DNA of 64,000 nt, taken from assembly GCF_022348185.1 (NCBI RefSeq), contig NZ_JAKRFD010000010.1:1-64000 (forward strand), given 5' to 3'. Source of the DNA: Epibacterium sp. Ofav1-8 (GTDB lineage: Bacteria > Pseudomonadota > Alphaproteobacteria > Rhodobacterales > Rhodobacteraceae). How positions within the stretch are numbered: the stretch's first letter is position 1; each line of letters begins with the position of its first letter. A program made the translations under genes and the position numbers. The notes below the pieces were generated by a model. The model saw only the letters and a list, made by a program, of their open reading frames with translations. It did no database searches and was not told the DNA's origin. Positions 1 to 64,000 of this stretch are shown here, in pieces.

Positions 1-197
1 AGGAAGACCCCAACTCGCCCATCGCCGGCATGCCGGTTCTGGAGTGCTGGAAGGCGAAACAGGTGTTTGTCTCCAAACGCGGTCAGGGCACGGGGTATTC
101 TGGCATCGAGAACCCGCTGTTCTTCAAGGACAACACCCGCATGTTCTACGGCGACGCAAAACAATCCCTCAGCACGCTCCTCAACCTCATCGACTGA
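1..197 (+). CDS. pntB: NAD(P) transhydrogenase subunit beta, C-terminal end (partial)
   Basis: The reading frame is open from the left window edge to a TGA at 195-197 and gives the last 64 or so residues of a larger protein. The tail contains [18 protein letters not shown], an [17 protein letters not shown] stretch and [13 protein letters not shown]. This matches the end of the NADP(H)-binding domain III of membrane-bound proton-translocating transhydrogenase. In that family the conserved RS-x-GYAGVENELF and DNTMMLFGDAK segments contact NADP. PntB couples hydride transfer between NADH and NADP+ to proton movement across the inner membrane. pntA is expected just left of the window. A hairpin terminator follows 28 bases after the stop. 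Only the end is visible, so start and membrane segments cannot be judged. Confidence 0.9.
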
Positions 198-224
198 ACG
201 ACGGGTGTGCTGACACGACACAGG

Positions 225-262
225 GGGCGCTCCGAACGGGGCGCCCTTCTTGCTTTCATCTT
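225..262 (+). terminator. Rho-independent terminator of pntB
   Basis: GGGCGCTCCG (225-234) pairs with CGGGGCGCCC (237-246) through one G-U pair and a very short loop. A T-rich stretch (ttcttgctttcatctttt) follows. It lies directly after the pntB stop and before the MerR promoter. Confidence 0.8.
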
Positions 263-312
263 TTCCATAAATATCTCGGGGGAGGCCCGTTCGGGCCGGG
301 GGCAGAGCCCCC
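251..312 (+). repeat. Dispersed intergenic repeat, copy 1
   Basis: The element reads TTTCATCTTTT, then ATAAATATCTCGGGGG, a short GC-rich inverted part (GGCCCG-TTCGGGCC), and ends with the hairpin GGGGGC-AGA-GCCCCC (298-312). Related copies occur at 32106-32142 in the same orientation and at 56497-56564 inverted. I recognise this as a dispersed intergenic element common in roseobacter genomes; the copy number in this genome cannot be seen here. Confidence 0.75.
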
Positions 313-336
313 AATCGCCCAGCCAGAAGAAATCGC

Positions 337-367
337 TTGTGCTGGAGTGCACTCCAGCACCTATGCT
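337..367 (+). promoter_or_regulatory. MerR-type promoter with long spacer and central palindrome
   Basis: A -35 element TTGTGC (337-342) and a -10 element TATGCT (362-367) are separated by 19 bp, the overlong spacer typical of MerR-regulated promoters. A perfect 22-bp palindrome fills it at 339-360 (arms GTGCTGGAGTG and CACTCCAGCAC). MerR proteins bind such palindromes and untwist the DNA to activate. The MerR gene starts 36 bases downstream, so the regulator very likely controls its own operon. Confidence 0.85.
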
Positions 368-402
368 GCCCGCGACTCATCACCACAACAGGGAGAGCGC
401 CC

Positions 403-783
403 ATGCGGATATCGCAGGTGGCCGCGAAGACCGGCCTCAGCATCGACACGCTGCGCTTTTACGAAAAGATCGGCCTGATCGAGCCACCGCCGCGCGACGG
501 GGCCGGGCGGCGCGACTACCCGGAGGAGGTGCTGGGCTGGATCCGCTTTCTGGCGCAGCTCAACGCCACCGGCATGAAGCAGGCCGACCGGGTCCGTTAT
601 GCCCGCCTGCGGGCCGAAGGCGCGGCCACGGTGCCGGAGCGCCGCCGCATGCTGGAAGCGCACCGCAGCCATATGCAGGCCCAGATGCAGGCGCTGGAGG
701 AAACACTGGCGCTGATGGATCGCAAGGTCGCGCTCTATCGGGACATGGAACACAAGCTGACACAGGAGAGTACAGATGTCTGA
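403..783 (+). CDS. MerR family transcriptional regulator
   Basis: This 126-residue protein begins with the MerR winged helix-turn-helix ([20 protein letters not shown], residues 2-21), followed by the wing ([15 protein letters not shown]) and a long C-terminal helix suited to an antiparallel dimer coiled coil (about residues 80-115). It contains no cysteine, so a thiol- or metal-sensing role like that of MerR or SoxR is unlikely; the ligand is unknown. The ATG at 403 was chosen because it gives the canonical N-terminus and has GGGAG 8 bases upstream; the longer frame from 337 would run through the promoter. The stop overlaps the start of the CMD-family gene by 8 bp, so the two are translationally coupled and probably controlled through the palindrome at 339-360. 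Confidence 0.9.
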
Positions 784-1153
784 CGCATTGGAGCAGGGCC
801 GCGCCCTCTTGGCCGACATGAACCCGGGGCTGGAGGCGGCGCTGGCGGAGACCTACGACGCCCATGTGCCCGACATGGCGGAGAGCCTGGTGGAATGGGC
901 CTATGGCCGCCACTACGCACGCTCCGGGCTCGATCACAAGACCCGGCAGCTCTGTACCGTGGCGGCCCTGACGGCGCTGGGGGGACAGACCGCACCGCAG
1001 CTCAAGGTCAATATCCGCCACACCTTGGCCACCGGCGCGAGCCAGCAGGAGATCCTGGAGGTGATCTGGCAGATGGCCGTTTATGGCGGCATGCCCGCCG
1101 CAATCAACGGGCTGAATGCCGCAATCGAGGTGTTCGAGGCCGGGGCCGCCTGA
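776..1153 (+). CDS. Carboxymuconolactone decarboxylase (CMD) family protein
   Basis: This 125-residue all-helical protein has the CMD/AhpD fold signature: a [17 protein letters not shown] helix around residues 54-70, then [19 protein letters not shown] and a final AAINGLNAA helix. There is a single cysteine and no CxxC pair, so it lacks the AhpD peroxidase-type redox centre. It resembles the small CMD proteins often regulated by and encoded with a MerR-family regulator. Its ATG lies inside the merR stop region (8-bp overlap). The substrate is not deducible; possibilities include detoxification of an aldehyde or aromatic intermediate. A second, different CMD-family gene sits inside the nuo operon at 46712-47122. 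Confidence 0.85.
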
Positions 1154-1256
1154 TCTGTATACCGTTGCATCCCGCTAAGTCATTGAATGCCATGAAAAAC
1201 TTTACAAAGGGCGGTGATCCTGACTAGGGTCTGGAAACTCGTTCCGGAAGGTTGCC

Positions 1257-2537
1257 ATGGCTGCAATAGAAGATCACCCGCTGCGCTACCAGCTTGCCAA
1301 TGAGCTGCATGCGCGCCCGTTTCCGACCATCCCGGTGCCCGCCACCGTGGCCTATCTGGCGGTGAAACAGCCCAAGGAAGCGGTGCACCGGGACCGGATG
1401 GCGGATCTTCAGCATCTGAAGGATCTGCTGGATCGGCACGGGGCCCCGCATCCGCAACCGGGGGCGACGCATCATACGGCGCAGCTGGGGCGCCATACCC
1501 TCAAATGGGAGCAACACACGGAGTTTGTGTCCTACACGCTGCACGGGGAGGGCGTCAGCGACCGCGCCTTTGATCCGCAGGACTTCGATCTGTTCCCGCC
1601 CGATTGGCTGGCGCAGGCCCCGGGGCAGCGGGTGACCTCGGCGCTGATCCGCATCGTGCCGCGCCCGCCGCAGGAGCAGATCAAGAAGAAAGTGCACGAC
1701 TGGTTTGTGCCCGAAAGCCTCGCCATGGCCTCGGTTCTGGATGACAACGCGGTGGTGGCGGGCGATTTCCGCATCGACCCGGCGGGCCATGCGCGCTTTG
1801 CGCTTTTCATCAATGCCGAGACCGGCCCGCAGCGGGTGGGGCGCGTGGTGCAGCGGATCTGCGAGATCGAGACCTATCGCGCCATGTCGATGCTCGGGTT
1901 CTCGCGGGCACGGGGGCTTACGCCGACGATCAGCGCCATGGATGCCTCCCTGTCGGAGATGATGGGCGAGATGACCCGTGGCCATGTGCCGGCGGAGCAG
2001 ACCTTGTCCCAGCTCCTGACGATCTCGGCGGAGCTGGAGGCGATGGCGGCGCAATCGGCGTTTCGGTTCGGCGCGACGGGGGCCTATGAGGCGCTGGTCA
2101 ATCAGCGCATCGCCCTGTTGCGCGAACAGCGGTTCGAGGGGTTTCAGACCATGGCGGAATTCATGCTGCGCCGGTTCGAGCCCGCGATGCGCACGGTGCA
2201 GTCCAGCGAGAAGCGACTGGCGGTGCTGGCCGACAGGGCGCGGCGGGCAGGGGAGCTGCTGCGGACCCGGGTCGATGTGGAACGCTCGGCGCAGAACCAA
2301 GCCCTGCTGGAGAGCATGGACCGCCGCGCGGATCTGCAATTGCGCTTGCAGCACACGGTCGAGGGGCTCTCGGTGGTGGCGATCAGCTATTACGCGGTGT
2401 CGCTTGCGGGTTATGCGCTCTATCCGCTGGGCAAGGCGCTGGATCTCAGCAAGGGCATGCTGACGGCGATCCTGACGCCGCTGGTGATTGGTGCGGTGTT
2501 CCTGGCGGTGCGCCGCATTCGCAAGAGCCTGCATTAG
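1257..2537 (+). CDS. DUF3422 family membrane-anchored protein
   Basis: This 426-residue protein opens with HPLRYQLANELHARPFPTI, the hallmark N-terminus of DUF3422 proteins of alpha- and betaproteobacteria. A long soluble region with predicted helices follows (for example the AEQTLSQLLTISAELEAM region). Two hydrophobic segments lie near the C-terminus (about residues 372-392 and 402-418), followed by a basic RRIRKSLH tail. It is therefore a C-terminally anchored inner-membrane protein of unknown function. The ATG at 1257 follows GGAAGG at a good distance. A bidirectional terminator follows. It stands alone, convergent with the peptide permease operon. Confidence 0.85.
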   Translation: MAAIEDHPLRYQLANELHARPFPTIPVPATVAYLAVKQPKEAVHRDRMADLQHLKDLLDRHGAPHPQPGATHHTAQLGRHTLKWEQHTEFVSYTLHGEGVSDRAFDPQDFDLFPPDWLAQAPGQRVTSALIRIVPRPPQEQIKKKVHDWFVPESLAMASVLDDNAVVAGDFRIDPAGHARFALFINAETGPQRVGRVVQRICEIETYRAMSMLGFSRARGLTPTISAMDASLSEMMGEMTRGHVPAEQTLSQLLTISAELEAMAAQSAFRFGATGAYEALVNQRIALLREQRFEGFQTMAEFMLRRFEPAMRTVQSSEKRLAVLADRARRAGELLRTRVDVERSAQNQALLESMDRRADLQLRLQHTVEGLSVVAISYYAVSLAGYALYPLGKALDLSKGMLTAILTPLVIGAVFLAVRRIRKSLH

Positions 2538-2570
2538 AAAACGGATGTCCGCCCCTTGAGGTTGAAATCA

Positions 2571-2598
2571 AAAAGGCCGCCTCATCGGGCGGCCTTTT
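2571..2598. terminator. Bidirectional terminator between DUF3422 gene and peptide permease
   Basis: AAAAGGCCGCC (2571-2581) pairs perfectly with GGCGGCCTTTT (2588-2598). The A-tract and T-tract allow termination from both sides between two convergent genes. Confidence 0.9.
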
Positions 2599-2615
2599 CG
2601 ACTGTTAATAGTGCC

Positions 2616-3608
2616 TCAGCGGCCCCGAATGCGTGGGTCCAATGCATCGCGCAGGCCGTCGCCGAGGTAGTTCACCGACAGCACCGTCAGCGAGATCAGG
2701 ATACCGGGCCAGACCACACGCTCCGGGAACAGGGTCATCCGGTCCACCGCATCATTCAGCAGCCGGCCCCAGGTCGGGAAATCCGGCGGGAAGCCAAAGC
2801 CGAGGAACGACAGCGCCGACTCGGTGATGATCGCGGTGGCGATCCCGAGCGTGGCCGAGACCATGATCGGCGACAGCACGTTCGGCAGGATGTGGCGCGC
2901 GATGATATTGCCCGGCTTGGTGCCGATGGAGCGCGCCGCGAGCACGAACTCGCGTTCCTTGATCGCCAGCACATCGCCGCGCACGATCCGCGCGGTCGGC
3001 ATCCAGGAGGTGATCCCGATCAGGCAGACGATCAGTACAAAGATGCCGCCTTCGGGGCCGATGGATTGCGACAGGCTCTCGCGGAACAGCACCGCCGCCA
3101 CCAGGATCATCGGCAACAGGGGCAGGGCGAGGAACAGGTCGGTCAACCGCATCAGGAGGCCGTCGAGCTTTTTGAAATAGCCCGCCAGCACCCCGATCAG
3201 GCTGCCGAGGATCAGCGCCAGGATCATCGCCGCCATGCCCACCGCCAGCGAGACGCGACCGCCGAACATCAGCCGCGCCAGCGTGTCACGACCGAGGTTG
3301 TCGGTGCCCAGCGGATAGGCCCAGTCCATCTTGGCCGAGGGGTCCCACAGCGCGTGATAGATCGGGCGCATGTCGCGCAGGGTGATGAAGTCGCGGCCCG
3401 TGGGCACGAATTTTGCATCGTTCCAGTAGACGAACGGGCCCACCACCACACCAAGCACGATGAGCAGGAACAGGCAGCCGCCAAACAGTGCCCCGCGGTG
3501 GGATTTGAACTGGTCCCAGATGTCGCGCCACTGGCTGCGCGGCGGGGTCGAAAGCTCCTCCTGCACGCTGGAATGCTGCAGGGTCTTGTCTTTTGCAGCG
3601 TCAGTCAT
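2616..3608 (-). CDS. Peptide/nickel ABC transporter permease, DppC/OppC type
   Basis: This inner-membrane permease of 330 residues has a cytoplasmic N-terminus, a first membrane helix (FGGCLFLLIVLGVVVGPFVY), the GTDNLGRDTLARLMFGGR motif (about residues 101-118) and the EAA loop that contacts the ATPase (EFVLAARSIGTKPGNII, about 218). It ends in GDGLRDALDPRIRGR, typical of OppC/DppC. The start at 3608 is preferred over an upstream ATG because translation then overlaps the OppB-type stop by 8 bp, as usual for such pairs. It forms the translocation channel with the upstream OppB-type permease. The cognate binding protein is upstream on the same strand, and the ATPase diverges at 6873. Confidence 0.93.
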   Translation of the reverse strand: MTDAAKDKTLQHSSVQEELSTPPRSQWRDIWDQFKSHRGALFGGCLFLLIVLGVVVGPFVYWNDAKFVPTGRDFITLRDMRPIYHALWDPSAKMDWAYPLGTDNLGRDTLARLMFGGRVSLAVGMAAMILALILGSLIGVLAGYFKKLDGLLMRLTDLFLALPLLPMILVAAVLFRESLSQSIGPEGGIFVLIVCLIGITSWMPTARIVRGDVLAIKEREFVLAARSIGTKPGNIIARHILPNVLSPIMVSATLGIATAIITESALSFLGFGFPPDFPTWGRLLNDAVDRMTLFPERVVWPGILISLTVLSVNYLGDGLRDALDPRIRGR

Positions 3609-4608
3609 AGCGGATCCTCGGGTCGAGAATGCCATAGAGCACATCGGCGATCAGGTTGAACAGCACGATGAGCACGGCAAAGATGAAGGTCAGGGTTTGC
3701 ACCATGGGCAGGTCGTTGGCCTGGATGGCGCCGATCAGGAGCTGGCCGATGCCATTCACCTTGAACACCTGTTCGGTGATGATGGCGCCGCCAAAGATCG
3801 CGGGAATCCCCAGCGCGATCACGGTCACGACCGGGATCATGGAGTTGCGCAGCACATGCACCATGACCACGACATACTCGCCCAGACCCTTGGCCCGCGC
3901 GGTGCGCACGTAATCCTGGTTGAGGTTGTCGAGCATCGAGGCGCGCATGAAGCGGCTGAGCTGTGCGGTGATCTGCAGCGCAAGCACCATCACCGGCATC
4001 ACCATCTGCTGCAGCTGTTTCACGAAGGTCTCCCAGCTGGTGACCTCCAGCGTGGTGTCATAGATCGACGGGAACCAGCCCAGCTGCACCGAGAAGATCA
4101 CGATCACCAGCACGCCGGAAAAGAACGGCGGCACGGAAAAGCCCACCATCGACACGAAGGTGCCGAGCTGGTCGAACCAGCTGTACTGGCGATAGGCCGA
4201 ATAGATGCCGATCGGCAGCGCGATCAGGATCGCGACGATATAGGCGGTGCCCACAACCCAGAGGGTCTGCGGCAGGCGCTGCACCACGATGTCCATCACC
4301 GGCGAGCGGGTCTGCCAGGAGATCACACGCAGGTCACCTGCGGAAAAGGACGTGCCGAAGATATGATCGACCAGAACCTGCGGTTCGATCCAGAAGAACT
4401 GCACGATCCACTTCCAGAACCGGATGTGGACGGGCTCGCCAAGGCCGAGGGCGATGCGCATCTTCTCTTTCACTTCGGGGGGAACGGTCAGGGGAACCTG
4501 CGCCATCGGATCGCCGGGGGCGAGTTCCAGGAGCAGGAAGATCACGAGACTGATGAACAGCAGCGTCGGCACTGCGAGGATCAGCCGTCGGATGGTAAAA
4601 GTCAGCAT
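3601..4608 (-). CDS. Peptide/nickel ABC transporter permease, DppB/OppB type
   Basis: This permease has 335 residues. The N-terminal FTIRRLILAVPTLLFISL helix and the following LELAPGDPM are diagnostic of OppB/DppB permeases. The EAA loop reads DYVRTARAKGLGEYVVV and the protein ends ADVLYGILDPRIRYD. It pairs with the DppC-type protein encoded downstream (8-bp overlap) to form the membrane channel of a peptide importer. The substrate (di-, tri- or oligopeptide) cannot be told from the permeases alone. A 198-bp gap with a strong hairpin separates it from the binding-protein gene. The permease pair is probably transcribed at a lower level by read-through. Confidence 0.93.
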   Translation of the reverse strand: MLTFTIRRLILAVPTLLFISLVIFLLLELAPGDPMAQVPLTVPPEVKEKMRIALGLGEPVHIRFWKWIVQFFWIEPQVLVDHIFGTSFSAGDLRVISWQTRSPVMDIVVQRLPQTLWVVGTAYIVAILIALPIGIYSAYRQYSWFDQLGTFVSMVGFSVPPFFSGVLVIVIFSVQLGWFPSIYDTTLEVTSWETFVKQLQQMVMPVMVLALQITAQLSRFMRASMLDNLNQDYVRTARAKGLGEYVVVMVHVLRNSMIPVVTVIALGIPAIFGGAIITEQVFKVNGIGQLLIGAIQANDLPMVQTLTFIFAVLIVLFNLIADVLYGILDPRIRYD

Positions 4609-4760
4609 CAGCCGGGCGCCTTTGCAATTGAGTTTGTCGAGAGGTCCGCGTCTGCCTTGCCCCAGCGGGGCGGGGTGCGCGTCATGCCGGGTCTCTTAAG
4701 TCAACTCCGACGTGACAACAATGCCGGATTGGGTTGAGAAACGGTAACGCGAAAACCAGT

Positions 4761-4786
4761 GGGCCCCGGTACGATGTCCGGGGCCC
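4761..4786. terminator. Strong hairpin between binding-protein gene and permeases
   Basis: GGGCCCCGG (4761-4769) and CCGGGGCCC (4778-4786) form a perfect 9-bp stem about 20 bases after the binding-protein stop. No T-tract follows on the minus strand (actggttttcgc). It looks like an attenuating or mRNA-stabilising hairpin that would make the binding protein more abundant than the permeases. Confidence 0.6.
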
Positions 4787-4806
4787 TGTTGACTGCGGAT
4801 GAGCGC

Positions 4807-6504
4807 TTATTCGGCGCGGTACCAGTCTGCTGCGTTCCACAGCTCGCTGTCCCACACGTTCAGGTCAACACCGCCGAGGGTGTTGGAATGTGCGGACAGA
4901 CGGCCACGGTGCACCAGCGGGATCATGCCGCCTTTTTCGAACACGATGGTGTTCAGCTTCTGACCGATCTCGATCCGCTTTGCCATGTCGGCGGTCTGGG
5001 TCAGCTCCTTGTGCAGGGCGTCGAATTCTTCGTCGCAGAAGCGGGAGATGTTCTCACCCTGCCACTGGGACGCCGGAGTCGGTGCCTTGTCGCACAGGCC
5101 GTTGCCGAAGTAGGACTGCGGGTCGGTGCCATTGAAGGTGTTGGCGTACATTTCAACGTCCGCATAGAACTTCTGGAAGGTGTCCGGGGAGCCCGGGTCG
5201 CCGCCGAAGAACACGGAGGAGTTGATGTTGCGCAGTTCGGTTTCGATGCCGATCTCGCTCCACCACTGTTTGATCAGCGCCTGGAAGTCCTGACGGACGG
5301 CGTTGGTCGAGGTCTGGTAGAGGATCTTCAGCGGAACACCGTCTTTTTCGCGGATGCCGTCGCCGTCGGTGTCAACGATACCTGCCTGGTCGAGCAGGGC
5401 GTTTGCACCGGCGATGTCCTGAGTGTCACAGCCTTCGGGATTGATCGCAAAGGCTTCGGGGGCCGGAACCCAGGAGCAGGACACACGACCGGCCTTGCCG
5501 TAGCCGATTTCAACCAGCAGCGGACGGTCGATGGCCATGGACATCGCCTTGTAGACCGCCGGGTCGGACAGGAACGGGTGCGGACGGATCACCGAACGCT
5601 CTTCCGGGCCGAGATCCGGAGAGGGGTTGGTGTTGTTGAGCATGATGCGCTCCAGCAGCGGACCAAAGCCCGCAACGGCCTTGCCTTTGCCGCCGGCTTC
5701 CATCTGCGAGATGACATCAGGTGCCAGCTGCAGGTTCCAGGCATAGTCGAACTCGCCGGTTTCCATCACGGCACGGCCGGCTGCGGTCGCATCGCCGCCA
5801 CCTTTGAACAGGACCTTTGCAAAGGCGGGCTTTGCCGGGTCACGATAGTTCGGGTTCGCGGAGAGGGTGATCACGTCGTTCGGCTTGAACTCGTCGACCA
5901 CGAAGGGGCCGGTGCCGATCGGGCTGAAGTTCGCTTCGGTACATTCCGGGGCCTTGGCACCGAGGCAGTCCGCGAACTGGGCGGCCTGAATGATCGGGCT
6001 CTCGCCACCGACGAAGGGACCGTAGGGGAAGGGCGTTGCCTCTTCGAAGGTCACGACGATGGTGCTGTCGTCCGGGGTTTCAACGGAGGTCACGCCTTCG
6101 AACTTGGTCACCTGCGCGCAGCCGCCCTCGGGGTGGGTGCAGTAGTCATAGGTGAATTTCACATCGGCAGAGGTAAGATCGGAGCCGTCGGACCATTTGA
6201 TCCCGGGCTTCAGCTTCCAGGTGATCTGGGTCAGGTCTTCGCTCACGCCGCCGTTCTCGACGGTGGGGACCTCTTCGACCAGCCACGGCACCATCTCGCC
6301 AGAGGCGTTGTAGCGCGCCAGCGGCTCGATCACGAGCGAGGCCGCTTCCACGTCCTTGGTGCCGCCGGACAGGAACGGGTTCATGATGGACGGGGCTTGC
6401 CAATAGATGATGTTGACCTGGCCGTCCGAGCCACGCTCGGCAAAGGCAGCCGGGGCGAAGGCGGCGGATGCCACAGCCCCCAGCAGAAGGGTTTTCAATG
6501 TCAT
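4807..6504 (-). CDS. Peptide ABC transporter substrate-binding protein (SBP family 5)
   Basis: This 565-residue periplasmic protein carries a clear Sec signal peptide (TLKTLLLGAVASAAFAPAAFA, cleavage about residue 22) and no lipobox. Family 5 features follow: VNIIYWQAPSIMNPFLSGG, LAPGIKW-type text (KLKPGIKWSDGSDLTSADV), later RVSCSWVPAPEAF and FPYGPFVGGESP. It captures peptides for the DppBC-type permeases. The start is supported by AAGGAG 8 bases upstream. The C-terminal half contains an acidic calcium-loop-like run DTDGDGIREKDG, which is common in this subfamily and may be structural. The gene diverges from the ATPase gene across 368 bp, so both arms may share regulation. Confidence 0.92.
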   Translation of the reverse strand: MTLKTLLLGAVASAAFAPAAFAERGSDGQVNIIYWQAPSIMNPFLSGGTKDVEAASLVIEPLARYNASGEMVPWLVEEVPTVENGGVSEDLTQITWKLKPGIKWSDGSDLTSADVKFTYDYCTHPEGGCAQVTKFEGVTSVETPDDSTIVVTFEEATPFPYGPFVGGESPIIQAAQFADCLGAKAPECTEANFSPIGTGPFVVDEFKPNDVITLSANPNYRDPAKPAFAKVLFKGGGDATAAGRAVMETGEFDYAWNLQLAPDVISQMEAGGKGKAVAGFGPLLERIMLNNTNPSPDLGPEERSVIRPHPFLSDPAVYKAMSMAIDRPLLVEIGYGKAGRVSCSWVPAPEAFAINPEGCDTQDIAGANALLDQAGIVDTDGDGIREKDGVPLKILYQTSTNAVRQDFQALIKQWWSEIGIETELRNINSSVFFGGDPGSPDTFQKFYADVEMYANTFNGTDPQSYFGNGLCDKAPTPASQWQGENISRFCDEEFDALHKELTQTADMAKRIEIGQKLNTIVFEKGGMIPLVHRGRLSAHSNTLGGVDLNVWDSELWNAADWYRAE

Positions 6505-6872
6505 TGCACTCTCCTTGTCGGAACCGACATAGTGTTTTTGTTGTACAGGTTACGCCTGTTAACGGCGCATCCCGTGCCCGCGCAAATCCTGCGCGGCGCA
6601 GTTTGGAATGTGCGTCCACCGCGGACGTATGGATGTCAGGAAAGCCCGAAAGCCGAAGCTCCGGATCTGCGGTCCGTTGTGTCGGACCTGTTTTCATAAC
6701 CCCCTGTCGCCTTTGGCGTTCACTGCCGGTATCGAAACAGAGTTTTCAGAAAATGCAAGACCTGCGTAACAGGAAATCCGTGCGGGGGTTTGACGCTACC
6801 GGTTGCATCGGCTTAGATCGCGCCCCAACAGGTACTGCTCCGGTGCCGCCAAAAAACAGACAGGATACGTGG
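6505..6872. promoter_or_regulatory. Divergent promoter region of the peptide transport locus
   Basis: This 368-bp gap has no gene. On the plus strand, TTGACG (6790-6795) and TTAGAT (6813-6818) with a 17-bp spacer are a plausible sigma-70 promoter for the ATPase gene, leaving a leader of about 50 bases. The minus-strand gene has a good AAGGAG site just before its ATG, but I found no clear -35/-10 pair. Short inverted repeats (CGTCC..GGACG near 6613) are present without a recognised operator. Confidence 0.5.
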
Positions 6873-8693
6873 ATGTTGGACCAGCCCATTGCTCAGATCA
6901 AAGGCCTCCGGGTCGAGTTCGAAACCAAGGACGGCCCGGTGGTCGGGGTTGAGAATGTTTCGTTTGACGTTACGGCCGGTGAAACATTGTGCATCGTGGG
7001 AGAGTCCGGATCGGGCAAATCTGTCTCCTCGCTCTCGCTGATGCGTCTGGTCGAATACGGCGGTGGCACCATTGCGGGTGGCGAATTGATGTTCGATCCG
7101 GGCGACGACAAGCCCATCGATCTGGCCAAGGCCGAGAGCGATCTGATGAAGCAGATTCGCGGAAATCAGATCGGGATGATTTTCCAGGAACCGATGACCG
7201 CGCTCAATCCGGTGTTCACCGTGGGCCGCCAGTTGACTGAAGGTCTGCGAATCCACAAGGGCATGACCAAAAAAGAGGCAGAAGCCCGCGCCATCGAGAT
7301 TCTGCGCGAGGTCCGCATCCCCGAGGCCGAGCGGCGGATGAAGCAATATCCGCATGAACTCTCTGGCGGCATGCGCCAGCGGGTGGTGATCGCCATGGCG
7401 ATGGCCTGCGAGCCGCGCCTGCTGATTGCGGATGAGCCCACAACCGCGCTCGACGTGACCATCCAGGCCGAAATTCTTGCGCTGATGGATCGTCTGAAGC
7501 GCGAAACCGGCACTGCCGTGATGTTCATCACCCACGATATGGCGGTGGTGGCGCAGATGGCCGACCGCGTGGTGGTCATGTATCGCGGCAACAAGGTCGA
7601 AGAGGGCACCGTCCACGAGATCTTTGAGAACCCGCAGCACGACTATACCAAGGCGCTGCTGGCGGCGGTTCCAAAACTCGGCGAGATGCGCGGCAAGGAC
7701 TACCCGGAGCCGATGAAGCTGATGGGCGTCGAACAGGCCGAGATCAAGCCGATCAAAGGCACCGATGAGGTGCTGTTGAACGTGGAAAACCTCGTCACCC
7801 GCTTTCCGGTGAAAGGGGGGCTGCTGCGCCGCACGGTGGCGCAGGTGCATGCGGTCGAGGATGTGTCGTTCAAGGTGTTCAAGGGTCAGACCCTGAGCCT
7901 TGTGGGGGAATCGGGCTGTGGCAAATCCACCTGTGGTCGGTCGCTCCTGCGGTTGGTGGAGCCCACCTCTGGCAAGATCGAATTCGAGGGCCGCGATGTC
8001 CTCGGCCTCAACCAGCGGGATCTGCACAAGGCGCGCCTGGATATGCAGATGATCTTTCAGGATCCCTTTGCCTCGCTCAATCCGCAGATGCAGCTGATGG
8101 ATCAGGTCGCAGAGCCGATGAAGAACTACAACATCGCCTCCGGCTCTGAAATTCAGGACCGGGTGGCGGCCCTGTTTGATCGGGTGCATCTGCCGCGCAG
8201 CTTCATGCGTCGCTTCCCGCACGAGATGTCCGGTGGCCAGCGTCAGCGGATCGCGATCGCCCGCGCCCTCGCACTAAACCCGAAATTGATCGTCGCGGAT
8301 GAGGCCGTTTCGGCGCTGGACGTGTCGGTGCAGGCGCAGGTTCTGAACCTGATGATGGAATTGCAGGCCGATCTGGAGCTGTCGTTCCTGTTCATCAGCC
8401 ACGACATGGCGGTGGTGGAGCGCGTCAGCCATCAGGTCGGCGTGATGTATCTGGGGCGTCTGGTTGAAATCGGCCCGCGGGCGCGGGTGTTCGAAAACCC
8501 CGCCCATGCCTATACGCAGGCGCTGATGAAGGCGGTACCGATCGCCGACCCAAACCAGCGCAAGAGCGAGAAGGATCTGAACTTCAAGCCGATCCCGTCG
8601 CCGATCCACGATATGAGCTACACGCCCGAGCCTTCGGACTACGTGGAGGTGGAGCCGGGCCATTTTGTGCTGATGACCGATTCCGGGTACTGA
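6873..8693 (+). CDS. Peptide ABC transporter, double ATP-binding protein (DppD-DppF fusion type)
   Basis: This 606-residue protein contains two complete ABC ATPase domains. Domain 1 has Walker A GESGSGKS (43-50), signature [10 protein letters not shown] and Walker [13 protein letters not shown]. Domain 2 has [25 protein letters not shown] and [12 protein letters not shown], and then the oligopeptide-transporter C-terminal region ([16 protein letters not shown]). Such fused OppD/OppF-like ATPases energise peptide importers as a single chain. The frame stays open upstream to 6468, but the ATG at 6873 gives the canonical start ([16 protein letters not shown]) and places the gene after the promoter. 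ArgE follows after 3 bp, so uptake and hydrolysis are co-transcribed. Confidence 0.93.
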
Positions 8694-8696
8694 GGC

Positions 8697-9863
8697 ATGG
8701 CCGACCGTCTGACCCCGCTGGAGATCATGGCGCGTTTGGTGGCGTTTCCGACCGTGAGCCGCGACACCAATCGCCCGCTGGTGGACTGGGTGTCGGGGTA
8801 TCTCGACAGCCATGGCATCGCCCATCACATCTGGGTGGATCCGGAGCAGCCGGAAAAGGCCGGGCTTTACGCCCATGTCGGCCCGATGATCGACGGCGGC
8901 GTGCTGCTGTCGGGCCATACCGATGTGGTGCCGGTGGAGGGGCAGGACTGGACCTCTGACCCCTATGAGGTCGTGGAGCGCGACGGCAAATACTTTGGCC
9001 GTGGTTGCGCCGACATGAAGGGGTTCGACGCGCTGGCGCTCTGGGCGCTGGTCGAGGGCCATTATGCGGATCTGAAACGGCCCTTGCAGCTGGCCTATAC
9101 CTTTGACGAGGAAATCGGCTGCACGGGCGCGCCGCCGCTGATCGTCGAGATCCAGAAACACCTGCCCAGGGCCGAAGCGGTGATCGTCGGAGAGCCGTCG
9201 ATGCTGAAGGCCGTCACCGGTCACAAGGGCGGCGCCGGGTTTGCCACGCGGGTGGTGGGCCACGAGGTGCACAGCTCGCTCATGCATGAGGGCGTCAGCG
9301 CCATCATGGAAGGGGCGCGGCTGATCGACTGGGCCAATCGGCGCAATGCGGAGAACCGTGCCAAGCCCGCCACCGAGGTGGCCGCGATGTTCACCCCGCC
9401 TTGGACCACCTGTCACGTGGGCATGGTGTCCGGCGGGACGGCGCATAACATCACCGCGGGCGCGTGCCAGTTCTGGATGGATTTCCGCGCCGTGCCGGGC
9501 GAGTCGCTGGCCCAGTGGGAGGCCACCTATCGCGCCGAGGTTGCCCGGGTCGAGGCCGAGATGCAGGCGGTGCATCCCGACACGCGCATCGAGGTCGAGC
9601 AGGTTTTTTATGTTCCGGGGCTGGTGCCCGAGGAGGACGGCGCCGCCGAAAGCCTGGTGCGCGGCCTGACCGGCGACAACGGCAGCCATGTGGTGAGCTA
9701 TGGCACCGAGGCGGGGCAATATCAGGAGGCCGGCTATTCCGCGGTGATCTGTGGACCCGGCGATATTGCCCAGGCCCATCAGGCGGATGAGTTCATAACC
9801 GTGGCGCAATTCGAGGCGGGCCACCAGTTCATGCGCGATCTGGTGGCGCGGCTTATGCAGTGA
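8697..9863 (+). CDS. argE: Acetylornithine deacetylase-like M20 metallopeptidase
   Basis: This 388-residue M20 peptidase carries the dizinc motifs LSGHTDVVP (first zinc His), GRGCADMKGFDA (bridging Asp) and FDEEIGCTGA (catalytic Glu pair). The NITAGACQFWMDFR dimerisation-domain segment is of ArgE type. By family it removes the acetyl group of N-acetylornithine or a similar N-acyl amino acid in the cytoplasm. Here it directly follows the peptide transporter ATPase (3-bp gap) and precedes two HipO-like amidohydrolases, so its in vivo substrate may be an imported N-acylated amino acid rather than the arginine pathway intermediate. Length is normal for the family (about 380-390). Confidence 0.82.
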   Translation: MADRLTPLEIMARLVAFPTVSRDTNRPLVDWVSGYLDSHGIAHHIWVDPEQPEKAGLYAHVGPMIDGGVLLSGHTDVVPVEGQDWTSDPYEVVERDGKYFGRGCADMKGFDALALWALVEGHYADLKRPLQLAYTFDEEIGCTGAPPLIVEIQKHLPRAEAVIVGEPSMLKAVTGHKGGAGFATRVVGHEVHSSLMHEGVSAIMEGARLIDWANRRNAENRAKPATEVAAMFTPPWTTCHVGMVSGGTAHNITAGACQFWMDFRAVPGESLAQWEATYRAEVARVEAEMQAVHPDTRIEVEQVFYVPGLVPEEDGAAESLVRGLTGDNGSHVVSYGTEAGQYQEAGYSAVICGPGDIAQAHQADEFITVAQFEAGHQFMRDLVARLMQ

Positions 9864-9907
9864 CCTGACAGGGGGGCGCGCCGGTGGCCCGGGGCCCTCG
9901 ATTGATC

Positions 9908-9920
9908 TGACGCAACGTCA
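9908..9920. promoter_or_regulatory. Short inverted repeat upstream of the HipO pair
   Basis: TGACG-CAA-CGTCA forms a 5-bp inverted repeat in the 183-bp gap between argE and the first hipO-like gene. It could be an operator or chance. No clear promoter was found around it, and the rest of the gap is GC-rich without a recognisable signal. Confidence 0.3.
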
Positions 9921-10046
9921 CTCCTGCTGGCACGCCGTGTGGTGTCGGCGCGCCGGGAGGCCACGTGGTGGTTCGCCCGGCCACAGCCCTTGCGTTCCGG
10001 CGAGGCTTGCGTCACTCATTCGCTAACAGGTTAAGGAAGGTCTCTC

Positions 10047-11213
10047 ATGCCCGTCAGGAATCGATTTGCCGAGTTGCTGCCCGAAATCACCGCGTGGCGT
10101 CATGATTTCCATGAACACCCCGAGTTGATGTATGACGTGCACCGCACCGCCGGGCTGGTGCAGGAACGCCTGACCGCCTTTGGCTGTGACGAGGTGGTGC
10201 CGGGGATCGGCAAGACCGGCGTGGTTGGCGTCATCAAGGGCAAGAGCACCGCATCCGGCAAGGTGATCGCCCTGCGCGCCGATATGGACGCGCTGCCCAT
10301 CCACGAGGAAACCGGGCTGGACTATGCCTCCAAAACACCGGGCAAGATGCACGCTTGCGGCCACGACGGCCACACCGCGATCCTGCTGGGGGCTGCAAAA
10401 TACCTCTCTGAGACGCGCAATTTCAACGGCACCGTGGTGCTTTTGTTCCAGCCCGCCGAGGAAGGCGGGGCCGGGGGCAAGGCCATGGTCGATGATGGCG
10501 TGATGGACCGCTGGGGCGTGCAGGAGGTCTATGGCCTGCACAATATGCCGGGCCTGCCGGTGGGCCATATCGCCACCCGCGTCGGTGGCCTCTTGGCCTC
10601 CTCGGATGAATTTGAAATTGAAGTGACCGGCAAGGGCGGCCATGCCGCCGCGCCCCATGATGCCATCGACACCACGCTGGTGGCGTCGCAGATCGTGGTC
10701 TCGCTGCACTCCATCGTGTCGCGCAACGTGGACCCGATTCACCGCGTCGTGCTCACCGTCGGCACCTTTGAAACCGACAGCACCGCCTCCAATGTGATCG
10801 CCCATCGGGCCAAGCTCAAGGGCACCGTGCGCACGCTGGATGCGGAGAACCGCAAGCTGGCCGAGGCGCGCGTGCGCCGTGTCGCCGAGGATACCGCCTC
10901 GGCCTTTGGCGCGACGGCCAGGGTCACATGGACGCCGGGCTATCCGGTGACGGAAAACACCGCCGCCGAGGTCGCCCATGCGGTCAAGGCTGCGCAGGCC
11001 GTGACCGAGAGCGTCGATCCCGATGCCGCGCCGATCATGCCGTCGGAGGATTTCGCCTATATGCTTGAAGCCCGGCCCGGCGCCTATATCTTTTTGGGCA
11101 ATGGCGACACCGCCATGTGCCACCATCCGGCCTATCAGTTCGATGACGATGCCATCCCGCTGGGATGCAGCTGGTTTGTGGAACTGTGCGAAGGCCGGAT
11201 GCCCATCGCCTGA
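10047..11213 (+). CDS. M20 family amidohydrolase (HipO-like), first of a tandem pair
   Basis: This 388-residue amidohydrolase of the M20D group has the metal-binding MHACGHDGHTAILLGAAKYL motif (about 106-125), the PAEEGGAGG catalytic glutamates and the TGKGGHAAAPH dimer-domain histidine. The C-terminal metal ligand lies in CHHPAYQFDDDAIP. The family hydrolyses N-acyl amino acids such as hippurate or acetylated amino acids. It has about the same length as the next gene and is strikingly similar to it in the N-terminal half, so the two are tandem duplicates. AAGGAAG precedes the ATG. Its location downstream of a peptide importer suggests action on imported acylated peptides. Confidence 0.9.
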   Translation: MPVRNRFAELLPEITAWRHDFHEHPELMYDVHRTAGLVQERLTAFGCDEVVPGIGKTGVVGVIKGKSTASGKVIALRADMDALPIHEETGLDYASKTPGKMHACGHDGHTAILLGAAKYLSETRNFNGTVVLLFQPAEEGGAGGKAMVDDGVMDRWGVQEVYGLHNMPGLPVGHIATRVGGLLASSDEFEIEVTGKGGHAAAPHDAIDTTLVASQIVVSLHSIVSRNVDPIHRVVLTVGTFETDSTASNVIAHRAKLKGTVRTLDAENRKLAEARVRRVAEDTASAFGATARVTWTPGYPVTENTAAEVAHAVKAAQAVTESVDPDAAPIMPSEDFAYMLEARPGAYIFLGNGDTAMCHHPAYQFDDDAIPLGCSWFVELCEGRMPIA

Positions 11214-11285
11214 ACACAGGCCCACCCCAAGGCCGGCCAACCCGTGCGCGCGGCCTTGGATTCACCGAACACCTAGGAGAGACTT

Positions 11286-12449
11286 ATGCCCGTCAAGAAC
11301 CGTTTTGCCGAATTGCAGGCCGAGATCACCGAATGGCGACGAGACATTCACGAAAACCCGGAAATCCTGTTTGAAACCCATCGCACCAGTGCGCTGGTTG
11401 AGGAAAAGCTGAAGGCATTCGGCTGCGACGAGGTGGTCACGGGCATTGGCCGCACGGGCGTCGTGGGCGTGATCAAGGGCAAATCCGATACCTCTGGCAA
11501 GGTCATCGGCCTGCGCGCCGACATGGACGCGCTGCCGATCCACGAGGAAACCGGTCTGGAGTATGCTTCCAAGACCGCAAATGCGATGCATGCCTGCGGC
11601 CACGACGGCCATACCGCGATGCTCCTTGGCGCGGCAAAGTACCTGTCGGAGACCCGCAACTTCGACGGCACCGTGGTGGTGATCTTCCAACCCGCCGAAG
11701 AAGGCGGCGGCGGCGGCAAGGAAATGTGCGACGACGGCATGATGGACCGTTGGGGCATCCAGGAGGTCTATGGCATGCACAACTGGCCGGGCCGTCCGGT
11801 GGGCAGCTTTGCGATCCGCCCGGGCGCGTTTTTTGCCGCGACCGACCAGTTCGACATCACCTTCACCGGCAAGGGCGGCCACGCCGCAAAACCGCATGAG
11901 ACCGTGGATTCGACCGTGATGGCAGCGCAGGCGGTACTTGCCCTGCAAACCATCGCCGCGCGCAACGCCGATCCGGTGCATCAGATCGTGGTGTCGGTAA
12001 CTTCGTTCGAGACCTCCTCCAAGGCGTTCAACGTGATTCCAGAGCGGGTGCAGATCAAGGGCACCGTGCGCACCATGGCCAAGGAACTGCGCGACCTGGC
12101 CGAAACCCGCATCAACGAGATCTGCTCCGGCATCGCCGCCACCTTTGGCGGCGCGGCGGAGGTGACCTATCACCGGGGCTATCCGGTGATGGTGAACCAC
12201 GAGGAACAGACCGAATTCGCCGCTAAAGTGGCGCGTGATGTTTCCGGTCAGTGTGACGAGGCGCCGCTGGTCATGGGCGGCGAGGATTTTGCCTTCATGC
12301 TGGAAGAGCGCCCCGGGGCCTATATCCTGGTGGGTAACGGCGACACCGCCGCAGTGCACCACCCCAAATACAACTTCACCGATGATGCAATCCCAGCGGG
12401 ATGCAGCTGGTGGGCCGAAATCGTCGAGCAACGCCTGCCGGCGGCCTGA
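11286..12449 (+). CDS. M20 family amidohydrolase (HipO-like), second of a tandem pair
   Basis: This 387-residue paralogue of the preceding protein starts with almost the same text (MPVKNRFAEL versus MPVRNRFAEL). It has the same motifs: MHACGHDGHTAMLLGAAKYL, PAEEGGGGG, TGKGGHAAKPH and VHHPKYNFTDDAIP. The first 165 or so residues are much closer to the paralogue than the C-terminal half, where lining residues such as GLLASSDEF/AFFAATDQF differ; this points to changed substrate preference. AGGAGAG precedes the ATG. A strong bidirectional terminator follows, closing the peptide-use operon. Confidence 0.9.
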   Translation: MPVKNRFAELQAEITEWRRDIHENPEILFETHRTSALVEEKLKAFGCDEVVTGIGRTGVVGVIKGKSDTSGKVIGLRADMDALPIHEETGLEYASKTANAMHACGHDGHTAMLLGAAKYLSETRNFDGTVVVIFQPAEEGGGGGKEMCDDGMMDRWGIQEVYGMHNWPGRPVGSFAIRPGAFFAATDQFDITFTGKGGHAAKPHETVDSTVMAAQAVLALQTIAARNADPVHQIVVSVTSFETSSKAFNVIPERVQIKGTVRTMAKELRDLAETRINEICSGIAATFGGAAEVTYHRGYPVMVNHEEQTEFAAKVARDVSGQCDEAPLVMGGEDFAFMLEERPGAYILVGNGDTAAVHHPKYNFTDDAIPAGCSWWAEIVEQRLPAA

Positions 12450-12516
12450 TCGCGGCCCGCGCGACCGCTCCCCTCGCCTTGCGGGGCGGGGGCGCGTCTG
12501 CGTTGATGGAACGATG

Positions 12517-12543
12517 AAAAAGGGGGCCAAACGGCCCCCTTTT
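12517..12543. terminator. Bidirectional terminator after the HipO pair
   Basis: AAAAAGGGGGCC (12517-12528) pairs with GGCCCCCTTTT (12533-12543). It lies between the convergent amidohydrolase gene and the small secreted-protein gene. Confidence 0.9.
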
Positions 12544-12626
12544 GCGGTGTAGATTATTGCAGCTATCACGGGATGCGGATCGGCGTATCGTCGATCCCCG
12601 GCACCTGCTGGTTATTTCCGTGCTGG

Positions 12627-13010
12627 TTATTTGTCGAAACTCTGGCCAACGATGGCGCAGCTGTCGAACCCGTCGGGCAGATTGGCCTGACACTGGCTCA
12701 TGGCAGCGATGTCGGCCGCTTTCTGGTCGTCAAACCCCCAGGACTGACCCACCGGCAGCACGGCGGCCGGTTCGGCACAATCGATCGACGCGTTGGCAGG
12801 GTAGACCGGCACCGCGTAGGACCCGTGCCCGTCGATGCGCGCCGCCCAGGCGGCCATTTCCTGCTTGGCACTGTCACAGACGCCGGTCGACACCCGCAGA
12901 ACGCGCAGATCCTTGTCGACCATCGGGTTTGTGGATTGGGCAAATGCGGGAACGGTGAGGGCGATGGCCGATCCAAGCGTAACGACGGCAAGCGAAACTT
13001 TATTGAACAT
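12627..13010 (-). CDS. Small secreted protein, unknown function
   Basis: This 127-residue protein begins with a signal peptide (FNKVSLAVVTLGSAIALTVPAFA, cleavage near residue 24). The mature part holds four cysteines (in STGVCDSAK, ASIDCAEP, AMSQCQAN and DSCAIVGQ), suggesting two disulfides in the periplasm. I do not recognise the family. The ATG at 13010 is chosen over an upstream ATG because AGGAGG lies 7 bases before it. The gene stands alone on the minus strand: the glycosyltransferase gene upstream ends 182 bp away, across a GC-rich hairpin region (about 13161-13205) that may end that operon. Confidence 0.75.
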   Translation of the reverse strand: MFNKVSLAVVTLGSAIALTVPAFAQSTNPMVDKDLRVLRVSTGVCDSAKQEMAAWAARIDGHGSYAVPVYPANASIDCAEPAAVLPVGQSWGFDDQKAADIAAMSQCQANLPDGFDSCAIVGQSFDK

Positions 13011-13192
13011 CAAAAACCTCCTGGTCATGGCTCTGCATGACATCTGTCAATAGACGAGGCGCCGTGTGGCACCGACTGTCCTAACAACGGCGGGGCGACA
13101 GGAAAGGTTCCGAGAATTTTATGTATCGCGTGGGCTCAGGTTCGGAAGGAATCCGGAAAATGTCGGCCTTTCAGCGCCTTGACGGCATTCCG

Positions 13193-14251
13193 TCAGGCCG
13201 AAAGGAGCTGGCGATAGACCGCAAGAATTGCCGCGGCTTCGCCCTGCAGACGAAAATTCCGCTGTACGTGATCGCGCGCGGCGGCGGACATGCGGCGCAG
13301 CCGGTCCGGGTCTGACATCAGGTCGATCATATCCGCGGTGATCTTGTCGAGATCCTCGATGTCGCACAGGGTGCCGGTTTCGGCGGGCACCACCAGCTCC
13401 TCAAAGGCGCCAACGCGTGTGGCGACTGCTGGTGCGCCGCAGGCCATGGCTTCGAGCGGGGTCAGGCCGAAGCCTTCCCAGCGCTGCGGCGCGACATAGA
13501 GATCCAGCGCCTGGAAATGGCGGGGCACATCCTCGACCGGAACCTCGTCGCGAAACAGGATGCGATCCGACAGGCCGGCGGCGGCGACCTCATCCTTCAG
13601 GCCTTGCAGAAACTCGGCATTGTCGGCGGTTGCCCGCCCCATCATCAGGCCGCGCGCCTGCGGGTTGGCGCGGCAGGCTTCGATCATCGCTTTGACAAAA
13701 AGGTCATTGCCTTTCTGATGGCGAATACGTCCGAAGCATCCGACCAGAATGCCGTCCTCGGGCAGGTCCAGGGCACGGCGCAGGGCGGCGCGGTCCGCGA
13801 CCGGCTGGAACAGATCGCAGTCGATCCCGTGGCGAATGACCGTCGCCGCGCGCTCCAGATAGCTTGCGGATTTCGCCGAGGTGGCAATCACCGCATCCAT
13901 GCGCCGGATCAGCCAGCGGGTGAACCCGGTGTGGCGGCGTTGCGCGGCGGAGGTGAACAGGAGCTTGAGTTTCTTGCCCAGCAGGTATTTGAGCGCCAGC
14001 CCGGCGACCATCTCGTTGTTGCGCCGGGCGTGCCAGACGCGGGTGCCGGAGGGCCCGCTGCGCGACATCGACCAGAGCGCGGAGGGTTTCACCTGCGGCA
14101 CTTCCGGTGGCAGGTCTGGGGTGGCAGCACAGATGCCGATCTCTCGGGCTTGCAACGGCACCAGCCGGATCACGGTGGAGGTCACACCGGAGTAGCGTTT
14201 CTTGAAATTCGGCGCGATCACGTCGATCTGGCGGAGGTCGATCTGGCTCAT
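13193..14251 (-). CDS. Glycosyltransferase family 4, LpcC-like (LPS core mannosyltransferase)
   Basis: This GT-B glycosyltransferase has 352 residues. The C-terminal GT4 domain contains DGILVGCFGRIRHQKGNDLFV (nucleotide-sugar loop), then VAPQRWEGFGLTPLEAMACG, the E-x7-E motif region that binds the sugar nucleotide. The N-terminal start DLRQIDVIAPNFKKRYSGVTST resembles the alphaproteobacterial LpcC group, which adds a mannose to Kdo in the LPS inner core. The neighbouring waaA (Kdo transferase) is 10 bp upstream in the same operon, which supports an LPS core role. The exact donor sugar is inferred only. Confidence 0.82.
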   Translation of the reverse strand: MSQIDLRQIDVIAPNFKKRYSGVTSTVIRLVPLQAREIGICAATPDLPPEVPQVKPSALWSMSRSGPSGTRVWHARRNNEMVAGLALKYLLGKKLKLLFTSAAQRRHTGFTRWLIRRMDAVIATSAKSASYLERAATVIRHGIDCDLFQPVADRAALRRALDLPEDGILVGCFGRIRHQKGNDLFVKAMIEACRANPQARGLMMGRATADNAEFLQGLKDEVAAAGLSDRILFRDEVPVEDVPRHFQALDLYVAPQRWEGFGLTPLEAMACGAPAVATRVGAFEELVVPAETGTLCDIEDLDKITADMIDLMSDPDRLRRMSAAARDHVQRNFRLQGEAAAILAVYRQLLSA

Positions 14252-14261
14252 GGGGCGCCCT

Positions 14262-15566
14262 TCATGGCTGGGGCGGCAGCAGGTCCAGCAGCGCCGCCAC
14301 GGTGTGATGCATCTGATCCGACTGGCGCGCCAGAAAGGCGCGACCCCGGTCGCGCGCCGTGTCTAGGGCATGGGGCGTGTCGAGCCAAGTCCCCACAGCT
14401 GCGGTCAGCGTCTCGGCGCTGGTCACTTCCCGGGCTGCGCCGGTCTCGATCAGCTCGGCAAAGGATTCGGCAAAGTTATAGGCCCCGGGACCGGTCAGCA
14501 CCGCGCCACCGGCCTGCATCACCTCAAACGGGTTGTGACCGCCGATGTCGCGCAGGGAGCCACCCAGAAAAACCAGCGGACACAGGCTGTACCAGATGCC
14601 GACCTCGCCCAGCGTGTCGGCAAGATACACCTGCGTCGACGTGCGGGGCAGGGCGTCGCGACTGCGCCGGATCGAGGTCAAGCCCGCCTCGGCAATCATC
14701 GCCTCCAGCTGGTCGCCTCGGTGGGGATGGCGCGGGGCCAGCAGCAGCAGCAAATCGGGGTGATCCACCAGCAACGCTTTATGCGCCGCCAGCACGGTCT
14801 CCTCTTCGCCCTCATGGGTGGAGGAGGCCACCCAGACCGGGCGCGGGCCAATGGCGTCGCGGACCTCTGTCAGCGTGTCTTGATCCACCGGCAGCGGATC
14901 GGAGAGCGCCTTGAGGTTGCTGCCTTCCTTCAGACGGGCGGGATCGGCACCCATGGCCTTCAGGTTGACGGCGGTTTGCGCATTCTGCGTCAGCATCAGT
15001 GCGAACTGATCCAGCAGGAACTGCGCCGTGGCGTGGCGTTTGGTCCAACTGGCGACGGATTTCGGTGACAGGCGCGCATTCAACAGCACCAGTGGCACGC
15101 CCGCCCCCCGTGCGCGCACCAGCATTTGCGGCCATAGCTCGCTCTCGACAAAAATGCCAAGGTCGGGTTTCCAATGGTCCAGAAACCGCGCCACCGCCGC
15201 GCCGGTATCCAGCGGCGGAAACTGATGGCGGGTGCGGGGTGGCAGCCGCTTGGCAATCAGATCGGCCGAGGTGGGCGTGCCCGATGTGATCAGAAACTCC
15301 AGATCCGGCGCCGCCTCACCAAGGCGGTGGATCAGCGTCAGCACCGACAGGCTTTCTCCGACGCTTGCGGCGTGGAACCAGACCAGACGGCCCGCGGGGC
15401 GGGGCAGGGTGGCATAGCCCAGACGCTCGCGCACCCGCGGCTCGGGCACGCCATGCTGGCGCAGCTTGCCCGCAACCTTGGACCACATCAGCGGGGCCAA
15501 CAGTGCTGAGGCACCGCGATAAAGATGATAGAGCAGGGTCGGGCGGACCTGCGATTGATCGCTCAT
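14262..15566 (-). CDS. waaA: 3-deoxy-D-manno-octulosonic acid transferase
   Basis: This 434-residue protein is normal in length for WaaA/KdtA. The N-terminal domain shows RLVWFHAASVGESLSVLTLI with the catalytic-region Glu, and FVESELWPQMLVRARGAGVP. The C-terminal domain has WVASSTHEGEEETVL and FLGGSLRDIGGHNPFE for CMP-Kdo binding. It transfers Kdo from CMP-Kdo to lipid A precursor at the cytoplasmic face of the inner membrane. It lies between moaA (10 bp upstream) and the LpcC-like gene (10 bp downstream), so the three form a minus-strand operon. The molybdopterin gene is the functionally unrelated member. Confidence 0.93.
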   Translation of the reverse strand: MSDQSQVRPTLLYHLYRGASALLAPLMWSKVAGKLRQHGVPEPRVRERLGYATLPRPAGRLVWFHAASVGESLSVLTLIHRLGEAAPDLEFLITSGTPTSADLIAKRLPPRTRHQFPPLDTGAAVARFLDHWKPDLGIFVESELWPQMLVRARGAGVPLVLLNARLSPKSVASWTKRHATAQFLLDQFALMLTQNAQTAVNLKAMGADPARLKEGSNLKALSDPLPVDQDTLTEVRDAIGPRPVWVASSTHEGEEETVLAAHKALLVDHPDLLLLLAPRHPHRGDQLEAMIAEAGLTSIRRSRDALPRTSTQVYLADTLGEVGIWYSLCPLVFLGGSLRDIGGHNPFEVMQAGGAVLTGPGAYNFAESFAELIETGAAREVTSAETLTAAVGTWLDTPHALDTARDRGRAFLARQSDQMHHTVAALLDLLPPQP

Positions 15567-15576
15567 ATGTGGGGCC

Positions 15577-16584
15577 TTACCCGCCGGTGTGGCTCATGTG
15601 GCGCGGCATCTGGCCGTCCACGGTCTGGCGGGAGTAGTCAAAATCATGCCCTTTGGGCTTGAGGTTGATGGCGGCGCGAATGGCCTCTTCCAGCGGGGCC
15701 TCGGTGTCGGGGTGGTCCCGCAGCGGCGCGCGCAGGTCGGCCATGTCTTCCTGACCAAGGCACATATACAGCTCACCAGTGCAGGTGAGGCGCACCCGGT
15801 TGCAGCTTTCGCAGAAGTTATGGCTGAGCGGCGTGATAAAACCGATCTTCTGGCCGGTTTCCTCCAGCCGCACATAGCGGGCAGGGCCACCGGTGCGCTC
15901 GGCCAGATCGGTGACCTGATAGCCGGCCTCATAGGCTTTGCGCACATCCTTCAGCGACCAATACTGGCCCAACCGGCTTTCATTGCCGATATCGCCCATT
16001 GGCATCACTTCGATCCACGTCAGATCAATGCCACGCTCGGCGCACCATGCGGTCATCGAGAACAGCTCGTCCTCGTTAAAGCCCTTGAGCGCAACCGCGT
16101 TGATCTTGATCCTGAGCCCCGCAGCCTGCGCCGCATCAATGCCTCGCAGCACCTGCGGCAAGCGACCCCAGCGGGTGACATCCGCGAATTTCTTCTCATC
16201 CAGCGTATCAAGCGAGACATTGACCCGCCGCACACCTGCATCAAACAGTGCTTGCGCATGTTTTTCCAGCTGCGAGCCATTGGTGGTCAGGGTCAGCTCC
16301 TTGAGCGCGCCGCTGTCCAGATGGCGGGTCATCGACCGGAAGAAGGTCATGATGTCGCGGCGCACCAAAGGCTCACCGCCGGTGATGCGCAGCTTCTCGA
16401 CCCCGAGATTTACAAAGGTGGAACACATGCGGTCCAGCTCTTCCAGCGTCAGAAGCTCTTTCTTCGGCAGGAAGGTCATGTTCTCGGACATGCAATAGAC
16501 GCAGCGAAAATCGCAACGGTCGGTGACCGAGACCCGCAGGTAGGTGATCGCGCGCGCGAAGGGATCAATAAGAGGTGCTGTCAT
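15577..16584 (-). CDS. moaA: GTP 3',8-cyclase, molybdenum cofactor synthesis
   Basis: This 335-residue radical SAM enzyme carries the CxxxCxxC cluster motif CDFRCVYC (Cys 24, 28, 31) and a C-terminal second 4Fe-4S cluster motif ([19 protein letters not shown]). It ends with the essential Gly-Gly tail (HTGG). MoaA converts GTP to 3',8-cyclo-GTP, the first step of molybdopterin synthesis with MoaC, which is not in this window. It is the first gene of the moaA-waaA-lpcC-like operon. The 104-bp region shared with the divergent lipoprotein gene contains an inverted repeat CTCGCT-N9-AGCGAG (16607-16627) of unknown meaning. Confidence 0.96.
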
Positions 16585-16688
16585 AAAGACATAGGTAAGG
16601 CGGTAACTCGCTCAGGACAATAGCGAGACGGTATCAGATGGCGGCATTCTTGCTGGTATCCTCGCCGCGCTGCGGCTAGGGTCGCGGC

Positions 16689-17312
16689 ATGACTCGTCGT
16701 GCTTTCAAACACCTGACGCTTGCCGTCCTCGTTGCCGGTGGCGTTTCCGCCTGTAACGCCCTTGGTGGCGTTCATCTGAATTCGCAGGTCCTGCAAGGGC
16801 TGGGCAGCGGCGTGCAGATGGAGCCGATGACACCGCGGTCCCCGGATGCGCCGCCGTCTGTCGAGACAGAGGAACTGGCCGCCTCCGGTGGGCAGTCCTG
16901 GTCGTCGCCGGCCTCCACGCAGGAGGCCATTCGGCCGACCCCGCAGGCCGCCCCTGCGACCGCGCCGCAGACCACCGCCGCAGCAGCGCCGCAGACGACG
17001 CAGGCACCGGCTGCCGCACCGCAGACGAGCGCGCCTGCGCCCGTTGTGGCGTCAGCGCAGTCGTTTGTTGGCCAGAAAACCACCGTTGCAGGTCTGGGCG
17101 ATCCCGGTCGCGATGGGTTGTGGATGGAAACACCGCTGGTGTCCTCGCGCCGCAATGCCCGCCTGACCGCGCCGAACGGCAAGTCGGTTGTGGTGACGCT
17201 GGAGCCGATCTCCGGTTCCGCCGGTCAGGGCAGCCGCTTGTCGATCGACGGGATGCGCGCGCTTGGCCTGCCGCTGACGGAACTGGTGGAGATCCGGGTC
17301 GGCCCGGTCTGA
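16689..17312 (+). CDS. Lipoprotein with low-complexity linker and barrel-like C-terminal domain
   Basis: This 207-residue protein starts with a lipoprotein signal peptide (LTLAVLVAGGVSAC, lipidated Cys 22). A long Ala/Pro/Gln/Thr linker with repeated APQT units follows (about residues 75-120). The last 70 or so residues (GLWMETPLVSSRRNARL, then NGKSVVVTLEPI, ending LTELVEIRVGPV) look like a small beta-barrel domain, reminiscent of the double-psi barrel of RlpA proteins. That resemblance is by eye only. Similar roseobacter proteins have sometimes been named 'D-galactarate dehydratase', which the sequence gives no reason to believe. It is probably an envelope protein spanning or binding peptidoglycan. 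Confidence 0.7.
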   Translation: MTRRAFKHLTLAVLVAGGVSACNALGGVHLNSQVLQGLGSGVQMEPMTPRSPDAPPSVETEELAASGGQSWSSPASTQEAIRPTPQAAPATAPQTTAAAAPQTTQAPAAAPQTSAPAPVVASAQSFVGQKTTVAGLGDPGRDGLWMETPLVSSRRNARLTAPNGKSVVVTLEPISGSAGQGSRLSIDGMRALGLPLTELVEIRVGPV

Positions 17313-17352
17313 TCCCCGGACCCGGTTTACTCTCGGGATCTGGCCCGCCGGA

Positions 17353-18030
17353 TCAGGTCAGGTATTTTGCCGCTTCTTTACGGGCAAAGGCTTTCATCTG
17401 ATCGCCATGTTCCGCCAGGAACGCGCGGGTGCGGTCCGCGTCATGTTTCGACAGATCCCGCAGCCACCAGCTGATCGCCTTCTGGATGAACCAGTCGCGG
17501 TCTTGCACATAGGTCGCCGCCCAGCCGAGGATGCGCGCGCGCGTGTCCAGATCCGCAGGTTTTGGATTGGCCAGCTTGGCCCAGGGCAGAGTGGAGACCA
17601 GCGCCGCACGGCGGCTCCACATATGGTCCGATGTGGTCCAGCCTTCCACCACATCCAGCCGCGCCGGATCAGCCTGCAAACGCTTGGAAATGGCCGAGGC
17701 CGCGTGGTCGGCAAACGCCCAACTGTCGAAATCGGGAACCCAGGTTTGCACAAGATCCCAGACCGCCGTGTCTGGCTTGATCCGGGCCTGCGTCAGCAAC
17801 TTGGCCGCAAGAATGCGCGCTTCGAAAATGTCACTGGCCCAGAGGCCTGCGGCAAGTTCCACGCGCGCCTCAAGGTCCAGCTGCCCGCGCCAGTCACGCG
17901 ACAGCGTGTTGAGCACCTCATTGCCGACACCCAGAACCGTGCGGCTCTGTTTGTGATAGGCGATCATCTGCTCTGCGCGCCCCGGTTCAACCTGCGCCCG
18001 GAGCGCGTCCAGCGCCGCGTCCGGCGTCAT
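17353..18030 (-). CDS. DNA alkylation repair protein, AlkD-like
   Basis: This 225-residue, all-helical HEAT-repeat-like protein has the AlkD family features VGNEVLNTLSRDWRG, FEARILAAKLL, DFDSWAFADHAASAI, RRAALVSTLPWA and DRDWFIQKAISWWLRDLSKHD. The conserved Trp/Asp positions of the DNA-binding groove (DSWAFAD, WFIQKA) are present. AlkD glycosylases remove bulky or cationic alkylpurines without flipping the base. The start overlaps the glmS stop by 4 bp, so it is coupled to the amino-sugar operon glmU-glmS-alkD, a pairing without an obvious functional reason. Confidence 0.85.
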   Translation of the reverse strand: MTPDAALDALRAQVEPGRAEQMIAYHKQSRTVLGVGNEVLNTLSRDWRGQLDLEARVELAAGLWASDIFEARILAAKLLTQARIKPDTAVWDLVQTWVPDFDSWAFADHAASAISKRLQADPARLDVVEGWTTSDHMWSRRAALVSTLPWAKLANPKPADLDTRARILGWAATYVQDRDWFIQKAISWWLRDLSKHDADRTRAFLAEHGDQMKAFARKEAAKYLT

Positions 18031-19835
18031 TCGACCGTCACCGATTTGGCGAGGTTGCGCGGCTGGTCCACATCCGTGCCTTTGGCAATCGCGGTGAAAT
18101 AGGCGATCTGCTGTGCCGGAATGGCATAGAGGATCGGCGCCAGCGCATCGGGCACCTGCGGCATGGTGATGACCTCAGCGGTGCCGTCAGAGGCTTCACG
18201 CGCGCCATCGGCATCGGTCACCAGCACCACGCGCCCGCCGCGTGCCATCACCTCCTGCATGTTGGAGATGGTCTTTTCAAACAGTGCATCGCGCGGCGCC
18301 ATCACGATCACCGGGACACTGTCATCAATCAATGCGATGGGCCCGTGTTTCAGCTCGCCCGAGGCATAGCCTTCGGCGTGGATATAGCTCAGCTCCTTGA
18401 GCTTCAGCGCGCCCTCCAGCGCCAGCGGATAAAGCTGACCGCGACCAAGGAAGATAATATCGCGTGCCCCCGCCAGATCGCGCGAGACGGTGGCAATCTG
18501 CGCCTCAGACGCCAGCGACTGATGGATCAGACCGGGCAGGGCGCGCAGGTCGGCGGGCATGCCTCCGGGCAGGGGCAGACCGCGATCCTGCGCCGCCTTG
18601 AGCGCCAGCATCAACAGCACCGTCAACTGGCAGGTGAAGGCTTTGGTCGAGGCCACGGAGATTTCTGGGCCTGCGTAAATCGGCATCACCACATCGCTTT
18701 CCCGTGCGATGGAGCTTTCGGGCACATTTACCAGCCCGGCGATGACATCCGCCTTGCCCACCATGTAACGCAGCGCGGCAAGCGTGTCGGCGGTCTCGCC
18801 AGACTGCGAGACAAACAGCGCCAGCGTGCCGGGGCTGACGGGCGGTTCGCGGTAGCGAAACTCGGAGGCCACATCGATCTCGACCGGCAGGCGCGCGATG
18901 GTTTCCAGCCAGTATTTCGCCACCATACAGGCATAATAGGCCGTACCGCAGGCGACCAGAGACAGGCGCTCTATCTTGCTGAAATCCAGCCCCTCTGGCA
19001 TCTGGATCTCGCCACTGTCGCTCAGATAGGCCTTCAGCGCCTTATCAACTGCAACCGGCTGTTCGGCGATTTCCTTGGCCATGAAGTGCTTGTGGCCATC
19101 CTTGTCGACGCGGGCGTTTTCCAGCTTGATCTGGCGCATTTCGCGGTTGGCGAGGTTGCCCTTGGCGTCCCAGATCTCAAGGCTCTGGCGGGTCAGGACC
19201 GCAAAATCGCCTTCTTCGAGATAGGTGATCTGATCCGTCAGCGGGGCCAGCGCAATCGCATCCGAACCCACATACATTTCGCCCTCACCATGGCCCACAG
19301 CCAGCGGCGAGCCCTTGCGCGCGGCGACCATCAGATCCTCTTGACCGTCAAACAGGAAGGCCAGCGCAAAAGCGCCATCCAGACGCGCCACGGTCTTGCG
19401 CGCGGCCTCCGTGGCAGAGGTGCCGTCACGCATGTAGAATTCACACAAGAGCGCCACGGTCTCGGTATCGGTTTCGGTGACAAAGCGGATTCCATGACCG
19501 GCAAGCTCGTCGCGCAAGTCCTTGAAGTTCTCGATGATGCCGTTGTGAACCACCGCCACGCAGCCTGCCTGATGCGGATGCGCGTTGGACACGGTCGGCG
19601 CGCCATGGGTGGCCCAGCGGGTGTGGCCGATGCCGGATTTCCCACGCAGCGGATCATGCACCAGAGCATCCGAGAGGTTCACCAGCTTGCCCACCGCGCG
19701 GCGACGGTCCAGCCGCCCGTCATTGACCGTGGCAATGCCGGCGCTGTCATAGCCGCGATACTCCAGCCGTTTCAGCGCTTCGACCAGAATGGGCGAAACC
19801 TCGTGGTTGCCGAGTACTCCAACAATGCCGCACAT
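18027..19835 (-). CDS. glmS: Glutamine-fructose-6-phosphate aminotransferase (isomerizing)
   Basis: This 602-residue enzyme has an N-terminal class II glutaminase domain that begins MCGIVGVLG with the nucleophilic Cys 2. Two SIS sugar isomerase domains follow (ACGTAYYACMVAKYW; LGRGQLYPLALEGALKLKEL, then EGYASGELKHGPIALI), and the C-terminal PRNLAKSVTVE tail closes the active site. It makes glucosamine-6-phosphate from fructose-6-phosphate and glutamine, the entry to UDP-GlcNAc for peptidoglycan and LPS. glmU lies 4 bp upstream. I saw no glmS ribozyme motif; the short gap leaves no room for one. Confidence 0.97.
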   Translation of the reverse strand: MCGIVGVLGNHEVSPILVEALKRLEYRGYDSAGIATVNDGRLDRRRAVGKLVNLSDALVHDPLRGKSGIGHTRWATHGAPTVSNAHPHQAGCVAVVHNGIIENFKDLRDELAGHGIRFVTETDTETVALLCEFYMRDGTSATEAARKTVARLDGAFALAFLFDGQEDLMVAARKGSPLAVGHGEGEMYVGSDAIALAPLTDQITYLEEGDFAVLTRQSLEIWDAKGNLANREMRQIKLENARVDKDGHKHFMAKEIAEQPVAVDKALKAYLSDSGEIQMPEGLDFSKIERLSLVACGTAYYACMVAKYWLETIARLPVEIDVASEFRYREPPVSPGTLALFVSQSGETADTLAALRYMVGKADVIAGLVNVPESSIARESDVVMPIYAGPEISVASTKAFTCQLTVLLMLALKAAQDRGLPLPGGMPADLRALPGLIHQSLASEAQIATVSRDLAGARDIIFLGRGQLYPLALEGALKLKELSYIHAEGYASGELKHGPIALIDDSVPVIVMAPRDALFEKTISNMQEVMARGGRVVLVTDADGAREASDGTAEVITMPQVPDALAPILYAIPAQQIAYFTAIAKGTDVDQPRNLAKSVTVE

Positions 19836-19839
19836 GGGA

Positions 19840-21189
19840 TTATCCTTTGTTTTGGCGGGATTTTTTTGCGCGCAGCATGTCCATCAGCTTGCGCGCGCGG
19901 CCGGGTTTGTTTGTCTGCTGGGCGCGTGCAATGGCAAGATCCCCGTCATCGACGTCCTTGGTGACGATGGTGCCGGTTGCGGTCATCGCCTCATTGCCGA
20001 CCTTCACCGGGGCCACCAGACAGGTGTTGGAGCCGATAAAGGCCCGCGCGCCGATCTCCGTGCGGTGCTTCATCACGCCATCATAGTTGCAGGTGATGGT
20101 GCCTGCGCCAATATTTGTCGCCTCGCCCACAGAGGCATCGCCGATGTAGCTCAGGTGGTTGACCTTCGCACCCGCGGCAATCTCGGCGTTTTTGATCTCA
20201 ACGAAGTTGCCCACATGGGTGTCCTCGGCCAGTTCCGCACCGGGGCGCAGGCGGGCGTAGGGGCCGATCTTGGCGCCACGCGACACATGACAGCCCTCAA
20301 GATGCGAAAACGCCCGGATCAATGCGCCGCTCTCGACGGTGACGCCGGGACCAAAGACCACATTGGGTTCGATCACGCTGTCGCGCCCCACGATGGTGTC
20401 AAACGCCAGATAGACGGTCTCCGGTGCCATCAGCGTGACGCCGAGGTCCCACAGCTCCGCCCGTGTGCGGGCCTGAAAGACCGCATCCGCGGTGGCCAGA
20501 TCGGCACGGGAATTGATGCCGAGCGTCTCGTCCTCGGGGCAGGCCACAGCCGTCACCGCAAGCCCGTCCGCACGGGCCAGCTCCACCAGATCGGTCAGGT
20601 AATATTCGCCAGAGGCATTGTCATTGCCGACCTTATCTAGCAGGCGGAACATCACGTCCGCATCGCAGGCCATCAGGCCCGAATTGCAAAAGGTGATCGC
20701 ACGCTCGGCCTCGCTTGCGTCCTTGAACTCGACAATCTTCTCAAGGCTTTCGCCGTCCATGATCAACCGGCCATAACGTGCGGGATCCACCGCCTCAAAG
20801 CCAAGGATCACCAGATCAGCGCGGCTGCGGGCGGCAATCATGCGCTCCAGCGTGTCTGCCGACACAAACGGCGTGTCGCCATACAGCACCACCACATCGC
20901 CCTGAAACCCCGCGAGCGCCGCACGGGCCTGAAGGACGGCGTGACCGGTGCCGAGTTGTTCTTCTTGCAGAACCACCGTGGCATCCGGGTCGATCTCGAT
21001 GGTGGCGGCGCGCACCATGTCAGCCTCATGACCTGCCACGACCACCGTGCGATCCGGGTCGAGCGCACGCCCAGCGCGCATGGCATGTTCCAGCATCGGG
21101 GCCTGGGCGATCGGGTGCAGGACCTTGGGCAGGTCGGAATTCATCCTGGTGCCTTTGCCTGCGGCGAGGATGACGAGGGCGGTGCTCAT
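19840..21189 (-). CDS. glmU: Bifunctional UDP-N-acetylglucosamine pyrophosphorylase / glucosamine-1-phosphate acetyltransferase
   Basis: This protein has 449 residues. The N-terminal nucleotidyltransferase domain shows LAAGKGTRMNSDLPKVLHPI and VLYGDTPFV. The C-terminal left-handed beta-helix has hexapeptide repeats (ARLRPGAELAEDTHVGNFVE, KVNHLSYIGDASVG, IGAGTITCNYDGVMKHRT) and the catalytic His within VNHLSYIGD. It acetylates glucosamine-1-P and then makes UDP-GlcNAc. It heads the operon with glmS and alkD and is divergent from gph across 133 bp. Confidence 0.97.
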   Translation of the reverse strand: MSTALVILAAGKGTRMNSDLPKVLHPIAQAPMLEHAMRAGRALDPDRTVVVAGHEADMVRAATIEIDPDATVVLQEEQLGTGHAVLQARAALAGFQGDVVVLYGDTPFVSADTLERMIAARSRADLVILGFEAVDPARYGRLIMDGESLEKIVEFKDASEAERAITFCNSGLMACDADVMFRLLDKVGNDNASGEYYLTDLVELARADGLAVTAVACPEDETLGINSRADLATADAVFQARTRAELWDLGVTLMAPETVYLAFDTIVGRDSVIEPNVVFGPGVTVESGALIRAFSHLEGCHVSRGAKIGPYARLRPGAELAEDTHVGNFVEIKNAEIAAGAKVNHLSYIGDASVGEATNIGAGTITCNYDGVMKHRTEIGARAFIGSNTCLVAPVKVGNEAMTATGTIVTKDVDDGDLAIARAQQTNKPGRARKLMDMLRAKKSRQNKG

Positions 21190-21322
21190 GGGGTCTTTCC
21201 CTTTGGGGTCTTGTTGCCCCCGTTTTATCCGCTAACAGTGGGCGTGCAAGGTGCTGGGCCATAAACTTCGGTTGCGACTTGCAATATGTGACGGCGAAAT
21301 CGCGCCGAAAAAGGAGATTTTG

Positions 21323-22000
21323 ATGCGGACGGTGATCTTTGACCTCGATGGCACCCTGGCCGATACCTCTGTCGATTTGCTGGCGGCGGCCAATCACTGC
21401 TTTGGGGTTATGGGGTTGGGCGACATGCTGACCCACCCCGAGGACGCCAAGATTGCCCTGCGTGGTGGCAAGCGGATGCTGACCGAGGGGCTGACCCGTG
21501 CGGGCCAGTTCAAGGATGCCACGGTGGAAGAATACTATCCCGTGCTGCTGGAGGCCTACCGCGATGGTATCGACACCCATACGGTGATGTATCCCGGCGC
21601 GATGAACGCGGTGGAGGCGCTGAAAGCGGCGGGCTACGGCGTCGGAATCTGCACCAACAAGCCCGAGGCGCTCGCCGAGGATCTGATGCAGCGTCTTGGC
21701 GTGCGCGATGCCTTTGCCTCCCTTGTCGGGGCAGACACCTTGCCGGTGCGCAAACCGGACCCCGCACCGCTGTTCGAGGCCGCGCGCCGGGCCGGGGGCG
21801 CACCTGAGATGTGCGTGCTGATCGGGGACAGCGACACAGACCGGGAGACCTCGAGGAACGCCGGGGTGCCCTCGGTGCTGGTGACATTTGGTCCGGCCGG
21901 GCCGGACATGGCGGCGCTCAACCCCGAGGCGCTGCTGGATGATTATGCCGATCTGCCCGCCGTCGTGTCCCGGCTGATCGGGCGCAATGCGGCGGCCTGA
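21323..22000 (+). CDS. gph: Phosphoglycolate phosphatase, HAD family
   Basis: This HAD-superfamily phosphatase has 225 residues. Motif I is FDLDGTLADT (residues 5-14), motif II lies in CTNKP, motif III is KPDPAPL, and motif IV IGDSDTDRETSRNAGVPS. An alpha-helical cap sits between motifs I and II, as in Gph. It hydrolyses 2-phosphoglycolate formed by DNA repair or by Rubisco oxygenation. The ATG at 21323 has AAGGAG 6 bases upstream; the frame extends to 21251 without a better site. Downstream, GACGCCC (22005-22011) and GGGCGTC (22024-22030) can pair, but no T-tract follows. Confidence 0.88.
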   Translation: MRTVIFDLDGTLADTSVDLLAAANHCFGVMGLGDMLTHPEDAKIALRGGKRMLTEGLTRAGQFKDATVEEYYPVLLEAYRDGIDTHTVMYPGAMNAVEALKAAGYGVGICTNKPEALAEDLMQRLGVRDAFASLVGADTLPVRKPDPAPLFEAARRAGGAPEMCVLIGDSDTDRETSRNAGVPSVLVTFGPAGPDMAALNPEALLDDYADLPAVVSRLIGRNAAA

Positions 22001-22020
22001 TCCGGACGCCCGGCGGCGGG

Positions 22021-22482
22021 CTAGGGCGTCATCACATCCTTGCGCGCAAAGCTGGCGTCTGCGGTGGTCAGATCGTCATAGATCAGGCGCACCTTGACCG
22101 ATTGCACCGAACCACCGGCGAAGCTGCGGAACGGGTCGCCATCACCGCTCTTGATCGCGCCGGGGGATCCTTCGTCCGCGTGACAGTCGGGCATCGGCCA
22201 GACCTCGAACGGGCCATCGTTGATCGCCACGTCGATCCGCGCCAGCCCGCAGCGCCAGGCCCACAGATGGGTGACATAGACCAAATCCTGCCCCTCGAAC
22301 TCCCGCACCGCGATCCAGTTCGCCTGGGTGGCCTGAAGCACCGGCTTGACCTCGGTTGCGGTCAGGAAGCGGCCGGTGATCTCTTGCGGTTCGGCCTCCA
22401 GTCCGGAGAGATCCTGCGCCAAGGCGGCTGTCCCGGCCAAGGCAAACAGAGCGGTGCTGAAAATCGTCAAAACGGAACCCAT
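22021..22482 (-). CDS. Secreted protein of unknown function
   Basis: This 153-residue protein has a signal peptide (SVLTIFSTALFALAGTAALA, cleavage before QDLSGLE). The mature part is acidic and contains HLWAWRCGLARIDVAINDGPF and MPDCHADEGSPGAI with two cysteines that could form one disulfide, then VQSVKVRLIYDDLTTADA. I do not recognise the family. Beta-rich periplasmic proteins of this kind occur in roseobacters. The ATG at 22482 has AAGGGA about 10 bases upstream and gives a clean signal peptide, whereas the frame further upstream reads through non-coding sequence. It is convergent with gph. Confidence 0.75.
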   Translation of the reverse strand: MGSVLTIFSTALFALAGTAALAQDLSGLEAEPQEITGRFLTATEVKPVLQATQANWIAVREFEGQDLVYVTHLWAWRCGLARIDVAINDGPFEVWPMPDCHADEGSPGAIKSGDGDPFRSFAGGSVQSVKVRLIYDDLTTADASFARKDVMTP

Positions 22483-22618
22483 CGGGCATGTCCCTTTTCG
22501 TCGCTGTTGCGTCCTGTGTCCTGGGGCGGCTTCTATGCTCGCACCCGGCCTCTTTGGTGCACCATTGCAGCGGGAAAGAAAAGTCGAAGTGCAGCCTGCG
22601 AGTACCCGACGCCAGCGA

Positions 22619-23935
22619 TCAAGGGGCGGAGAGCAGAATCTGCCACAGGCGCTCCAGCGGGCCGTGTTCCAGCGTGTCGATGATCTGCGCCAGCTCGGTT
22701 GCGCTGTGCTGCCCCAGCACCGGATCAGCCAGCGCGTGGAATTTGGCGTGAAGCTCGGCGGCTGTCGGCGGGGCGGTGTGGTCCCAGCGCGGCTCCATCC
22801 GGGGGCTGCGCAGGCGGGTCCCATCCAAAAGCACCACCTCCACCGTGGCGAAGCGGCGCAGCGGGAAGGCGGCATTGGCGGCGTCGCTTTCCTGCATGAT
22901 CAGGGCGCGCGACAGGCGCAGGACCTCCGGATCGTGCAGGGCGTCCCCGACAAGATGCTCCGGGCGGACATCCCCATGCACCAGCGCCACCGCGCAAGGA
23001 AAGGAGGTCGAATACTGCGCCGCCTCCGTGGAGGTTGGCGTGTCTGTGGCGAGGCGCAGGCTTTCATGAAAGGTGGTGACCTCGATCCGCCGGACCTGAT
23101 CCGCTGTCAGCCCATGAGTGCGGCGCAGATGCAGCACGGCTTCGATCGGGGCCTGCGCCCAGCGACACACCGGGTAGGGTTTGTAATACTGCTCCAGCGC
23201 GTACCAGCGCTGGCCGAGGTCGGCCCAGTAGGCGGGGGCCTCTTCGACCGTGAGCGCCGGGGCGCCGGTAAACCCCGCCGCTGCCAGCATCACCGCCGAT
23301 GCGCCGCACATGGCGCCCCAGCCGGCGCCATCCTTGACCATCGTGGGGTGGTCGATACAGCGCATCATCTGGCTGCGCGGGCCGTGATATTCGGCAATGC
23401 CGAGGGCGTGGCGCGTGGTTGCCGGGGGCAGACCCGCCAGCTCTGCCGCCACAAGCGCGCCGGTGACCGCCCCCCAGCTGCCCGATGTGTGGTAGTCCGG
23501 GGTTGTTGCATGCTGGGCCATGGCGGCGCGGGCGCCAAACTCATAGCCCGCCACCAGCGCCCGCAAAAGCGCAGCCCCATCGGCCTCATGTGCGTGGGCA
23601 AAGGCCAGGGCCACCGGCATCATCGGTGCCGCGATATGACCCTTGGCCGGGTTGAAGCCATCGTGCCCATCCAGCGCGTCGATGGTCATGCCAGTGGCGA
23701 GCGCCCAGCCCGGCAGCGACACAGGGCGGCCGTCGAACAGTATCGGCATCGCGCCCGGCATCGCGGTCGCGGCAAAATCGCGTGAGAGGTGACTGGCCCG
23801 CAACGCCAGCCCGCCCACCGCAATGCCGAGCGTATCCAGCAGCGACAATTTGACCTGCCGCTGCACCGCGGGCGGGATAGCATCGAGGGTCAGGTTCTGA
23901 ACCCAGGCGAGAGGCGCGGAGGTGTTCTGTGGCAT
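22619..23935 (-). CDS. MmgE/PrpD family protein
   Basis: This 438-residue protein of the MmgE/PrpD fold (2-methylcitrate dehydratase, cis-aconitate decarboxylase and relatives) is recognisable by LSLLDTLGIAVGGLALRAS, LDGHDGFNPAKGHIAAPMMP, GYEFGARAAMAQHATTPDYH and YYKPYPVCRWAQAPIEAV. The HxSGSWGAVTGALVAAEL segment is conserved too. The family dehydrates or isomerises tricarboxylates. No prpB/prpC genes are nearby, so a role in the methylcitrate cycle is not supported and the substrate is open. It is transcribed away from the DegT aminotransferase gene. The start at 23935 (MPQNTSAPL) is preferred to an upstream ATG because it matches the family start. Confidence 0.85.
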   Translation of the reverse strand: MPQNTSAPLAWVQNLTLDAIPPAVQRQVKLSLLDTLGIAVGGLALRASHLSRDFAATAMPGAMPILFDGRPVSLPGWALATGMTIDALDGHDGFNPAKGHIAAPMMPVALAFAHAHEADGAALLRALVAGYEFGARAAMAQHATTPDYHTSGSWGAVTGALVAAELAGLPPATTRHALGIAEYHGPRSQMMRCIDHPTMVKDGAGWGAMCGASAVMLAAAGFTGAPALTVEEAPAYWADLGQRWYALEQYYKPYPVCRWAQAPIEAVLHLRRTHGLTADQVRRIEVTTFHESLRLATDTPTSTEAAQYSTSFPCAVALVHGDVRPEHLVGDALHDPEVLRLSRALIMQESDAANAAFPLRRFATVEVVLLDGTRLRSPRMEPRWDHTAPPTAAELHAKFHALADPVLGQHSATELAQIIDTLEHGPLERLWQILLSAP

Positions 23936-24093
23936 GAGACCAGTCTGCGCCCTCTGGGCGGGGCGCACTGTTCGCTCCGCGACATATTCCTGCCTGTTCC
24001 GGACGTGGGGACGCGCGCGGCTCTTGATGTCCGGGCCTGGCCGGTGGGGTGACGCTCTTGACCTTGCACCTGCGGCGGCGCATGACTTTGCCC

Positions 24094-25290
24094 ATGACAG
24101 AGCGTTTCACAGGCAATTTCACCCAGCAGGAACCCCTTCCGGATGCGGCCATCGCGGCGGCGCTGGAGGTGATGCAGCATGGGCGTATCCACCGATATAA
24201 CCTCGCGGGCGACGAAGCGGGCGAAGTGGCGCTGCTGGAGCAGGAGTTTGCCGCGCAGATGGGGGCCAAATACTGCCTAGCGGTGGCTTCGGGCGGCTAT
24301 GCTCTGGCGACGGCACTGCGGGCGCTGGGGGTGGGGCACGGGGACAAGGTGCTGACCAATGCCTTTACACTGGCGCCGGTGCCGGGGGCCATTGCGTCGG
24401 TGGGGGCAGAGCCAGTGTTTGTCGGCGTGACCGAGGCGCTGACCATCGATCTTGAGGACCTTGAGGCCAAACTGAGCGCCGCCAAGGTCCTGATGCTGAG
24501 CCATATGCGCGGCCATTTGTGCGACATGGACCGTCTCATGCAGATCTGCGATGGCGCGGGTGTGACGGTGGTCGAGGATTGCGCCCACACGATGGGGGCG
24601 GCCTGGAACGGCGTGCCCTCTGGGCGGCACGGGCGGATCGGTTGTTATTCCTGCCAGACCTACAAACATGTGAATTCCGGCGAGGGTGGCCTGCTGGTCA
24701 CCGACGATGAGGAGGTTGCTGCGCGCGCGATCATGTTGTCGGGATCCTACATGCTCTATTCCCGCCACCTGGCCGCGCCTGCGCCCGAGGTGTTTGAGCG
24801 CGTCAAATACGAGACGCCGAATATTTCAGGTCGTATGGACAACCTGCGCGCCGCCATTCTGCGGCCGCAACTGCGCGATCTCGACACTCAGGTGGCGCGC
24901 TGGAACGACCGCTATCGCAGGTTGGAGGCAGGTTTGCGCGACACGCCGGGTCTGACGGTGGTCGAGCGGCCCGAGGCGGAAACCTATGTGGGCTCCTCGA
25001 TCCAGTTCCTGCTGCTGGACTGGTCCGCCGAGGCCGTTCAGGCGGTGCTGTCTCGGTGTGCGGCGCGTGGGGTCGAGCTGAAATGGTTCGGTGGGGCGGA
25101 GCCGGTGGCGTTTACGTCGCGCTATGACAGCTGGCGCTACGCACCGGCACAACGCCTGCCCGAGAGCGACCGCATCCTTGCCGGTATCATCGACATGCGG
25201 GTGCCGCTTACCTTCAGCCTGGAGGATTGCGATCTGATTGCCCGCATTATCCGCGCCGAGGTCAGTGCCGTCTGGCAGACGAGCGGTTGA
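24094..25290 (+). CDS. DegT/DnrJ/EryC1/StrS family aminotransferase
   Basis: This 398-residue PLP enzyme has a type I fold. It contains YCLAVASGGYALATALRALG (PLP phosphate region), VVEDCAHTMGAAWNG (Asp that pairs with the pyridine nitrogen) and SCQTYKHVNSGEGG with the Schiff-base Lys at about residue 191. The usual motif is S-x-H-x-x-K, so the Gln-Thr-Tyr-Lys-His variant is slightly unusual. Family members aminate keto-sugars for surface polysaccharides or act on cyclitols. No other sugar-nucleotide genes are next to it, so the substrate is unknown. Starts at 24082 or 24094 are possible; the second is preferred (MTERFTGNF). Confidence 0.85.
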   Translation: MTERFTGNFTQQEPLPDAAIAAALEVMQHGRIHRYNLAGDEAGEVALLEQEFAAQMGAKYCLAVASGGYALATALRALGVGHGDKVLTNAFTLAPVPGAIASVGAEPVFVGVTEALTIDLEDLEAKLSAAKVLMLSHMRGHLCDMDRLMQICDGAGVTVVEDCAHTMGAAWNGVPSGRHGRIGCYSCQTYKHVNSGEGGLLVTDDEEVAARAIMLSGSYMLYSRHLAAPAPEVFERVKYETPNISGRMDNLRAAILRPQLRDLDTQVARWNDRYRRLEAGLRDTPGLTVVERPEAETYVGSSIQFLLLDWSAEAVQAVLSRCAARGVELKWFGGAEPVAFTSRYDSWRYAPAQRLPESDRILAGIIDMRVPLTFSLEDCDLIARIIRAEVSAVWQTSG

Positions 25291-25602
25291 AGCGCCGGAC
25301 GGTCACATTTCTGATTAAACAGGACCTTAGCGGTGTCGCCCTCCTGACGGAGCGCGACGCAGGTGAGGTTTTGCGCTTTGCTGTGCAAATCGCGGTAGGG
25401 CGCGCCCGCACCTGGGGTGCGGGCGCGCCCGGCCCAACTGGACCGGATGCATGTCTCATGCAGAGGGGACGGGCGGGAGCCCCCCTGGGGGACTGCGCGC
25501 ATCACTGGACTTGACGAATGGGATCCTATTTGCCAATAAATGAACAAGTGTTCAGATAATCAGAGTGACTCGAACGCGACTGGCTCGGGAGGAGACGCGC
25601 AA
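25291..25602. promoter_or_regulatory. Intergenic region upstream of liuA: strong hairpin and candidate operator
   Basis: This 312-bp gap has no credible gene. It holds a perfect 15-bp stem, all G-C, at 25398-25412/25416-25430 with a 3-base loop and no T-tract; each arm contains GGCGCGCC. Closer to liuA, TTGACG (25511-25516) is a possible -35, with a weak A/T-rich -10 near 25534-25540. It is followed at once by the inverted repeat TGAACA-AG-TGTTCA (25541-25554), well placed for a repressor at the transcription start. GGGAGGAG (25587-25594) is the liuA ribosome binding site. Confidence 0.55.
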
Positions 25603-26766
25603 ATGTTCAACGCAAGCATGACATTCGATCTAGGCGAGGACGTGAACGCCCTGCGCGACATGGTGCACCGCTGGGCGCAAGAGCGCGTCAAGCCGATGGC
25701 GCAGGAGATCGACCAGAAGAATGAATTCCCCGCCGACCTCTGGAAAGAGATGGGCGAGCTGGGCCTTCTGGGGATCACCGTGGATGAGGAATATGGCGGC
25801 GCGGGCATGTCCTATCTGGCGCATACCGTCGCGGTTGAGGAAATCGCGCGGGCCTCGGCCTCGGTATCGCTGTCCTACGGCGCGCATTCCAACCTCTGCG
25901 TCAACCAGATCAAGCTCAACGGCAACGCCGCGCAAAAGGCAAAATACCTGCCGCGTCTGATTACCGGCGAACATGTGGGCGCGCTGGCAATGTCCGAGGC
26001 CGGGGCGGGTTCCGACGTGGTGTCGATGTCGCTGCGCGCCGAAAAGCGCAACGACCGCTATGTTCTGAACGGCAACAAATACTGGATCACCAACGGCCCC
26101 GACGCCGACACGCTGGTGGTCTATGCCAAGACCGATCCCGAAGCAGGCTCCAAAGGCATCACCGCCTTCCTGATCGAGAAGGAATTCAAGGGATTCTCCA
26201 CCTCCAAACATTTCGACAAGCTCGGAATGCGTGGGTCGAACACCGCCGAGCTGGTGTTCGAAGACGTCGAAGTGCCGTTCGAAAACGTGCTCGGCGAGGA
26301 GGGCAAGGGCGTGCGCGTTCTGATGTCCGGTCTGGATTACGAACGCGTGGTGCTGGCAGGCATCGGCACCGGGATCATGGCGTCGTGCATGGATGAGATG
26401 ATGCCCTATATGGCCGAACGCAAACAGTTCGGCCAACCGATCGGGAACTTCCAGCTGATGCAGGGCAAAATCGCCGATATGTACACCGCGATGAACACCG
26501 CACGCGCCTATGTCTATGAGGTCGCAAAGGCCTGCGACAAGGGCACGGTGACCCGTCAGGATGCGGCTGCCTGCTGTCTCTATGCCTCCGAGGTGGCGAT
26601 GACGCAGGCGCATCAGGCGGTGCAGGCCTTTGGCGGTGCGGGCTATCTGAGCGACAACCCGGTGGGTCGGATCTTCCGCGATGCCAAGCTGATGGAAATC
26701 GGTGCGGGCACATCGGAAATCCGGCGCATGCTGATCGGGCGCGAACTGATGGAGTCGATGGCGTGA
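25603..26766 (+). CDS. liuA: Isovaleryl-CoA dehydrogenase
   Basis: This 387-residue acyl-CoA dehydrogenase contains the family signatures [14 protein letters not shown] and [20 protein letters not shown]. The catalytic Glu lies in [11 protein letters not shown], the location used by isovaleryl-CoA dehydrogenases, while the usual C-terminal site is replaced ([11 protein letters not shown]); this specifically supports isovaleryl-CoA over short/medium-chain acyl-CoAs. It oxidises isovaleryl-CoA to 3-methylcrotonyl-CoA, passing electrons to ETF. The ATG at 25603 follows GGGAGGAG; a longer frame from 25540 would include the operator. It is the first gene of the leucine cluster. Its 3' end is duplicated 550 bp downstream (see 27279-27301), a sign of an insertion just behind it. 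Confidence 0.93.
26729..26751 (+). repeat. 23-bp direct repeat in the liuA 3' end, copy 1
   Basis: The core GATCGGGCGCGAACTGATG and the four bases before it are identical to 27279-27301. In both copies it is read in the same frame and encodes LIGRELM, the conserved C-terminal end of acyl-CoA dehydrogenases. Confidence 0.9.
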
Positions 26767-27224
26767 AAGGCTGGTCGGTCTGGATGATGCTACTGCTGTC
26801 GGGACCAGCGCTGGCCGCGCCGGACGCAGCGGCGCTGACCGAGTTCGAAACCTGTGTGGCAGAGACGTTTGTGAGCGAGCAGAACAATCCATTTGCGGGA
26901 CTGGGTGTTCCGGTAATCTGTGGAGAGCGACATATCCCAATCGAGCAAAGTTGTTCGCTACTGAAGCGACTTGCCAGCCCGGTAGACTGTCTTGATGCGG
27001 ATCACGCCTACTGGAAGGCTGAGTTCGAGGCGATATTGACGACCGAAGGTGTAGAAGAGCTTGCGGGGCCGTCGCTGTTCCGGTCCGGTAGGAAAAGGTG
27101 CGCAGAGTTATCTGAGGAAGGCGTCGCACTGCGCAGTTGTGAGACGGAGGTCTATTGGAGAGAGGTAGTCGTCATCTGGGCCATGCCAGTGATCGAACGG
27201 GTCGTGGCTCAAGGAGGCGATTGA
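26763..27224 (+). CDS. Secreted cysteine-containing protein, inserted behind liuA
   Basis: The GTG start at 26763 overlaps the liuA stop (GTGA), and the TGA overlaps the next ATG. The 153-residue product has a signal peptide ([18 protein letters not shown], cleavage near residue 19). The mature domain has seven cysteines (for example [28 protein letters not shown] and [10 protein letters not shown]) and is rich in charged residues. I do not recognise it. GC is near 50% in its middle part, well below the neighbours. It lies exactly between two copies of the liuA 3' end, so it was most likely inserted into the operon. A role in leucine breakdown is not implied; a periplasmic inhibitor- or immunity-like protein is one untested idea. 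Confidence 0.7.
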
Positions 27225-27316
27225 TGTCACTTCGCAAGTTTTTCGTGCCGTTGATGGTGCTGACTTGTTGCGTTTCGGTGCTGATCGGGCGCGAACTGAT
27301 GTCGCATATGAGCTGA
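27224..27316 (+). pseudogene. 30-codon remnant: new N-terminus fused to an old liuA tail
   Basis: ATG at 27224 to TGA at 27316 gives SLRKFFVPLMVLTCCVSV, a hydrophobic start like a signal or membrane segment. It then runs directly into LIGRELMSHMS, which matches the end of liuA ([11 protein letters not shown]) in the same frame. The simplest reading is that the inserted DNA carried the beginning of a second gene that now runs into the displaced original end of liuA. It is probably not functional, although it is translationally coupled on both sides (TGATG overlaps). Confidence 0.65.
27279..27301 (+). repeat. 23-bp direct repeat, copy 2 (displaced original liuA end)
   Basis: Identical to 26729-26751. 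Downstream codons TCG CAT ATG AGC TGA resemble GAG TCG ATG GCG TGA of liuA but have diverged, as expected for the old gene end after an insertion supplied a slightly different one. Confidence 0.88.
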
Positions 27317-27660
27317 TGCGGATCGCCTACTGGATCCCGATTGCGGTGCTGGCGGTGGTGCTGGCCGGGATCGGGTTTCGCTATGGCATCATGCGGCAAG
27401 GCATCACCGAGTCCGATGTGATCACGCTTTATGCGCAACAATACCTTGCCGATCACGCGGGCTCCGGTGGGGCCGGGATAGCGCGGATCAGCGACTGCGC
27501 GGCGCGACCGGCCGAGGGTATCTGGGCCTGGCTGGTGATTACATGCCGCCCGGAGGGATCCGCGTCTGATGCGGGTTTTCGCTACACGGTCAACTGGTTG
27601 GGCGGGCTGATCGACGTGATGCGGCCGGGGCAGACACCTCCAGCCACGCCGCAGGCCTGA
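27316..27660 (+). CDS. Small membrane-anchored protein, unknown function
   Basis: This 114-residue protein has one N-terminal membrane helix (IAYWIPIAVLAVVLAGIGF) followed by a periplasmic domain. That domain has two cysteines (RISDCAARP and LVITCRPEG) and a conserved-looking end, YTVNWLGGLIDVMRPG. The ATG at 27316 overlaps the TGA of the liuA-tail remnant, which suggests that this gene was originally coupled to liuA before the insertion. Family not recognised. A frame further upstream (27265) reads through the remnant and is not credible. GC is like that of the genomic background, unlike the insert before it. Confidence 0.65.
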   Translation: MRIAYWIPIAVLAVVLAGIGFRYGIMRQGITESDVITLYAQQYLADHAGSGGAGIARISDCAARPAEGIWAWLVITCRPEGSASDAGFRYTVNWLGGLIDVMRPGQTPPATPQA

Positions 27661-27723
27661 CGGCGCATTGGACAGAGCCGGACAGCGTTGAGCAAAGCGC
27701 CAGACGGGTCCGAAGCGGGTACG

Positions 27724-27751
27724 AAAAAAGGCGCCGCTGGCAGGCGACGCC
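27724..27751 (-). terminator. Rho-independent terminator of ompW
   Basis: On the minus strand GGCGTCGC pairs with GCGGCGCC (one G-U pair) around a 6-base loop and is followed by TTTTTT. It lies 54 bp beyond the ompW stop. Confidence 0.85.
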
Positions 27752-27804
27752 ACTTGGATCGAAAATCGCCGGGCGGGCCGCGCCCACCCGGCAACTGGAA
27801 GGGA

Positions 27805-28407
27805 TCAGAAGCGGTGCACGTAAGAGACACCCACAGTGATCGGATCAATCTCGGCGGTGCCGATGGAGGCGCCGTTCAGCTTGGCGTCGGCGTCGATATC
27901 CATGTAGCGCACGTTCAGACGCAGCGCGCCCTGCTCGGAGATCTTCCAGTCCGCGCCCACGGTCGCGGCGAGACCAAAGCTGTTGTCCAGATCCAGACGC
28001 CCCAGCGGGGTCTCTTCGGAGAAGAAGGTGGTGTAGTTCACACCCAGCCCTACAAAGGGCGTGATCTTGCCGTTGGTGGGGATGTGATAGACCATCGACA
28101 GGGTCGGCGGCAGGTGCTTGGTGGAGCCGACGTTGCTGCCGCCAAGCGCGATGTCATGTTCGAACGGCGACGCCGCCAGCAACTCGATGCCGAGGTTGTC
28201 GCGGATGAAATACTCCGCCGTGAGCGACAGTTGGGTGTCGTCGTCAATCGTGGCTGCAGCACCGGCGAGGGTGCCATTGTCGGATTTGGGATTCACGTTG
28301 ATGATCCCGACACCAAAGGTCCAGTCGCCCTGCGATTGGGCCATGGCAGGGGCGGCGAGGCTCGACGCGGCAACGCCCAGTGCGAGGGCGGAAACCAGAG
28401 TTTTCAT
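27805..28407 (-). CDS. ompW: OmpW family outer membrane protein
   Basis: This 200-residue protein has a signal peptide (KTLVSALALGVAASSLAAPAMA). It forms an eight-stranded beta-barrel of the OmpW type, shown by NPKSDNGTLAG, SLTAEYFIRDNLGIELLAA, HLPPTLSMVYHIP, ITPFVGLGVNYTTFF, the membrane strand WKISEQGALRLNVRYMDID and a C-terminal Phe (VSYVHRF), the usual barrel-assembly signal. OmpW barrels pass small hydrophobic molecules. The ATG at 28407 begins the signal peptide; the longer frame is not supported. An FNR-type site about 70 bp upstream suggests oxygen control, as known for E. coli ompW. Confidence 0.93.
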   Translation of the reverse strand: MKTLVSALALGVAASSLAAPAMAQSQGDWTFGVGIINVNPKSDNGTLAGAAATIDDDTQLSLTAEYFIRDNLGIELLAASPFEHDIALGGSNVGSTKHLPPTLSMVYHIPTNGKITPFVGLGVNYTTFFSEETPLGRLDLDNSFGLAATVGADWKISEQGALRLNVRYMDIDADAKLNGASIGTAEIDPITVGVSYVHRF

Positions 28408-28468
28408 GGGGGTAATCCCTTCTTCAATCAGTACGCCGCGACAGTGCCACGTCCGGCGCGCGACATCT

Positions 28469-28482
28469 CTGATCCAGATCAA
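28469..28482. promoter_or_regulatory. FNR/FnrL-type binding site
   Basis: CTGAT-CCAG-ATCAA differs at one base from the FNR consensus TTGAT-N4-ATCAA. It lies 62-75 bases before the ompW ATG (minus strand) and 75 bases before the acyl-CoA synthetase ATG (plus strand). ompW is the more likely target. Confidence 0.65.
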
Positions 28483-28556
28483 ATTGACCCTGCCTTTCCC
28501 TTTGGAAAGACTGGGAAAAACCGCATATCAGCTATGCGCTACGTGCAGGGTTAATC

Positions 28557-30083
28557 ATGACCGAGAAACGCATCATTCCGGGGCTGACAGAGGCCGGCGA
28601 TTGGGACATTCCTGAGCGGCTCAATATGGCCGCACAGGCGATGGATCACGCGGCCGATAGTCTGGCGATTATCGACCTTACCTCCGGGACGCGTCGTGAT
28701 GTGAGCCATGGGGATCTGGCCGTGATGGTCGATGGTCTGGCGCGCGCATTGCTGCAGCGTGTCGTCCCCGGTGATCGGGTTGGCGTGCTCCTGTCCCAGT
28801 CGCCGTGGTGTGCGGCGGCGCATCTGGCGATCTGGAAAATCGGCGCCATTTCCGTGCCGCTCTTTAAACTGTTCCAGCACGATGCGCTCGCCAACCGGGT
28901 GGAGGATGCAGGTGCAAAATATGTGCTGACCGACCGGGAGGGCGCGGCGCAGCTTGGCGATCTGGCCGAGCCGCTGATCGCCGCAGAGATTGGCGTCGAG
29001 GGCGATCCGGTGCCCTTTGCCGACACGGGATCCGAGGACCCGGCGGTCATCATCTACACCTCCGGCACCACCGGCAAACCCAAGGGAGCCTTGCACGGGC
29101 ACCGGATGCTGACAGGGCATCTACCGGGCGTGTCTATCAGTCACGACCATCTGGGCCAGCCCGGCGATTGTCTTTGGACGCCTGCGGATTGGGCGTGGAT
29201 CGGCGGGCTGTTTGATGTCGCCATGCCGGGCCTTGCGCTGGGCGTGCCGGTGGTGGCCGCGCGATTGGATAAGTTCACGCCGGACACCTGCGCCGAGGTG
29301 ATCCGCTTGGGCGAGGTGCGCAACGTCTTCTTTCCGCCCACCGCCCTGCGCATGCTGAAAGCGGCGGGGCAGGGGCTTCGGGCCTTGCGCTCTGTGGCCT
29401 CCGGCGGAGAGCCCCTTGGCGCGGAGATGCTCGCTTGGGGCCAGCGTCATCTGGGCGTCACCATCAATGAATTCTACGGCCAGACCGAATGCAATATGAC
29501 GGTGTCCTCCTGTGGCGCGGACTTTCCCGTGCGCCCCGGCTGCATCGGCAAACCGGTGCCGGGGCATGTGGTCGAGGTGATCGACGCAGACGGCCAGCCC
29601 ACCCGCGAGGAAGGCGATGTGGCGGTGCGCCGTGGTTCTGGGTCTATGATGCTGGAATACTGGAACCGCCCCGACGCCACCGCCGAGAAGTTTCACGGCG
29701 ACTGGCTGGTGACCGGGGATCGCGGCATCTGGGAGGCGGGCTATCTGCGCTTTGTGGGCCGCGAGGATGACGTGATCACCTCTGCCGGTTACCGCATCGG
29801 CCCCTCCGAGATCGAGGATTGCCTGATGACCCACCCGGCCGTTGCCACCGTCGGTGTGGTCGGCAAGCCCGACGCCCTGCGCACCGAGATCGTCAAGGCC
29901 TATGTGGTGCTGAAGCCAGACCACGCCCCGAGCGAAAAAGAGCTGCAAGACTACGTCAAAGAGCGCCTTGCCAGCTATTCCTATCCCCGCGAGATCGCCT
30001 TTCTGGAGGCCCTGCCGATGACGGTCACGGGCAAGGTGATCCGTAAGGAACTCAAGGCGCGGGCTGCGGGGGAGGGGAAGTGA
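28557..30083 (+). CDS. AMP-dependent acyl-CoA synthetase
   Basis: This 508-residue adenylate-forming enzyme has the P-loop-like IIYTSGTTGKPKGALHGH (about residues 163-180), motif NEFYGQTECNMTVSS, WLVTGDRGIWEAGYLRFVGREDD and the C-terminal catalytic Lys in MTVTGKVIRKEL. It resembles the medium-chain acyl-CoA synthetase (MACS) group. It would activate a carboxylic acid such as isovalerate or another short/branched acid to the CoA ester before the dehydrogenase step, which suits the surrounding leucine/isovalerate genes. The substrate is inferred from context. It is divergent from ompW. Its stop overlaps the start of the small zinc-ribbon gene. Confidence 0.9.
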   Translation: MTEKRIIPGLTEAGDWDIPERLNMAAQAMDHAADSLAIIDLTSGTRRDVSHGDLAVMVDGLARALLQRVVPGDRVGVLLSQSPWCAAAHLAIWKIGAISVPLFKLFQHDALANRVEDAGAKYVLTDREGAAQLGDLAEPLIAAEIGVEGDPVPFADTGSEDPAVIIYTSGTTGKPKGALHGHRMLTGHLPGVSISHDHLGQPGDCLWTPADWAWIGGLFDVAMPGLALGVPVVAARLDKFTPDTCAEVIRLGEVRNVFFPPTALRMLKAAGQGLRALRSVASGGEPLGAEMLAWGQRHLGVTINEFYGQTECNMTVSSCGADFPVRPGCIGKPVPGHVVEVIDADGQPTREEGDVAVRRGSGSMMLEYWNRPDATAEKFHGDWLVTGDRGIWEAGYLRFVGREDDVITSAGYRIGPSEIEDCLMTHPAVATVGVVGKPDALRTEIVKAYVVLKPDHAPSEKELQDYVKERLASYSYPREIAFLEALPMTVTGKVIRKELKARAAGEGK

Positions 30084-30493
30084 TGAGGGCAAGGAGTCGC
30101 AGTTTGAGTGACCAGCACGTCGCTTGGGCGTCTCGCCTGTTTTGTCATACTTGTCCAACATGCGGCGGAGCGGTGCCGCTTTCGCATCTCACGGGGCGCG
30201 GGCGCGGCTGGCCGCAGATTGCCGAGTGCCGAAGTTGTGGACGACATTGGCGGGTCGCGCTGAGCTTTCGAGCATACCTTTGGCGGTTTATATCGCGCGC
30301 AATACCACTGGTATTTCTTTCTCTTTTTGTGACAAGCGCCGCGCTCCACTTCGCCTTTCCTGAATTGTCGTATCTGGCGCAAAACGGTCAGACCAAGCTG
30401 CGTTTCGTGGCTTTCCCATTCCTGGTTTTTGCCGCTTTCGCGTCCGTACTATTTTTCTCACGTCGTCTCCCTTTGGAAGAGGAACCGAAATGA
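30083..30493 (+). CDS. Small zinc-ribbon membrane protein, unknown function
   Basis: The ATG at 30083 (or GTG at 30080) overlaps the acyl-CoA synthetase stop, and the TGA overlaps the mccB start (ATGA). The 136-residue protein has a zinc-ribbon-like segment with two Cys pairs, CHTCPTCGG and ECRSCGRHW (about residues 20-55). Two membrane helices follow ([20 protein letters not shown] and [18 protein letters not shown]) and an acidic LPLEEEPK tail. GC falls to about 50% in the second half. Not a known enzyme of leucine breakdown; it looks like an insertion between two pathway genes that kept the operon intact. A role in membrane protein handling is possible but unsupported. Confidence 0.75.
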
Positions 30494-32094
30494 AACTCCA
30501 ATCCAAGGCAATGCCTTCCTCCGAGGGCTTCAAGCAAAACACCAAGGCGCACCTGGAGGCCCTGGCCGAGATCAGCGAGGCCGCCGAGGCCGCGCGCTTG
30601 GGCGGGGGAGAGAAATCCCGCGCCCGTCATGAAAGCCGTGGCAAGATGCTGCCGCGCCGCCGGGTGGCGAACCTGCTTGATCCCGGCTCGCCCTTTTTGG
30701 AGGTCGGCGCGACGGCGGCTCATGGCATGTATGATGGCGCAGCCCCGGCGGCAGGCGTGATCGCAGGCATCGGGCGTGTCCACGGTCAGGAGGTCATGGT
30801 GGTCTGCAACGACGCCACCGTGAAGGGCGGCACCTATTTCCCGATGACGGTGAAAAAACACCTGCGCGCCCAGGAGATTGCCGAGGAAAACAACCTCCCC
30901 TGCGTCTATTTGGTGGACAGTGGTGGCGCCAACCTGCCGCAGCAGGATGAGGTCTTTCCCGACCGCGACCACTTTGGCCGCATCTTCTACAATCAGGCGC
31001 GGATGTCCGCGAAGGGCATTCCGCAGATCGCCGTGGTCATGGGGTCCTGTACCGCAGGGGGGGCTTATGTGCCGGCAATGTCCGACGTCACCATCATCGT
31101 CAAGGAGCAGGGCACCATCTTCCTTGCAGGCCCGCCGCTGGTGAAGGCCGCCACGGGCGAGGTCGTCTCGGCCGAGGATCTGGGCGGAGGGGATGTGCAC
31201 ACGCGGCTTTCGGGCGTGGCGGATTACCTCGCTGAGGATGACGCCCATGCGCTGGCTTTGGCACGGCGCGCGGTCAGCCATCTCAATCGCACCAAACCCC
31301 AAGGTGTGAATTGGCAGAGCCCGGAAGAGCCCGCCTATGACCCTGAGGAAATCCTTGGCGTGGTGCCGGGCGATCTGCGCACGCCCTATGACATCCGCGA
31401 GGTGATCGCGCGTCTCGTTGATGGTTCGCGCTTTGATGAGTTCAAACCTCGCTTTGGCGAAACGCTGGTCACCGGCTTTGCCCACCTCAAGGGCTGCCCC
31501 ATCGGCATCATTGCCAACAATGGCGTGCTCTTTTCAGAAGCTGCACAAAAGGGCGCGCATTTTGTGGAACTCTGCAGCCAGCGCAAGATCCCGCTGGTCT
31601 TCCTGCAAAACATCACCGGCTTCATGGTGGGGCGGAAATACGAAAATGAGGGCATCGCCCGCCATGGGGCCAAGATGGTGACGGCGGTGGCCTCCACCAA
31701 TGTGCCCAAGATCACCATGCTGGTCGGCGGCTCCTTTGGTGCGGGCAACTACGGCATGGCAGGGCGCGCCTATAGCCCCCGGTTCCTCTGGACCTGGCCC
31801 AATTCGCGCATCTCCGTGATGGGCGGTGAGCAGGCGGCGGGCGTGCTGGCCACCGTCAAACGCGATGCGATCGAGCGCCAGGGCGGCACATGGTCCGCCG
31901 AAGAAGAAGCGCAGTTCAAACAGCCCACCATCGACATGTTCGCCGAACAAAGCCACCCGCTCTATGCCTCGGCAAGGCTTTGGGATGACGGCATTATCGA
32001 CCCACGCAAGAGCCGCGATGTGCTGTCACTGTCGCTCAGCGCCGCCCTCAACGCCCCCATCGAGGACACACGCTTTGGCGTGTTCCGTATGTAA
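30490..32094 (+). CDS. mccB: Methylcrotonoyl-CoA carboxylase, carboxyltransferase (beta) subunit
   Basis: This 534-residue protein has the acyl-CoA carboxyltransferase double crotonase fold. It contains [58 protein letters not shown] and [20 protein letters not shown], all typical of MCC beta and unlike propionyl-CoA carboxylase. With MccA it carboxylates 3-methylcrotonyl-CoA to 3-methylglutaconyl-CoA in the cytoplasm. The ATG overlaps the stop of the preceding small gene. mccA follows after 80 bp that contain a dispersed repeat. Confidence 0.95.
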
Positions 32095-32105
32095 CCTCTT
32101 CTAAC

Positions 32106-32142
32106 CTCAAATATCCCGGGGGTCCGGGGGCAGAGCCCCCGG
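32106..32142 (+). repeat. Dispersed intergenic repeat, copy 2 (short form)
   Basis: CTCAAATATCCCGGGGG, then a short spacer and the hairpin GGGGGC-AGA-GCCCCC. It shares the core of the copies at 251-312 and 56497-56564 but lacks the TTTCATCTTTT lead. It sits between mccB and mccA inside an operon, where its hairpin may influence relative expression. Confidence 0.7.
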
Positions 32143-32174
32143 CCGCGACGGTCCCTCAAAAGGAGCACCGCAAG

Positions 32175-34112
32175 ATGTTCAACAAGATCCTGATTGCCAA
32201 CCGTGGCGAAATTGCATGCCGGGTGATGGAAACCGCCCGTCGTCTGGGTGTACGCACCGTCGCCGTCTACTCCGATGCCGACCGAGACGCCAAACATGTG
32301 GCGCTTGCGGATGAGGCTGTCCATATCGGTCATGGACCTGCCCCGGCGGATAGCTACCTGCTGCAGGACGAGATCCTCGCCGCCGCCAAGGCCACCGGTG
32401 CGCAGGGCATACATCCGGGCTATGGGTTTCTGTCGGAAAACCCCGATTTCGTGGAAAAGGTCGAGGCAGCAGGTCTCGCCTTCATCGGTCCCTCTGCCAG
32501 TGCGATCCGCAAGATGGGCCTCAAGGACGCGGCCAAGGCGCTGATGGAAGAGGCGGGCGTGCCCGTTGTTCCCGGCTATCACGGCGACACTCAGGACGCG
32601 GGCTTCCTCGCCGAACAGGCCGAGAGCATCGGCTACCCGGTCCTGATCAAGGCGGTCGCGGGCGGCGGTGGAAAGGGCATGCGGCTGGTTGAGGATCCCA
32701 AGGATTTCAACGATGCGCTGGCCTCGGCGCAGGGCGAAGCCACCACATCCTTTGGCAACCCGGCGGTGCTGATTGAAAAATACATCCAGAAACCGCGCCA
32801 TATCGAGGTGCAGGTCTTTGGCGACGGCACATCGGCGGTGCATCTGTTTGAACGCGACTGTTCGCTGCAGCGCCGCCACCAAAAGGTGATCGAAGAAGCC
32901 CCGGCCCCCGGCATGACCGAAGAGATGCGCGCCGCCATGGGGCAAGCCGCCGTGCGCGCGGCCGAGGCGATCGGCTATGCGGGCGCGGGCACGGTCGAGT
33001 TCATTGTGGACGGCTCGGACGGGCTGCGTGCGGACGGGTTCTGGTTCATGGAGATGAACACCCGTTTACAGGTGGAGCATCCGGTCACCGAACTCATCAC
33101 CGGCGTCGATCTGGTGGAATGGCAGCTGCGCGTCGCCTCTGGCGAAGGGTTGCCCCTGCAGCAGGACGACCTCACCATCAGCGGCTACGCCTTTGAGGCA
33201 CGGCTTTATGCCGAGGACGTGCCCAAGGGCTTTTTGCCCGCCACCGGCACGCTCTCGCATCTGGCCTTCCCCGAAGGTGTGCGCGCCGACAGCGGGGTGC
33301 GGGCAGGGGACACCATCAGCCCGTGGTATGATCCGATGATCTCCAAGGTGATCGTACATGGCCCCTCCCGCGCCGCCGCGCTGCGTCAGTTGGATGACGC
33401 GCTGGCGCGGACTGAGGTTGCCGGAACCGTGACAAACCTTGCTTTCCTCGGCGCGCTGACCCGTCACGCCGGCTTCGCCGCGGGCGACGTGGACACGGGC
33501 CTGATCGCACGTGATCTCGACACACTCGCGGCGGCACCGGTCGCCAAGCCCGAGCATAAGGCCGCCGCTGCAATGGCTGCGCTTGATCTGATCGAGGCGC
33601 GCCCTGACATGGGCTTTACGCTATGGGCCGACCTGCACCGCTCCGTCACGCTGGAGTGGCAGGGCGAGCGGTTTGAGGCCACCGTCGAGGTCAACGGCCC
33701 CGACCGTCAGGACTGGACGATCGAGGGCGCGCATATCGCCGTGAACCGCATGGCCTCGGGCTGGGTGATTGGCAGCATGCCCTTGCCGCCCCTGTCGATC
33801 TGCGGCGACATGATCACGGTGTTTGATCACTACGGGCTGAGCTTTACGGTGATCGACCCGCTGGAGCGCGCCGCAGGCGCCGCCGGGGATGGCAACCTGA
33901 TCGAAGCCCCGATGCCGGGCCTGGTCAAGGCGGTCTTTGCCGAGGCGGGCGCCACCGTCAAGGAAGGCGACCGGCTCGCCGTCCTTGAGGCCATGAAAAT
34001 GGAACACTCTTTGCTGGCCGCCCGGGACGGCGTGGTTGCAGAAGTTCTTGCGCAAGCCGGCGATCAGGTGGAGGCTGGAGCAGCGCTGGTCCGGCTGGAG
34101 GAAGACGCCTGA
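32175..34112 (+). CDS. mccA: Methylcrotonoyl-CoA carboxylase, biotin-containing (alpha) subunit
   Basis: This 645-residue protein has an N-terminal biotin carboxylase domain (NKILIANRGEIACRVMETAR; ATP loop KAVAGGGGKGMRLV; FMEMNTRLQVEHPVTE). A linker follows, then a C-terminal biotin carrier domain with EAMKMEHS; the biotinylated Lys is at about residue 608. It carboxylates its biotin with bicarbonate and ATP, and MccB transfers the carboxyl to 3-methylcrotonyl-CoA. AAGGAG precedes the ATG. The BirA encoded at 53277 is the expected biotin ligase. mvaB follows after 32 bp. Confidence 0.95.
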   Translation: MFNKILIANRGEIACRVMETARRLGVRTVAVYSDADRDAKHVALADEAVHIGHGPAPADSYLLQDEILAAAKATGAQGIHPGYGFLSENPDFVEKVEAAGLAFIGPSASAIRKMGLKDAAKALMEEAGVPVVPGYHGDTQDAGFLAEQAESIGYPVLIKAVAGGGGKGMRLVEDPKDFNDALASAQGEATTSFGNPAVLIEKYIQKPRHIEVQVFGDGTSAVHLFERDCSLQRRHQKVIEEAPAPGMTEEMRAAMGQAAVRAAEAIGYAGAGTVEFIVDGSDGLRADGFWFMEMNTRLQVEHPVTELITGVDLVEWQLRVASGEGLPLQQDDLTISGYAFEARLYAEDVPKGFLPATGTLSHLAFPEGVRADSGVRAGDTISPWYDPMISKVIVHGPSRAAALRQLDDALARTEVAGTVTNLAFLGALTRHAGFAAGDVDTGLIARDLDTLAAAPVAKPEHKAAAAMAALDLIEARPDMGFTLWADLHRSVTLEWQGERFEATVEVNGPDRQDWTIEGAHIAVNRMASGWVIGSMPLPPLSICGDMITVFDHYGLSFTVIDPLERAAGAAGDGNLIEAPMPGLVKAVFAEAGATVKEGDRLAVLEAMKMEHSLLAARDGVVAEVLAQAGDQVEAGAALVRLEEDA

Positions 34113-34144
34113 GCCGCGCACATGAACCGGGAGGAGCAAAACCC

Positions 34145-35011
34145 ATGAAAGACCGCGTCGAGATCTTTGAGGTGGGCCCACGCGACGGGCTGCAAAACGA
34201 AAAGCGCGACATCCCCGTCGCCGACAAGGTGGCGCTGGTGGATTGCCTCAGCCGCGCGGGCTTTTCCCGGATCGAGGTGGCGAGTTTCGTGTCTGCGAAA
34301 TGGGTGCCGCAGATGGCCGGTAGCGCCGAGGTGCTGGCCGGGATCACCAAGGCCAAAGGCGTGCGCTATGCGGCGCTCACCCCGAATATGCGGGGATATG
34401 AGGACGCGCTGGCTGCGCGCGCCGATGAAATCGCCATCTTTGCCTCCGCATCCGAGGGGTTTTCACAGGCCAATATCAATGCCTCGATTGCCGAGAGTAT
34501 CGAACGCTTTGCCCCTATTCTGGAGGCCGCGCGCCATATCGACCTGCCCGTGCGGGGTTATGTTTCCTGCGTGACCGACTGCCCCTATGATGGCGCTGTC
34601 GCCCCCGACAAAGTGGCCGAGGTCGCGGATCGGCTGTTCTCGATGGGCTGCTATGAGATCTCGCTGGGCGACACCATCGGCAAGGCGACACCCGACAAGA
34701 TCGCCAAGATGCTGATTGCGGTCAAAGACGCCGTGCCAGTGACGCGGCTTGCCGGGCATTACCACGACACCGCAGGCCGGGCCGTGGACAATATCGACGC
34801 CTCGCTGGCGCTGGGCGTGCGGGTGTTTGATGCCGCCGTGGGCGGGCTTGGCGGCTGTCCCTATGCGCCGGGTGCGGCGGGCAATGTCGCCACTGAGGTC
34901 GTGCACGAACACCTGACCCGGCTGGGCTATGACACCGGGCTGGATGGCGATGTCCTGCAGGAGGCCGCCGCCATGGCGCGCGCTCTGCGTCCCGTTGCCG
35001 CCGATGCCTGA
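34145..35011 (+). CDS. mvaB: Hydroxymethylglutaryl-CoA lyase
   Basis: This 288-residue TIM-barrel lyase of the HMGL-like family starts RVEIFEVGPRDGLQNEKRDI, with the Arg-Asp pair of the active site. It contains ISLGDTIGKATPDKI and the HYHDTAGRAVDNIDASL metal-binding histidines, then the catalytic Cys signature GLGGCPYAPGAAGNVATE. It cleaves HMG-CoA into acetyl-CoA and acetoacetate, the last step of leucine degradation. GGGAGGAG precedes the ATG. It is between mccA and the enoyl-CoA hydratase in the same operon. Confidence 0.95.
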   Translation: MKDRVEIFEVGPRDGLQNEKRDIPVADKVALVDCLSRAGFSRIEVASFVSAKWVPQMAGSAEVLAGITKAKGVRYAALTPNMRGYEDALAARADEIAIFASASEGFSQANINASIAESIERFAPILEAARHIDLPVRGYVSCVTDCPYDGAVAPDKVAEVADRLFSMGCYEISLGDTIGKATPDKIAKMLIAVKDAVPVTRLAGHYHDTAGRAVDNIDASLALGVRVFDAAVGGLGGCPYAPGAAGNVATEVVHEHLTRLGYDTGLDGDVLQEAAAMARALRPVAADA

Positions 35012-35040
35012 TACTTCATCACAATAAGGACCCTTTGGCC

Positions 35041-35826
35041 ATGTATGACACGCTAACGCTCACGCGCGATGATCGCGGCGTGGCGACCCTGACGCTCAAC
35101 CGTCCCGAAAAGCACAACGCCATGTCGGGGCAGATGCTGCAGGAATTGCAGGATGCAGCGCGCGCGCTGGCGGCGGACCGAAGCGTGCGTGTGGTGGTCC
35201 TGACCGGCGCGGGTAAAAGCTTCTGCGCTGGGGGCGATCTGGCGTGGATGCAGGCGCAGATGGATGCGGATGCCGAGACCCGCGCCCGCGAGGCGCGGGT
35301 GCTGGCGGACATGCTGAACCTTCTGAACACCTTGCCGCAGCCCTTGATCGGGCGGCTACAGGGCAACGCGTTTGGCGGTGGCGTGGGCATGGCCTCGGTC
35401 TGTGATGTGGCCATCGGCGTCGAAAGCCTCAAGATGGGCCTCACCGAGACCCGCCTTGGCCTGATCCCCGCCACCATCGGCCCCTATGTCATCGCCCGCA
35501 TGGGCGAGGCGCGCGCGCGGCGCGTGTTCATGTCGGCGCGGCTCTTTGACGCGTCGGAAGCGGTGGAGCTGGGGCTTCTGGCCCGGGTGGTTCCAGCCGA
35601 CTCACTCGACGCCGCGGTCGAGGCAGAAGTGGTGCCATACCTTGATTGTGCGCCGGGCGCGGTCGCTGACGCCAAGGCACTGGCGCGCGCCCTGGGCCCG
35701 CAGATCGATAAATCCGTGATTGATTTTACCATTTCGGCCCTTGTGGACCGCTGGGAAAGCCCCGAGGCCGTGGATGGGATCAACGCGTTTTTTGAAAAAC
35801 GCGCCCCCGCCTGGCGTAGCAAATAA
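35041..35826 (+). CDS. liuC: Enoyl-CoA hydratase, probably methylglutaconyl-CoA hydratase
   Basis: This 261-residue crotonase-fold protein contains LNRPEKHNAMSGQMLQEL, GAGKSFCAGGDLAWMQ (oxyanion hole) and GRLQGNAFGGGVGMASVCD. The Glu of EVGLIPATIGPYV-type text (TRLGLIPATIGPYVIARMGE) lies at the acid/base region. By position in the liu cluster it should hydrate 3-methylglutaconyl-CoA to HMG-CoA, between the MCC and MvaB reactions. The sequence alone does not fix the substrate. The ATG at 35041 is preferred to an in-frame TTG six bases upstream. It closes the leucine operon; a 240-bp gap with the nuo promoter follows. Confidence 0.85.
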   Translation: MYDTLTLTRDDRGVATLTLNRPEKHNAMSGQMLQELQDAARALAADRSVRVVVLTGAGKSFCAGGDLAWMQAQMDADAETRAREARVLADMLNLLNTLPQPLIGRLQGNAFGGGVGMASVCDVAIGVESLKMGLTETRLGLIPATIGPYVIARMGEARARRVFMSARLFDASEAVELGLLARVVPADSLDAAVEAEVVPYLDCAPGAVADAKALARALGPQIDKSVIDFTISALVDRWESPEAVDGINAFFEKRAPAWRSK

Positions 35827-35967
35827 GGGGTTTCCCGCCGCTTTGGCCGGGCCGGTCTGCACCAACTTGCCGCGCGCTAAATTCCGACTAAAACCATCAG
35901 TTTTTAAGGCGTTGTTGCGTGTCTGCCGGTCTGGTCGAGAAAGCTTTTCACATTAACTTCCCCTTGG

Positions 35968-35996
35968 TTGACGGTGTAGGGGGACGGGAGTAGTAA
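35968..35996 (+). promoter_or_regulatory. Candidate promoter of the nuo operon
   Basis: TTGACG (35968-35973) and TAGTAA (35991-35996) are separated by exactly 17 bp, and nuoA starts 71 bases further on. The gap between liuC and nuoA (35827-36066) holds nothing else recognisable, except that TTGACGGTG recurs at 36018-36026, a 9-bp direct repeat 50 bp away that might be a regulator half-site or a second -35. Confidence 0.55.
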
Positions 35997-36066
35997 CGGC
36001 CCAAGTCAACACGCCAATTGACGGTGCACGAGCAGATCTTGCCGTGTGCGCGGAAAGGAGCCACTC

Positions 36067-36432
36067 GTGGAAGAGATGTTGCGGGAATACCTGCCCATTC
36101 TGGTGTTTTTGGCCGTCGCCATCGGCCTTGGTCTCGTGCTTATTCTTGCTGCCGTTGTTGTTGCGGTGCGCAATCCCGACCCGGAAAAAGTCAGCGCCTA
36201 TGAGTGCGGTTTCAACGCATTCGATGACGCCCGCATGAAATTCGACGTGCGCTTTTATCTGGTCTCGATCCTGTTTATCATCTTCGATCTGGAGATTGCC
36301 TTCCTGTTTCCCTGGGCCGTCGGCTTTAAGGACATCAGCGATACCGGTTTCTGGTCCATGATGGTGTTCCTGGGCGTGCTGACGATCGGCTTTGCCTACG
36401 AATGGAAGAAGGGGGCATTGGAATGGGAGTGA
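36067..36432 (+). CDS. nuoA: NADH-quinone oxidoreductase subunit A
   Basis: This 121-residue membrane subunit of complex I has three helices: [40 protein letters not shown] and [15 protein letters not shown]. The conserved loop [20 protein letters not shown] sits between the first two and carries the Cys and Asp that face the quinone site. A GTG start at 36067 is chosen because GGAG lies 6 bases upstream and the product then starts like other NuoA proteins (EEMLREYLP). It is the first gene of the nuo operon, and its end overlaps nuoB by 10 bp. Confidence 0.95.
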
Positions 36433-36956
36433 CAGCTGGCGCGAACACCGCGGGTGTCGACAAGGAAATGGTCACCCAGGCCCTCAATGCGGAATTGCAG
36501 GACAAGGGGTTTCTGCTGACCTCGGCCGAGGACATCATCAACTGGGCGCGCACCGGATCGCTGCACTGGATGACCTTTGGTCTGGCCTGCTGCGCGGTTG
36601 AGATGATGCATACCTCCATGCCGCGCTACGATGCCGAACGCTTTGGCATCGCACCGCGTGCCTCCCCGCGTCAATCGGACGTTATGATTGTTGCGGGCAC
36701 CCTCACCAACAAGATGGCCCCGGCGCTGCGCAAGGTCTACGATCAGATGCCAGAACCGCGCTATGTGATCTCGATGGGGTCCTGCGCCAATGGCGGTGGC
36801 TATTACCACTACAGCTATTCCGTCGTGCGCGGTTGTGACCGGATCGTGCCGGTCGACATCTACGTGCCCGGCTGCCCGCCCACCGCAGAGGCGCTGCTTT
36901 ATGGGCTGATGCAACTGCAGCGCAAGATCCGCCGCACCGGCACCCTTGTGCGCTAA
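36423..36956 (+). CDS. nuoB: NADH-quinone oxidoreductase subunit B
   Basis: This 177-residue peripheral-arm subunit carries the terminal 4Fe-4S cluster N2, held by the adjacent-cysteine pair in [11 protein letters not shown], the Cys of [12 protein letters not shown] and the Cys of [16 protein letters not shown]2 passes electrons to ubiquinone. The ATG at 36423 starts inside nuoA. The N-terminal 35 residues before [18 protein letters not shown] are the usual alphaproteobacterial extension. nuoC follows after 15 bp. Confidence 0.97.
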
Positions 36957-36971
36957 GGGCAGGAGACACAG

Positions 36972-37577
36972 ATGATTGAAGCATTGCAAGACCTTGGCCA
37001 TCAGATCGAAGCCAAGCGCCCCGAGTGCGTGTTGTCCTGGGACATCGCGCATGGCGAGCTGAATATCGACGTGAAACCGGCCAATATCGCAGGTCTTGTG
37101 GAGTTCCTGCGCGTGGACAGCGCCTGCCGGTTCTCCACCCTGGTTGACATCACCGCCGTGGATTACCCCGAGCGCACCAAGCGCTTTGACGTGGTGTATC
37201 ACCTGCTGTCGATGTACCAGAACCACCGCATCCGCTTGCGGGTTGCGGTGCGCGAAGAGGACATGGTGCCCTCCATCGTGGATGTGCACCCCTCCGCCAA
37301 CTGGTTCGAGCGCGAAGTCTTTGACATGTTGGGCATCCTGTTTACAGGCCACCCGGACCTGCGCCGCCTGCTGACCGATTACGGCTTTCGCGGCCACCCG
37401 CTGCGCAAGGATTTCCCGACCACCGGCTACACCGAAGTGCGCTATGACGAGGCGCAGAAGCGCGTGGTCTACGAGCCGGTGAAACTGGTTCAGGAATACC
37501 GCCAGTTTGACTTCATGAGCCCATGGGAGGGTGCCGACTACATCCTGCCCGGTGACGAGAAAGAGGGGGCGAAATGA
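36972..37577 (+). CDS. nuoC: NADH-quinone oxidoreductase subunit C
   Basis: This 201-residue subunit is the 30-kDa homologue. The signature [11 protein letters not shown]-type region ([19 protein letters not shown]) and [20 protein letters not shown] lie ahead of the [19 protein letters not shown] motif. It is a separate protein, not the NuoCD fusion of E. coli, as in mitochondria and other alphaproteobacteria. It supports the NuoD quinone-site domain of the peripheral arm. GGAG precedes the start, and nuoD overlaps its stop by 4 bp. Confidence 0.97.
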
Positions 37578-38791
37578 TGGACGGCTCCAAAGGTTTCGAC
37601 GACGCCCAGACGGGCGAGCAGAAGATCCGTAACTTCAACATCAACTTCGGCCCGCAACACCCGGCGGCCCACGGCGTTTTGCGTCTGGTGCTGGAACTGG
37701 ACGGCGAGATCGTGGAACGCTGCGATCCGCATATCGGCCTCTTGCACCGCGGCACCGAAAAGCTGATGGAGAGCCGCACCTACCTGCAGAACCTGCCGTA
37801 TTTCGACCGCCTCGATTATGTGGCGCCGATGAACCAGGAGCATGCATGGTGCCTGGCGATCGAGAAACTCACCGGGGTTGAGGTGCCGCGCCGCGCGCAG
37901 CTCATTCGGGTGCTCTATTCGGAAATCGGCCGCATTCTCAATCACTTGCTGAACGTCACCACGCAGGCGATGGACGTGGGCGCGCTGACGCCGCCGCTCT
38001 GGGGTTTTGAAGAACGCGAAAAGCTGATGATCTTCTACGAGCGGGCGTGTGGTGCACGTCTGCACGCGGCCTACTTCCGCCCCGGTGGTGTGCATCAGGA
38101 CCTGCCGGATGAATTGCTCGACGATATCGAGGAATGGGCGATCGAATTCCCCGCCGTGATGGACGACATCGACGGGCTTCTGACCGAGAACCGCATCTTC
38201 AAGCAGCGCAACTGCGACATCGGCGTCGTCACCGAGGAGGAGATCCAGCAATACGGATTCTCCGGCGTCATGGTGCGTGGCTCCGGCTTGGCCTGGGATT
38301 TGCGCCGTGCGCAGCCCTATGAATGCTATGACGAGTTCGACTTTCAGATCCCGGTGGGCAAGAACGGCGACTGCTACGACCGCTACCTTGTCCGGATGGA
38401 AGAGATGCGCCAGTCGCTGTCGATCATCCGTCAGGCGATCCACAAGCTGCGCGAGGCCACCGGCGACGTGATGGCGCGCGGCAAAATCAGCCCGCCCAAG
38501 CGCACCGACATGAAAACCTCGATGGAGAGCCTGATCCACCACTTCAAGCTCTATACCGAAGGCTTCCACGTCCCCGAGGGCGAGGTCTACGCCGCGGTCG
38601 AGGCGCCCAAGGGCGAATTCGGGGTCTATCTGGTGGCGGATGGCACCAACAAACCCTACCGCGCCAAGCTGCGCGCGCCGGGCTTCCTGCATTTGCAGGC
38701 GATGGACCACGTTGCCAAGGGCCACCAGCTCGCCGACGTCGCGGCCATCATCGGCACCATGGACATCGTTTTTGGAGAGATTGACCGCTAA
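37574..38791 (+). CDS. nuoD: NADH-quinone oxidoreductase subunit D
   Basis: This 405-residue 49-kDa homologue contains [20 protein letters not shown] (quinone-site His), [18 protein letters not shown] and the C-terminal [18 protein letters not shown]. Its fold derives from the large subunit of NiFe hydrogenases without the metal. It forms the quinone cavity with NuoB. Two ATGs occur in tandem at the start (37574 and 37577). The stop and the nuoE start share one base (TAATG). Confidence 0.97.
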
Positions 38792-40005
38792 TGCTCCGTC
38801 GTCTGCATTCCGAACAACCCGATAGTTTTGCCTTCACCCCGGCCAACCAGGCCTGGGCAGAGGCGCAAATGACCAAATACCCCGAAGGCCGTCAGGCCTC
38901 GGCGGTGATCCCGATCCTGTGGCGCGCGCAGGAACAGGAAGGCTGGGTCACCAAACCGGCGATCGAATATGTCGCCGACATGCTCGGCATGGCCTATATC
39001 CGCGTGCTGGAGGTGGCCTCCTTCTACTTCATGTTCCAGCTGCAACCCACCGGCTCTGTTGCGCATATTCAGGTCTGCGGCACCACCTCCTGCATGATCT
39101 GCGGGGCGGAGGATCTGATTGCGGTCTGCAAGGACAAGATCGCGCCCAAGCCGCATACCGTGTCCGAGGATGGCAAGTTTTCCTGGGAAGAGGTGGAATG
39201 CCTCGGGTCCTGCACCAACGCGCCGATGGCGCAGATCGGTAAAGACTACTACGAGGATCTGACCGCCGCGAGCTTTACCAAGCTGATCGACGATCTGGCC
39301 GCCGGCAAGGACGTGGTGCCGGGCCCGCAAAATGGCCGTTACGCGGCAGAGCCGAAATCCGGTCTCACCTCGCTCAAGGACTATGAGGCGGACAAACCGC
39401 AGTACAACGCGTCTGCCGAACTCGCGACCGAGCTTGGCGACGGTGTGAAGCGCATTCAGGGCGATGAAGTACCGCTGCTGACCCCTTGGGTCGGCAAAGA
39501 TGGTGTGGTTGCGGGGCGTGCTGCGGCAGAGCCAACTCCGGAAGCACCGGAGCGTCCGAAACCCGCCGCCAAGCAGGCGGAAGCGGCCAAGGCAGAGACG
39601 CCCTCCAAGCCCCCGGCCAAGAAATCCGACGCCGCCACCCCGGCACAGCCCGAGGCCGCCGCCGCAAAGGTGACAGAGCCCAAGGCGGATGCGGCAGATG
39701 CGGTCGAGGAAAAAGAGCCCGAGACGCTGACCGCGGCGCGCGAGGGCGGGGCGGACGACCTCAAACTCCTCAAAGGGGTTGGGCCGAAGCTTGAACAGAC
39801 CCTGAATGAGCTGGGCTTTTTCCACTTCGACCAGATCGCCAAATGGACCGAGGCCGAGGTGGCTTGGGTGGATGCGCGCCTGAAGTTCAAGGGCCGCATC
39901 GAACGTGACGGCTGGATCGAACAATCCAAGAAACTGGCAGCGGGTGAAGAGACCGAGTTTGCCAAATCGGCCAAGACAGACGGCCGCTACAAAGACAAAT
40001 CATAA
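38791..40005 (+). CDS. nuoE: NADH-quinone oxidoreductase subunit E with C-terminal helix-hairpin-helix extension
   Basis: Residues 1-170 or so are a normal NuoE (24-kDa) thioredoxin-like domain. Its 2Fe-2S cluster is held by Cys 96 and 101 (VCGTTSC) and 137 and 141 (ECLGSC). The protein then runs on to 404 residues, well beyond the usual 160-240. A Lys/Ala/Pro/Glu-rich linker (about 245-320) leads to a domain beginning [16 protein letters not shown] (residue 323), with [16 protein letters not shown] and [18 protein letters not shown]. The GVGP hairpin is of helix-hairpin-helix type. Such tails occur in alphaproteobacterial NuoE and in some L21 ribosomal proteins; their role is unknown. Confidence 0.95.
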
Positions 40006-40057
40006 TCGCAGATCGCGGCCATGGGCCGTGCGCTGTGGTCAAGGATGACTGGACCCG

Positions 40058-40288
40058 ATGACGAAGGACGAACAGGATAAGGCCATTGCTGCCAAGGGGC
40101 GGCACATCTCGCTGGTGATCGCCGGCACGATGGTGGCCTGGCTGATCCTGTCGCTTCTCATTGGTCCCGCGATCGGCCTGCCGGGCCGCTATGCGCTGCT
40201 GTTCGATTTCGCCGCTCTGGCGGCGATGATCTATGCGGGCGTCAACATCATTCAACTCTGGCGCATGCGTCAGAACAGTCAAAGGTAG
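40058..40288 (+). CDS. DUF5337-like small membrane protein of the nuo operon
   Basis: This 76-residue protein has a charged N-terminus (TKDEQDKAIAAKGRHIS) and two membrane helices (LVIAGTMVAWLILSLLIGPAIG and YALLFDFAALAAMIYAGVNI), and ends QLWRMRQNSQR. It matches my memory of the DUF5337 family that Rhodobacteraceae encode between nuoE and nuoF. It may help complex I assembly in the membrane, but no function is established. It lies 52 bp after nuoE and 6 bp before nuoF. Confidence 0.75.
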   Translation: MTKDEQDKAIAAKGRHISLVIAGTMVAWLILSLLIGPAIGLPGRYALLFDFAALAAMIYAGVNIIQLWRMRQNSQR

Positions 40289-40294
40289 GCACAC

Positions 40295-41593
40295 ATGCTG
40301 AAGGATCAGGACCGGATCTTTACCAACCTTTACGGGATGCACGAACGCACGTTGGCGGGCGCACAAAAGCGTGGCCATTGGGACGGTACGGCGGGCCTCA
40401 TTGAAAAGGGGCGCGACTGGATCATCCAGACCATGAAGGATTCCGGCCTGCGCGGGCGCGGCGGTGCGGGCTTCCCCACTGGCCTTAAATGGTCCTTCAT
40501 GCCCAAGGAAAGCGACGGGCGTCCGGCCTATCTGGTGATCAACGCCGATGAGTCCGAGCCCGGCACCTGCAAAGACCGCGAAATCATGCGTCACGATCCG
40601 CATACGCTGATCGAGGGCGCTCTGATCGCATCCTTCGCGATGAACGCACACACCTGCTACATCTACCTGCGCGGCGAATATATCCGCGAGCGCGAGGCGC
40701 TGCAGGCAGCCATCGACGAATGCTACGACAAGGGGCTTCTGGGCAAAGACGCTGCAGGATCCGGCTGGGATTTCGACGTCTTCCTGCACCACGGGGCAGG
40801 GGCCTACATCTGCGGCGAGGAAACCGCCCTGATCGAGAGCCTTGAGGGCAAAAAAGGCATGCCGCGCATGAAGCCGCCGTTCCCGGCGGGCGCGGGGCTT
40901 TATGGCTGCCCGACCACGGTGAACAATGTGGAATCCATCGCCGTGGTACCGACCATCCTGCGGCGCGGGGCGGAGTGGTTTGCGGGCTTTGGCCGTCAGA
41001 ACAACGCGGGCACCAAGCTCTTTGCGATCTCCGGCCACGTCAACAACCCCTGCGTCGTCGAGGAAGCGATGAGCATTTCCTTCGAGGAACTCATCGACAA
41101 ACACTGCGGCGGCATTCGCGGCGGCTGGGACAACCTTCTGGCGGTGATCCCCGGCGGTTCTTCCGTGCCCTGTGTGCGCGGCGAGAAGATGCGCGACGCA
41201 ATCATGGATTTTGATTACCTGCGCGGCGAGCTGGGTTCTGGCCTTGGCACCGCGGCGGTGATCGTGATGGACAAACAGACCGACATCGTAAAGGCGATCT
41301 GGCGTCTGTCCAAATTCTACAAACACGAGAGCTGCGGCCAGTGTACCCCGTGCCGTGAGGGTACCGGCTGGATGATGCGCGTCATGGATCGTCTGGTCCG
41401 GGGCGAAGCGGAACTCGAAGAAATTGACATGCTCTGGGATGTCACGAAACAAGTTGAAGGCCACACCATCTGTGCATTGGGTGATGCAGCTGCCTGGCCC
41501 ATTCAGGGTCTCATTCGCAACTTCCGCGAAGAAATCGAAGACCGCATCAAGGCTCAGAAAACGGGTCGCGTCGGCGTGATGGCAGCGGAATAA
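40295..41593 (+). CDS. nuoF: NADH-quinone oxidoreductase subunit F
   Basis: This 432-residue 51-kDa homologue is the NADH dehydrogenase site. It contains [19 protein letters not shown] (NADH/FMN binding), [20 protein letters not shown] (FMN) and [14 protein letters not shown]. The 4Fe-4S cluster N3 is held by [15 protein letters not shown] and a downstream Cys in [12 protein letters not shown]. It accepts hydride from NADH and passes electrons through NuoE and NuoG. AAGG precedes the ATG. A small lipoprotein gene follows after 9 bp. Confidence 0.97.
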
Positions 41594-41602
41594 CCTGAAG
41601 AG

Positions 41603-41965
41603 ATGATGATGACTTCACGTATGACTTTGACGCTGATACTGGCGGCCTCGGTGGGGCTTGCGGCCTGTGGTGGCAAGACCCGCGAGGACAAGCGCATGCG
41701 GTTTGACGGCATCGCGTTCCGCACCAGCGTCAAAGCGATCAACAAGAGAGAGACCCTCGCCGATTTCCGCATCGAGGTGCGTGACGCGCTGCAATCCCAG
41801 CGGGGGGCGCTGGCGGCTGCCGATCACGAGGCCAAACGCTATTGCATCGTGAACTTCGGCACCTCGCGGTTTGATTGGACCAACATCGCGCTGGACGCCG
41901 AGGGCAACTACAATATCCAGCTCGACAAGGGCGATGCGGTCTATACGGGACGTTGCGAGTCTTGA
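41603..41965 (+). CDS. Small lipoprotein inside the nuo operon
   Basis: This protein of about 120 residues has a lipoprotein signal (LTLILAASVGLAACGGK, lipidated Cys near residue 22). A short mature domain contains RFDGIAFRTSVKAINKRE, HEAKRYCIVNFGTSRFDW and IQLDKGDAVYTGRC. Two further cysteines may form a disulfide. Three ATGs open the frame at 41603-41611 with another at 41621; which is used is unclear. It is unrecognised outside this gene neighbourhood. Several roseobacter nuo operons carry such an envelope protein between nuoF and nuoG. A role in complex I is inferred from position only. Confidence 0.7.
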   Translation: MMMTSRMTLTLILAASVGLAACGGKTREDKRMRFDGIAFRTSVKAINKRETLADFRIEVRDALQSQRGALAAADHEAKRYCIVNFGTSRFDWTNIALDAEGNYNIQLDKGDAVYTGRCES

Positions 41966-42025
41966 TGCGCAGGTCGGCATATCATGGCCGGTCCGGCGGG
42001 GTGCTATTGTATAACAGCGCGTCTC

Positions 42026-42058
42026 ACTCCTGTGGTTCAGACAGAACCACACAGGAGT
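42026..42058 (+). promoter_or_regulatory. Hairpin masking the ribosome binding site of the DUF5333-like gene
   Basis: ACTCCTGTGGTTC (42026-42038) pairs with GAACCACACAGGAGT (42044-42058) around the loop AGACA, with one 2-base bulge. Within it TGTGGTTC/GAACCACA is perfect. The AGGAG that serves the ATG at 42064 lies wholly in the right arm, so initiation would need the hairpin to open. Confidence 0.6.
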
Positions 42059-42063
42059 CTGAC

Positions 42064-42513
42064 ATGTCTGAATCAATTGCCATTTCCCCGGCACGCACCG
42101 CCGTGATGGCCACCTCTCTGGCGGCTTTGGCGGCCCTGCTTCTGGCCTTTGGTGCCAGCGCGGGCGAGGCCAGGCCGTCGTTGCGCGATGTGCAGGAAAT
42201 CGAGGATCCGCTGTTTGCCGTGGCCGTGGCCAGCGAAGTGGCCGATCAATGTGATCGCCTCGCGCCGCGCACGCTCAAAGGGCTGAACCAGCTCTATCAG
42301 ATCCGCAGCCGCGCCAATGCGCTTGGCTACAGCGACGCGGAAATCAAGTCCTACATCGAGTCGGACCAGGAAAAATCCCGGATGCGCGCCAAGGGCGAGC
42401 GCCTGCTGCGGCAGGAAGGGGTCGATCTGGACCAACCAGAAACATTCTGCGCCTACGGGCTGGCGGAAATTGAGAAAAACAGCGCGATCGGCGTGTTACT
42501 GAGGGCGAAATAG
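42064..42513 (+). CDS. DUF5333-like exported protein of the nuo operon
   Basis: This 149-residue protein has an N-terminal hydrophobic segment (AVMATSLAALAALLLAFGASAGEA) that looks like a signal peptide with cleavage near residue 34. A helical domain follows with two cysteines (VADQCDRLAP and ETFCAYGLAEIE). The mature part contains RTLKGLNQLYQIRSRANALGY and SDQEKSRMRAKGERLLRQEG. It matches my memory of DUF5333 in Rhodobacteraceae nuo operons. The ATG at 42064 follows AGGAG buried in a hairpin. nuoG starts 3 bp after the stop. Confidence 0.75.
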   Translation: MSESIAISPARTAVMATSLAALAALLLAFGASAGEARPSLRDVQEIEDPLFAVAVASEVADQCDRLAPRTLKGLNQLYQIRSRANALGYSDAEIKSYIESDQEKSRMRAKGERLLRQEGVDLDQPETFCAYGLAEIEKNSAIGVLLRAK

Positions 42514-42516
42514 ACC

Positions 42517-44499
42517 ATGTCTGACCTCCGCAAGATCAACATTGACGGAACCGAGATCGAAGTCGACGGGGCGATGACCCTGATCCAGGCCTGCGAGCAG
42601 GCCGGGATCGAGATCCCGCGCTTCTGCTACCACGAGCGTCTCTCGATTGCGGGCAACTGTCGTATGTGCCTTGTGGAGGTCGTCGGCGGCCCGCCCAAGC
42701 CCGCTGCCTCCTGCGCGATGCAGGTGCGTGATCTGCGCCCCGGTCCCGAGGGTCAAGCGCCGCAGGTGAAGACCAATTCACCGATGGTGAAAAAGGCGCG
42801 CGAAGGGGTGATGGAGTTTCTCCTGATCAACCACCCGCTGGATTGCCCGATCTGCGATCAGGGCGGCGAATGCGACCTGCAAGATCAGGCGATGGCCTAC
42901 GGCGTTGATTTCTCGCGCTTCCGTGAACCCAAGCGCGCCGTGGACGATCTGAACCTCGGCCCGCTTGTGGGCACCGCAATGACCCGCTGCATCTCCTGCA
43001 CCCGTTGCGTGCGCTTCACCACCGAGGTCGCAGGCATTTCGCAGATGGGTCAGACCGGACGCGGTGAGGATGCGGAGATCACCTCCTACCTCAACGAGAC
43101 GCTGGACTCGAACCTGCAGGGCAACATCATTGACCTCTGCCCGGTCGGCGCGCTGACCTCGAAACCCTATGCGTTTACCGCGCGTCCGTGGGAACTCACC
43201 AAGACCGAGACCATCGACGTGATGGACGCGCTGGGATCGAACATCCGCGTGGATACCAAGGGCCGCGAAGTGATGCGTATCCTGCCGCGCAACCATGATG
43301 GGGTGAACGAGGAATGGATCTCCGATAAGACCCGTTTTGTCTGGGATGGCCTGCGTCGCCAACGTCTGGACCGCCCCTATGTGCGCGTCGAAGGCAAGCT
43401 GAAGCCCGCCACATGGCCCGAGGCGCTGGAGGCTGTCGCCACCGCGATGAAGGGCAAGAAAGTCGCAGGCCTGATCGGTGATCTGGTCCCGGTTGAGGCC
43501 GCCTATGCGCTGAAGAACCTGATCGAGAGCCTTGAAGGCAAGGTCGAATGCCGCACCGATAATGCGCGCCTGCCCATCGGCAACCGCGCGGGCTATGTCG
43601 GCACCGCCACCATCGAGGATATCGACACCGCCAAGGACATCATCCTGATTGGCACCAACCCGCGCGACGAGGCGCCGGTGCTGAACGCCCGCATCCGCAA
43701 GGCGTGGCTCAAGGGGGCCAATGTCAAACTGGTCGGCCCGGCCGCAGATCTGACCTATGATCACGATCATGTGGGAACGGATCGCGCCGCGCTTGACGGG
43801 CTGACAGCCCCGGAAGATGCGATCATCATCGTGGGGCAGGGCGCTCTGCGCGAAGCCGACGGTCTGGCGGTTCTCGCCAAGGCGCAATCTCTGGGCAAGC
43901 TCTTGGTCCTGCACAGCGCCGCCGCTCGTGTGGGCGCGATGGACATCGGGGCCGTCACCGAGGGTGGCATGGCCGCCGCCATCGACGGTGCAGAGGTGAT
44001 CTACAACCTTGGGGCCGATGAGGTCGAAATCGATGCAGGCGCATTTGTGATCTATCAGGGCAGCCACGGCGACCGTGGGGCGCACCGCGCCGATGTGATC
44101 CTGCCCGGTGCGGCCTATACCGAGGAAAACGGCCTGTTCGTGAACACCGAAGGCCGTCCGCAGCTTGCCATGCGCGCAGGCTTTGCTCCGGGCGAGGCCA
44201 AGGAAAACTGGGCCATCCTGCGCGCACTTTCGGCGGAACTCGATGCAAAACTGCCCTATGACAGCCTCGCGCAACTGCGCAAGGCGCTGATCAAGGACGT
44301 CCCGCATCTGGCCAAGGTGGATCGCGTTGTTGCCAATGAAGGCGAGGCGCTGCCGGTTGAAAAACTCGGCAAGGCGGATTTCCTGCCTGCAGTCAAAGAC
44401 TTCTACCTGACCAACCCGATTGCGCGTGCATCGCAGCTGATGGCGGAGCTTTCCGCCCAGGCCAAGGCGCGTCGCGACACGGCGATTGCGGCAGAGTGA
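42517..44499 (+). CDS. nuoG: NADH-quinone oxidoreductase subunit G
   Basis: This 660-residue 75-kDa homologue has an N-terminal 2Fe-2S domain ([17 protein letters not shown]), the His-coordinated cluster N5 in [19 protein letters not shown], and clusters bound by [10 protein letters not shown] and the Cys of [14 protein letters not shown] molybdopterin-oxidoreductase-like domain without cofactor residues follows ([19 protein letters not shown] onward). It collects electrons from NuoF/E. The lipoprotein gene downstream starts with a GTG that overlaps its stop (GTGA). Confidence 0.97.
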
Positions 44500-44888
44500 T
44501 CCGGGCGGCGCTCATATCGCTCGCGGCGCTTGCCCTCATGGCCTGCACGGATGCGTCGGGCGATGAGGTGAGCCGCGCCGCGCCCGATTATCTGGGCGTG
44601 GACACCAGCCTCCTCGATGGGGATCTGGTGCAGTTCCATGTCACCATGGACCGCGTCGGGGCGCTTGAGGATCTGAACGACTATGCCGATTGCGCGGCAG
44701 CACAATATGCGCTGATCCGGGGATACGGCTTTGCGCGTCATGTGCGCACAAAAACGAAACAAGAGGCTGGTATTTGGAAGGCCGATGCGGTCTACACCAT
44801 CTCGCCAGCCTTACCGCGCGGTTTGCGCACGCTCGACGCCGAAGTCGTGGTGCAGGACTGCAAGGCAAACGGAATACCTACGGTGTGA
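44496..44888 (+). CDS. Second small lipoprotein inside the nuo operon
   Basis: The GTG start at 44496 overlaps the nuoG stop. The 130-residue product has a lipobox ([15 protein letters not shown], Cys 17), then a short domain with [41 protein letters not shown] and an end [14 protein letters not shown]. Two cysteines in the mature domain could pair. I do not recognise the family. It is tied to nuoG by overlap and to nuoH by a 6-bp gap, so it is made together with complex I; a role in assembly or quality control is a guess. Confidence 0.75.
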
Positions 44889-44894
44889 GGACCC

Positions 44895-45932
44895 ATGGCT
44901 GAATTCTTTAACACCCCAGGCGGCATTGCTGTCATCATCCTGGCGCAGACCCTGGCGGTTGTCGCCTTTGTGATGATCTCGCTTCTGTTCCTTGTCTACG
45001 GCGACCGCAAAATCTGGGCGGCTGTCCAGATGCGGCGCGGTCCCAATGTGGTGGGCGTCTATGGCCTGTTGCAGACCGTCGCGGATGCGCTGAAATACGT
45101 GGTCAAGGAGGTGGTCATCCCGGCTGGCTCTGACCGGACCGTGTTTATCATGGCGCCGCTCACCTCCTTTGTGTTGGCGATGATCGCCTGGGCGGTGATC
45201 CCGTTCAACGACACATGGGTGCTCTCGGACATCAATGTCGCCATCCTTTATGTGTTCGCGGTCTCCTCGCTTGAGGTCTACGGCGTCATCATGGGCGGCT
45301 GGGCGTCGAACTCCAAATACCCGTTCCTTGGCTCCTTGCGCTCTGCGGCACAGATGATCTCCTATGAGGTCTCCATTGGCCTCATCATCATTGGTGTGAT
45401 CCTGTCGACAGGCAGCATGAACTTTGGCGACATCGTGCGGGCACAGGACGGCAATGCAGGCCTGTTCAACTGGTACTGGCTGCCGCATTTCCCGATGGTG
45501 TTCCTGTTCTTCATCTCCTGCCTTGCGGAAACCAACCGCCCACCGTTTGACTTGCCCGAGGCGGAATCGGAGCTGGTGGCAGGCTATCAGGTGGAATACT
45601 CCTCGACGCCGTTCCTGTTGTTCATGGCCGGGGAATATATCGCCATCTTCCTGATGTGCGCGCTCACCTCGCTGCTGTTCTTCGGTGGCTGGCTGTCGCC
45701 GGTGCCGTTCCTGCCGGACAGCCCGCTGTGGATGATCGCAAAGATGGCGTTCTTCTTCTTCCTCTTCGCCATGGTCAAGGCCATCACCCCACGTTACCGC
45801 TACGACCAGCTGATGCGTCTGGGCTGGAAAGTCTTCTTGCCGTTCAGCCTGATCTGGGTGGTCTTCGTGGCCTTTGCCGCACGTTTCGATTGGTTCTGGG
45901 GGGCGTTCGCCCGCTGGAGCACAGGAGGCTGA
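44895..45932 (+). CDS. nuoH: NADH-quinone oxidoreductase subunit H
   Basis: This 345-residue multi-helix membrane subunit closes the quinone channel against the peripheral arm. Signatures include [20 protein letters not shown], the [20 protein letters not shown] helix, the acidic loop [20 protein letters not shown] with quinone-channel glutamates, and [19 protein letters not shown]. The C-terminal [13 protein letters not shown] is preserved. The small ORF at 45934 starts 2 bases after its stop. Confidence 0.97.
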
Positions 45933-45933
45933 T

Positions 45934-46224
45934 ATGAACACGGTCTACAAGTTCACTAATGAGCATATCGGTTTGGAAATCCGTCGTTCAGGCGATGGTC
46001 TGCACGGATTTTGGATAGTTCAGATCTCTGATGAGAACACTGAAGGTAGTGGCAAGAGAACTGTAACGCAGTGGTACCCTTCCCCAGAAACGGCGGTGGA
46101 TTGTATCAATTGCGGCCATTCCTACCGGTACTGGGACGGGGCCAAACTAAATGCGTTGGGCGTACCGTCTAAATTGTGCGATTGGCGCACTTTCGAGAAC
46201 GATCGTGGAGCTTTGGACGCATGA
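45934..46224 (+). CDS. Unrecognised low-GC ORF between nuoH and nuoI
   Basis: The 96-residue product is soluble, without signal peptide or membrane segment. It begins [20 protein letters not shown] and has [40 protein letters not shown] and ends [19 protein letters not shown]. Three cysteines include a CxxC pair. Counting bases gives 50% GC (146 of 291), compared with about 60% in nuoH and nuoI. AGGAGG lies 4 bases before the ATG and the stop overlaps the nuoI ATG (ATGA). Family not recognised. It looks like an acquired gene that slotted into the operon without breaking it. Confidence 0.65.
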
Positions 46225-46715
46225 CCCAAATCGATTACACCCGCGCCGCCAAATACTTCCTGCTGCAAGACGTGTGGCAGGGGTTCAAACTGGGGCTGAA
46301 GTATTTCTTTGCCCCCAAGGCGACCCTGAACTACCCGCATGAAAAAGGCCCGCTCAGCCCGCGTTTTCGCGGCGAGCACGCGCTGCGCCGTTATCCCAAT
46401 GGCGAGGAACGCTGCATCGCCTGCAAACTCTGCGAGGCGATCTGCCCGGCGCAGGCCATCACCATTGATGCCGAACCGCGCGAGGACGGCAGCCGCCGCA
46501 CCACGCGCTACGACATCGATATGACCAAATGCATCTACTGCGGTTTCTGTCAGGAAGCCTGCCCGGTGGACGCCATTGTCGAGGGGCCGAATTTTGAATT
46601 CGCCACCGAGACCCGCGAGGAGTTGTTCTACGACAAGGACAAGCTGCTGGCCAATGGCGAGCGCTGGGAAGCCGAGATTGCCCGCAACCTTGAGCTGGAC
46701 GCGCCGTACAGATGA
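46221..46715 (+). CDS. nuoI: NADH-quinone oxidoreductase subunit I
   Basis: This 164-residue ferredoxin-like subunit holds two 4Fe-4S clusters (N6a, N6b) in [19 protein letters not shown] and [19 protein letters not shown]. The N-terminal amphipathic stretch [20 protein letters not shown] docks on the membrane. It carries electrons from NuoG toward NuoB. Its ATG overlaps the stop of the inserted ORF at 45934, and its own stop overlaps the CMD-family start by 4 bp. Confidence 0.97.
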
Positions 46716-47122
46716 GTGAGACGCCGAAAAACCCTTTCGAGGCCATGATGGCCCAGGCGCAGGAGATGGCGAAGGCCCTCAATCCTGCGCTTGAGAGTTT
46801 CTCTCCCAAGGGGTTTGAGGCGCTCTGGCCGACCATGCCCAAAGAGGTCATGGAGATGATGTTCGGCAACACCGTCAACAAGGACGGGCTTGATGCCAAA
46901 ACCCGCCTGCTGCTGACGCTGGCGGGGTTGACCATGCAGGGCGCGCAGGCCGATACGGCCGTGCGTCAGACCGTGCGCCACGCTCTTGCGGCGGGCGCGA
47001 AGAAACAAGAGATCGTTGAAACGATCGGACAGATGTCGGTCTTTGCCGGCATTCCGGCCATGACCCGCGCAATGGATTTGGCGCAGGAGGTCATGGACGA
47101 CAAAGGGGACGATGAGACATGA
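46712..47122 (+). CDS. CMD-family protein inside the nuo operon
   Basis: This 136-residue protein has a helical N-terminus ([20 protein letters not shown]) and a CMD/AhpD-type domain: [39 protein letters not shown] and [20 protein letters not shown]. It contains no cysteine at all, so it is not an AhpD-type peroxidase reductant. It is coupled by 4-bp overlaps to nuoI before and nuoJ after, so its level follows complex I. Its function is unknown; it may bind a cofactor or quinone-like molecule. Confidence 0.8.
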
Positions 47123-47721
47123 GCGTGTTTGCCTTTTACCTCTTCGCCATCAGCGCCATCACCGGCGGGCTGTTCACTGTGATCAGCCGTCAGCCAGTGC
47201 ATTCGGTGCTGTGGCTGATCCTGGCGTTTATTTCCTCGGCCGGGCTGTTTGTGCTGCTGGGGGCGGAATTTGTCGCCATGTTGCTGGTGATCGTCTACGT
47301 GGGCGCGGTTGCGGTGCTGTTCCTCTTTGTGGTGATGATGCTCGACGTCGACTTTGCCGAGCTCAAGGCCGAAATGGCCCGCTACATGCCGCTGGCGCTG
47401 CTGATCGGGCTGGTGATCCTGATGCAGTTCGTGATCGCCTATGGCTCTTGGGAGAGTGCCCATGACGTGGCGCAGAACCTGAGCCAGCCGATCCCTATTG
47501 ATCGGCACAACACCGAGGCGCTTGGCCTCATTATCTACGACCAATATTTCCTTCTGTTCCAGCTTGCGGGTCTGATCCTTCTGGTGGCCATGATCGGTGC
47601 CATCGTTCTGACCCTGCGCCACCGCCAGGATGTGAAGCGTCAGGACGTGCTCGCCCAGATGTATCGCGACCCGGCCAAGGCAATGGAGCTCAAGGACATC
47701 AAACCGGGGCAGGGGCTTTGA
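47119..47721 (+). CDS. nuoJ: NADH-quinone oxidoreductase subunit J
   Basis: This 200-residue membrane subunit (ND6 homologue) has five helices, including [39 protein letters not shown] with the pi-bulge helix and [10 protein letters not shown], then the C-terminal [20 protein letters not shown]. Its cytoplasmic end ([19 protein letters not shown]-type text) is typical. It couples quinone reduction to the proton channels. It starts within the CMD-family gene stop (4 bp). nuoK follows after 3 bp. Confidence 0.96.
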
Positions 47722-47724
47722 TCA

Positions 47725-48030
47725 ATGATCGGACTTGAACATTATCTCACCGTCGCGGCGACGCTGTTCGTTATCGGCATTTTCGGGCTCTTCCTGAACC
47801 GCAAGAACGTGATCATCCTCTTGATGAGCATCGAACTCATGCTGCTGGCCGTGAACATCAACCTCGTCGCCTTCTCGTCGTTCCTTGGCGATCTGGTGGG
47901 GCAGGTGTTCACGCTGTTCGTGCTGACCGTCGCCGCCGCTGAGGCCGCGATTGGCCTTGCGATCCTCGTCTGCTTCTTCCGGAACCGCGGCACCATCGCT
48001 GTCGAAGACATCAACGTGATGAAGGGCTAA
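47725..48030 (+). CDS. nuoK: NADH-quinone oxidoreductase subunit K
   Basis: This 101-residue membrane subunit (ND4L homologue) has three helices: [37 protein letters not shown] with the proton-channel Glu of SIELM, and [20 protein letters not shown] with the second conserved Glu. The length equals the family norm. nuoL follows after 5 bp. Confidence 0.97.
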
Positions 48031-48035
48031 TCCAG

Positions 48036-50171
48036 ATGGAAACCATTCTCCTCTTTGCCCCGCTCGTGGGGGCGGTGATCTGCGGCTTTGGCCATAAGAT
48101 CATCGGCGAAAAAGCCGCCATGTGGACCGCCACCGGCCTGTTGTTCCTCACGGCGCTGTTGTCGTGGGTGACCTTCCTGACCTTTGACGGCGAAACCCGC
48201 ATCATCGAGATTTTCCGCTGGATCGAGAGCGGCAGCCTGTCGACCTCCTGGTCGATCCGACTGGACCGGTTGACCGCGATCATGCTGATCGTGATCTCCA
48301 CCGTGTCGGCGCTCGTGCATCTCTATTCCTTTGGCTACATGGATCACGACCCGCAGTACAAAGAGGGCGAGAGCTACAAGCCACGCTTCTTTGCCTATCT
48401 GTCGTTCTTCACCTTCGCCATGCTGATGCTGGTCACATCCGACAACCTCGTGCAGATGTTCTTCGGCTGGGAAGGCGTGGGTGTTGCCTCCTACCTTCTG
48501 ATTGGGTTTTACTACCGCAAGCCCTCTGCCGGGGCGGCGGCGATGAAGGCCTTTATTGTCAACCGTGTCGGCGACTTTGGCTTTTCGCTGGGGATCTTTG
48601 CGCTGTTCTTCCTGACGGACAGCATCAACCTCGGCACCATCTTTGCCGAGACGCCGGATCTGGCGGAAACCACCGTGTCGTTCCTCTGGACTGACTGGAA
48701 CGCGGCCAACCTGATTGCCTTCCTGCTGTTTGTCGGTGCGATGGGGAAATCGGCGCAGCTGATCCTGCACACATGGCTGCCGGACGCGATGGAAGGCCCG
48801 ACCCCGGTGTCGGCACTCATTCACGCCGCAACCATGGTGACGGCGGGTGTGTTCCTTGTGTGCCGCATGTCGCCCTTGATGGAGGTTGCGCCCGAGGCGA
48901 CCACCTTTATCACCGTTCTCGGTGCCACAACCGCATTCTTTGCCGCGACCGTGGGTCTGGTTCAGACCGACATCAAGCGCGTGATCGCCTATTCGACCTG
49001 CTCGCAGCTGGGCTACATGTTCGTGGCCGCAGGCGTCGGCATGTATTCGGCGGCGATGTTCCACCTGTTCACCCACGCGTTCTTCAAGGCGATGCTGTTC
49101 TTGGGCGCGGGCTCCGTCATTCACGCGATGCACCACGAACAGGACATGATGAACTACGGCGGCCTGCGCAAAAAGATCCCCTATACCTTCTGGGCGATGA
49201 TGATCGGCACGCTGGCCATCACTGGCGTTGGCATTCCGCTCACCCACATCGGGTTTGCAGGCTTCCTGTCCAAGGACGCCATCATCGAGAGCGCCTATGC
49301 GGGCGGGTCCATGTATGGCTTCTGGATGCTGGTGATCGCGGCGGCGATGACCTCCTTCTACAGCTGGCGCCTGATCTTCCTGACCTTCTACGGCAAACCG
49401 CGTGGCGACAAGCACACCCATGACCACGCGCATGAAAGCCCGATGGTCATGCTGATCCCGCTGGGCGTGTTGGCGTTGGGGGCGGTGTTTGCCGGTATGC
49501 TCTGGTACAACTCCTTCTTTGGTCACGCCGACAAGGTGGGCAAATTCTACGGCATCCCGGTGGCCGAGGCAGCTGCGCACGGCGATGCCGCCTCCCACGG
49601 CGACGATCATGCAAGTGACTCGCATGCCGCAGAAGAGGACCACGGTTCGGCGGATCACGGGACGGATACCACCCATGGCGCCGAGGGCGAACATCACTAT
49701 GCCTTTGTCGGCAAGCCGGGTGAGGGCGCGCTGTATATGGCACCGGACAACCATGTTCTGGATGACGCCCATGCCGCGCCCAAATGGGTGAAGGTCTCCC
49801 CCTTCATTGCCATGCTCCTGGGCCTTGGTCTGGCGGTCCTGTTCTACATCGTGAACCCGGAGCTGCCCAAACGCCTCGCGCAGCAGCAGCGTCCGCTCTA
49901 CCTGTTCCTCAAGAACAAGTGGTACTTTGACGAGCTTTATAACGTGGTCTTTGTCAAACCGGCGCTGGCGCTTGGCCGCTTCTTCTGGAAGAAGGGCGAC
50001 GGCAAGACCATTGACGGGTTCCTCAACGGTGTGGCGATGGGCATCGTGCCCTTCTTCACCCGTCTCGCTGGCCGGGCCCAGTCCGGTTACATCTTCACTT
50101 ACGCCTTCTGGATGGTGCTGGGGATCGCAGCCCTTGTCACCTGGATGTCGATCGGCGGAGGATCGCACTGA
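48036..50171 (+). CDS. nuoL: NADH-quinone oxidoreductase subunit L with long His-rich loop
   Basis: This 711-residue antiporter-like proton channel (ND5 homologue) is about 100 residues longer than the E. coli protein. Channel motifs include [59 protein letters not shown] and [19 protein letters not shown]. The extra length is mostly a hydrophilic loop at about residues 450-560 (DKHTHDHAH, later [17 protein letters not shown], then [15 protein letters not shown]). It lies before the C-terminal lateral-helix region ([20 protein letters not shown]). The stop shares a base with the nuoM ATG (TGATG). Confidence 0.97.
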
Positions 50172-51739
50172 TGGATCACAATCTCCTTTCCATCGTAACC
50201 TTCATCCCTGCGCTGGCGGCAGCGTTCATGGCGCTGCTGATGCGCGGTGACGACGAAGCCGCACGACGCAACGCAAAGATCCTGGCGCTCTTTGCCACCA
50301 CGATCACCTTTGTGGTGAGCCTGTTCATCTATGCGGGCTTTGACCCGGCCAATCCCGGCTTTCAGTTCGTCGAGGAGCGCGCCTGGATCTTTGGCCTGAA
50401 GTACAAGATGGGTGTTGATGGCATCTCGGTGCTGTTTGTGCTGCTGACGACCTTTGTGATGCCGCTGACCATCCTGGCCAGCTGGTCCGTCACCACCCGG
50501 GTCAAGGAATACATGATCGCCTTCCTGGTGCTGGAGACGCTGATGCTCGGCGTGTTCATGGCGCTGGACATGGTGCTCTTCTACCTCTTCTTCGAAGCCG
50601 GCCTCATCCCGATGTTCCTGATCATCGGCATCTGGGGCGGCAAGGACCGGATCTACGCCTCGTTCAAGTTCTTCCTCTACACCTTCTTTGGCTCGGTGCT
50701 GATGCTGGTGGCGATGGTGGCGATGTATTTCGATGCGGGCACCACTGATATGGTCCGGCTGCTGGCGCATGAGTTCTCATATGCGGGCTTTGACGTGCTG
50801 GGCGTTCACGTGGTGGGCGGCATGCAGACGCTGCTGTTCCTCGCCTTCTTTGCCTCCTTTGCGGTTAAGATGCCGATGTGGCCGGTGCACACATGGCTGC
50901 CGGACGCACACGTTCAGGCCCCGACGGCGGGCTCCGTGGTGCTGGCGGCGATCCTCTTGAAGATGGGCGGCTACGGCTTCCTGCGGTTCTCCTTGCCCAT
51001 GTTCCCGATCGGGGCGGAGGTGATGACCGATGTGGTCCTGTGGATGTCGGCGATCGCGATTGTCTACACCTCGCTGGTGGCGATGGTGCAGGACGACATG
51101 AAAAAGCTGATCGCCTATTCCTCGGTCGCCCACATGGGGTTTGTGACCATGGGCATCTTTGCGGCGAACCAGCAGGGTGTGGACGGGGCGATCTTCCAGA
51201 TGCTCAGCCACGGCTTCATCTCTGCGGCCCTCTTCCTTTGTGTGGGGGTGATCTATGACCGCATGCATACTCGCGACATCGACGCTTATGGCGGTCTCGT
51301 GATCCGCATGCCCGCCTATGCGCTGGTGTTCATGTTCTTCACCATGGGCAACGTCGGCCTGCCGGGCACCTCTGGTTTCATCGGGGAGTTCCTGACGCTG
51401 GTCGGCACCTTCCAGGAGAACACCTGGGTTGCCTTTGTCGCCACCACCGGCGTGATTTTCTCGGCCTGCTATGCGCTCTGGCTCTATCGTCGGGTGGTCT
51501 TTGGCGATCTGATCAAGGAAAGCCTCAAGGCCATTCAGGACATGAACGCCCGCGAAAAATGGATCTTTGCGCCGCTCATCGCGATGACGCTGCTGCTTGG
51601 TGTCTACCCGTCCGTCGTCACTGATGTGATCGGTCCCTCGACCGAAGCGCTGGTGCAATCCGTCAACACGGCCGTTGCCGACGCGGGGCCCCTCTGGGAT
51701 GCCGCCGAGGTCGATGTCGCCGCCACCAATTCCCACTAA
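50171..51739 (+). CDS. nuoM: NADH-quinone oxidoreductase subunit M
   Basis: This 522-residue antiporter-like proton channel (ND4 homologue) contains [18 protein letters not shown] (channel Glu), [20 protein letters not shown] (Lys and the conserved TWLPDAH loop), [20 protein letters not shown] and [19 protein letters not shown]. It is one of three proton pumps of the membrane arm. nuoN follows after 12 bp. Confidence 0.97.
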
Positions 51740-51751
51740 GGAGCTGATGAG

Positions 51752-53188
51752 ATGCAAGCTGATCTCTCCGTGATCCTGCCCGAGATCATCCTCGCCGTCT
51801 TTGCGATGGCGGCGCTGCTCGGGGCTGTCTACACCGTCAAGGACAAGCTGGCGCCGATGCTCGTGTGGGTGACCGCCGCGCTGATGGTGGTGCTGGGCAT
51901 CTGGATCGGAACCTCCGGCTCCGGCTCGACCGAGGCCTTTGGCGGCATGATCGTCAACGACGCCTTCGCGCGCTTTGCCAAGGTTGCGATCCTGTTCTCC
52001 GCCGCCGCCGTGATGGTGATGGGGCAGGACTATATGTCCAAACGCGGCATGCTGCGGTTTGAATACCCGATTCTGATCGCGCTTTCGGCCATCGGCATGA
52101 TGGTGATGGTCTCCGCAGGTGATCTGATGGCGCTTTATATGGGGCTGGAACTGCAATCGCTGGCGCTCTATGTGGTGGCCGCCCTGCGCCGCGACAGCGT
52201 CAAATCCACCGAGGCGGGCCTCAAGTATTTCGTGCTTGGCGCGCTCTCCTCCGGTCTGCTGCTCTATGGCGCGTCGCTGGTCTACGGCTTTGCGGGCACC
52301 ACCAAATTTGCAGGCATCATCGAGGTTGCCCAGCATGGTGAGGTCTCCATCGGCCTGTTGTTCGGGATCGTCTTCCTGATCTCCGGCATGGCGTTCAAGG
52401 TCTCTGCGGTGCCGTTCCACATGTGGACGCCGGACGTCTACGAGGGCGCGCCGACCCCGGTCACCGCCTTCTTTGCCTCCGCACCCAAAGTGGCCGCGAT
52501 GGGTCTCTTTGCCCGCGTGTTGCATGATGCCTTTGGCTACGCGATCGAGGACTGGAGCCAGGTCATCGCGCTCCTGTCGGTGCTGTCGATGTTCCTCGGC
52601 GCGGTTGCGGCCATTGGCCAGACCGACCTCAAACGCCTGATGGCCTATTCGTCGATTGCCCATATGGGCTATGCGCTGATCGGTCTGGCAGCAGGCACCG
52701 CGCTGGGTGTGCAGGCGCTGCTGATCTACATGTCGATCTATGTGGCGATGAATATCGGCACCTTTGCCTTCATCATGATGCTGCACCGTGACGGCAAACC
52801 CGTCACCGACATCGCCGCGCTGAACCAATACGCCAAACGTGAGCCGGGCCGCGCGCTTGGCATGTTGGTGCTGTTGTTCTCGCTTGCGGGCGTGCCGCCG
52901 ATGCTGGGCTTCTTTGGCAAGTTCTTCGTGCTGCGCGCCGCGGTCGAGGCGGACATGGCATGGCTCGCCATTGCCGGTGTGATCGCCTCGGTCATCGGGG
53001 CCTACTACTACCTGCGCATCGTGTTCTTCATGTACTTCGGCTCTGAGGGCGATGACGTGGAAACCTCCCGCTCGCCGGTGCTGCTGGCCTTCTTTACGGT
53101 TGGGGCCGGGCTGATGCTGGTCGGGGTTGTCACCACCTTTGGCGTCGAGGGGGCCGCGGCCTCTGCAGCGGCCATGCTGGTCAACTGA
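51752..53188 (+). CDS. nuoN: NADH-quinone oxidoreductase subunit N
   Basis: This 478-residue proton channel (ND2 homologue) has [20 protein letters not shown] (channel Glu), [40 protein letters not shown] and [20 protein letters not shown]. It is the last structural gene of the complex I operon. A strong terminator at 53211-53242 follows the stop, and birA begins 88 bp away, so birA may have its own transcript or rely on partial read-through. Confidence 0.97.
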
Positions 53189-53210
53189 TGATTGCAGGCA
53201 AAAATTTCAC

Positions 53211-53242
53211 AAAAGGCCCGGTCCGGCGCGACCGGGCCTTTT
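53211..53242 (+). terminator. Terminator of the nuo operon
   Basis: AAAAGGCCCGGT (53211-53222) pairs perfectly with ACCGGGCCTTTT (53231-53242) around an 8-base loop, and more T-rich sequence follows. It lies 22 bp after the nuoN stop. Confidence 0.9.
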
Positions 53243-53276
53243 GCCTTTTGTCACACCGGGTGCTAAAGGGGCGCGC

Positions 53277-54026
53277 ATGACAGATTGGCCGATCGGATAC
53301 GGGCGCCGTGTGCTGGCAGAAGTCGACAGCACATTGGACGAGGCCGCCCGCCTTGCGCCCGACCTTCCCGGGCCGGAGTGGATACTCGCCCTGCGCCAGA
53401 CCAAAGGCCGCGGACGACGCGGACGCGCGTGGACCGATCCCAAGGGCAACTTTGCCGGCACGCTGGTCTATCGCCCCGAGGGAACGCCCGACCAGATCGC
53501 CCTGCGCAGCTTTGTCGCCGCGCTTGCGCTTTATGACGCGGTAGAGACCGTCACCGGCCGCACCAGCGGTCTGGCGCTCAAATGGCCCAATGATGTGCTG
53601 CTGAATGGTGGCAAGCTTGCAGGCATCCTCCTTGAAAGCGCGGGCGTCAAATCCGGTGTCGATCATCTGTCTATCGGGATTGGCGTCAATTTGGCCGAAA
53701 CCCCGATGAAGGAATGGCTGGAGCCCGGTGCGGTCTGGCCGGTGTCGCTCCAGTCGGAAACCGGCGTGCGCGTTGACCCGGAGACGTTTCTGTCGGCCCT
53801 TGCCCTTGCATTTGCCCGCCATGAGGACCAGTTCACCACCTACGGCTTTGCGCCCATCCGCGAGTTGTGGCTGTCACGCGCGGCCAAGCTGGGTGAGGTG
53901 ATCACCGCCCGCACCGCGCGCGAGGAAACCTCGGGCACCTTTGAAACCATCGACGACGCGGGCAACCTCGTTCTCAAGACCGCAAAGGGGAAAGTCACCA
54001 TCCCCGCCGCGGATATCTTTTTCTGA
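53277..54026 (+). CDS. birA: Biotin-[acetyl-CoA-carboxylase] ligase
   Basis: This 249-residue class I biotin ligase lacks the N-terminal DNA-binding domain found in E. coli BirA. The biotin/ATP loop reads TKGRGRRGRAWTDPKGNF, and the substrate-binding region is ALKWPNDVLLNGGKLAGILLE. It makes biotinyl-AMP and attaches biotin to the Lys of carrier domains, including MccA in this window. The ATG at 53277 gives the canonical start (TDWPIGYGRRVLAEVDST); the frame extends upstream through the nuo terminator. coaX follows after 14 bp. Confidence 0.93.
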   Translation: MTDWPIGYGRRVLAEVDSTLDEAARLAPDLPGPEWILALRQTKGRGRRGRAWTDPKGNFAGTLVYRPEGTPDQIALRSFVAALALYDAVETVTGRTSGLALKWPNDVLLNGGKLAGILLESAGVKSGVDHLSIGIGVNLAETPMKEWLEPGAVWPVSLQSETGVRVDPETFLSALALAFARHEDQFTTYGFAPIRELWLSRAAKLGEVITARTAREETSGTFETIDDAGNLVLKTAKGKVTIPAADIFF

Positions 54027-54040
54027 CGGAGGCGGGGCAC

Positions 54041-54823
54041 ATGCTTCTCGCGGTTGATTGCGGTAACACCAACACTGTCTTTGCACTCTGGGACGGCGAT
54101 CAGATGATCGGCCATTGGCGCACCTCGACCGAATGGCAGCGCACCGCGGATCAGTATTACGTCTGGCTCTCCACCCTGATGAATCTGCAAGGCATCAAGG
54201 CACAGATCACCGATGTCATCATTTCGTCGACTGTGCCGCGCGTGGTTTTCAACCTGCGCGTGCTGTCTGACCGCTATTTCAAGACCCGCCCGCTGGTAGT
54301 GGGCAAACCCGAATGCGCGCTCCCGGTGGATGTGCGCGTCGACGAAGGCACCACCGTCGGCCCCGACCGTCTGGTCAATACGGTCGCCGGCTATCACAAA
54401 TACGGCGGCGATCTGATCGTCGTTGATTTCGGAACCGCAACCACATTCGACGTGGTGGCCGTGGACGGCGCCTATGTGGGCGGCGTCATCGCGCCGGGGG
54501 TGAACCTCAGCCTTGAGGCGCTGCACCATGCTGCCGCCGCGCTGCCCCATGTCGACATCTCGAAACCACAAAATGTCATCGGCACCAACACGGTCGCCTG
54601 TATGCAATCCGGCGTGTTCTGGGGCTATGTCGGCCTCGTGCGCGAGATCTGCGATCGCATCAAGGCCGAATCCGGCGTGCCGATGACAGTCATATCAACC
54701 GGCGGGCTGGCGCCGCTCTTCCAGCAGACAGCAGATCTATTTGACGCATACGAGGATGACCTGACCATGCAAGGTCTACGGCGCATCCACGAACATAATA
54801 AGGATATCGGTACTCACGCATGA
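54041..54823 (+). CDS. coaX: Type III pantothenate kinase
   Basis: This 260-residue ASKHA-fold kinase has the phosphate-binding LAVDCGNTNTVFALWDG at the N-terminus. The pantothenate/metal-binding part is VGPDRLVNTVAGYHKYGGDLI, followed by VVDFGTATTFDVVAVDGAYV and GGVIAPGVNLSLEAL. It phosphorylates pantothenate in the first step of CoA synthesis. The ORF ends in the ATG of the RNase J gene (4-bp overlap). birA-coaX-rnj next to nuo is a common alphaproteobacterial order. Confidence 0.95.
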   Translation: MLLAVDCGNTNTVFALWDGDQMIGHWRTSTEWQRTADQYYVWLSTLMNLQGIKAQITDVIISSTVPRVVFNLRVLSDRYFKTRPLVVGKPECALPVDVRVDEGTTVGPDRLVNTVAGYHKYGGDLIVVDFGTATTFDVVAVDGAYVGGVIAPGVNLSLEALHHAAAALPHVDISKPQNVIGTNTVACMQSGVFWGYVGLVREICDRIKAESGVPMTVISTGGLAPLFQQTADLFDAYEDDLTMQGLRRIHEHNKDIGTHA

Positions 54824-56487
54824 GCAGTGAACGTTTAATCTATTTGCCCCTCGGCGGGGCAGGTGAAATCGGCATGAACGCCTACGTCTATGGCTATGGC
54901 GCGCCGGGCAAGGAACGCCTGATTCTGGTGGATCTGGGCGTGGCCTTTCCCGACATGGACACCACACCCGGCGTGGATCTGATTATGCCCGACATCAGCT
55001 GGCTGGCGGAGCGCGCCGATCAGTTGGAGGGGATTTTCATCACCCACGCCCATGAGGACCACATCGGCGCGGTGGCGCATCTTTATAGCCGCCTCAATGT
55101 GCCGGTCTATGCGCGCGCCTTTACCGCCAATATCGCCCGTCGCAAGATGGAAGAGCAGGGCCATGACCCCGACGCCGTGGTGACGATCTCGCCCTGGCCC
55201 GAAGTGACCAAGCTCGGCCCCTTCACCATCGGTGCGGTGCCGATCTCGCACTCGATCCCGGAATCGGGTGGTCTGGTGATCGACAGCCCCGCAGGCCGGG
55301 TGATCCATACTGGTGATTTCAAACTGGACGCCAACCCCATCGTGGGCGAGGCCTTTGATCCCGACCTCTGGGCCGAGATTTCCAAGGGTGGCGTGCAGGC
55401 GCTGGTGTGCGATTCCACCAATGTGTTCTCACCGCATGCGGGCCGCTCCGAGAGCGATCTGGGTGACAACATCACCAAACTCATCTCTGAGGCCTCCGGC
55501 ATGGTGGCGGCGACCACCTTTGCCTCCAACGTCGCGCGCGTCAAAACACTGGCGCAGGCGGGCGAACGGGCAGGGCGCTCCATTGTGCTCTTGGGCCGTG
55601 CCATGCGCCGGATGATCGAAGCCTCGATCGAAACCGGGGTGCTGAGCGATTTTCCCAAAGTGGTGCAACCCGAGGAAGCGGCTGATATTCCCCGCGAAAA
55701 CCTGATGCTGATCACCACCGGATCGCAGGGCGAACGCCGCGCCGCCTCCGCACAGCTGGCCCGTGGCAAGTATCGCGGCATGGAGCTCAAGGAGGGCGAT
55801 CTGTTCCTGTTCTCCTCCAAGACCATTCCCGGCAATGAAAAAGGTGTGATCTGGATCATCAACCAGTTCTCCGAGAAGGGCGTTGATGTGGTGGATGACA
55901 GCTCCGGTCTCTATCACGTGTCTGGTCACGCCAACCGCCCCGACCTTGAGCAGATGCATGACATCGTGAAGCCCAAGATCCTGATCCCGATGCACGGCGA
56001 ACACCGCCACCTGCGCCAGCACGCGCGCCTCGGCGAGGACAAGGGCATCGCCTCCGCCATTGCCGTCAACGGCATGATGATGGACCTCACGGGCGATACG
56101 CCCAAGGTGGCCGACTATATCGACACCGGCCGTACCTATCTGGACGGTTCGGTCAAGATCGGCGCCATGGATGGCATCGTGCGCGACCGCATCCGTATGG
56201 CGCTTAACGGTCATGTGGTGGTCACGGCCATCCTCGACGAAGAGGACGAACCGCTGGGCGAACCCTGGGTGGACCTCAAGGGCCTTGCCGAGACCGGTCA
56301 ATCCAACGCCGCATTGGCCGAGGTCATGGAAGAGGATCTGAATCAGTTCCTGATGCGCGCGGGCAAGAAAACGCTGAAGGATGACGATAAGCTGGAACAG
56401 GAACTGAAGCGCATCGCGCGTCAGACTGCCCAGTCCGAGATCGGCAAAAAGCCCGAAGTGACGGTTGTCGTCAGCCGTATGCGCTGA
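54820..56487 (+). CDS. rnj: Ribonuclease J
   Basis: This 555-residue metallo-beta-lactamase/beta-CASP nuclease contains FITHAHEDHIGAVAHLY (HxHxDH zinc motif), AVPISHSIPESGGLVI, VIHTGDFKLDANP and CDSTNVFSPHAGRSESDLGDNI-type text. The beta-CASP motif VSGHANRPDLEQMHDIVKP comes ahead of LIPMHGEHRHL, and a C-terminal domain follows. It combines endonuclease and 5'-3' exonuclease activity in rRNA processing and mRNA turnover. Its start overlaps coaX by 4 bp. The dispersed repeat copy 3 and a long bidirectional terminator follow. Confidence 0.95.
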   Translation: MSSERLIYLPLGGAGEIGMNAYVYGYGAPGKERLILVDLGVAFPDMDTTPGVDLIMPDISWLAERADQLEGIFITHAHEDHIGAVAHLYSRLNVPVYARAFTANIARRKMEEQGHDPDAVVTISPWPEVTKLGPFTIGAVPISHSIPESGGLVIDSPAGRVIHTGDFKLDANPIVGEAFDPDLWAEISKGGVQALVCDSTNVFSPHAGRSESDLGDNITKLISEASGMVAATTFASNVARVKTLAQAGERAGRSIVLLGRAMRRMIEASIETGVLSDFPKVVQPEEAADIPRENLMLITTGSQGERRAASAQLARGKYRGMELKEGDLFLFSSKTIPGNEKGVIWIINQFSEKGVDVVDDSSGLYHVSGHANRPDLEQMHDIVKPKILIPMHGEHRHLRQHARLGEDKGIASAIAVNGMMMDLTGDTPKVADYIDTGRTYLDGSVKIGAMDGIVRDRIRMALNGHVVVTAILDEEDEPLGEPWVDLKGLAETGQSNAALAEVMEEDLNQFLMRAGKKTLKDDDKLEQELKRIARQTAQSEIGKKPEVTVVVSRMR

Positions 56488-56496
56488 TCGCGGAGG

Positions 56497-56564
56497 AGGG
56501 GGCGCTGCCCCCTCGTGTCCCTTCGGGTCACTTCACCCCCGAGGTATTTATCAAAAGATGAAGG
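56497..56564 (-). repeat. Dispersed intergenic repeat, copy 3 (inverted)
   Basis: Read on the minus strand it has TTCATCTTTTGATAAATACC, then CTCGGGGG, a CCCGAAGGG inverted part, and ends GGGGGC-AGC-GCCCCC. This is the same plan as copy 1 at 251-312, with a longer middle. It lies between the rnj stop and its terminator. Confidence 0.75.
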
Positions 56565-56586
56565 AGGCACAGGCCTCTGAAACGGA

Positions 56587-56620
56587 AAACGCCCGGACCG
56601 CTCTGGTCCGGGCGTTTTTC
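56587..56620. terminator. Bidirectional terminator after rnj
   Basis: AAAACGCCCGGACC (about 56586-56599) pairs with GGTCCGGGCGTTTTT (56605-56619) around a 5-base loop. The A- and T-tracts let it serve rnj and the convergent small ORF. Confidence 0.92.
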
Positions 56621-56656
56621 GCAAGCGCGCCGGTCGGCACAGGGCCGCAGCCCTGA

Positions 56657-56830
56657 TCAGGCGTGGCGCGGGCGGCTCAGCAGCAGGGCCGGGGCCTTGA
56701 TCACGCGCTGAAGACCGGCACCGATGGCCAGCAACATGCTGCGGAAGGCTTCGGCGCGCATCTTGCGGGCCCGCAGTTCGATTTCTTTCAGGTCGTCGCT
56801 CAGAAGCGGTGCGGTTGTCATCAAGTCCAT
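56657..56830 (-). CDS. Small conserved helical protein (57 aa), unknown function
   Basis: This 57-residue product contains DDLKEIELRARKMRAEAFRS and MLLAIGAGLQRVIKAPALLL, an acidic-to-basic amphipathic helix followed by a hydrophobic stretch. It resembles the tiny 'RSP_7527' type proteins of Rhodobacterales, which share an E-x-x-AR-x-MRAEA pattern; this is from memory and not verified. The start at 56830 has AAGGTGA 5 bases upstream. A longer frame to 57016 would run through a terminator. An inverted repeat at 56845-56861 just upstream may be part of its regulation. Confidence 0.65.
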   Translation of the reverse strand: MDLMTTAPLLSDDLKEIELRARKMRAEAFRSMLLAIGAGLQRVIKAPALLLSRPRHA

Positions 56831-56844
56831 AACATCACCTTGGG

Positions 56845-56861
56845 GGTATCGTGTTGATACC
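56845..56861. promoter_or_regulatory. Inverted repeat ahead of the small ORF
   Basis: GGTATC-GTGTT-GATACC lies 15 bases before the ATG at 56830. It can form a 6-bp hairpin in the leader or act as an operator. There is no clear evidence for either. Confidence 0.35.
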
Positions 56862-56961
56862 GCCGATGTAGAGGATGTCGGGCCTGATGACATCGCATAG
56901 CTCGGCAATCCCGCTATGCCGCTGCTGCAATGCAGCACCAATTGGGGGCGCGTGTGGCCAC

Positions 56962-56996
56962 AAAAAACCGCCCATGCCTGGGGCAGGGCGGTTTTC
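56962..56996 (-). terminator. Terminator of the DEAD-box helicase gene
   Basis: On the minus strand, AAAACCGCCC pairs with GGGCGGTTTT, with a loop of about 14 bases that can pair further, and a TTTTTTG run follows. It is 24 bp past the helicase stop. Confidence 0.88.
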
Positions 56997-57019
56997 CGAT
57001 AAAGCGATCCGATCAAGGG

Positions 57020-58516
57020 TCAGCTGGCGCGGCGCTCGTCGAAACTCAGCGCGATGAAGCTGGGCATATGGTCGCCCATGCCCACGACCTTGTCGTCGCG
57101 GCGATCATCCTTGCGGCCGCGCCCACGGGACTTGCCGGATTTCTGGCTGTCCTGCTTGTCTGCACGGTCGGATTTGTTTGCTGCCTTGGTGGTCGGCTGT
57201 TCAGCCGCCTGTTCGGGGGCGGGTGCAGGCGTCGGTGCGGCGGTCTGGGCCTCCGCAGCGGCCTCGCTGTTGCCACCACGGCTGCGGCTGCGACGGCTGG
57301 GTTTGGGCTTGTCGGTGGTCTCGGGCGCATCCGCTGCGTCCTTGGCGGCGGCTTTGCGCGGCGCCGGTTTGACCGGGTTGTCCAGCCGGTTGATCTGCTT
57401 CTGCACCAGACCTTCGACCGCATCCAGCGCCTTCTCGTCGCGCGGGGTGCAGATGGTGATCGCCTTGCCGTCGCGACCCGCTCGCCCGGTGCGGCCGATG
57501 CGGTGCACGTAGTCCTCGGCATGGCCGGGCACGTCGAAGTTGAACACATGGCTCACCGACGGAACATCCAGACCGCGTGCGGCCACGTCAGAGGCCACGA
57601 GGATCTTCAGCGCGCCATCGCGGAACCCGTCCAGTGTTTTTGTGCGCTGGCTCTGATCCAGATCGCCATGGATCGGCGCCGCGTCATAGCCGTATTTCTT
57701 CAGCGATTTGGCGACGATATCCACGTCGGTTTTGCGGTTGCAGAAGATGATGGCGTTTTTGACCGCCTCGCCTTCTTGATTGATCAGCTCGCGCAGAACG
57801 CGGCGTTTCTCGCTGCCTTCGCGATCCTTGCGGGAGGCTTTGAACATCACCACCGCCTGTTCGATCGTCTCGGAGGTGGTCGCTTGCCGCGCGATCTCCA
57901 CCCGTTCGGGGCCGGAGAGGAACGTATTGGTGATGCGCTCGATCTCCGGTGCCATAGTGGCGGAGAAGAACAGCGTCTGGCGGGTGAAGGGCGTCAGCGA
58001 GAAGATGCGTTCGATATCGGGAATAAAGCCCATATCAAGCATCCGGTCGGCCTCATCCACCACCATGATCTCGATGCCGGTCAAGAGCAGCTTGCCGCGC
58101 TCGAAATGGTCCAGCAGGCGGCCCGGTGTGGCGATCAGCACGTCAACGCCACGGTCGATGGCTGCATCCTGTTCCTTGAAGGAGACGCCGCCGATCAGCA
58201 GGGCCTTCGTCAGTTTGACGTGTTTGGCGTAGGTGTCGAAGTTTTCCGCCACCTGTGCGGCCAATTCGCGCGTCGGGCAGAGCACCAGCGAGCGCGGCAT
58301 GCGCGCCCGGGCGCGGCCACGGGCAAGGCGGGTGATCATCGGCAGGGTGAAAGAGGCAGTCTTGCCGGTGCCGGTCTGAGCGATCCCGAGGACATCGCGT
58401 CCTTCCAGGGCGGCGGGAATCGCGCCTGCCTGGATCGGGGTCGGGCTTTCATATCCTGCTTCCTCAATGGCTTTGAGGACCTTCGGATTAAGGTTCAGAT
58501 CGGTGAATTTTGTCAT
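57020..58516 (-). CDS. DEAD-box ATP-dependent RNA helicase (RhlE-like)
   Basis: This 498-residue protein has all DEAD-box motifs: Q motif ESPTPIQAGAIP, motif I AQTGTGKTASFTLP, Ia PTRELA, II VVDEADRMLDMGF, III SATM and VI HRIGRTGRAGRDG. The C-terminal 120 residues are low-complexity and rich in Lys, Arg, Ala, Pro and Ser (KPSRRSRSRGGNSE, DRADKQDSQKSGKSRGRGRK). This basic tail is common in RNA-chaperone helicases such as RhlE. The role is likely ribosome assembly or mRNA decay in the cold. The start at 58516 gives the normal N-terminus (TKFTDLNLNPKVLKAIEE). Confidence 0.93.
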   Translation of the reverse strand: MTKFTDLNLNPKVLKAIEEAGYESPTPIQAGAIPAALEGRDVLGIAQTGTGKTASFTLPMITRLARGRARARMPRSLVLCPTRELAAQVAENFDTYAKHVKLTKALLIGGVSFKEQDAAIDRGVDVLIATPGRLLDHFERGKLLLTGIEIMVVDEADRMLDMGFIPDIERIFSLTPFTRQTLFFSATMAPEIERITNTFLSGPERVEIARQATTSETIEQAVVMFKASRKDREGSEKRRVLRELINQEGEAVKNAIIFCNRKTDVDIVAKSLKKYGYDAAPIHGDLDQSQRTKTLDGFRDGALKILVASDVAARGLDVPSVSHVFNFDVPGHAEDYVHRIGRTGRAGRDGKAITICTPRDEKALDAVEGLVQKQINRLDNPVKPAPRKAAAKDAADAPETTDKPKPSRRSRSRGGNSEAAAEAQTAAPTPAPAPEQAAEQPTTKAANKSDRADKQDSQKSGKSRGRGRKDDRRDDKVVGMGDHMPSFIALSFDERRAS

Positions 58517-58710
58517 ATGCGTCCGTTTTTGCGGACACTGACCTGGCCCGCGCGTGTGTCTCTATGCCGGTATCAGTCGGACGCCTGAACAGACAGGAGT
58601 CCCCGGTTGAGGCGGCACATAGCAAAATTGCGTGATATGGTCAAATGATCGCGAATTTCCGCCGAGAATTCGCCGGAGGTTCTGGGCATTTGCAGTATTT
58701 TGGGAACAGT

Positions 58711-59664
58711 TCAGCGGAAGTCGGGGAAATGTTTCTGCCGCGCCTGCGTTGGGTCCAGCGGGCGGGTGCGCAACAGGCCCTCCGCCTGAAGCCGCCGGCG
58801 CAATTCGGGACCATCGGCGCAGACCTCGTCAAAAAAGGCGCGCAGCCCAGATTCGCCCTGTTCGGCCTCGAGCGCGGACAGCACCTCGTGCAGCGTGACA
58901 CCGCCGGCCGCGCGCGGTTTCGCCGGGCGCAGATCTGATCGGTAGGAACCTTTTTGCAGGCGGTAGCGGTAGTGGTGCAGCCAATGATCCCAGTCGGTCG
59001 CATGCCGGTGGCACAGGTCGACCGCGTCCAGCTCCGTCTGGGCGGGATTCTCCGCCCCGCCGACAAAGACGTTGTGGATGCGCAGATCGACATCGTCGAG
59101 GCCGGTGCGCACGAACAGCTTGCCCTGCACGTGACTGATGAACCCGCCCCTCAGGTAGCTGCCGAACCGGGGATAGAGACGGGTGCCCGTCGCCTCGGCG
59201 TCCTTACCGGCAGGGAGGCGTGCCTTGTAGTGATCCGCACTGCCGGCCAGCAGTTCCAAGGGGCGCACGCGGGCGCAGAGCGTGCCGGGCGCGAGGTTTG
59301 CCAGGTGCGCCGAGATTGGCGTGTCCGACCAGAGGAATTCATCCACGTCGATGTGGATCAGCCAATCCAGGTCGCGGGCCTGACGGCGATAGGCGCGGGT
59401 GGCGTTAAGGCTCTGACGGACCTGATGTTTCTGTGGCACCCGGCCCCGGCGTTTTTGCCAATGGGCCTCGGTGGTCTCGATCACCCGGATACGCGGATGC
59501 GCCTTGAGATGCGGCAGGGCCGCGGGGCAGGGCGCATCCAGGTAGAGAAATAGCCGATGGGCCCCCTGTTCAAGGTGCCAGGCGGCAAAGTTCAGGATCG
59601 CGCGTGCCTCTGCCTTGAGCGTCGCGACGAGGCCCCATGTCCCCGGGGCTGCGGGATCTTGCAT
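58711..59664 (-). CDS. Glycosyltransferase family 2-like protein
   Basis: This 317-residue GT-A type protein starts TWGLVATLKAEARAILNFAA WHLEQGAHRLFLYLD and contains LDWLIHIDVDEFLW with the metal-binding DVDEF. It later has GKLFVRTGLDDVDLRIHNVF and DLCHRHATDWDHWLHHYRYR. It belongs to the branch of short, soluble glycosyltransferases (Glyco_tranf_2_4 type) seen scattered in roseobacter genomes, probably used for surface glycans. No donor or acceptor can be deduced. It lies between prfC and the helicase gene, all on the minus strand, with a 194-bp promoter-bearing gap after it. Confidence 0.8.
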   Translation of the reverse strand: MQDPAAPGTWGLVATLKAEARAILNFAAWHLEQGAHRLFLYLDAPCPAALPHLKAHPRIRVIETTEAHWQKRRGRVPQKHQVRQSLNATRAYRRQARDLDWLIHIDVDEFLWSDTPISAHLANLAPGTLCARVRPLELLAGSADHYKARLPAGKDAEATGTRLYPRFGSYLRGGFISHVQGKLFVRTGLDDVDLRIHNVFVGGAENPAQTELDAVDLCHRHATDWDHWLHHYRYRLQKGSYRSDLRPAKPRAAGGVTLHEVLSALEAEQGESGLRAFFDEVCADGPELRRRLQAEGLLRTRPLDPTQARQKHFPDFR

Positions 59665-59686
59665 CTCAACACCTGCCTGCGTGATG

Positions 59687-59714
59687 GAAAACGGGCGCCC
59701 GGTGAAGGGCGCCC
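59687..59714 (-). terminator. Terminator of prfC
   Basis: GGGCGCCC (59693-59700) and GGGCGCCC (59707-59714) form an 8-bp stem around GGTGAA. On the minus strand it is followed by GTTTTCC. It lies directly after the prfC stop and before the glycosyltransferase gene. Confidence 0.75.
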
Positions 59715-59720
59715 GCGGTC

Positions 59721-61328
59721 TCAGACCATCATTTCCTTGGTGGAGGAGAGTTTCAAGTCGGGATAATCCCGTTCCACCCTATCGATGTCCCACTGAAGAC
59801 GCGTCAGGTAAACGATGTCGCCATCGTTATCATGGGCGATGTGCTGTTTGTTGGCGTTGGTGAATTTGTCCACCGCGGCCTTGTCGCCATGCACCCAGCG
59901 CGCCGAGGTGAACTGGCTGGCCTCAAAACGCACCGGCAGGCCGTATTCCATCTCGATCCGGCTGGCGAGCACTTCGAACTGCAACTGGCCGACGACGCCG
60001 ACAATGAAGCCCGAGCCGATCGAGGGTTTGAACACCTTGGCGGCGCCTTCTTCGGCGAATTGCATCAGCGCCTTTTCCAAATGCTTGGCTTTCATCGGGT
60101 CGCCCGCCCGCACGCCTTGCAACAGTTCCGGCGCAAAGGACGGAATACCTGTGACGCGCAAGGCCTCGCCCTCGGTCAACGTGTCGCCGATGCGCAGCTG
60201 GCCGTGGTTGGGGATGCCGATGATGTCACCGCCCCACGCCTCTTCGGCAAGCTCGCGGTCGGAGGCGAGGAACAACACCGGGTTGGAAATCGCCATCGGT
60301 TTCTTGGTGCGCACATGGGTGAGTTTCATGCCGCGTTTGAAATGCCCCGAGGCCAGTCGCACAAAGGCGACGCGGTCGCGGTGCTTGGGGTCCATGTTGG
60401 CCTGCACCTTGAAGACAAAGCCCGCGACCTTCTTTTCCTCGGGGGCGATCTGGCGGGGCTCGGCGGACTGGACCTGCGGCAAGGGGCCGTAGGCGCCGAT
60501 GCCGTCCATCAGCTCGCGCACGCCAAAGGAGTTGATCGCAGAGCCGAACCAGATCGGGGTCATATGCCCCTCAAGCACCGCTTGCGGGTCGAGTGCGGGC
60601 AGCAGCTCGCGCGCCATTTCGACCTCTTCGAGCAGCTTTTCCAAGAGGTGTTCGGGCACGTGTTCGGCCAGTTTGGGATCATCTAGCCCGTTGATGGAGA
60701 TGCTCTCGGCAACCTTGTTGCGGTCGGCGCGGTCCATCAACTCCAACCGGTCACGCAAGAGGTCATAACAGCCGATGAAATCGCGCCCCACACCGATGGG
60801 CCAGCTGGCCGGGGTGACGTCGATGGCGAGATTTTCCTGAATCTCGTCAATGATTTCAAAGGTGTCGCGGCTTTCGCGGTCCATCTTGTTACAGAAGGTC
60901 AGGATCGGCAGATCGCGCAGGCGGCAAACCTCAAAGAGCTTCTGGGTCTGGCTCTCGACGCCCTTGGCGCCGTCGATCACCATGACGGCTGCATCTACGG
61001 CCGTGAGCGTGCGATAGGTGTCCTCGGAAAAATCCGAGTGGCCGGGGGTGTCGACAAGATTGTAGCGGAAATTGCCGTAATCAAAGGACATCGCTGAGGC
61101 CGAGACGGAGATGCCGCGGTCTTTTTCCATCTGCATGAAGTCAGAGCGCGTGCGCCGTGCTTCGCCCTTGGCGCGCACCTGTCCGGCCATCTGGATGGCG
61201 CCACCATAGAGGAGGAACTTCTCGGTCAGGGTGGTCTTGCCCGCATCCGGGTGCGAGATGATCGCAAAGGTGCGGCGCCGCGCGATTTCCGGCGGCAGAT
61301 CGGGGCGGTTATGAGCGGTGTCCAACAT
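59721..61328 (-). CDS. prfC: Peptide chain release factor 3
   Basis: This 535-residue translational GTPase has G1 ISHPDAGKTTLTEKFL, switch I region RRTRSDFMQMEKDRGISVSA, G3 DTPGHSDFSEDTYR and G4 FCNKMDRESRD. The RF3-specific domains II and III follow, with FKPSIGSGFIVGVVGQLQFE. RF3 removes RF1/RF2 from the ribosome after peptide release. The ATG at 61328 gives the normal N-terminus (LDTAHNRPDLPPEIARRRTF). An open frame upstream to 61502 runs through the hairpin-rich intergenic region and is not credible. Confidence 0.96.
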   Translation of the reverse strand: MLDTAHNRPDLPPEIARRRTFAIISHPDAGKTTLTEKFLLYGGAIQMAGQVRAKGEARRTRSDFMQMEKDRGISVSASAMSFDYGNFRYNLVDTPGHSDFSEDTYRTLTAVDAAVMVIDGAKGVESQTQKLFEVCRLRDLPILTFCNKMDRESRDTFEIIDEIQENLAIDVTPASWPIGVGRDFIGCYDLLRDRLELMDRADRNKVAESISINGLDDPKLAEHVPEHLLEKLLEEVEMARELLPALDPQAVLEGHMTPIWFGSAINSFGVRELMDGIGAYGPLPQVQSAEPRQIAPEEKKVAGFVFKVQANMDPKHRDRVAFVRLASGHFKRGMKLTHVRTKKPMAISNPVLFLASDRELAEEAWGGDIIGIPNHGQLRIGDTLTEGEALRVTGIPSFAPELLQGVRAGDPMKAKHLEKALMQFAEEGAAKVFKPSIGSGFIVGVVGQLQFEVLASRIEMEYGLPVRFEASQFTSARWVHGDKAAVDKFTNANKQHIAHDNDGDIVYLTRLQWDIDRVERDYPDLKLSSTKEMMV

Positions 61329-61677
61329 GGGGCTGGCCTTAGCCAGAAAGCGGGTGCGAGGCAAGGAAAAGCGGTGTCTGTGCCATGATCGGAGGGGGCG
61401 CAGGACCGGGGGCGCTCCCGCCCATCCGTCGGTGCGCCCCATACGGGGCACCCCGCGTCCGGTTGGGCCGGGCGCCGGGCCATTCGGCCCGGCGAGGCTC
61501 ACAGCCCCGCACCGGGGCTGTGAGCCATGCCCAACGCCGGACTGGGCGTCTTGTCGTCAGACGAGACACCAGACCGGAGGCGGGAGGAATTGCGACCCCC
61601 GTGAATTTTCGCGGAACAAAATCCTGCGGCGTCACGTTTCCTCTTCGAACGCGAAACAAAACGGAAAGGAATTTCCC
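61329..61677. other. Intergenic region with three strong hairpins and a candidate EcfG-type promoter
   Basis: This 349-bp gap carries no gene. It holds an imperfect stem at about 61432-61452 (GTGCGCCCC..GGGGCAC), a perfect 9-bp stem CGCCGGGCC/GGCCCGGCG at 61473-61494, and a perfect 13-bp stem GGCTCACAGCCCC/GGGGCTGTGAGCC at 61496-61526. No T-tract follows any of them. Downstream, GGAAC (61613-61617), a 17-bp spacer and CGTT (61635-61638) resemble a stress promoter driving the next gene. The prfC promoter must lie near 61330-61400 on the minus strand; I could not fix it. Confidence 0.55.
61613..61638 (+). promoter_or_regulatory. Candidate EcfG-dependent (general stress) promoter
   Basis: GGAAC at 61613-61617, a 17-bp spacer and CGTT at 61635-61638 fit the alphaproteobacterial EcfG consensus GGAAC-N16/17-CGTT exactly. 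The following YqjD-like gene begins 39 bp on. Such genes are often stress- or stationary-phase-induced. Confidence 0.6.
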
Positions 61678-61971
61678 ATGCCGAAGGATCAAGCCGCCCC
61701 GTCCACCGAAGACATTGCAACCCAGATGGACGTGCTGCGCTCCGACATTTCCGCGCTCAGCAAATCCGTCTCCGACCTCGCCAAGGATCGCGCAGGCAAG
61801 GCGCGGGACGCCGCGCGGGACACTGCACGCGAACAGAGCCAGGCCGTGGCCGATGGCGCAGCCCAGATGACCCGTCAGGCCGAAGACGCGGTGCGCGCGC
61901 AGCCCCTGACCGCCACCGCAATTGCGGCCGGGCTGGGCTTTGCGCTGGGGTATCTGAGCAATCGCCGCTGA
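61678..61971 (+). CDS. YqjD/ElaB-type (DUF883-like) membrane-anchored protein
   Basis: This 97-residue protein has an acidic start (PKDQAAPSTEDIATQM), a long amphipathic helical middle (VLRSDISALSKSVSDLAKDR then ARDAARDTAREQSQAVADG), and a C-terminal hydrophobic helix (TATAIAAGLGFALGYLSNRR) ending in a basic tail. This is the YqjD/ElaB architecture, in E. coli a tail-anchored, stationary-phase, ribosome-associated inner-membrane protein. The Arg-rich 'GYLSNRR' end and the Pro/Thr turn before the helix (RAQPLTATAIAAG) are typical. The ATG has GGAAAGGA upstream. It pairs with the YqjE-like gene 4 bp further on. Confidence 0.8.
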   Translation: MPKDQAAPSTEDIATQMDVLRSDISALSKSVSDLAKDRAGKARDAARDTAREQSQAVADGAAQMTRQAEDAVRAQPLTATAIAAGLGFALGYLSNRR

Positions 61972-61975
61972 TCCG

Positions 61976-62359
61976 ATGCTGGGTCACATCAAATCCAAGG
62001 CCCGGCGTGGCGCGCGCCGGGTCCAGTTCTCCCTGCTGAGTGCGGGGTGTGCCGCGGTTGGTGCCGGGTTTGGCTCTGCCTCGCTCTATGTCGCATTGCT
62101 GCAGGCGGGGCAGGGGCACGCGATGGCCGCCTTTGTGCTGACCTGCATCTGGTTCGGCCTGTCAGGGGTGTTCCTGCTGCTGAAGGGGATGGTCGGTGAC
62201 CGGACGTCTGACCGCGAGGATGCCCCGGTCGCAACCGCGCCGCCGGTGGCGCATCCCAATGGTCATGCGGCGACCGCGCCAGGGGTTGCCGATGCGTTTC
62301 TCGCTGGCATGAGCGAAGGTGCGGGCTTTGCCCGGATGCAGCAGCGGCGCGGTGACTGA
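61976..62359 (+). CDS. YqjE-like small membrane protein
   Basis: This 127-residue protein has a basic N-terminus (LGHIKSKARRGARRVQFS) and two close membrane helices (LSAGCAAVGAGFGSASLYVALL and GHAMAAFVLTCIWFGLSGVFLL). A cytoplasmic tail rich in Ala, Pro and His follows (PVATAPPVAHPNGHAATAP). The two-helix hairpin with a charged start matches YqjE/phage-holin-superfamily-like proteins encoded behind YqjD. A role in membrane stress is likely but unproven. It starts 4 bp after the YqjD-like gene. A GGCCCGCT/AGCGGGCC stem at 62364-62383 follows without a T-tract. Confidence 0.7.
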   Translation: MLGHIKSKARRGARRVQFSLLSAGCAAVGAGFGSASLYVALLQAGQGHAMAAFVLTCIWFGLSGVFLLLKGMVGDRTSDREDAPVATAPPVAHPNGHAATAPGVADAFLAGMSEGAGFARMQQRRGD

Positions 62360-62460
62360 CCGCGGCCCGCTCGTCAGCGGGCCGGGGCCTGCGTGCCGCG
62401 AAAGGTGCCGACGTTGCGGGGGCTGAGTGTACGCGCAGCTCCGCTGCCCATGGGCGCAGA

Positions 62461-63480
62461 TCAGCGCAGCGAGGCCCGCCGCAGCAGGTCCACCGCATCC
62501 GGCCGCTCTTCCAGAAGCGGCCGCTTGACGTCCAGCCCATGATCGGCCCGCGCGCCATGGCGTCGCGTGGTGCGCATGCGCCATTGCACGTCTGCCGGCA
62601 GGGTCGGCTGCGAGATCGGGTCCACGAGGAGCGACTCCGCCGCGATGCCCTCGGCATAGATGATGTAATGCCGGTCAAACAGGATCTGGAAATAGTCGAC
62701 AAAGCCGCCATCCTGCACCACCACGGTATCGCCATTGACCAGATCACGGGCGCGCAGCAACAGTTCCAGCCGACCCGCCTGCAGGGCATCGGAGCGCTGA
62801 TAGACCATCAGCCGATGATCCGGGCTGACCAGCAGGTCGCGCGCGTTGTTCAACGCTCCCTTGCGGATCAGGATCGGCGCCATTTCCCCCACCGCCCGCA
62901 GCGTTGTCTGGCCGATCCAGGTGATGGGCTGCGCGCCGCTGTCGCGCGTCAGGATGCGATCACCGGGGCGCAGATCCTCGATGGCGCGCTGCGCGCCGGT
63001 GGCCAGCGTGATGCGGGTGCCGCGCGCAAAGGCGACGCAGGACATTTGCGCCAGCCGGTGCTGCAGGCCCTGCCGCGTGCCGTTCACCAGACGATAGCCT
63101 GTAAACGGGACCATTGGGGCCTGTGGCAGCAGGTAGATCGCCGCGATCATGCCCTCCGGATCGGTTTCGACGATCAACAGCGCCTCCACCGCAGCGCCGA
63201 GCTCCGGCATCAGCGTCACGACGCCATCCAGGAACAAGGGCGCCCCCGGCGTGCCGAGCGCACTGTCGCGATGCACGGAAAACCCGCCATCCAGCTGCGC
63301 GCAAATGCCCAGCCGCGCCGGGCTGGCACTGCTGCGCAATTCATAGACATCATCCATCACCAGCTCGTCCAGGATGCTGATCGGATCGCCTGCGTTCACA
63401 CCGAAACTGGCGCGGAACAGGTCCGCCGGATAGGCCGGCAGCGACTGGATGGAATGGGCGGTGCGGCTCACGTTGATCAT
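62461..63480 (-). CDS. Hint-domain protein
   Basis: This 339-residue protein has an N-terminal region (about 1-140) of unknown fold with DDVYELRSSASPARLGICAQ. The Hint (hedgehog/intein) module follows at about 145-300: CVAFARGTRITLATG, AIEDLRPGDRILTRDSGAQP, NARDLLVSPDHRLMVY and HYIIYAEGIAAESL. The nucleophilic Cys, the SPDHRL block histidine and the late His of the family are visible. Rhodobacteraceae encode many such Hint_2 proteins, often beside repeats-in-toxin surface proteins. There is no obvious C-extein after the module, so protein splicing is unlikely; autoproteolysis is possible. Confidence 0.85.
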   Translation of the reverse strand: MINVSRTAHSIQSLPAYPADLFRASFGVNAGDPISILDELVMDDVYELRSSASPARLGICAQLDGGFSVHRDSALGTPGAPLFLDGVVTLMPELGAAVEALLIVETDPEGMIAAIYLLPQAPMVPFTGYRLVNGTRQGLQHRLAQMSCVAFARGTRITLATGAQRAIEDLRPGDRILTRDSGAQPITWIGQTTLRAVGEMAPILIRKGALNNARDLLVSPDHRLMVYQRSDALQAGRLELLLRARDLVNGDTVVVQDGGFVDYFQILFDRHYIIYAEGIAAESLLVDPISQPTLPADVQWRMRTTRRHGARADHGLDVKRPLLEERPDAVDLLRRASLR

Positions 63481-63690
63481 GCGCGGTGGTCCAGGCTTTG
63501 GGTTTCAGGGGGCGCGGCGCCTCGAACAGGACACCCGATATTGCGCGGGTCTTGGTAAACACTAGGTTCACACTTGGGCGAGAACCGGGCGCTGGCGGGA
63601 AAAATTCTGGTCCGGGCGCTCTGTGCCGGCTGGTCAATCCCCTGCGCGGCTGGCAGGGTCTGGCAAACCACACGCATGGGGAGAAGTGTC

Positions 63691-64000
63691 ATGGATCTGG
63701 GTATTCGCGGAAAGCGCGCATTGGTATGTGCATCGAGCAAAGGGTTGGGTCTGGGCTGTGCAGAAGCATTGGCAGAGGCCGGTGTCGACCTGGTGATGAA
63801 TGCCCGTGGTGCCGAGGCACTGGAAGCCTCGGCGCAGGATCTCCGGGATCGGTTTGGCGTTCGCGTGGATACGGCCGCCTGCGACGTGACCGATGAAGGC
63901 GCGCGCGCAGAGCTGATCGAACGCGCCAAAGGCGTCGACATTCTGGTGACCAACGCCGGTGGCCCGCCTCCGGGCGTCTGGAGCGATTGGGACCGCGACG
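63691..64000 (+). CDS. SDR family oxidoreductase (partial, N-terminal part)
   Basis: The gene begins with ATG at 63691 after GGGGAG and is cut by the right window edge after 103 codons. The Rossmann nucleotide loop is ALVCASSKGLGLGCAEALAE (ASSKGLG in the G-x3-G-x-G position). CDVTDEGARAELIE and VTNAGGPPPGVWSDW follow. The NAGGPPPG text points to the FabG-like SDR subgroup that reduces keto or oxo groups with NAD(P)H. The catalytic Ser-Tyr-Lys lies beyond the window, so activity cannot be checked. A 210-bp shared promoter region separates it from the divergent Hint gene. Confidence 0.85.
   Translation, partial: MDLGIRGKRALVCASSKGLGLGCAEALAEAGVDLVMNARGAEALEASAQDLRDRFGVRVDTAACDVTDEGARAELIERAKGVDILVTNAGGPPPGVWSDWDRD

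Follow-up and report, generated by a model that had tools for sequence, protein, structure and literature searches.

A foreign fragment inserted behind liuA in a Tritonibacter genome, with the last codons of the gene exchanged and its old end left downstream

How the final codons of liuA came to be present twice in the genome of Epibacterium sp. Ofav1-8, with a different gene lodged between the two copies, is the question raised by the locus described here. The stretch of DNA that was analyzed (the window) comprises 64,000 nucleotides, corresponding to positions 1 to 64,000 of the forward strand of contig NZ_JAKRFD010000010.1; the genome from which it derives is coded G000, and Tritonibacter mobilis (of which we take Ruegeria mobilis to be the older name) and T. 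scottomollicae are members of the same genus, Tritonibacter. Within the window the sequence TGCTGATCGGGCGCGAACTGATG is found twice at 100% identity, at positions 26729-26751 and 27279-27301, as two copies of 23 nucleotides each that are offset by 550 nucleotides and that both encode LIGRELM, each read in its own open reading frame (ORF); the exact in-frame repeat reported in an initial annotation of this DNA was thus borne out. Fourteen same-strand 18-mers are repeated within 3 kb in the 64-kb window; this pair accounts for six of the 12 that were listed and is the longest repeat among them. The features of the locus, all on the plus strand, are as follows.

25600 to 26766, plus strand: liuA, a gene of leucine breakdown encoding an isovaleryl-CoA-dehydrogenase-like acyl-CoA dehydrogenase, recognized by its acyl-CoA dehydrogenase domains.
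26729 to 26751, plus strand: first 23-nucleotide copy of the liuA tail and region of the left joint, from the repeat comparison.
26763 to 27224, plus strand: gene X, imported cargo encoding a secreted-looking protein of 153 residues, from comparison with relatives, an X-like gene lying directly 3' of liuA in genome G111.
27224 to 27316, plus strand: fused ORF of 30 residues, in which the start (19 residues) of what is probably a broken foreign gene runs in frame into LIGRELMSHMS, the displaced liuA tail, from the reading of ORFs and the comparison of carriers.
27279 to 27301, plus strand: second 23-nucleotide copy of the liuA tail, being the old liuA end and the region of the right joint, from the repeat and from relatives.
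27302 to 27316, plus strand: remainder of the old liuA end, TCGCATATGAGCTGA, encoding SHMS and a stop, identical to the end of T. mobilis liuA.
27316 to 27660, plus strand: gene Z, a resident gene encoding a protein of 114 residues with a hydrophobic start, common 3' of liuA in the family.

The reading frame of liuA, whose start possibly lies at 25540, ends in ELMESMA with its stop at 26766, and the start codon of X, a GTG, is placed inside that stop. As had been annotated, X is a gene for a secreted-looking protein and is lower in G+C than liuA (58.0% versus 60.8% overall, and 62.3% versus 79.7% in GC3). The 30-residue ORF in turn starts within the stop of X, and its MSHMS end lies within the start of Z at 27316, which confirms the fusion of the second repeat copy in frame and its overlap with the following gene. 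An identical arrangement, spacing included, was found in the genome of T. scottomollicae (G006), which makes an assembly error unlikely; in that genome, 22 and 21 positions of the two copies agree with the 23-mer of the window, and exact identity of the copies is a property of the window genome only.

A search of the DNA of 18 genus genomes, the window's own included, matched the liuA region in 16, with no liuA-region match in G009 and G015. Among these 16, liuA followed by X, the 30-residue ORF and Z was found in the window genome and in G006 only, an insert-free liuA followed by Z was found in four (T. mobilis [G004], G007, G012 and G002), and neither X nor Z was found in the remaining ten. 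The start of Z overlaps the stop of liuA in three of the four insert-free genomes and lies 7 nucleotides behind it in G007, and their single liuA tails read SHMS (G004), GHMS (G007), AHMS (G012) and THMG (G002), which is the arrangement that the initial annotation had anticipated for relatives lacking the insert: one liuA tail, standing before the counterpart of the gene at 27316. A tail of this xHMx type is present in seven of the 14 insert-free genus genomes, three of which (G011, G008 and G010) lack Z; because the tail also occurs in Z-free genomes, it represents the native end of liuA, and the second repeat copy of the window is that end displaced. In T. mobilis, the match to liuA and the match to Z overlap by exactly 23 nucleotides, and these are the repeat. 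Neither of the patterns that had been named as speaking against an insertion was seen: the gene order and its two tails are not common to all relatives, 14 of the 16 genomes being without X, and the ORF at 27224 is not conserved on its own, the full ORF occurring within the genus only together with the insert. Five of the six codon differences between the two carriers' versions of that ORF are nonsynonymous, and the ORF therefore does not appear to be maintained as a protein and is probably a relic. X itself, sought in 61 near and far relatives, was found in G000 and G006 only.

The joints of the insert can be read directly against these empty sites. Comparison of the liuA ends in 10 genus genomes, and of the tails in all 16, indicated that the liuA tail that follows the repeat in the window, GAGTCGATGGCGTGA (ESMA), is present among the 16 only in the two carriers, and these last codons are foreign to the genus. 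The body of the gene is, by contrast, native and lies within the range of the genus, only the last codons being foreign: at whole length the window's liuA is 95.4% identical to that of T. mobilis versus 91.6% to that of G006, and the letters directly before the repeat match T. mobilis. On the right side, the sequence is the same as that of T. mobilis from the old tail through the Z start and into the first bases of Z, and relative to that genome no resident DNA is missing beside the insert, the tail having been duplicated instead. The joints and the spacing are identical in both carriers, and the insert hence had one origin. A foreign fragment of about 550 bases is inserted behind liuA, with the last codons of that gene swapped and its old end left downstream. 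The initial annotation had proposed that a segment of about this length entered at the end of liuA, restored the last codons, and moved the old end downstream; the empty sites uphold the insertion and the displacement, but the end was replaced by ESMA and not restored.

Synonymous divergence between the window genome and G006 is 0.22 for X and 0.10 for the 30-residue ORF, versus 0.44 for liuA, 0.43 for liuB and 0.85 for Z; the lower value for X is significant against liuA, liuB and Z, and is not significant against acs (P 0.31) or ompW (P 0.07). A 4-kb query from the rpoB region placed the window genome at 97 and 95% identity to the insert-free T. mobilis and G007, respectively, and at 92% to G006. 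The patchy distribution of the insert, its low synonymous divergence and the kinship of the rpoB region together suggest that it was later transferred between the lineage of the window and that of T. scottomollicae. In the last two 120-nucleotide segments of liuA, the last of which includes the foreign tail, identity is 96 and 92% between G000 and G006 versus 92 and 87% between G000 and T. mobilis, and since these segments are nearer to G006, the tract exchanged between the carriers may extend into liuA. A gene transfer agent is a possible vehicle for such an exchange: a GTA_TIM gene is present in the window genome (502 bits, at G000:C22:283681-284565, locus L211), and gene transfer agent-like particles are reported from Ruegeria mobilis 45A6 (PMC3419701).

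The same distribution might also be the remnant of an older state, in which liuA, X, the 30-residue ORF and Z, with both tails, were ancestral to the genus and X was lost from the other genomes when the two copies recombined with each other. Direct repeats are a common site of deletion, and the rpoB-region query does not group the two carriers as sisters; many losses would be needed, however, with 14 of the 16 genomes that were read being without X, and the native xHMx tail stands in three genomes that lack Z. The synonymous divergence of the insert, which falls below that of liuA, liuB and Z, further speaks against it, and the fact that the repeat copy is liuA's own end would be left unexplained, such that this history is considered quite unlikely. 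As a separate observation, the DegT-type aminotransferase gene found upstream of liuA (24049-25290) displays a synonymous divergence of 0.7-1.2 to five genus genomes, and of 0.99 to T. mobilis where that of liuB is 0.24; this gene may have been replaced too.

With the insertion established, its structure is best explained, at somewhat better than even confidence, as an insertion-duplication that was generated by homology-facilitated illegitimate recombination (HFIR) from a foreign liuA-X-(third gene) fragment. According to such an account, a linear fragment of a foreign operon of that order would have entered a Tritonibacter cell with the resident order liuA-Z, and the donor liuA end would have paired and recombined with the resident liuA end, so that the resident gene came to end in foreign codons, with X behind it. 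The other end of the fragment, approximately 20 codons into the third gene, would have joined the start of the resident liuA tail via all or part of a short sequence common to both (TGCTGATCGGG), leaving the old tail as a second copy that continues the reading frame of the broken third gene. The tail would be duplicated because the illegitimate joint lies upstream of the homologous joint on the resident sequence.

For HFIR (PMC3240628), joints are reported to display 3-10 bp of microhomology, inserts to measure approximately 1 kb, and products usually to carry a deletion, the process having been reported in S. pneumoniae, A. baylyi and P. stutzeri, and rarely in E. coli. The window resembles those products in that one joint lies in homology (the left joint being within the end of a liuA that is otherwise native to the genus) and the other lies apparently at a short shared stretch, in that the insert is of the usual size class, and in that no recombinase is needed. 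It differs from them in that the resident end is duplicated, where a resident deletion is usual though not universal, and in that the donor and the microhomology are ones that we infer. The presence of foreign codons before X indicates that the donor would have carried a liuA end; no donor locus was found among the genomes searched, and the short shared stretch and the third gene are likewise reconstructed. Stretches of 8-11 nucleotides of the 23-mer are present in six of 69 other Z starts, and in two of these six (L133 and L144) at the codons of the fusion, both figures being raw counts without a chance control. None of the titles and abstract openings listed for HFIR, for Tritonibacter and gene transfer agents, for microhomology insertion, for LprI, and for recombination hot spots of Roseobacter or isovaleryl-CoA dehydrogenase was found to describe this locus.

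An identical end product would arise if a preformed small circle, consisting of X and a liuA tail and closed by the joining of liuA to the third gene, had integrated by a single crossover within the 23-nucleotide tail. That length is very short as homology for a crossover, and the route, which is regarded as unlikely, would call for the same illegitimate joint and for an extra step of circularization; no plasmid, phage or viral contig that carries X was found. In its favor, both joints do fall in the same 23 nucleotides and direct repeats are the invariable product of a single crossover; for E. coli, linear DNA that is ligated into circles and then undergoes a single crossover is described (PMC3240628). 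The linear fragment with one homologous and one illegitimate joint is still preferred, and we regard the locus as the record of a gene transfer of an ordinary kind whose joints are unusually clear.

A repeat-flanked insert at the 3' end of a gene also resembles the attachment sites of integrases, and the initial annotation had drawn a parallel to integrase sites at tRNA genes. The likeness extends to an insert at a gene end, a reading frame that is kept, and an old end displaced as a direct repeat; the differences are that no integrase was found here, that the new end is unlike the old, and that there is no convincing second use of the site. No recombinase domain was found among six neighboring proteins or recognized in X, the 30-residue ORF or Z, no tRNA is present within the 64-kb window, and X was absent from the plasmid, phage and viral-contig collections in which it was sought. 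A scan of 164 loci (some genomes being counted more than once) for duplicated tails, in which the shuffled maximum was 15, gave a score of 23 for the window and 14 each for T. scottomollicae, L177 and L094; only the window's duplication exceeded the shuffled range, in a scan of limited power that also left the true T. scottomollicae copy within that range. A near-copy of 15 nucleotides in L142 (score 12) was rejected, no clear liuA tail standing directly before the Z start. The parallel gained no support: the locus gives no sign of a reused, site-specific mechanism, and it is very unlikely that a site-specific element or transposon targets the liuA end and makes the repeat.

The cargo does not have the appearance of a mobile element, and its nature is consistent with an origin behind another liuA. 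The X protein has a signal-like start and six cysteines, four of which are invariant in a joint alignment, and a search of 394 family genomes gave four matches, of which the single strong one outside the genus, and the nearest relative of X found there (G111, E 1.6e-7; 38% identity over 60 residues), lies directly 3' of liuA with the same GTGA overlap, and is followed, as in the window, by ompW on the other strand. A family-wide profile search for X reached 17 of the 394 genomes at E up to 0.1; across the 18 loci of those genomes and two earlier weak matches, liuA adjoins only in the window's genome and in G111. Genes occupying the same place are frequent: among the best 80 named liuA loci of a longer list, 14 (the T. 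scottomollicae X included) carry a gene for a protein of 153-186 residues with a signal-like start that begins in the liuA stop, and 11 of 13 other proteins from this slot, aligned together, match LprI (PF07007). X shares with the LprI genes behind liuA in other Rhodobacterales its place, its overlap with the liuA stop, its signal-like start and its six cysteines, but differs from them in giving no PF07007 match in Pfam at E up to 1 and in matching the LprI-like set only weakly at the profile level (probability 13%, E 0.0022). X, a possible divergent LprI protein, thus resembles that family in position and appearance only. Its fold was modelled twice (pLDDT 40.8 and 62.7) and neither prediction was good enough to be placed among known folds, the second having used an alignment that presupposes LprI homology; that second model gave no match in the PDB at E up to 0.001.

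Elsewhere in the family, such a secreted, cysteine-rich gene (mostly of the LprI family), Z, or both frequently stand behind liuA. Z, which has no Pfam match and no NCBIfam match above cut-off, is present in 74 of the 394 family genomes, and at 61 of the 70 Z loci that were read liuA lies upstream on the same strand, within 190 nucleotides in 48 and with a gap of 398-786 nucleotides in 13. Eight of the 13 gaps, that of the window included, are filled by a secreted-looking, cysteine-rich gene that starts in the liuA stop; L094, L081 and L102 are among the other loci with the order liuA, secreted gene and Z, which is an established one in the family. Given that order, the donor's own Z is the likely identity of the broken gene behind X. 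The head of the ORF at 27224 scored without significance against a Z profile (its score was equalled or exceeded by 196 of 981 controls and by 878 of 5000 shuffles); in pairwise comparison Z was favored over 958 ORF controls, and against shuffles only the mean was unusual (2 of 500), with the maximum reached by 30 of 500. The G006 version of the head was not unusual (58 and 144 of 500 shuffles), and genuine signal peptides reached scores against Z as high as those of the head of the ORF at 27224. Z (27316-27660 in the window, and loci L132-L201) is an uncharacterized small protein that may have a function connected to the liu pathway.

The motif AAGGAGG precedes the start of the 30-residue ORF and no such motif is found at the start of Z, and with the end of the ORF lying in the Z start, the ORF may hand ribosomes to Z as liuA would have done before the insertion. 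It can be proposed tentatively, and with less than even confidence, that the end of liuA serves the family as a cargo slot, in which fast-evolving secreted genes are swapped via recombination anchored in its conserved final codons, with each gene translationally coupled to liuA on arrival, and that in the window a remnant has been kept in frame as a 30-codon translational coupler for Z. The locus provides a natural case, in a marine bacterium other than the few laboratory species used to measure such recombination, where both joints of a transferred fragment are readable against empty relatives, and it draws attention to the place behind liuA as a slot that is shared widely and is occupied by LprI-like secreted proteins and by the uncharacterized Z.

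Three further observations were made during the reading of these loci. In L066, L082 and L098, a second secreted, cysteine-rich gene, LprI by look, lies directly behind the first gene after liuA. A locus titled Nocardioides marinus DP1N28-1 (L039) carries a liuA 95% identical to that of the window in a Rhodobacterales gene order, and is probably a mislabelled or mixed assembly. In L076, L142 and L186, a different cargo, a membrane protein of approximately 130 residues, is found behind liuA and before ompW or Z.
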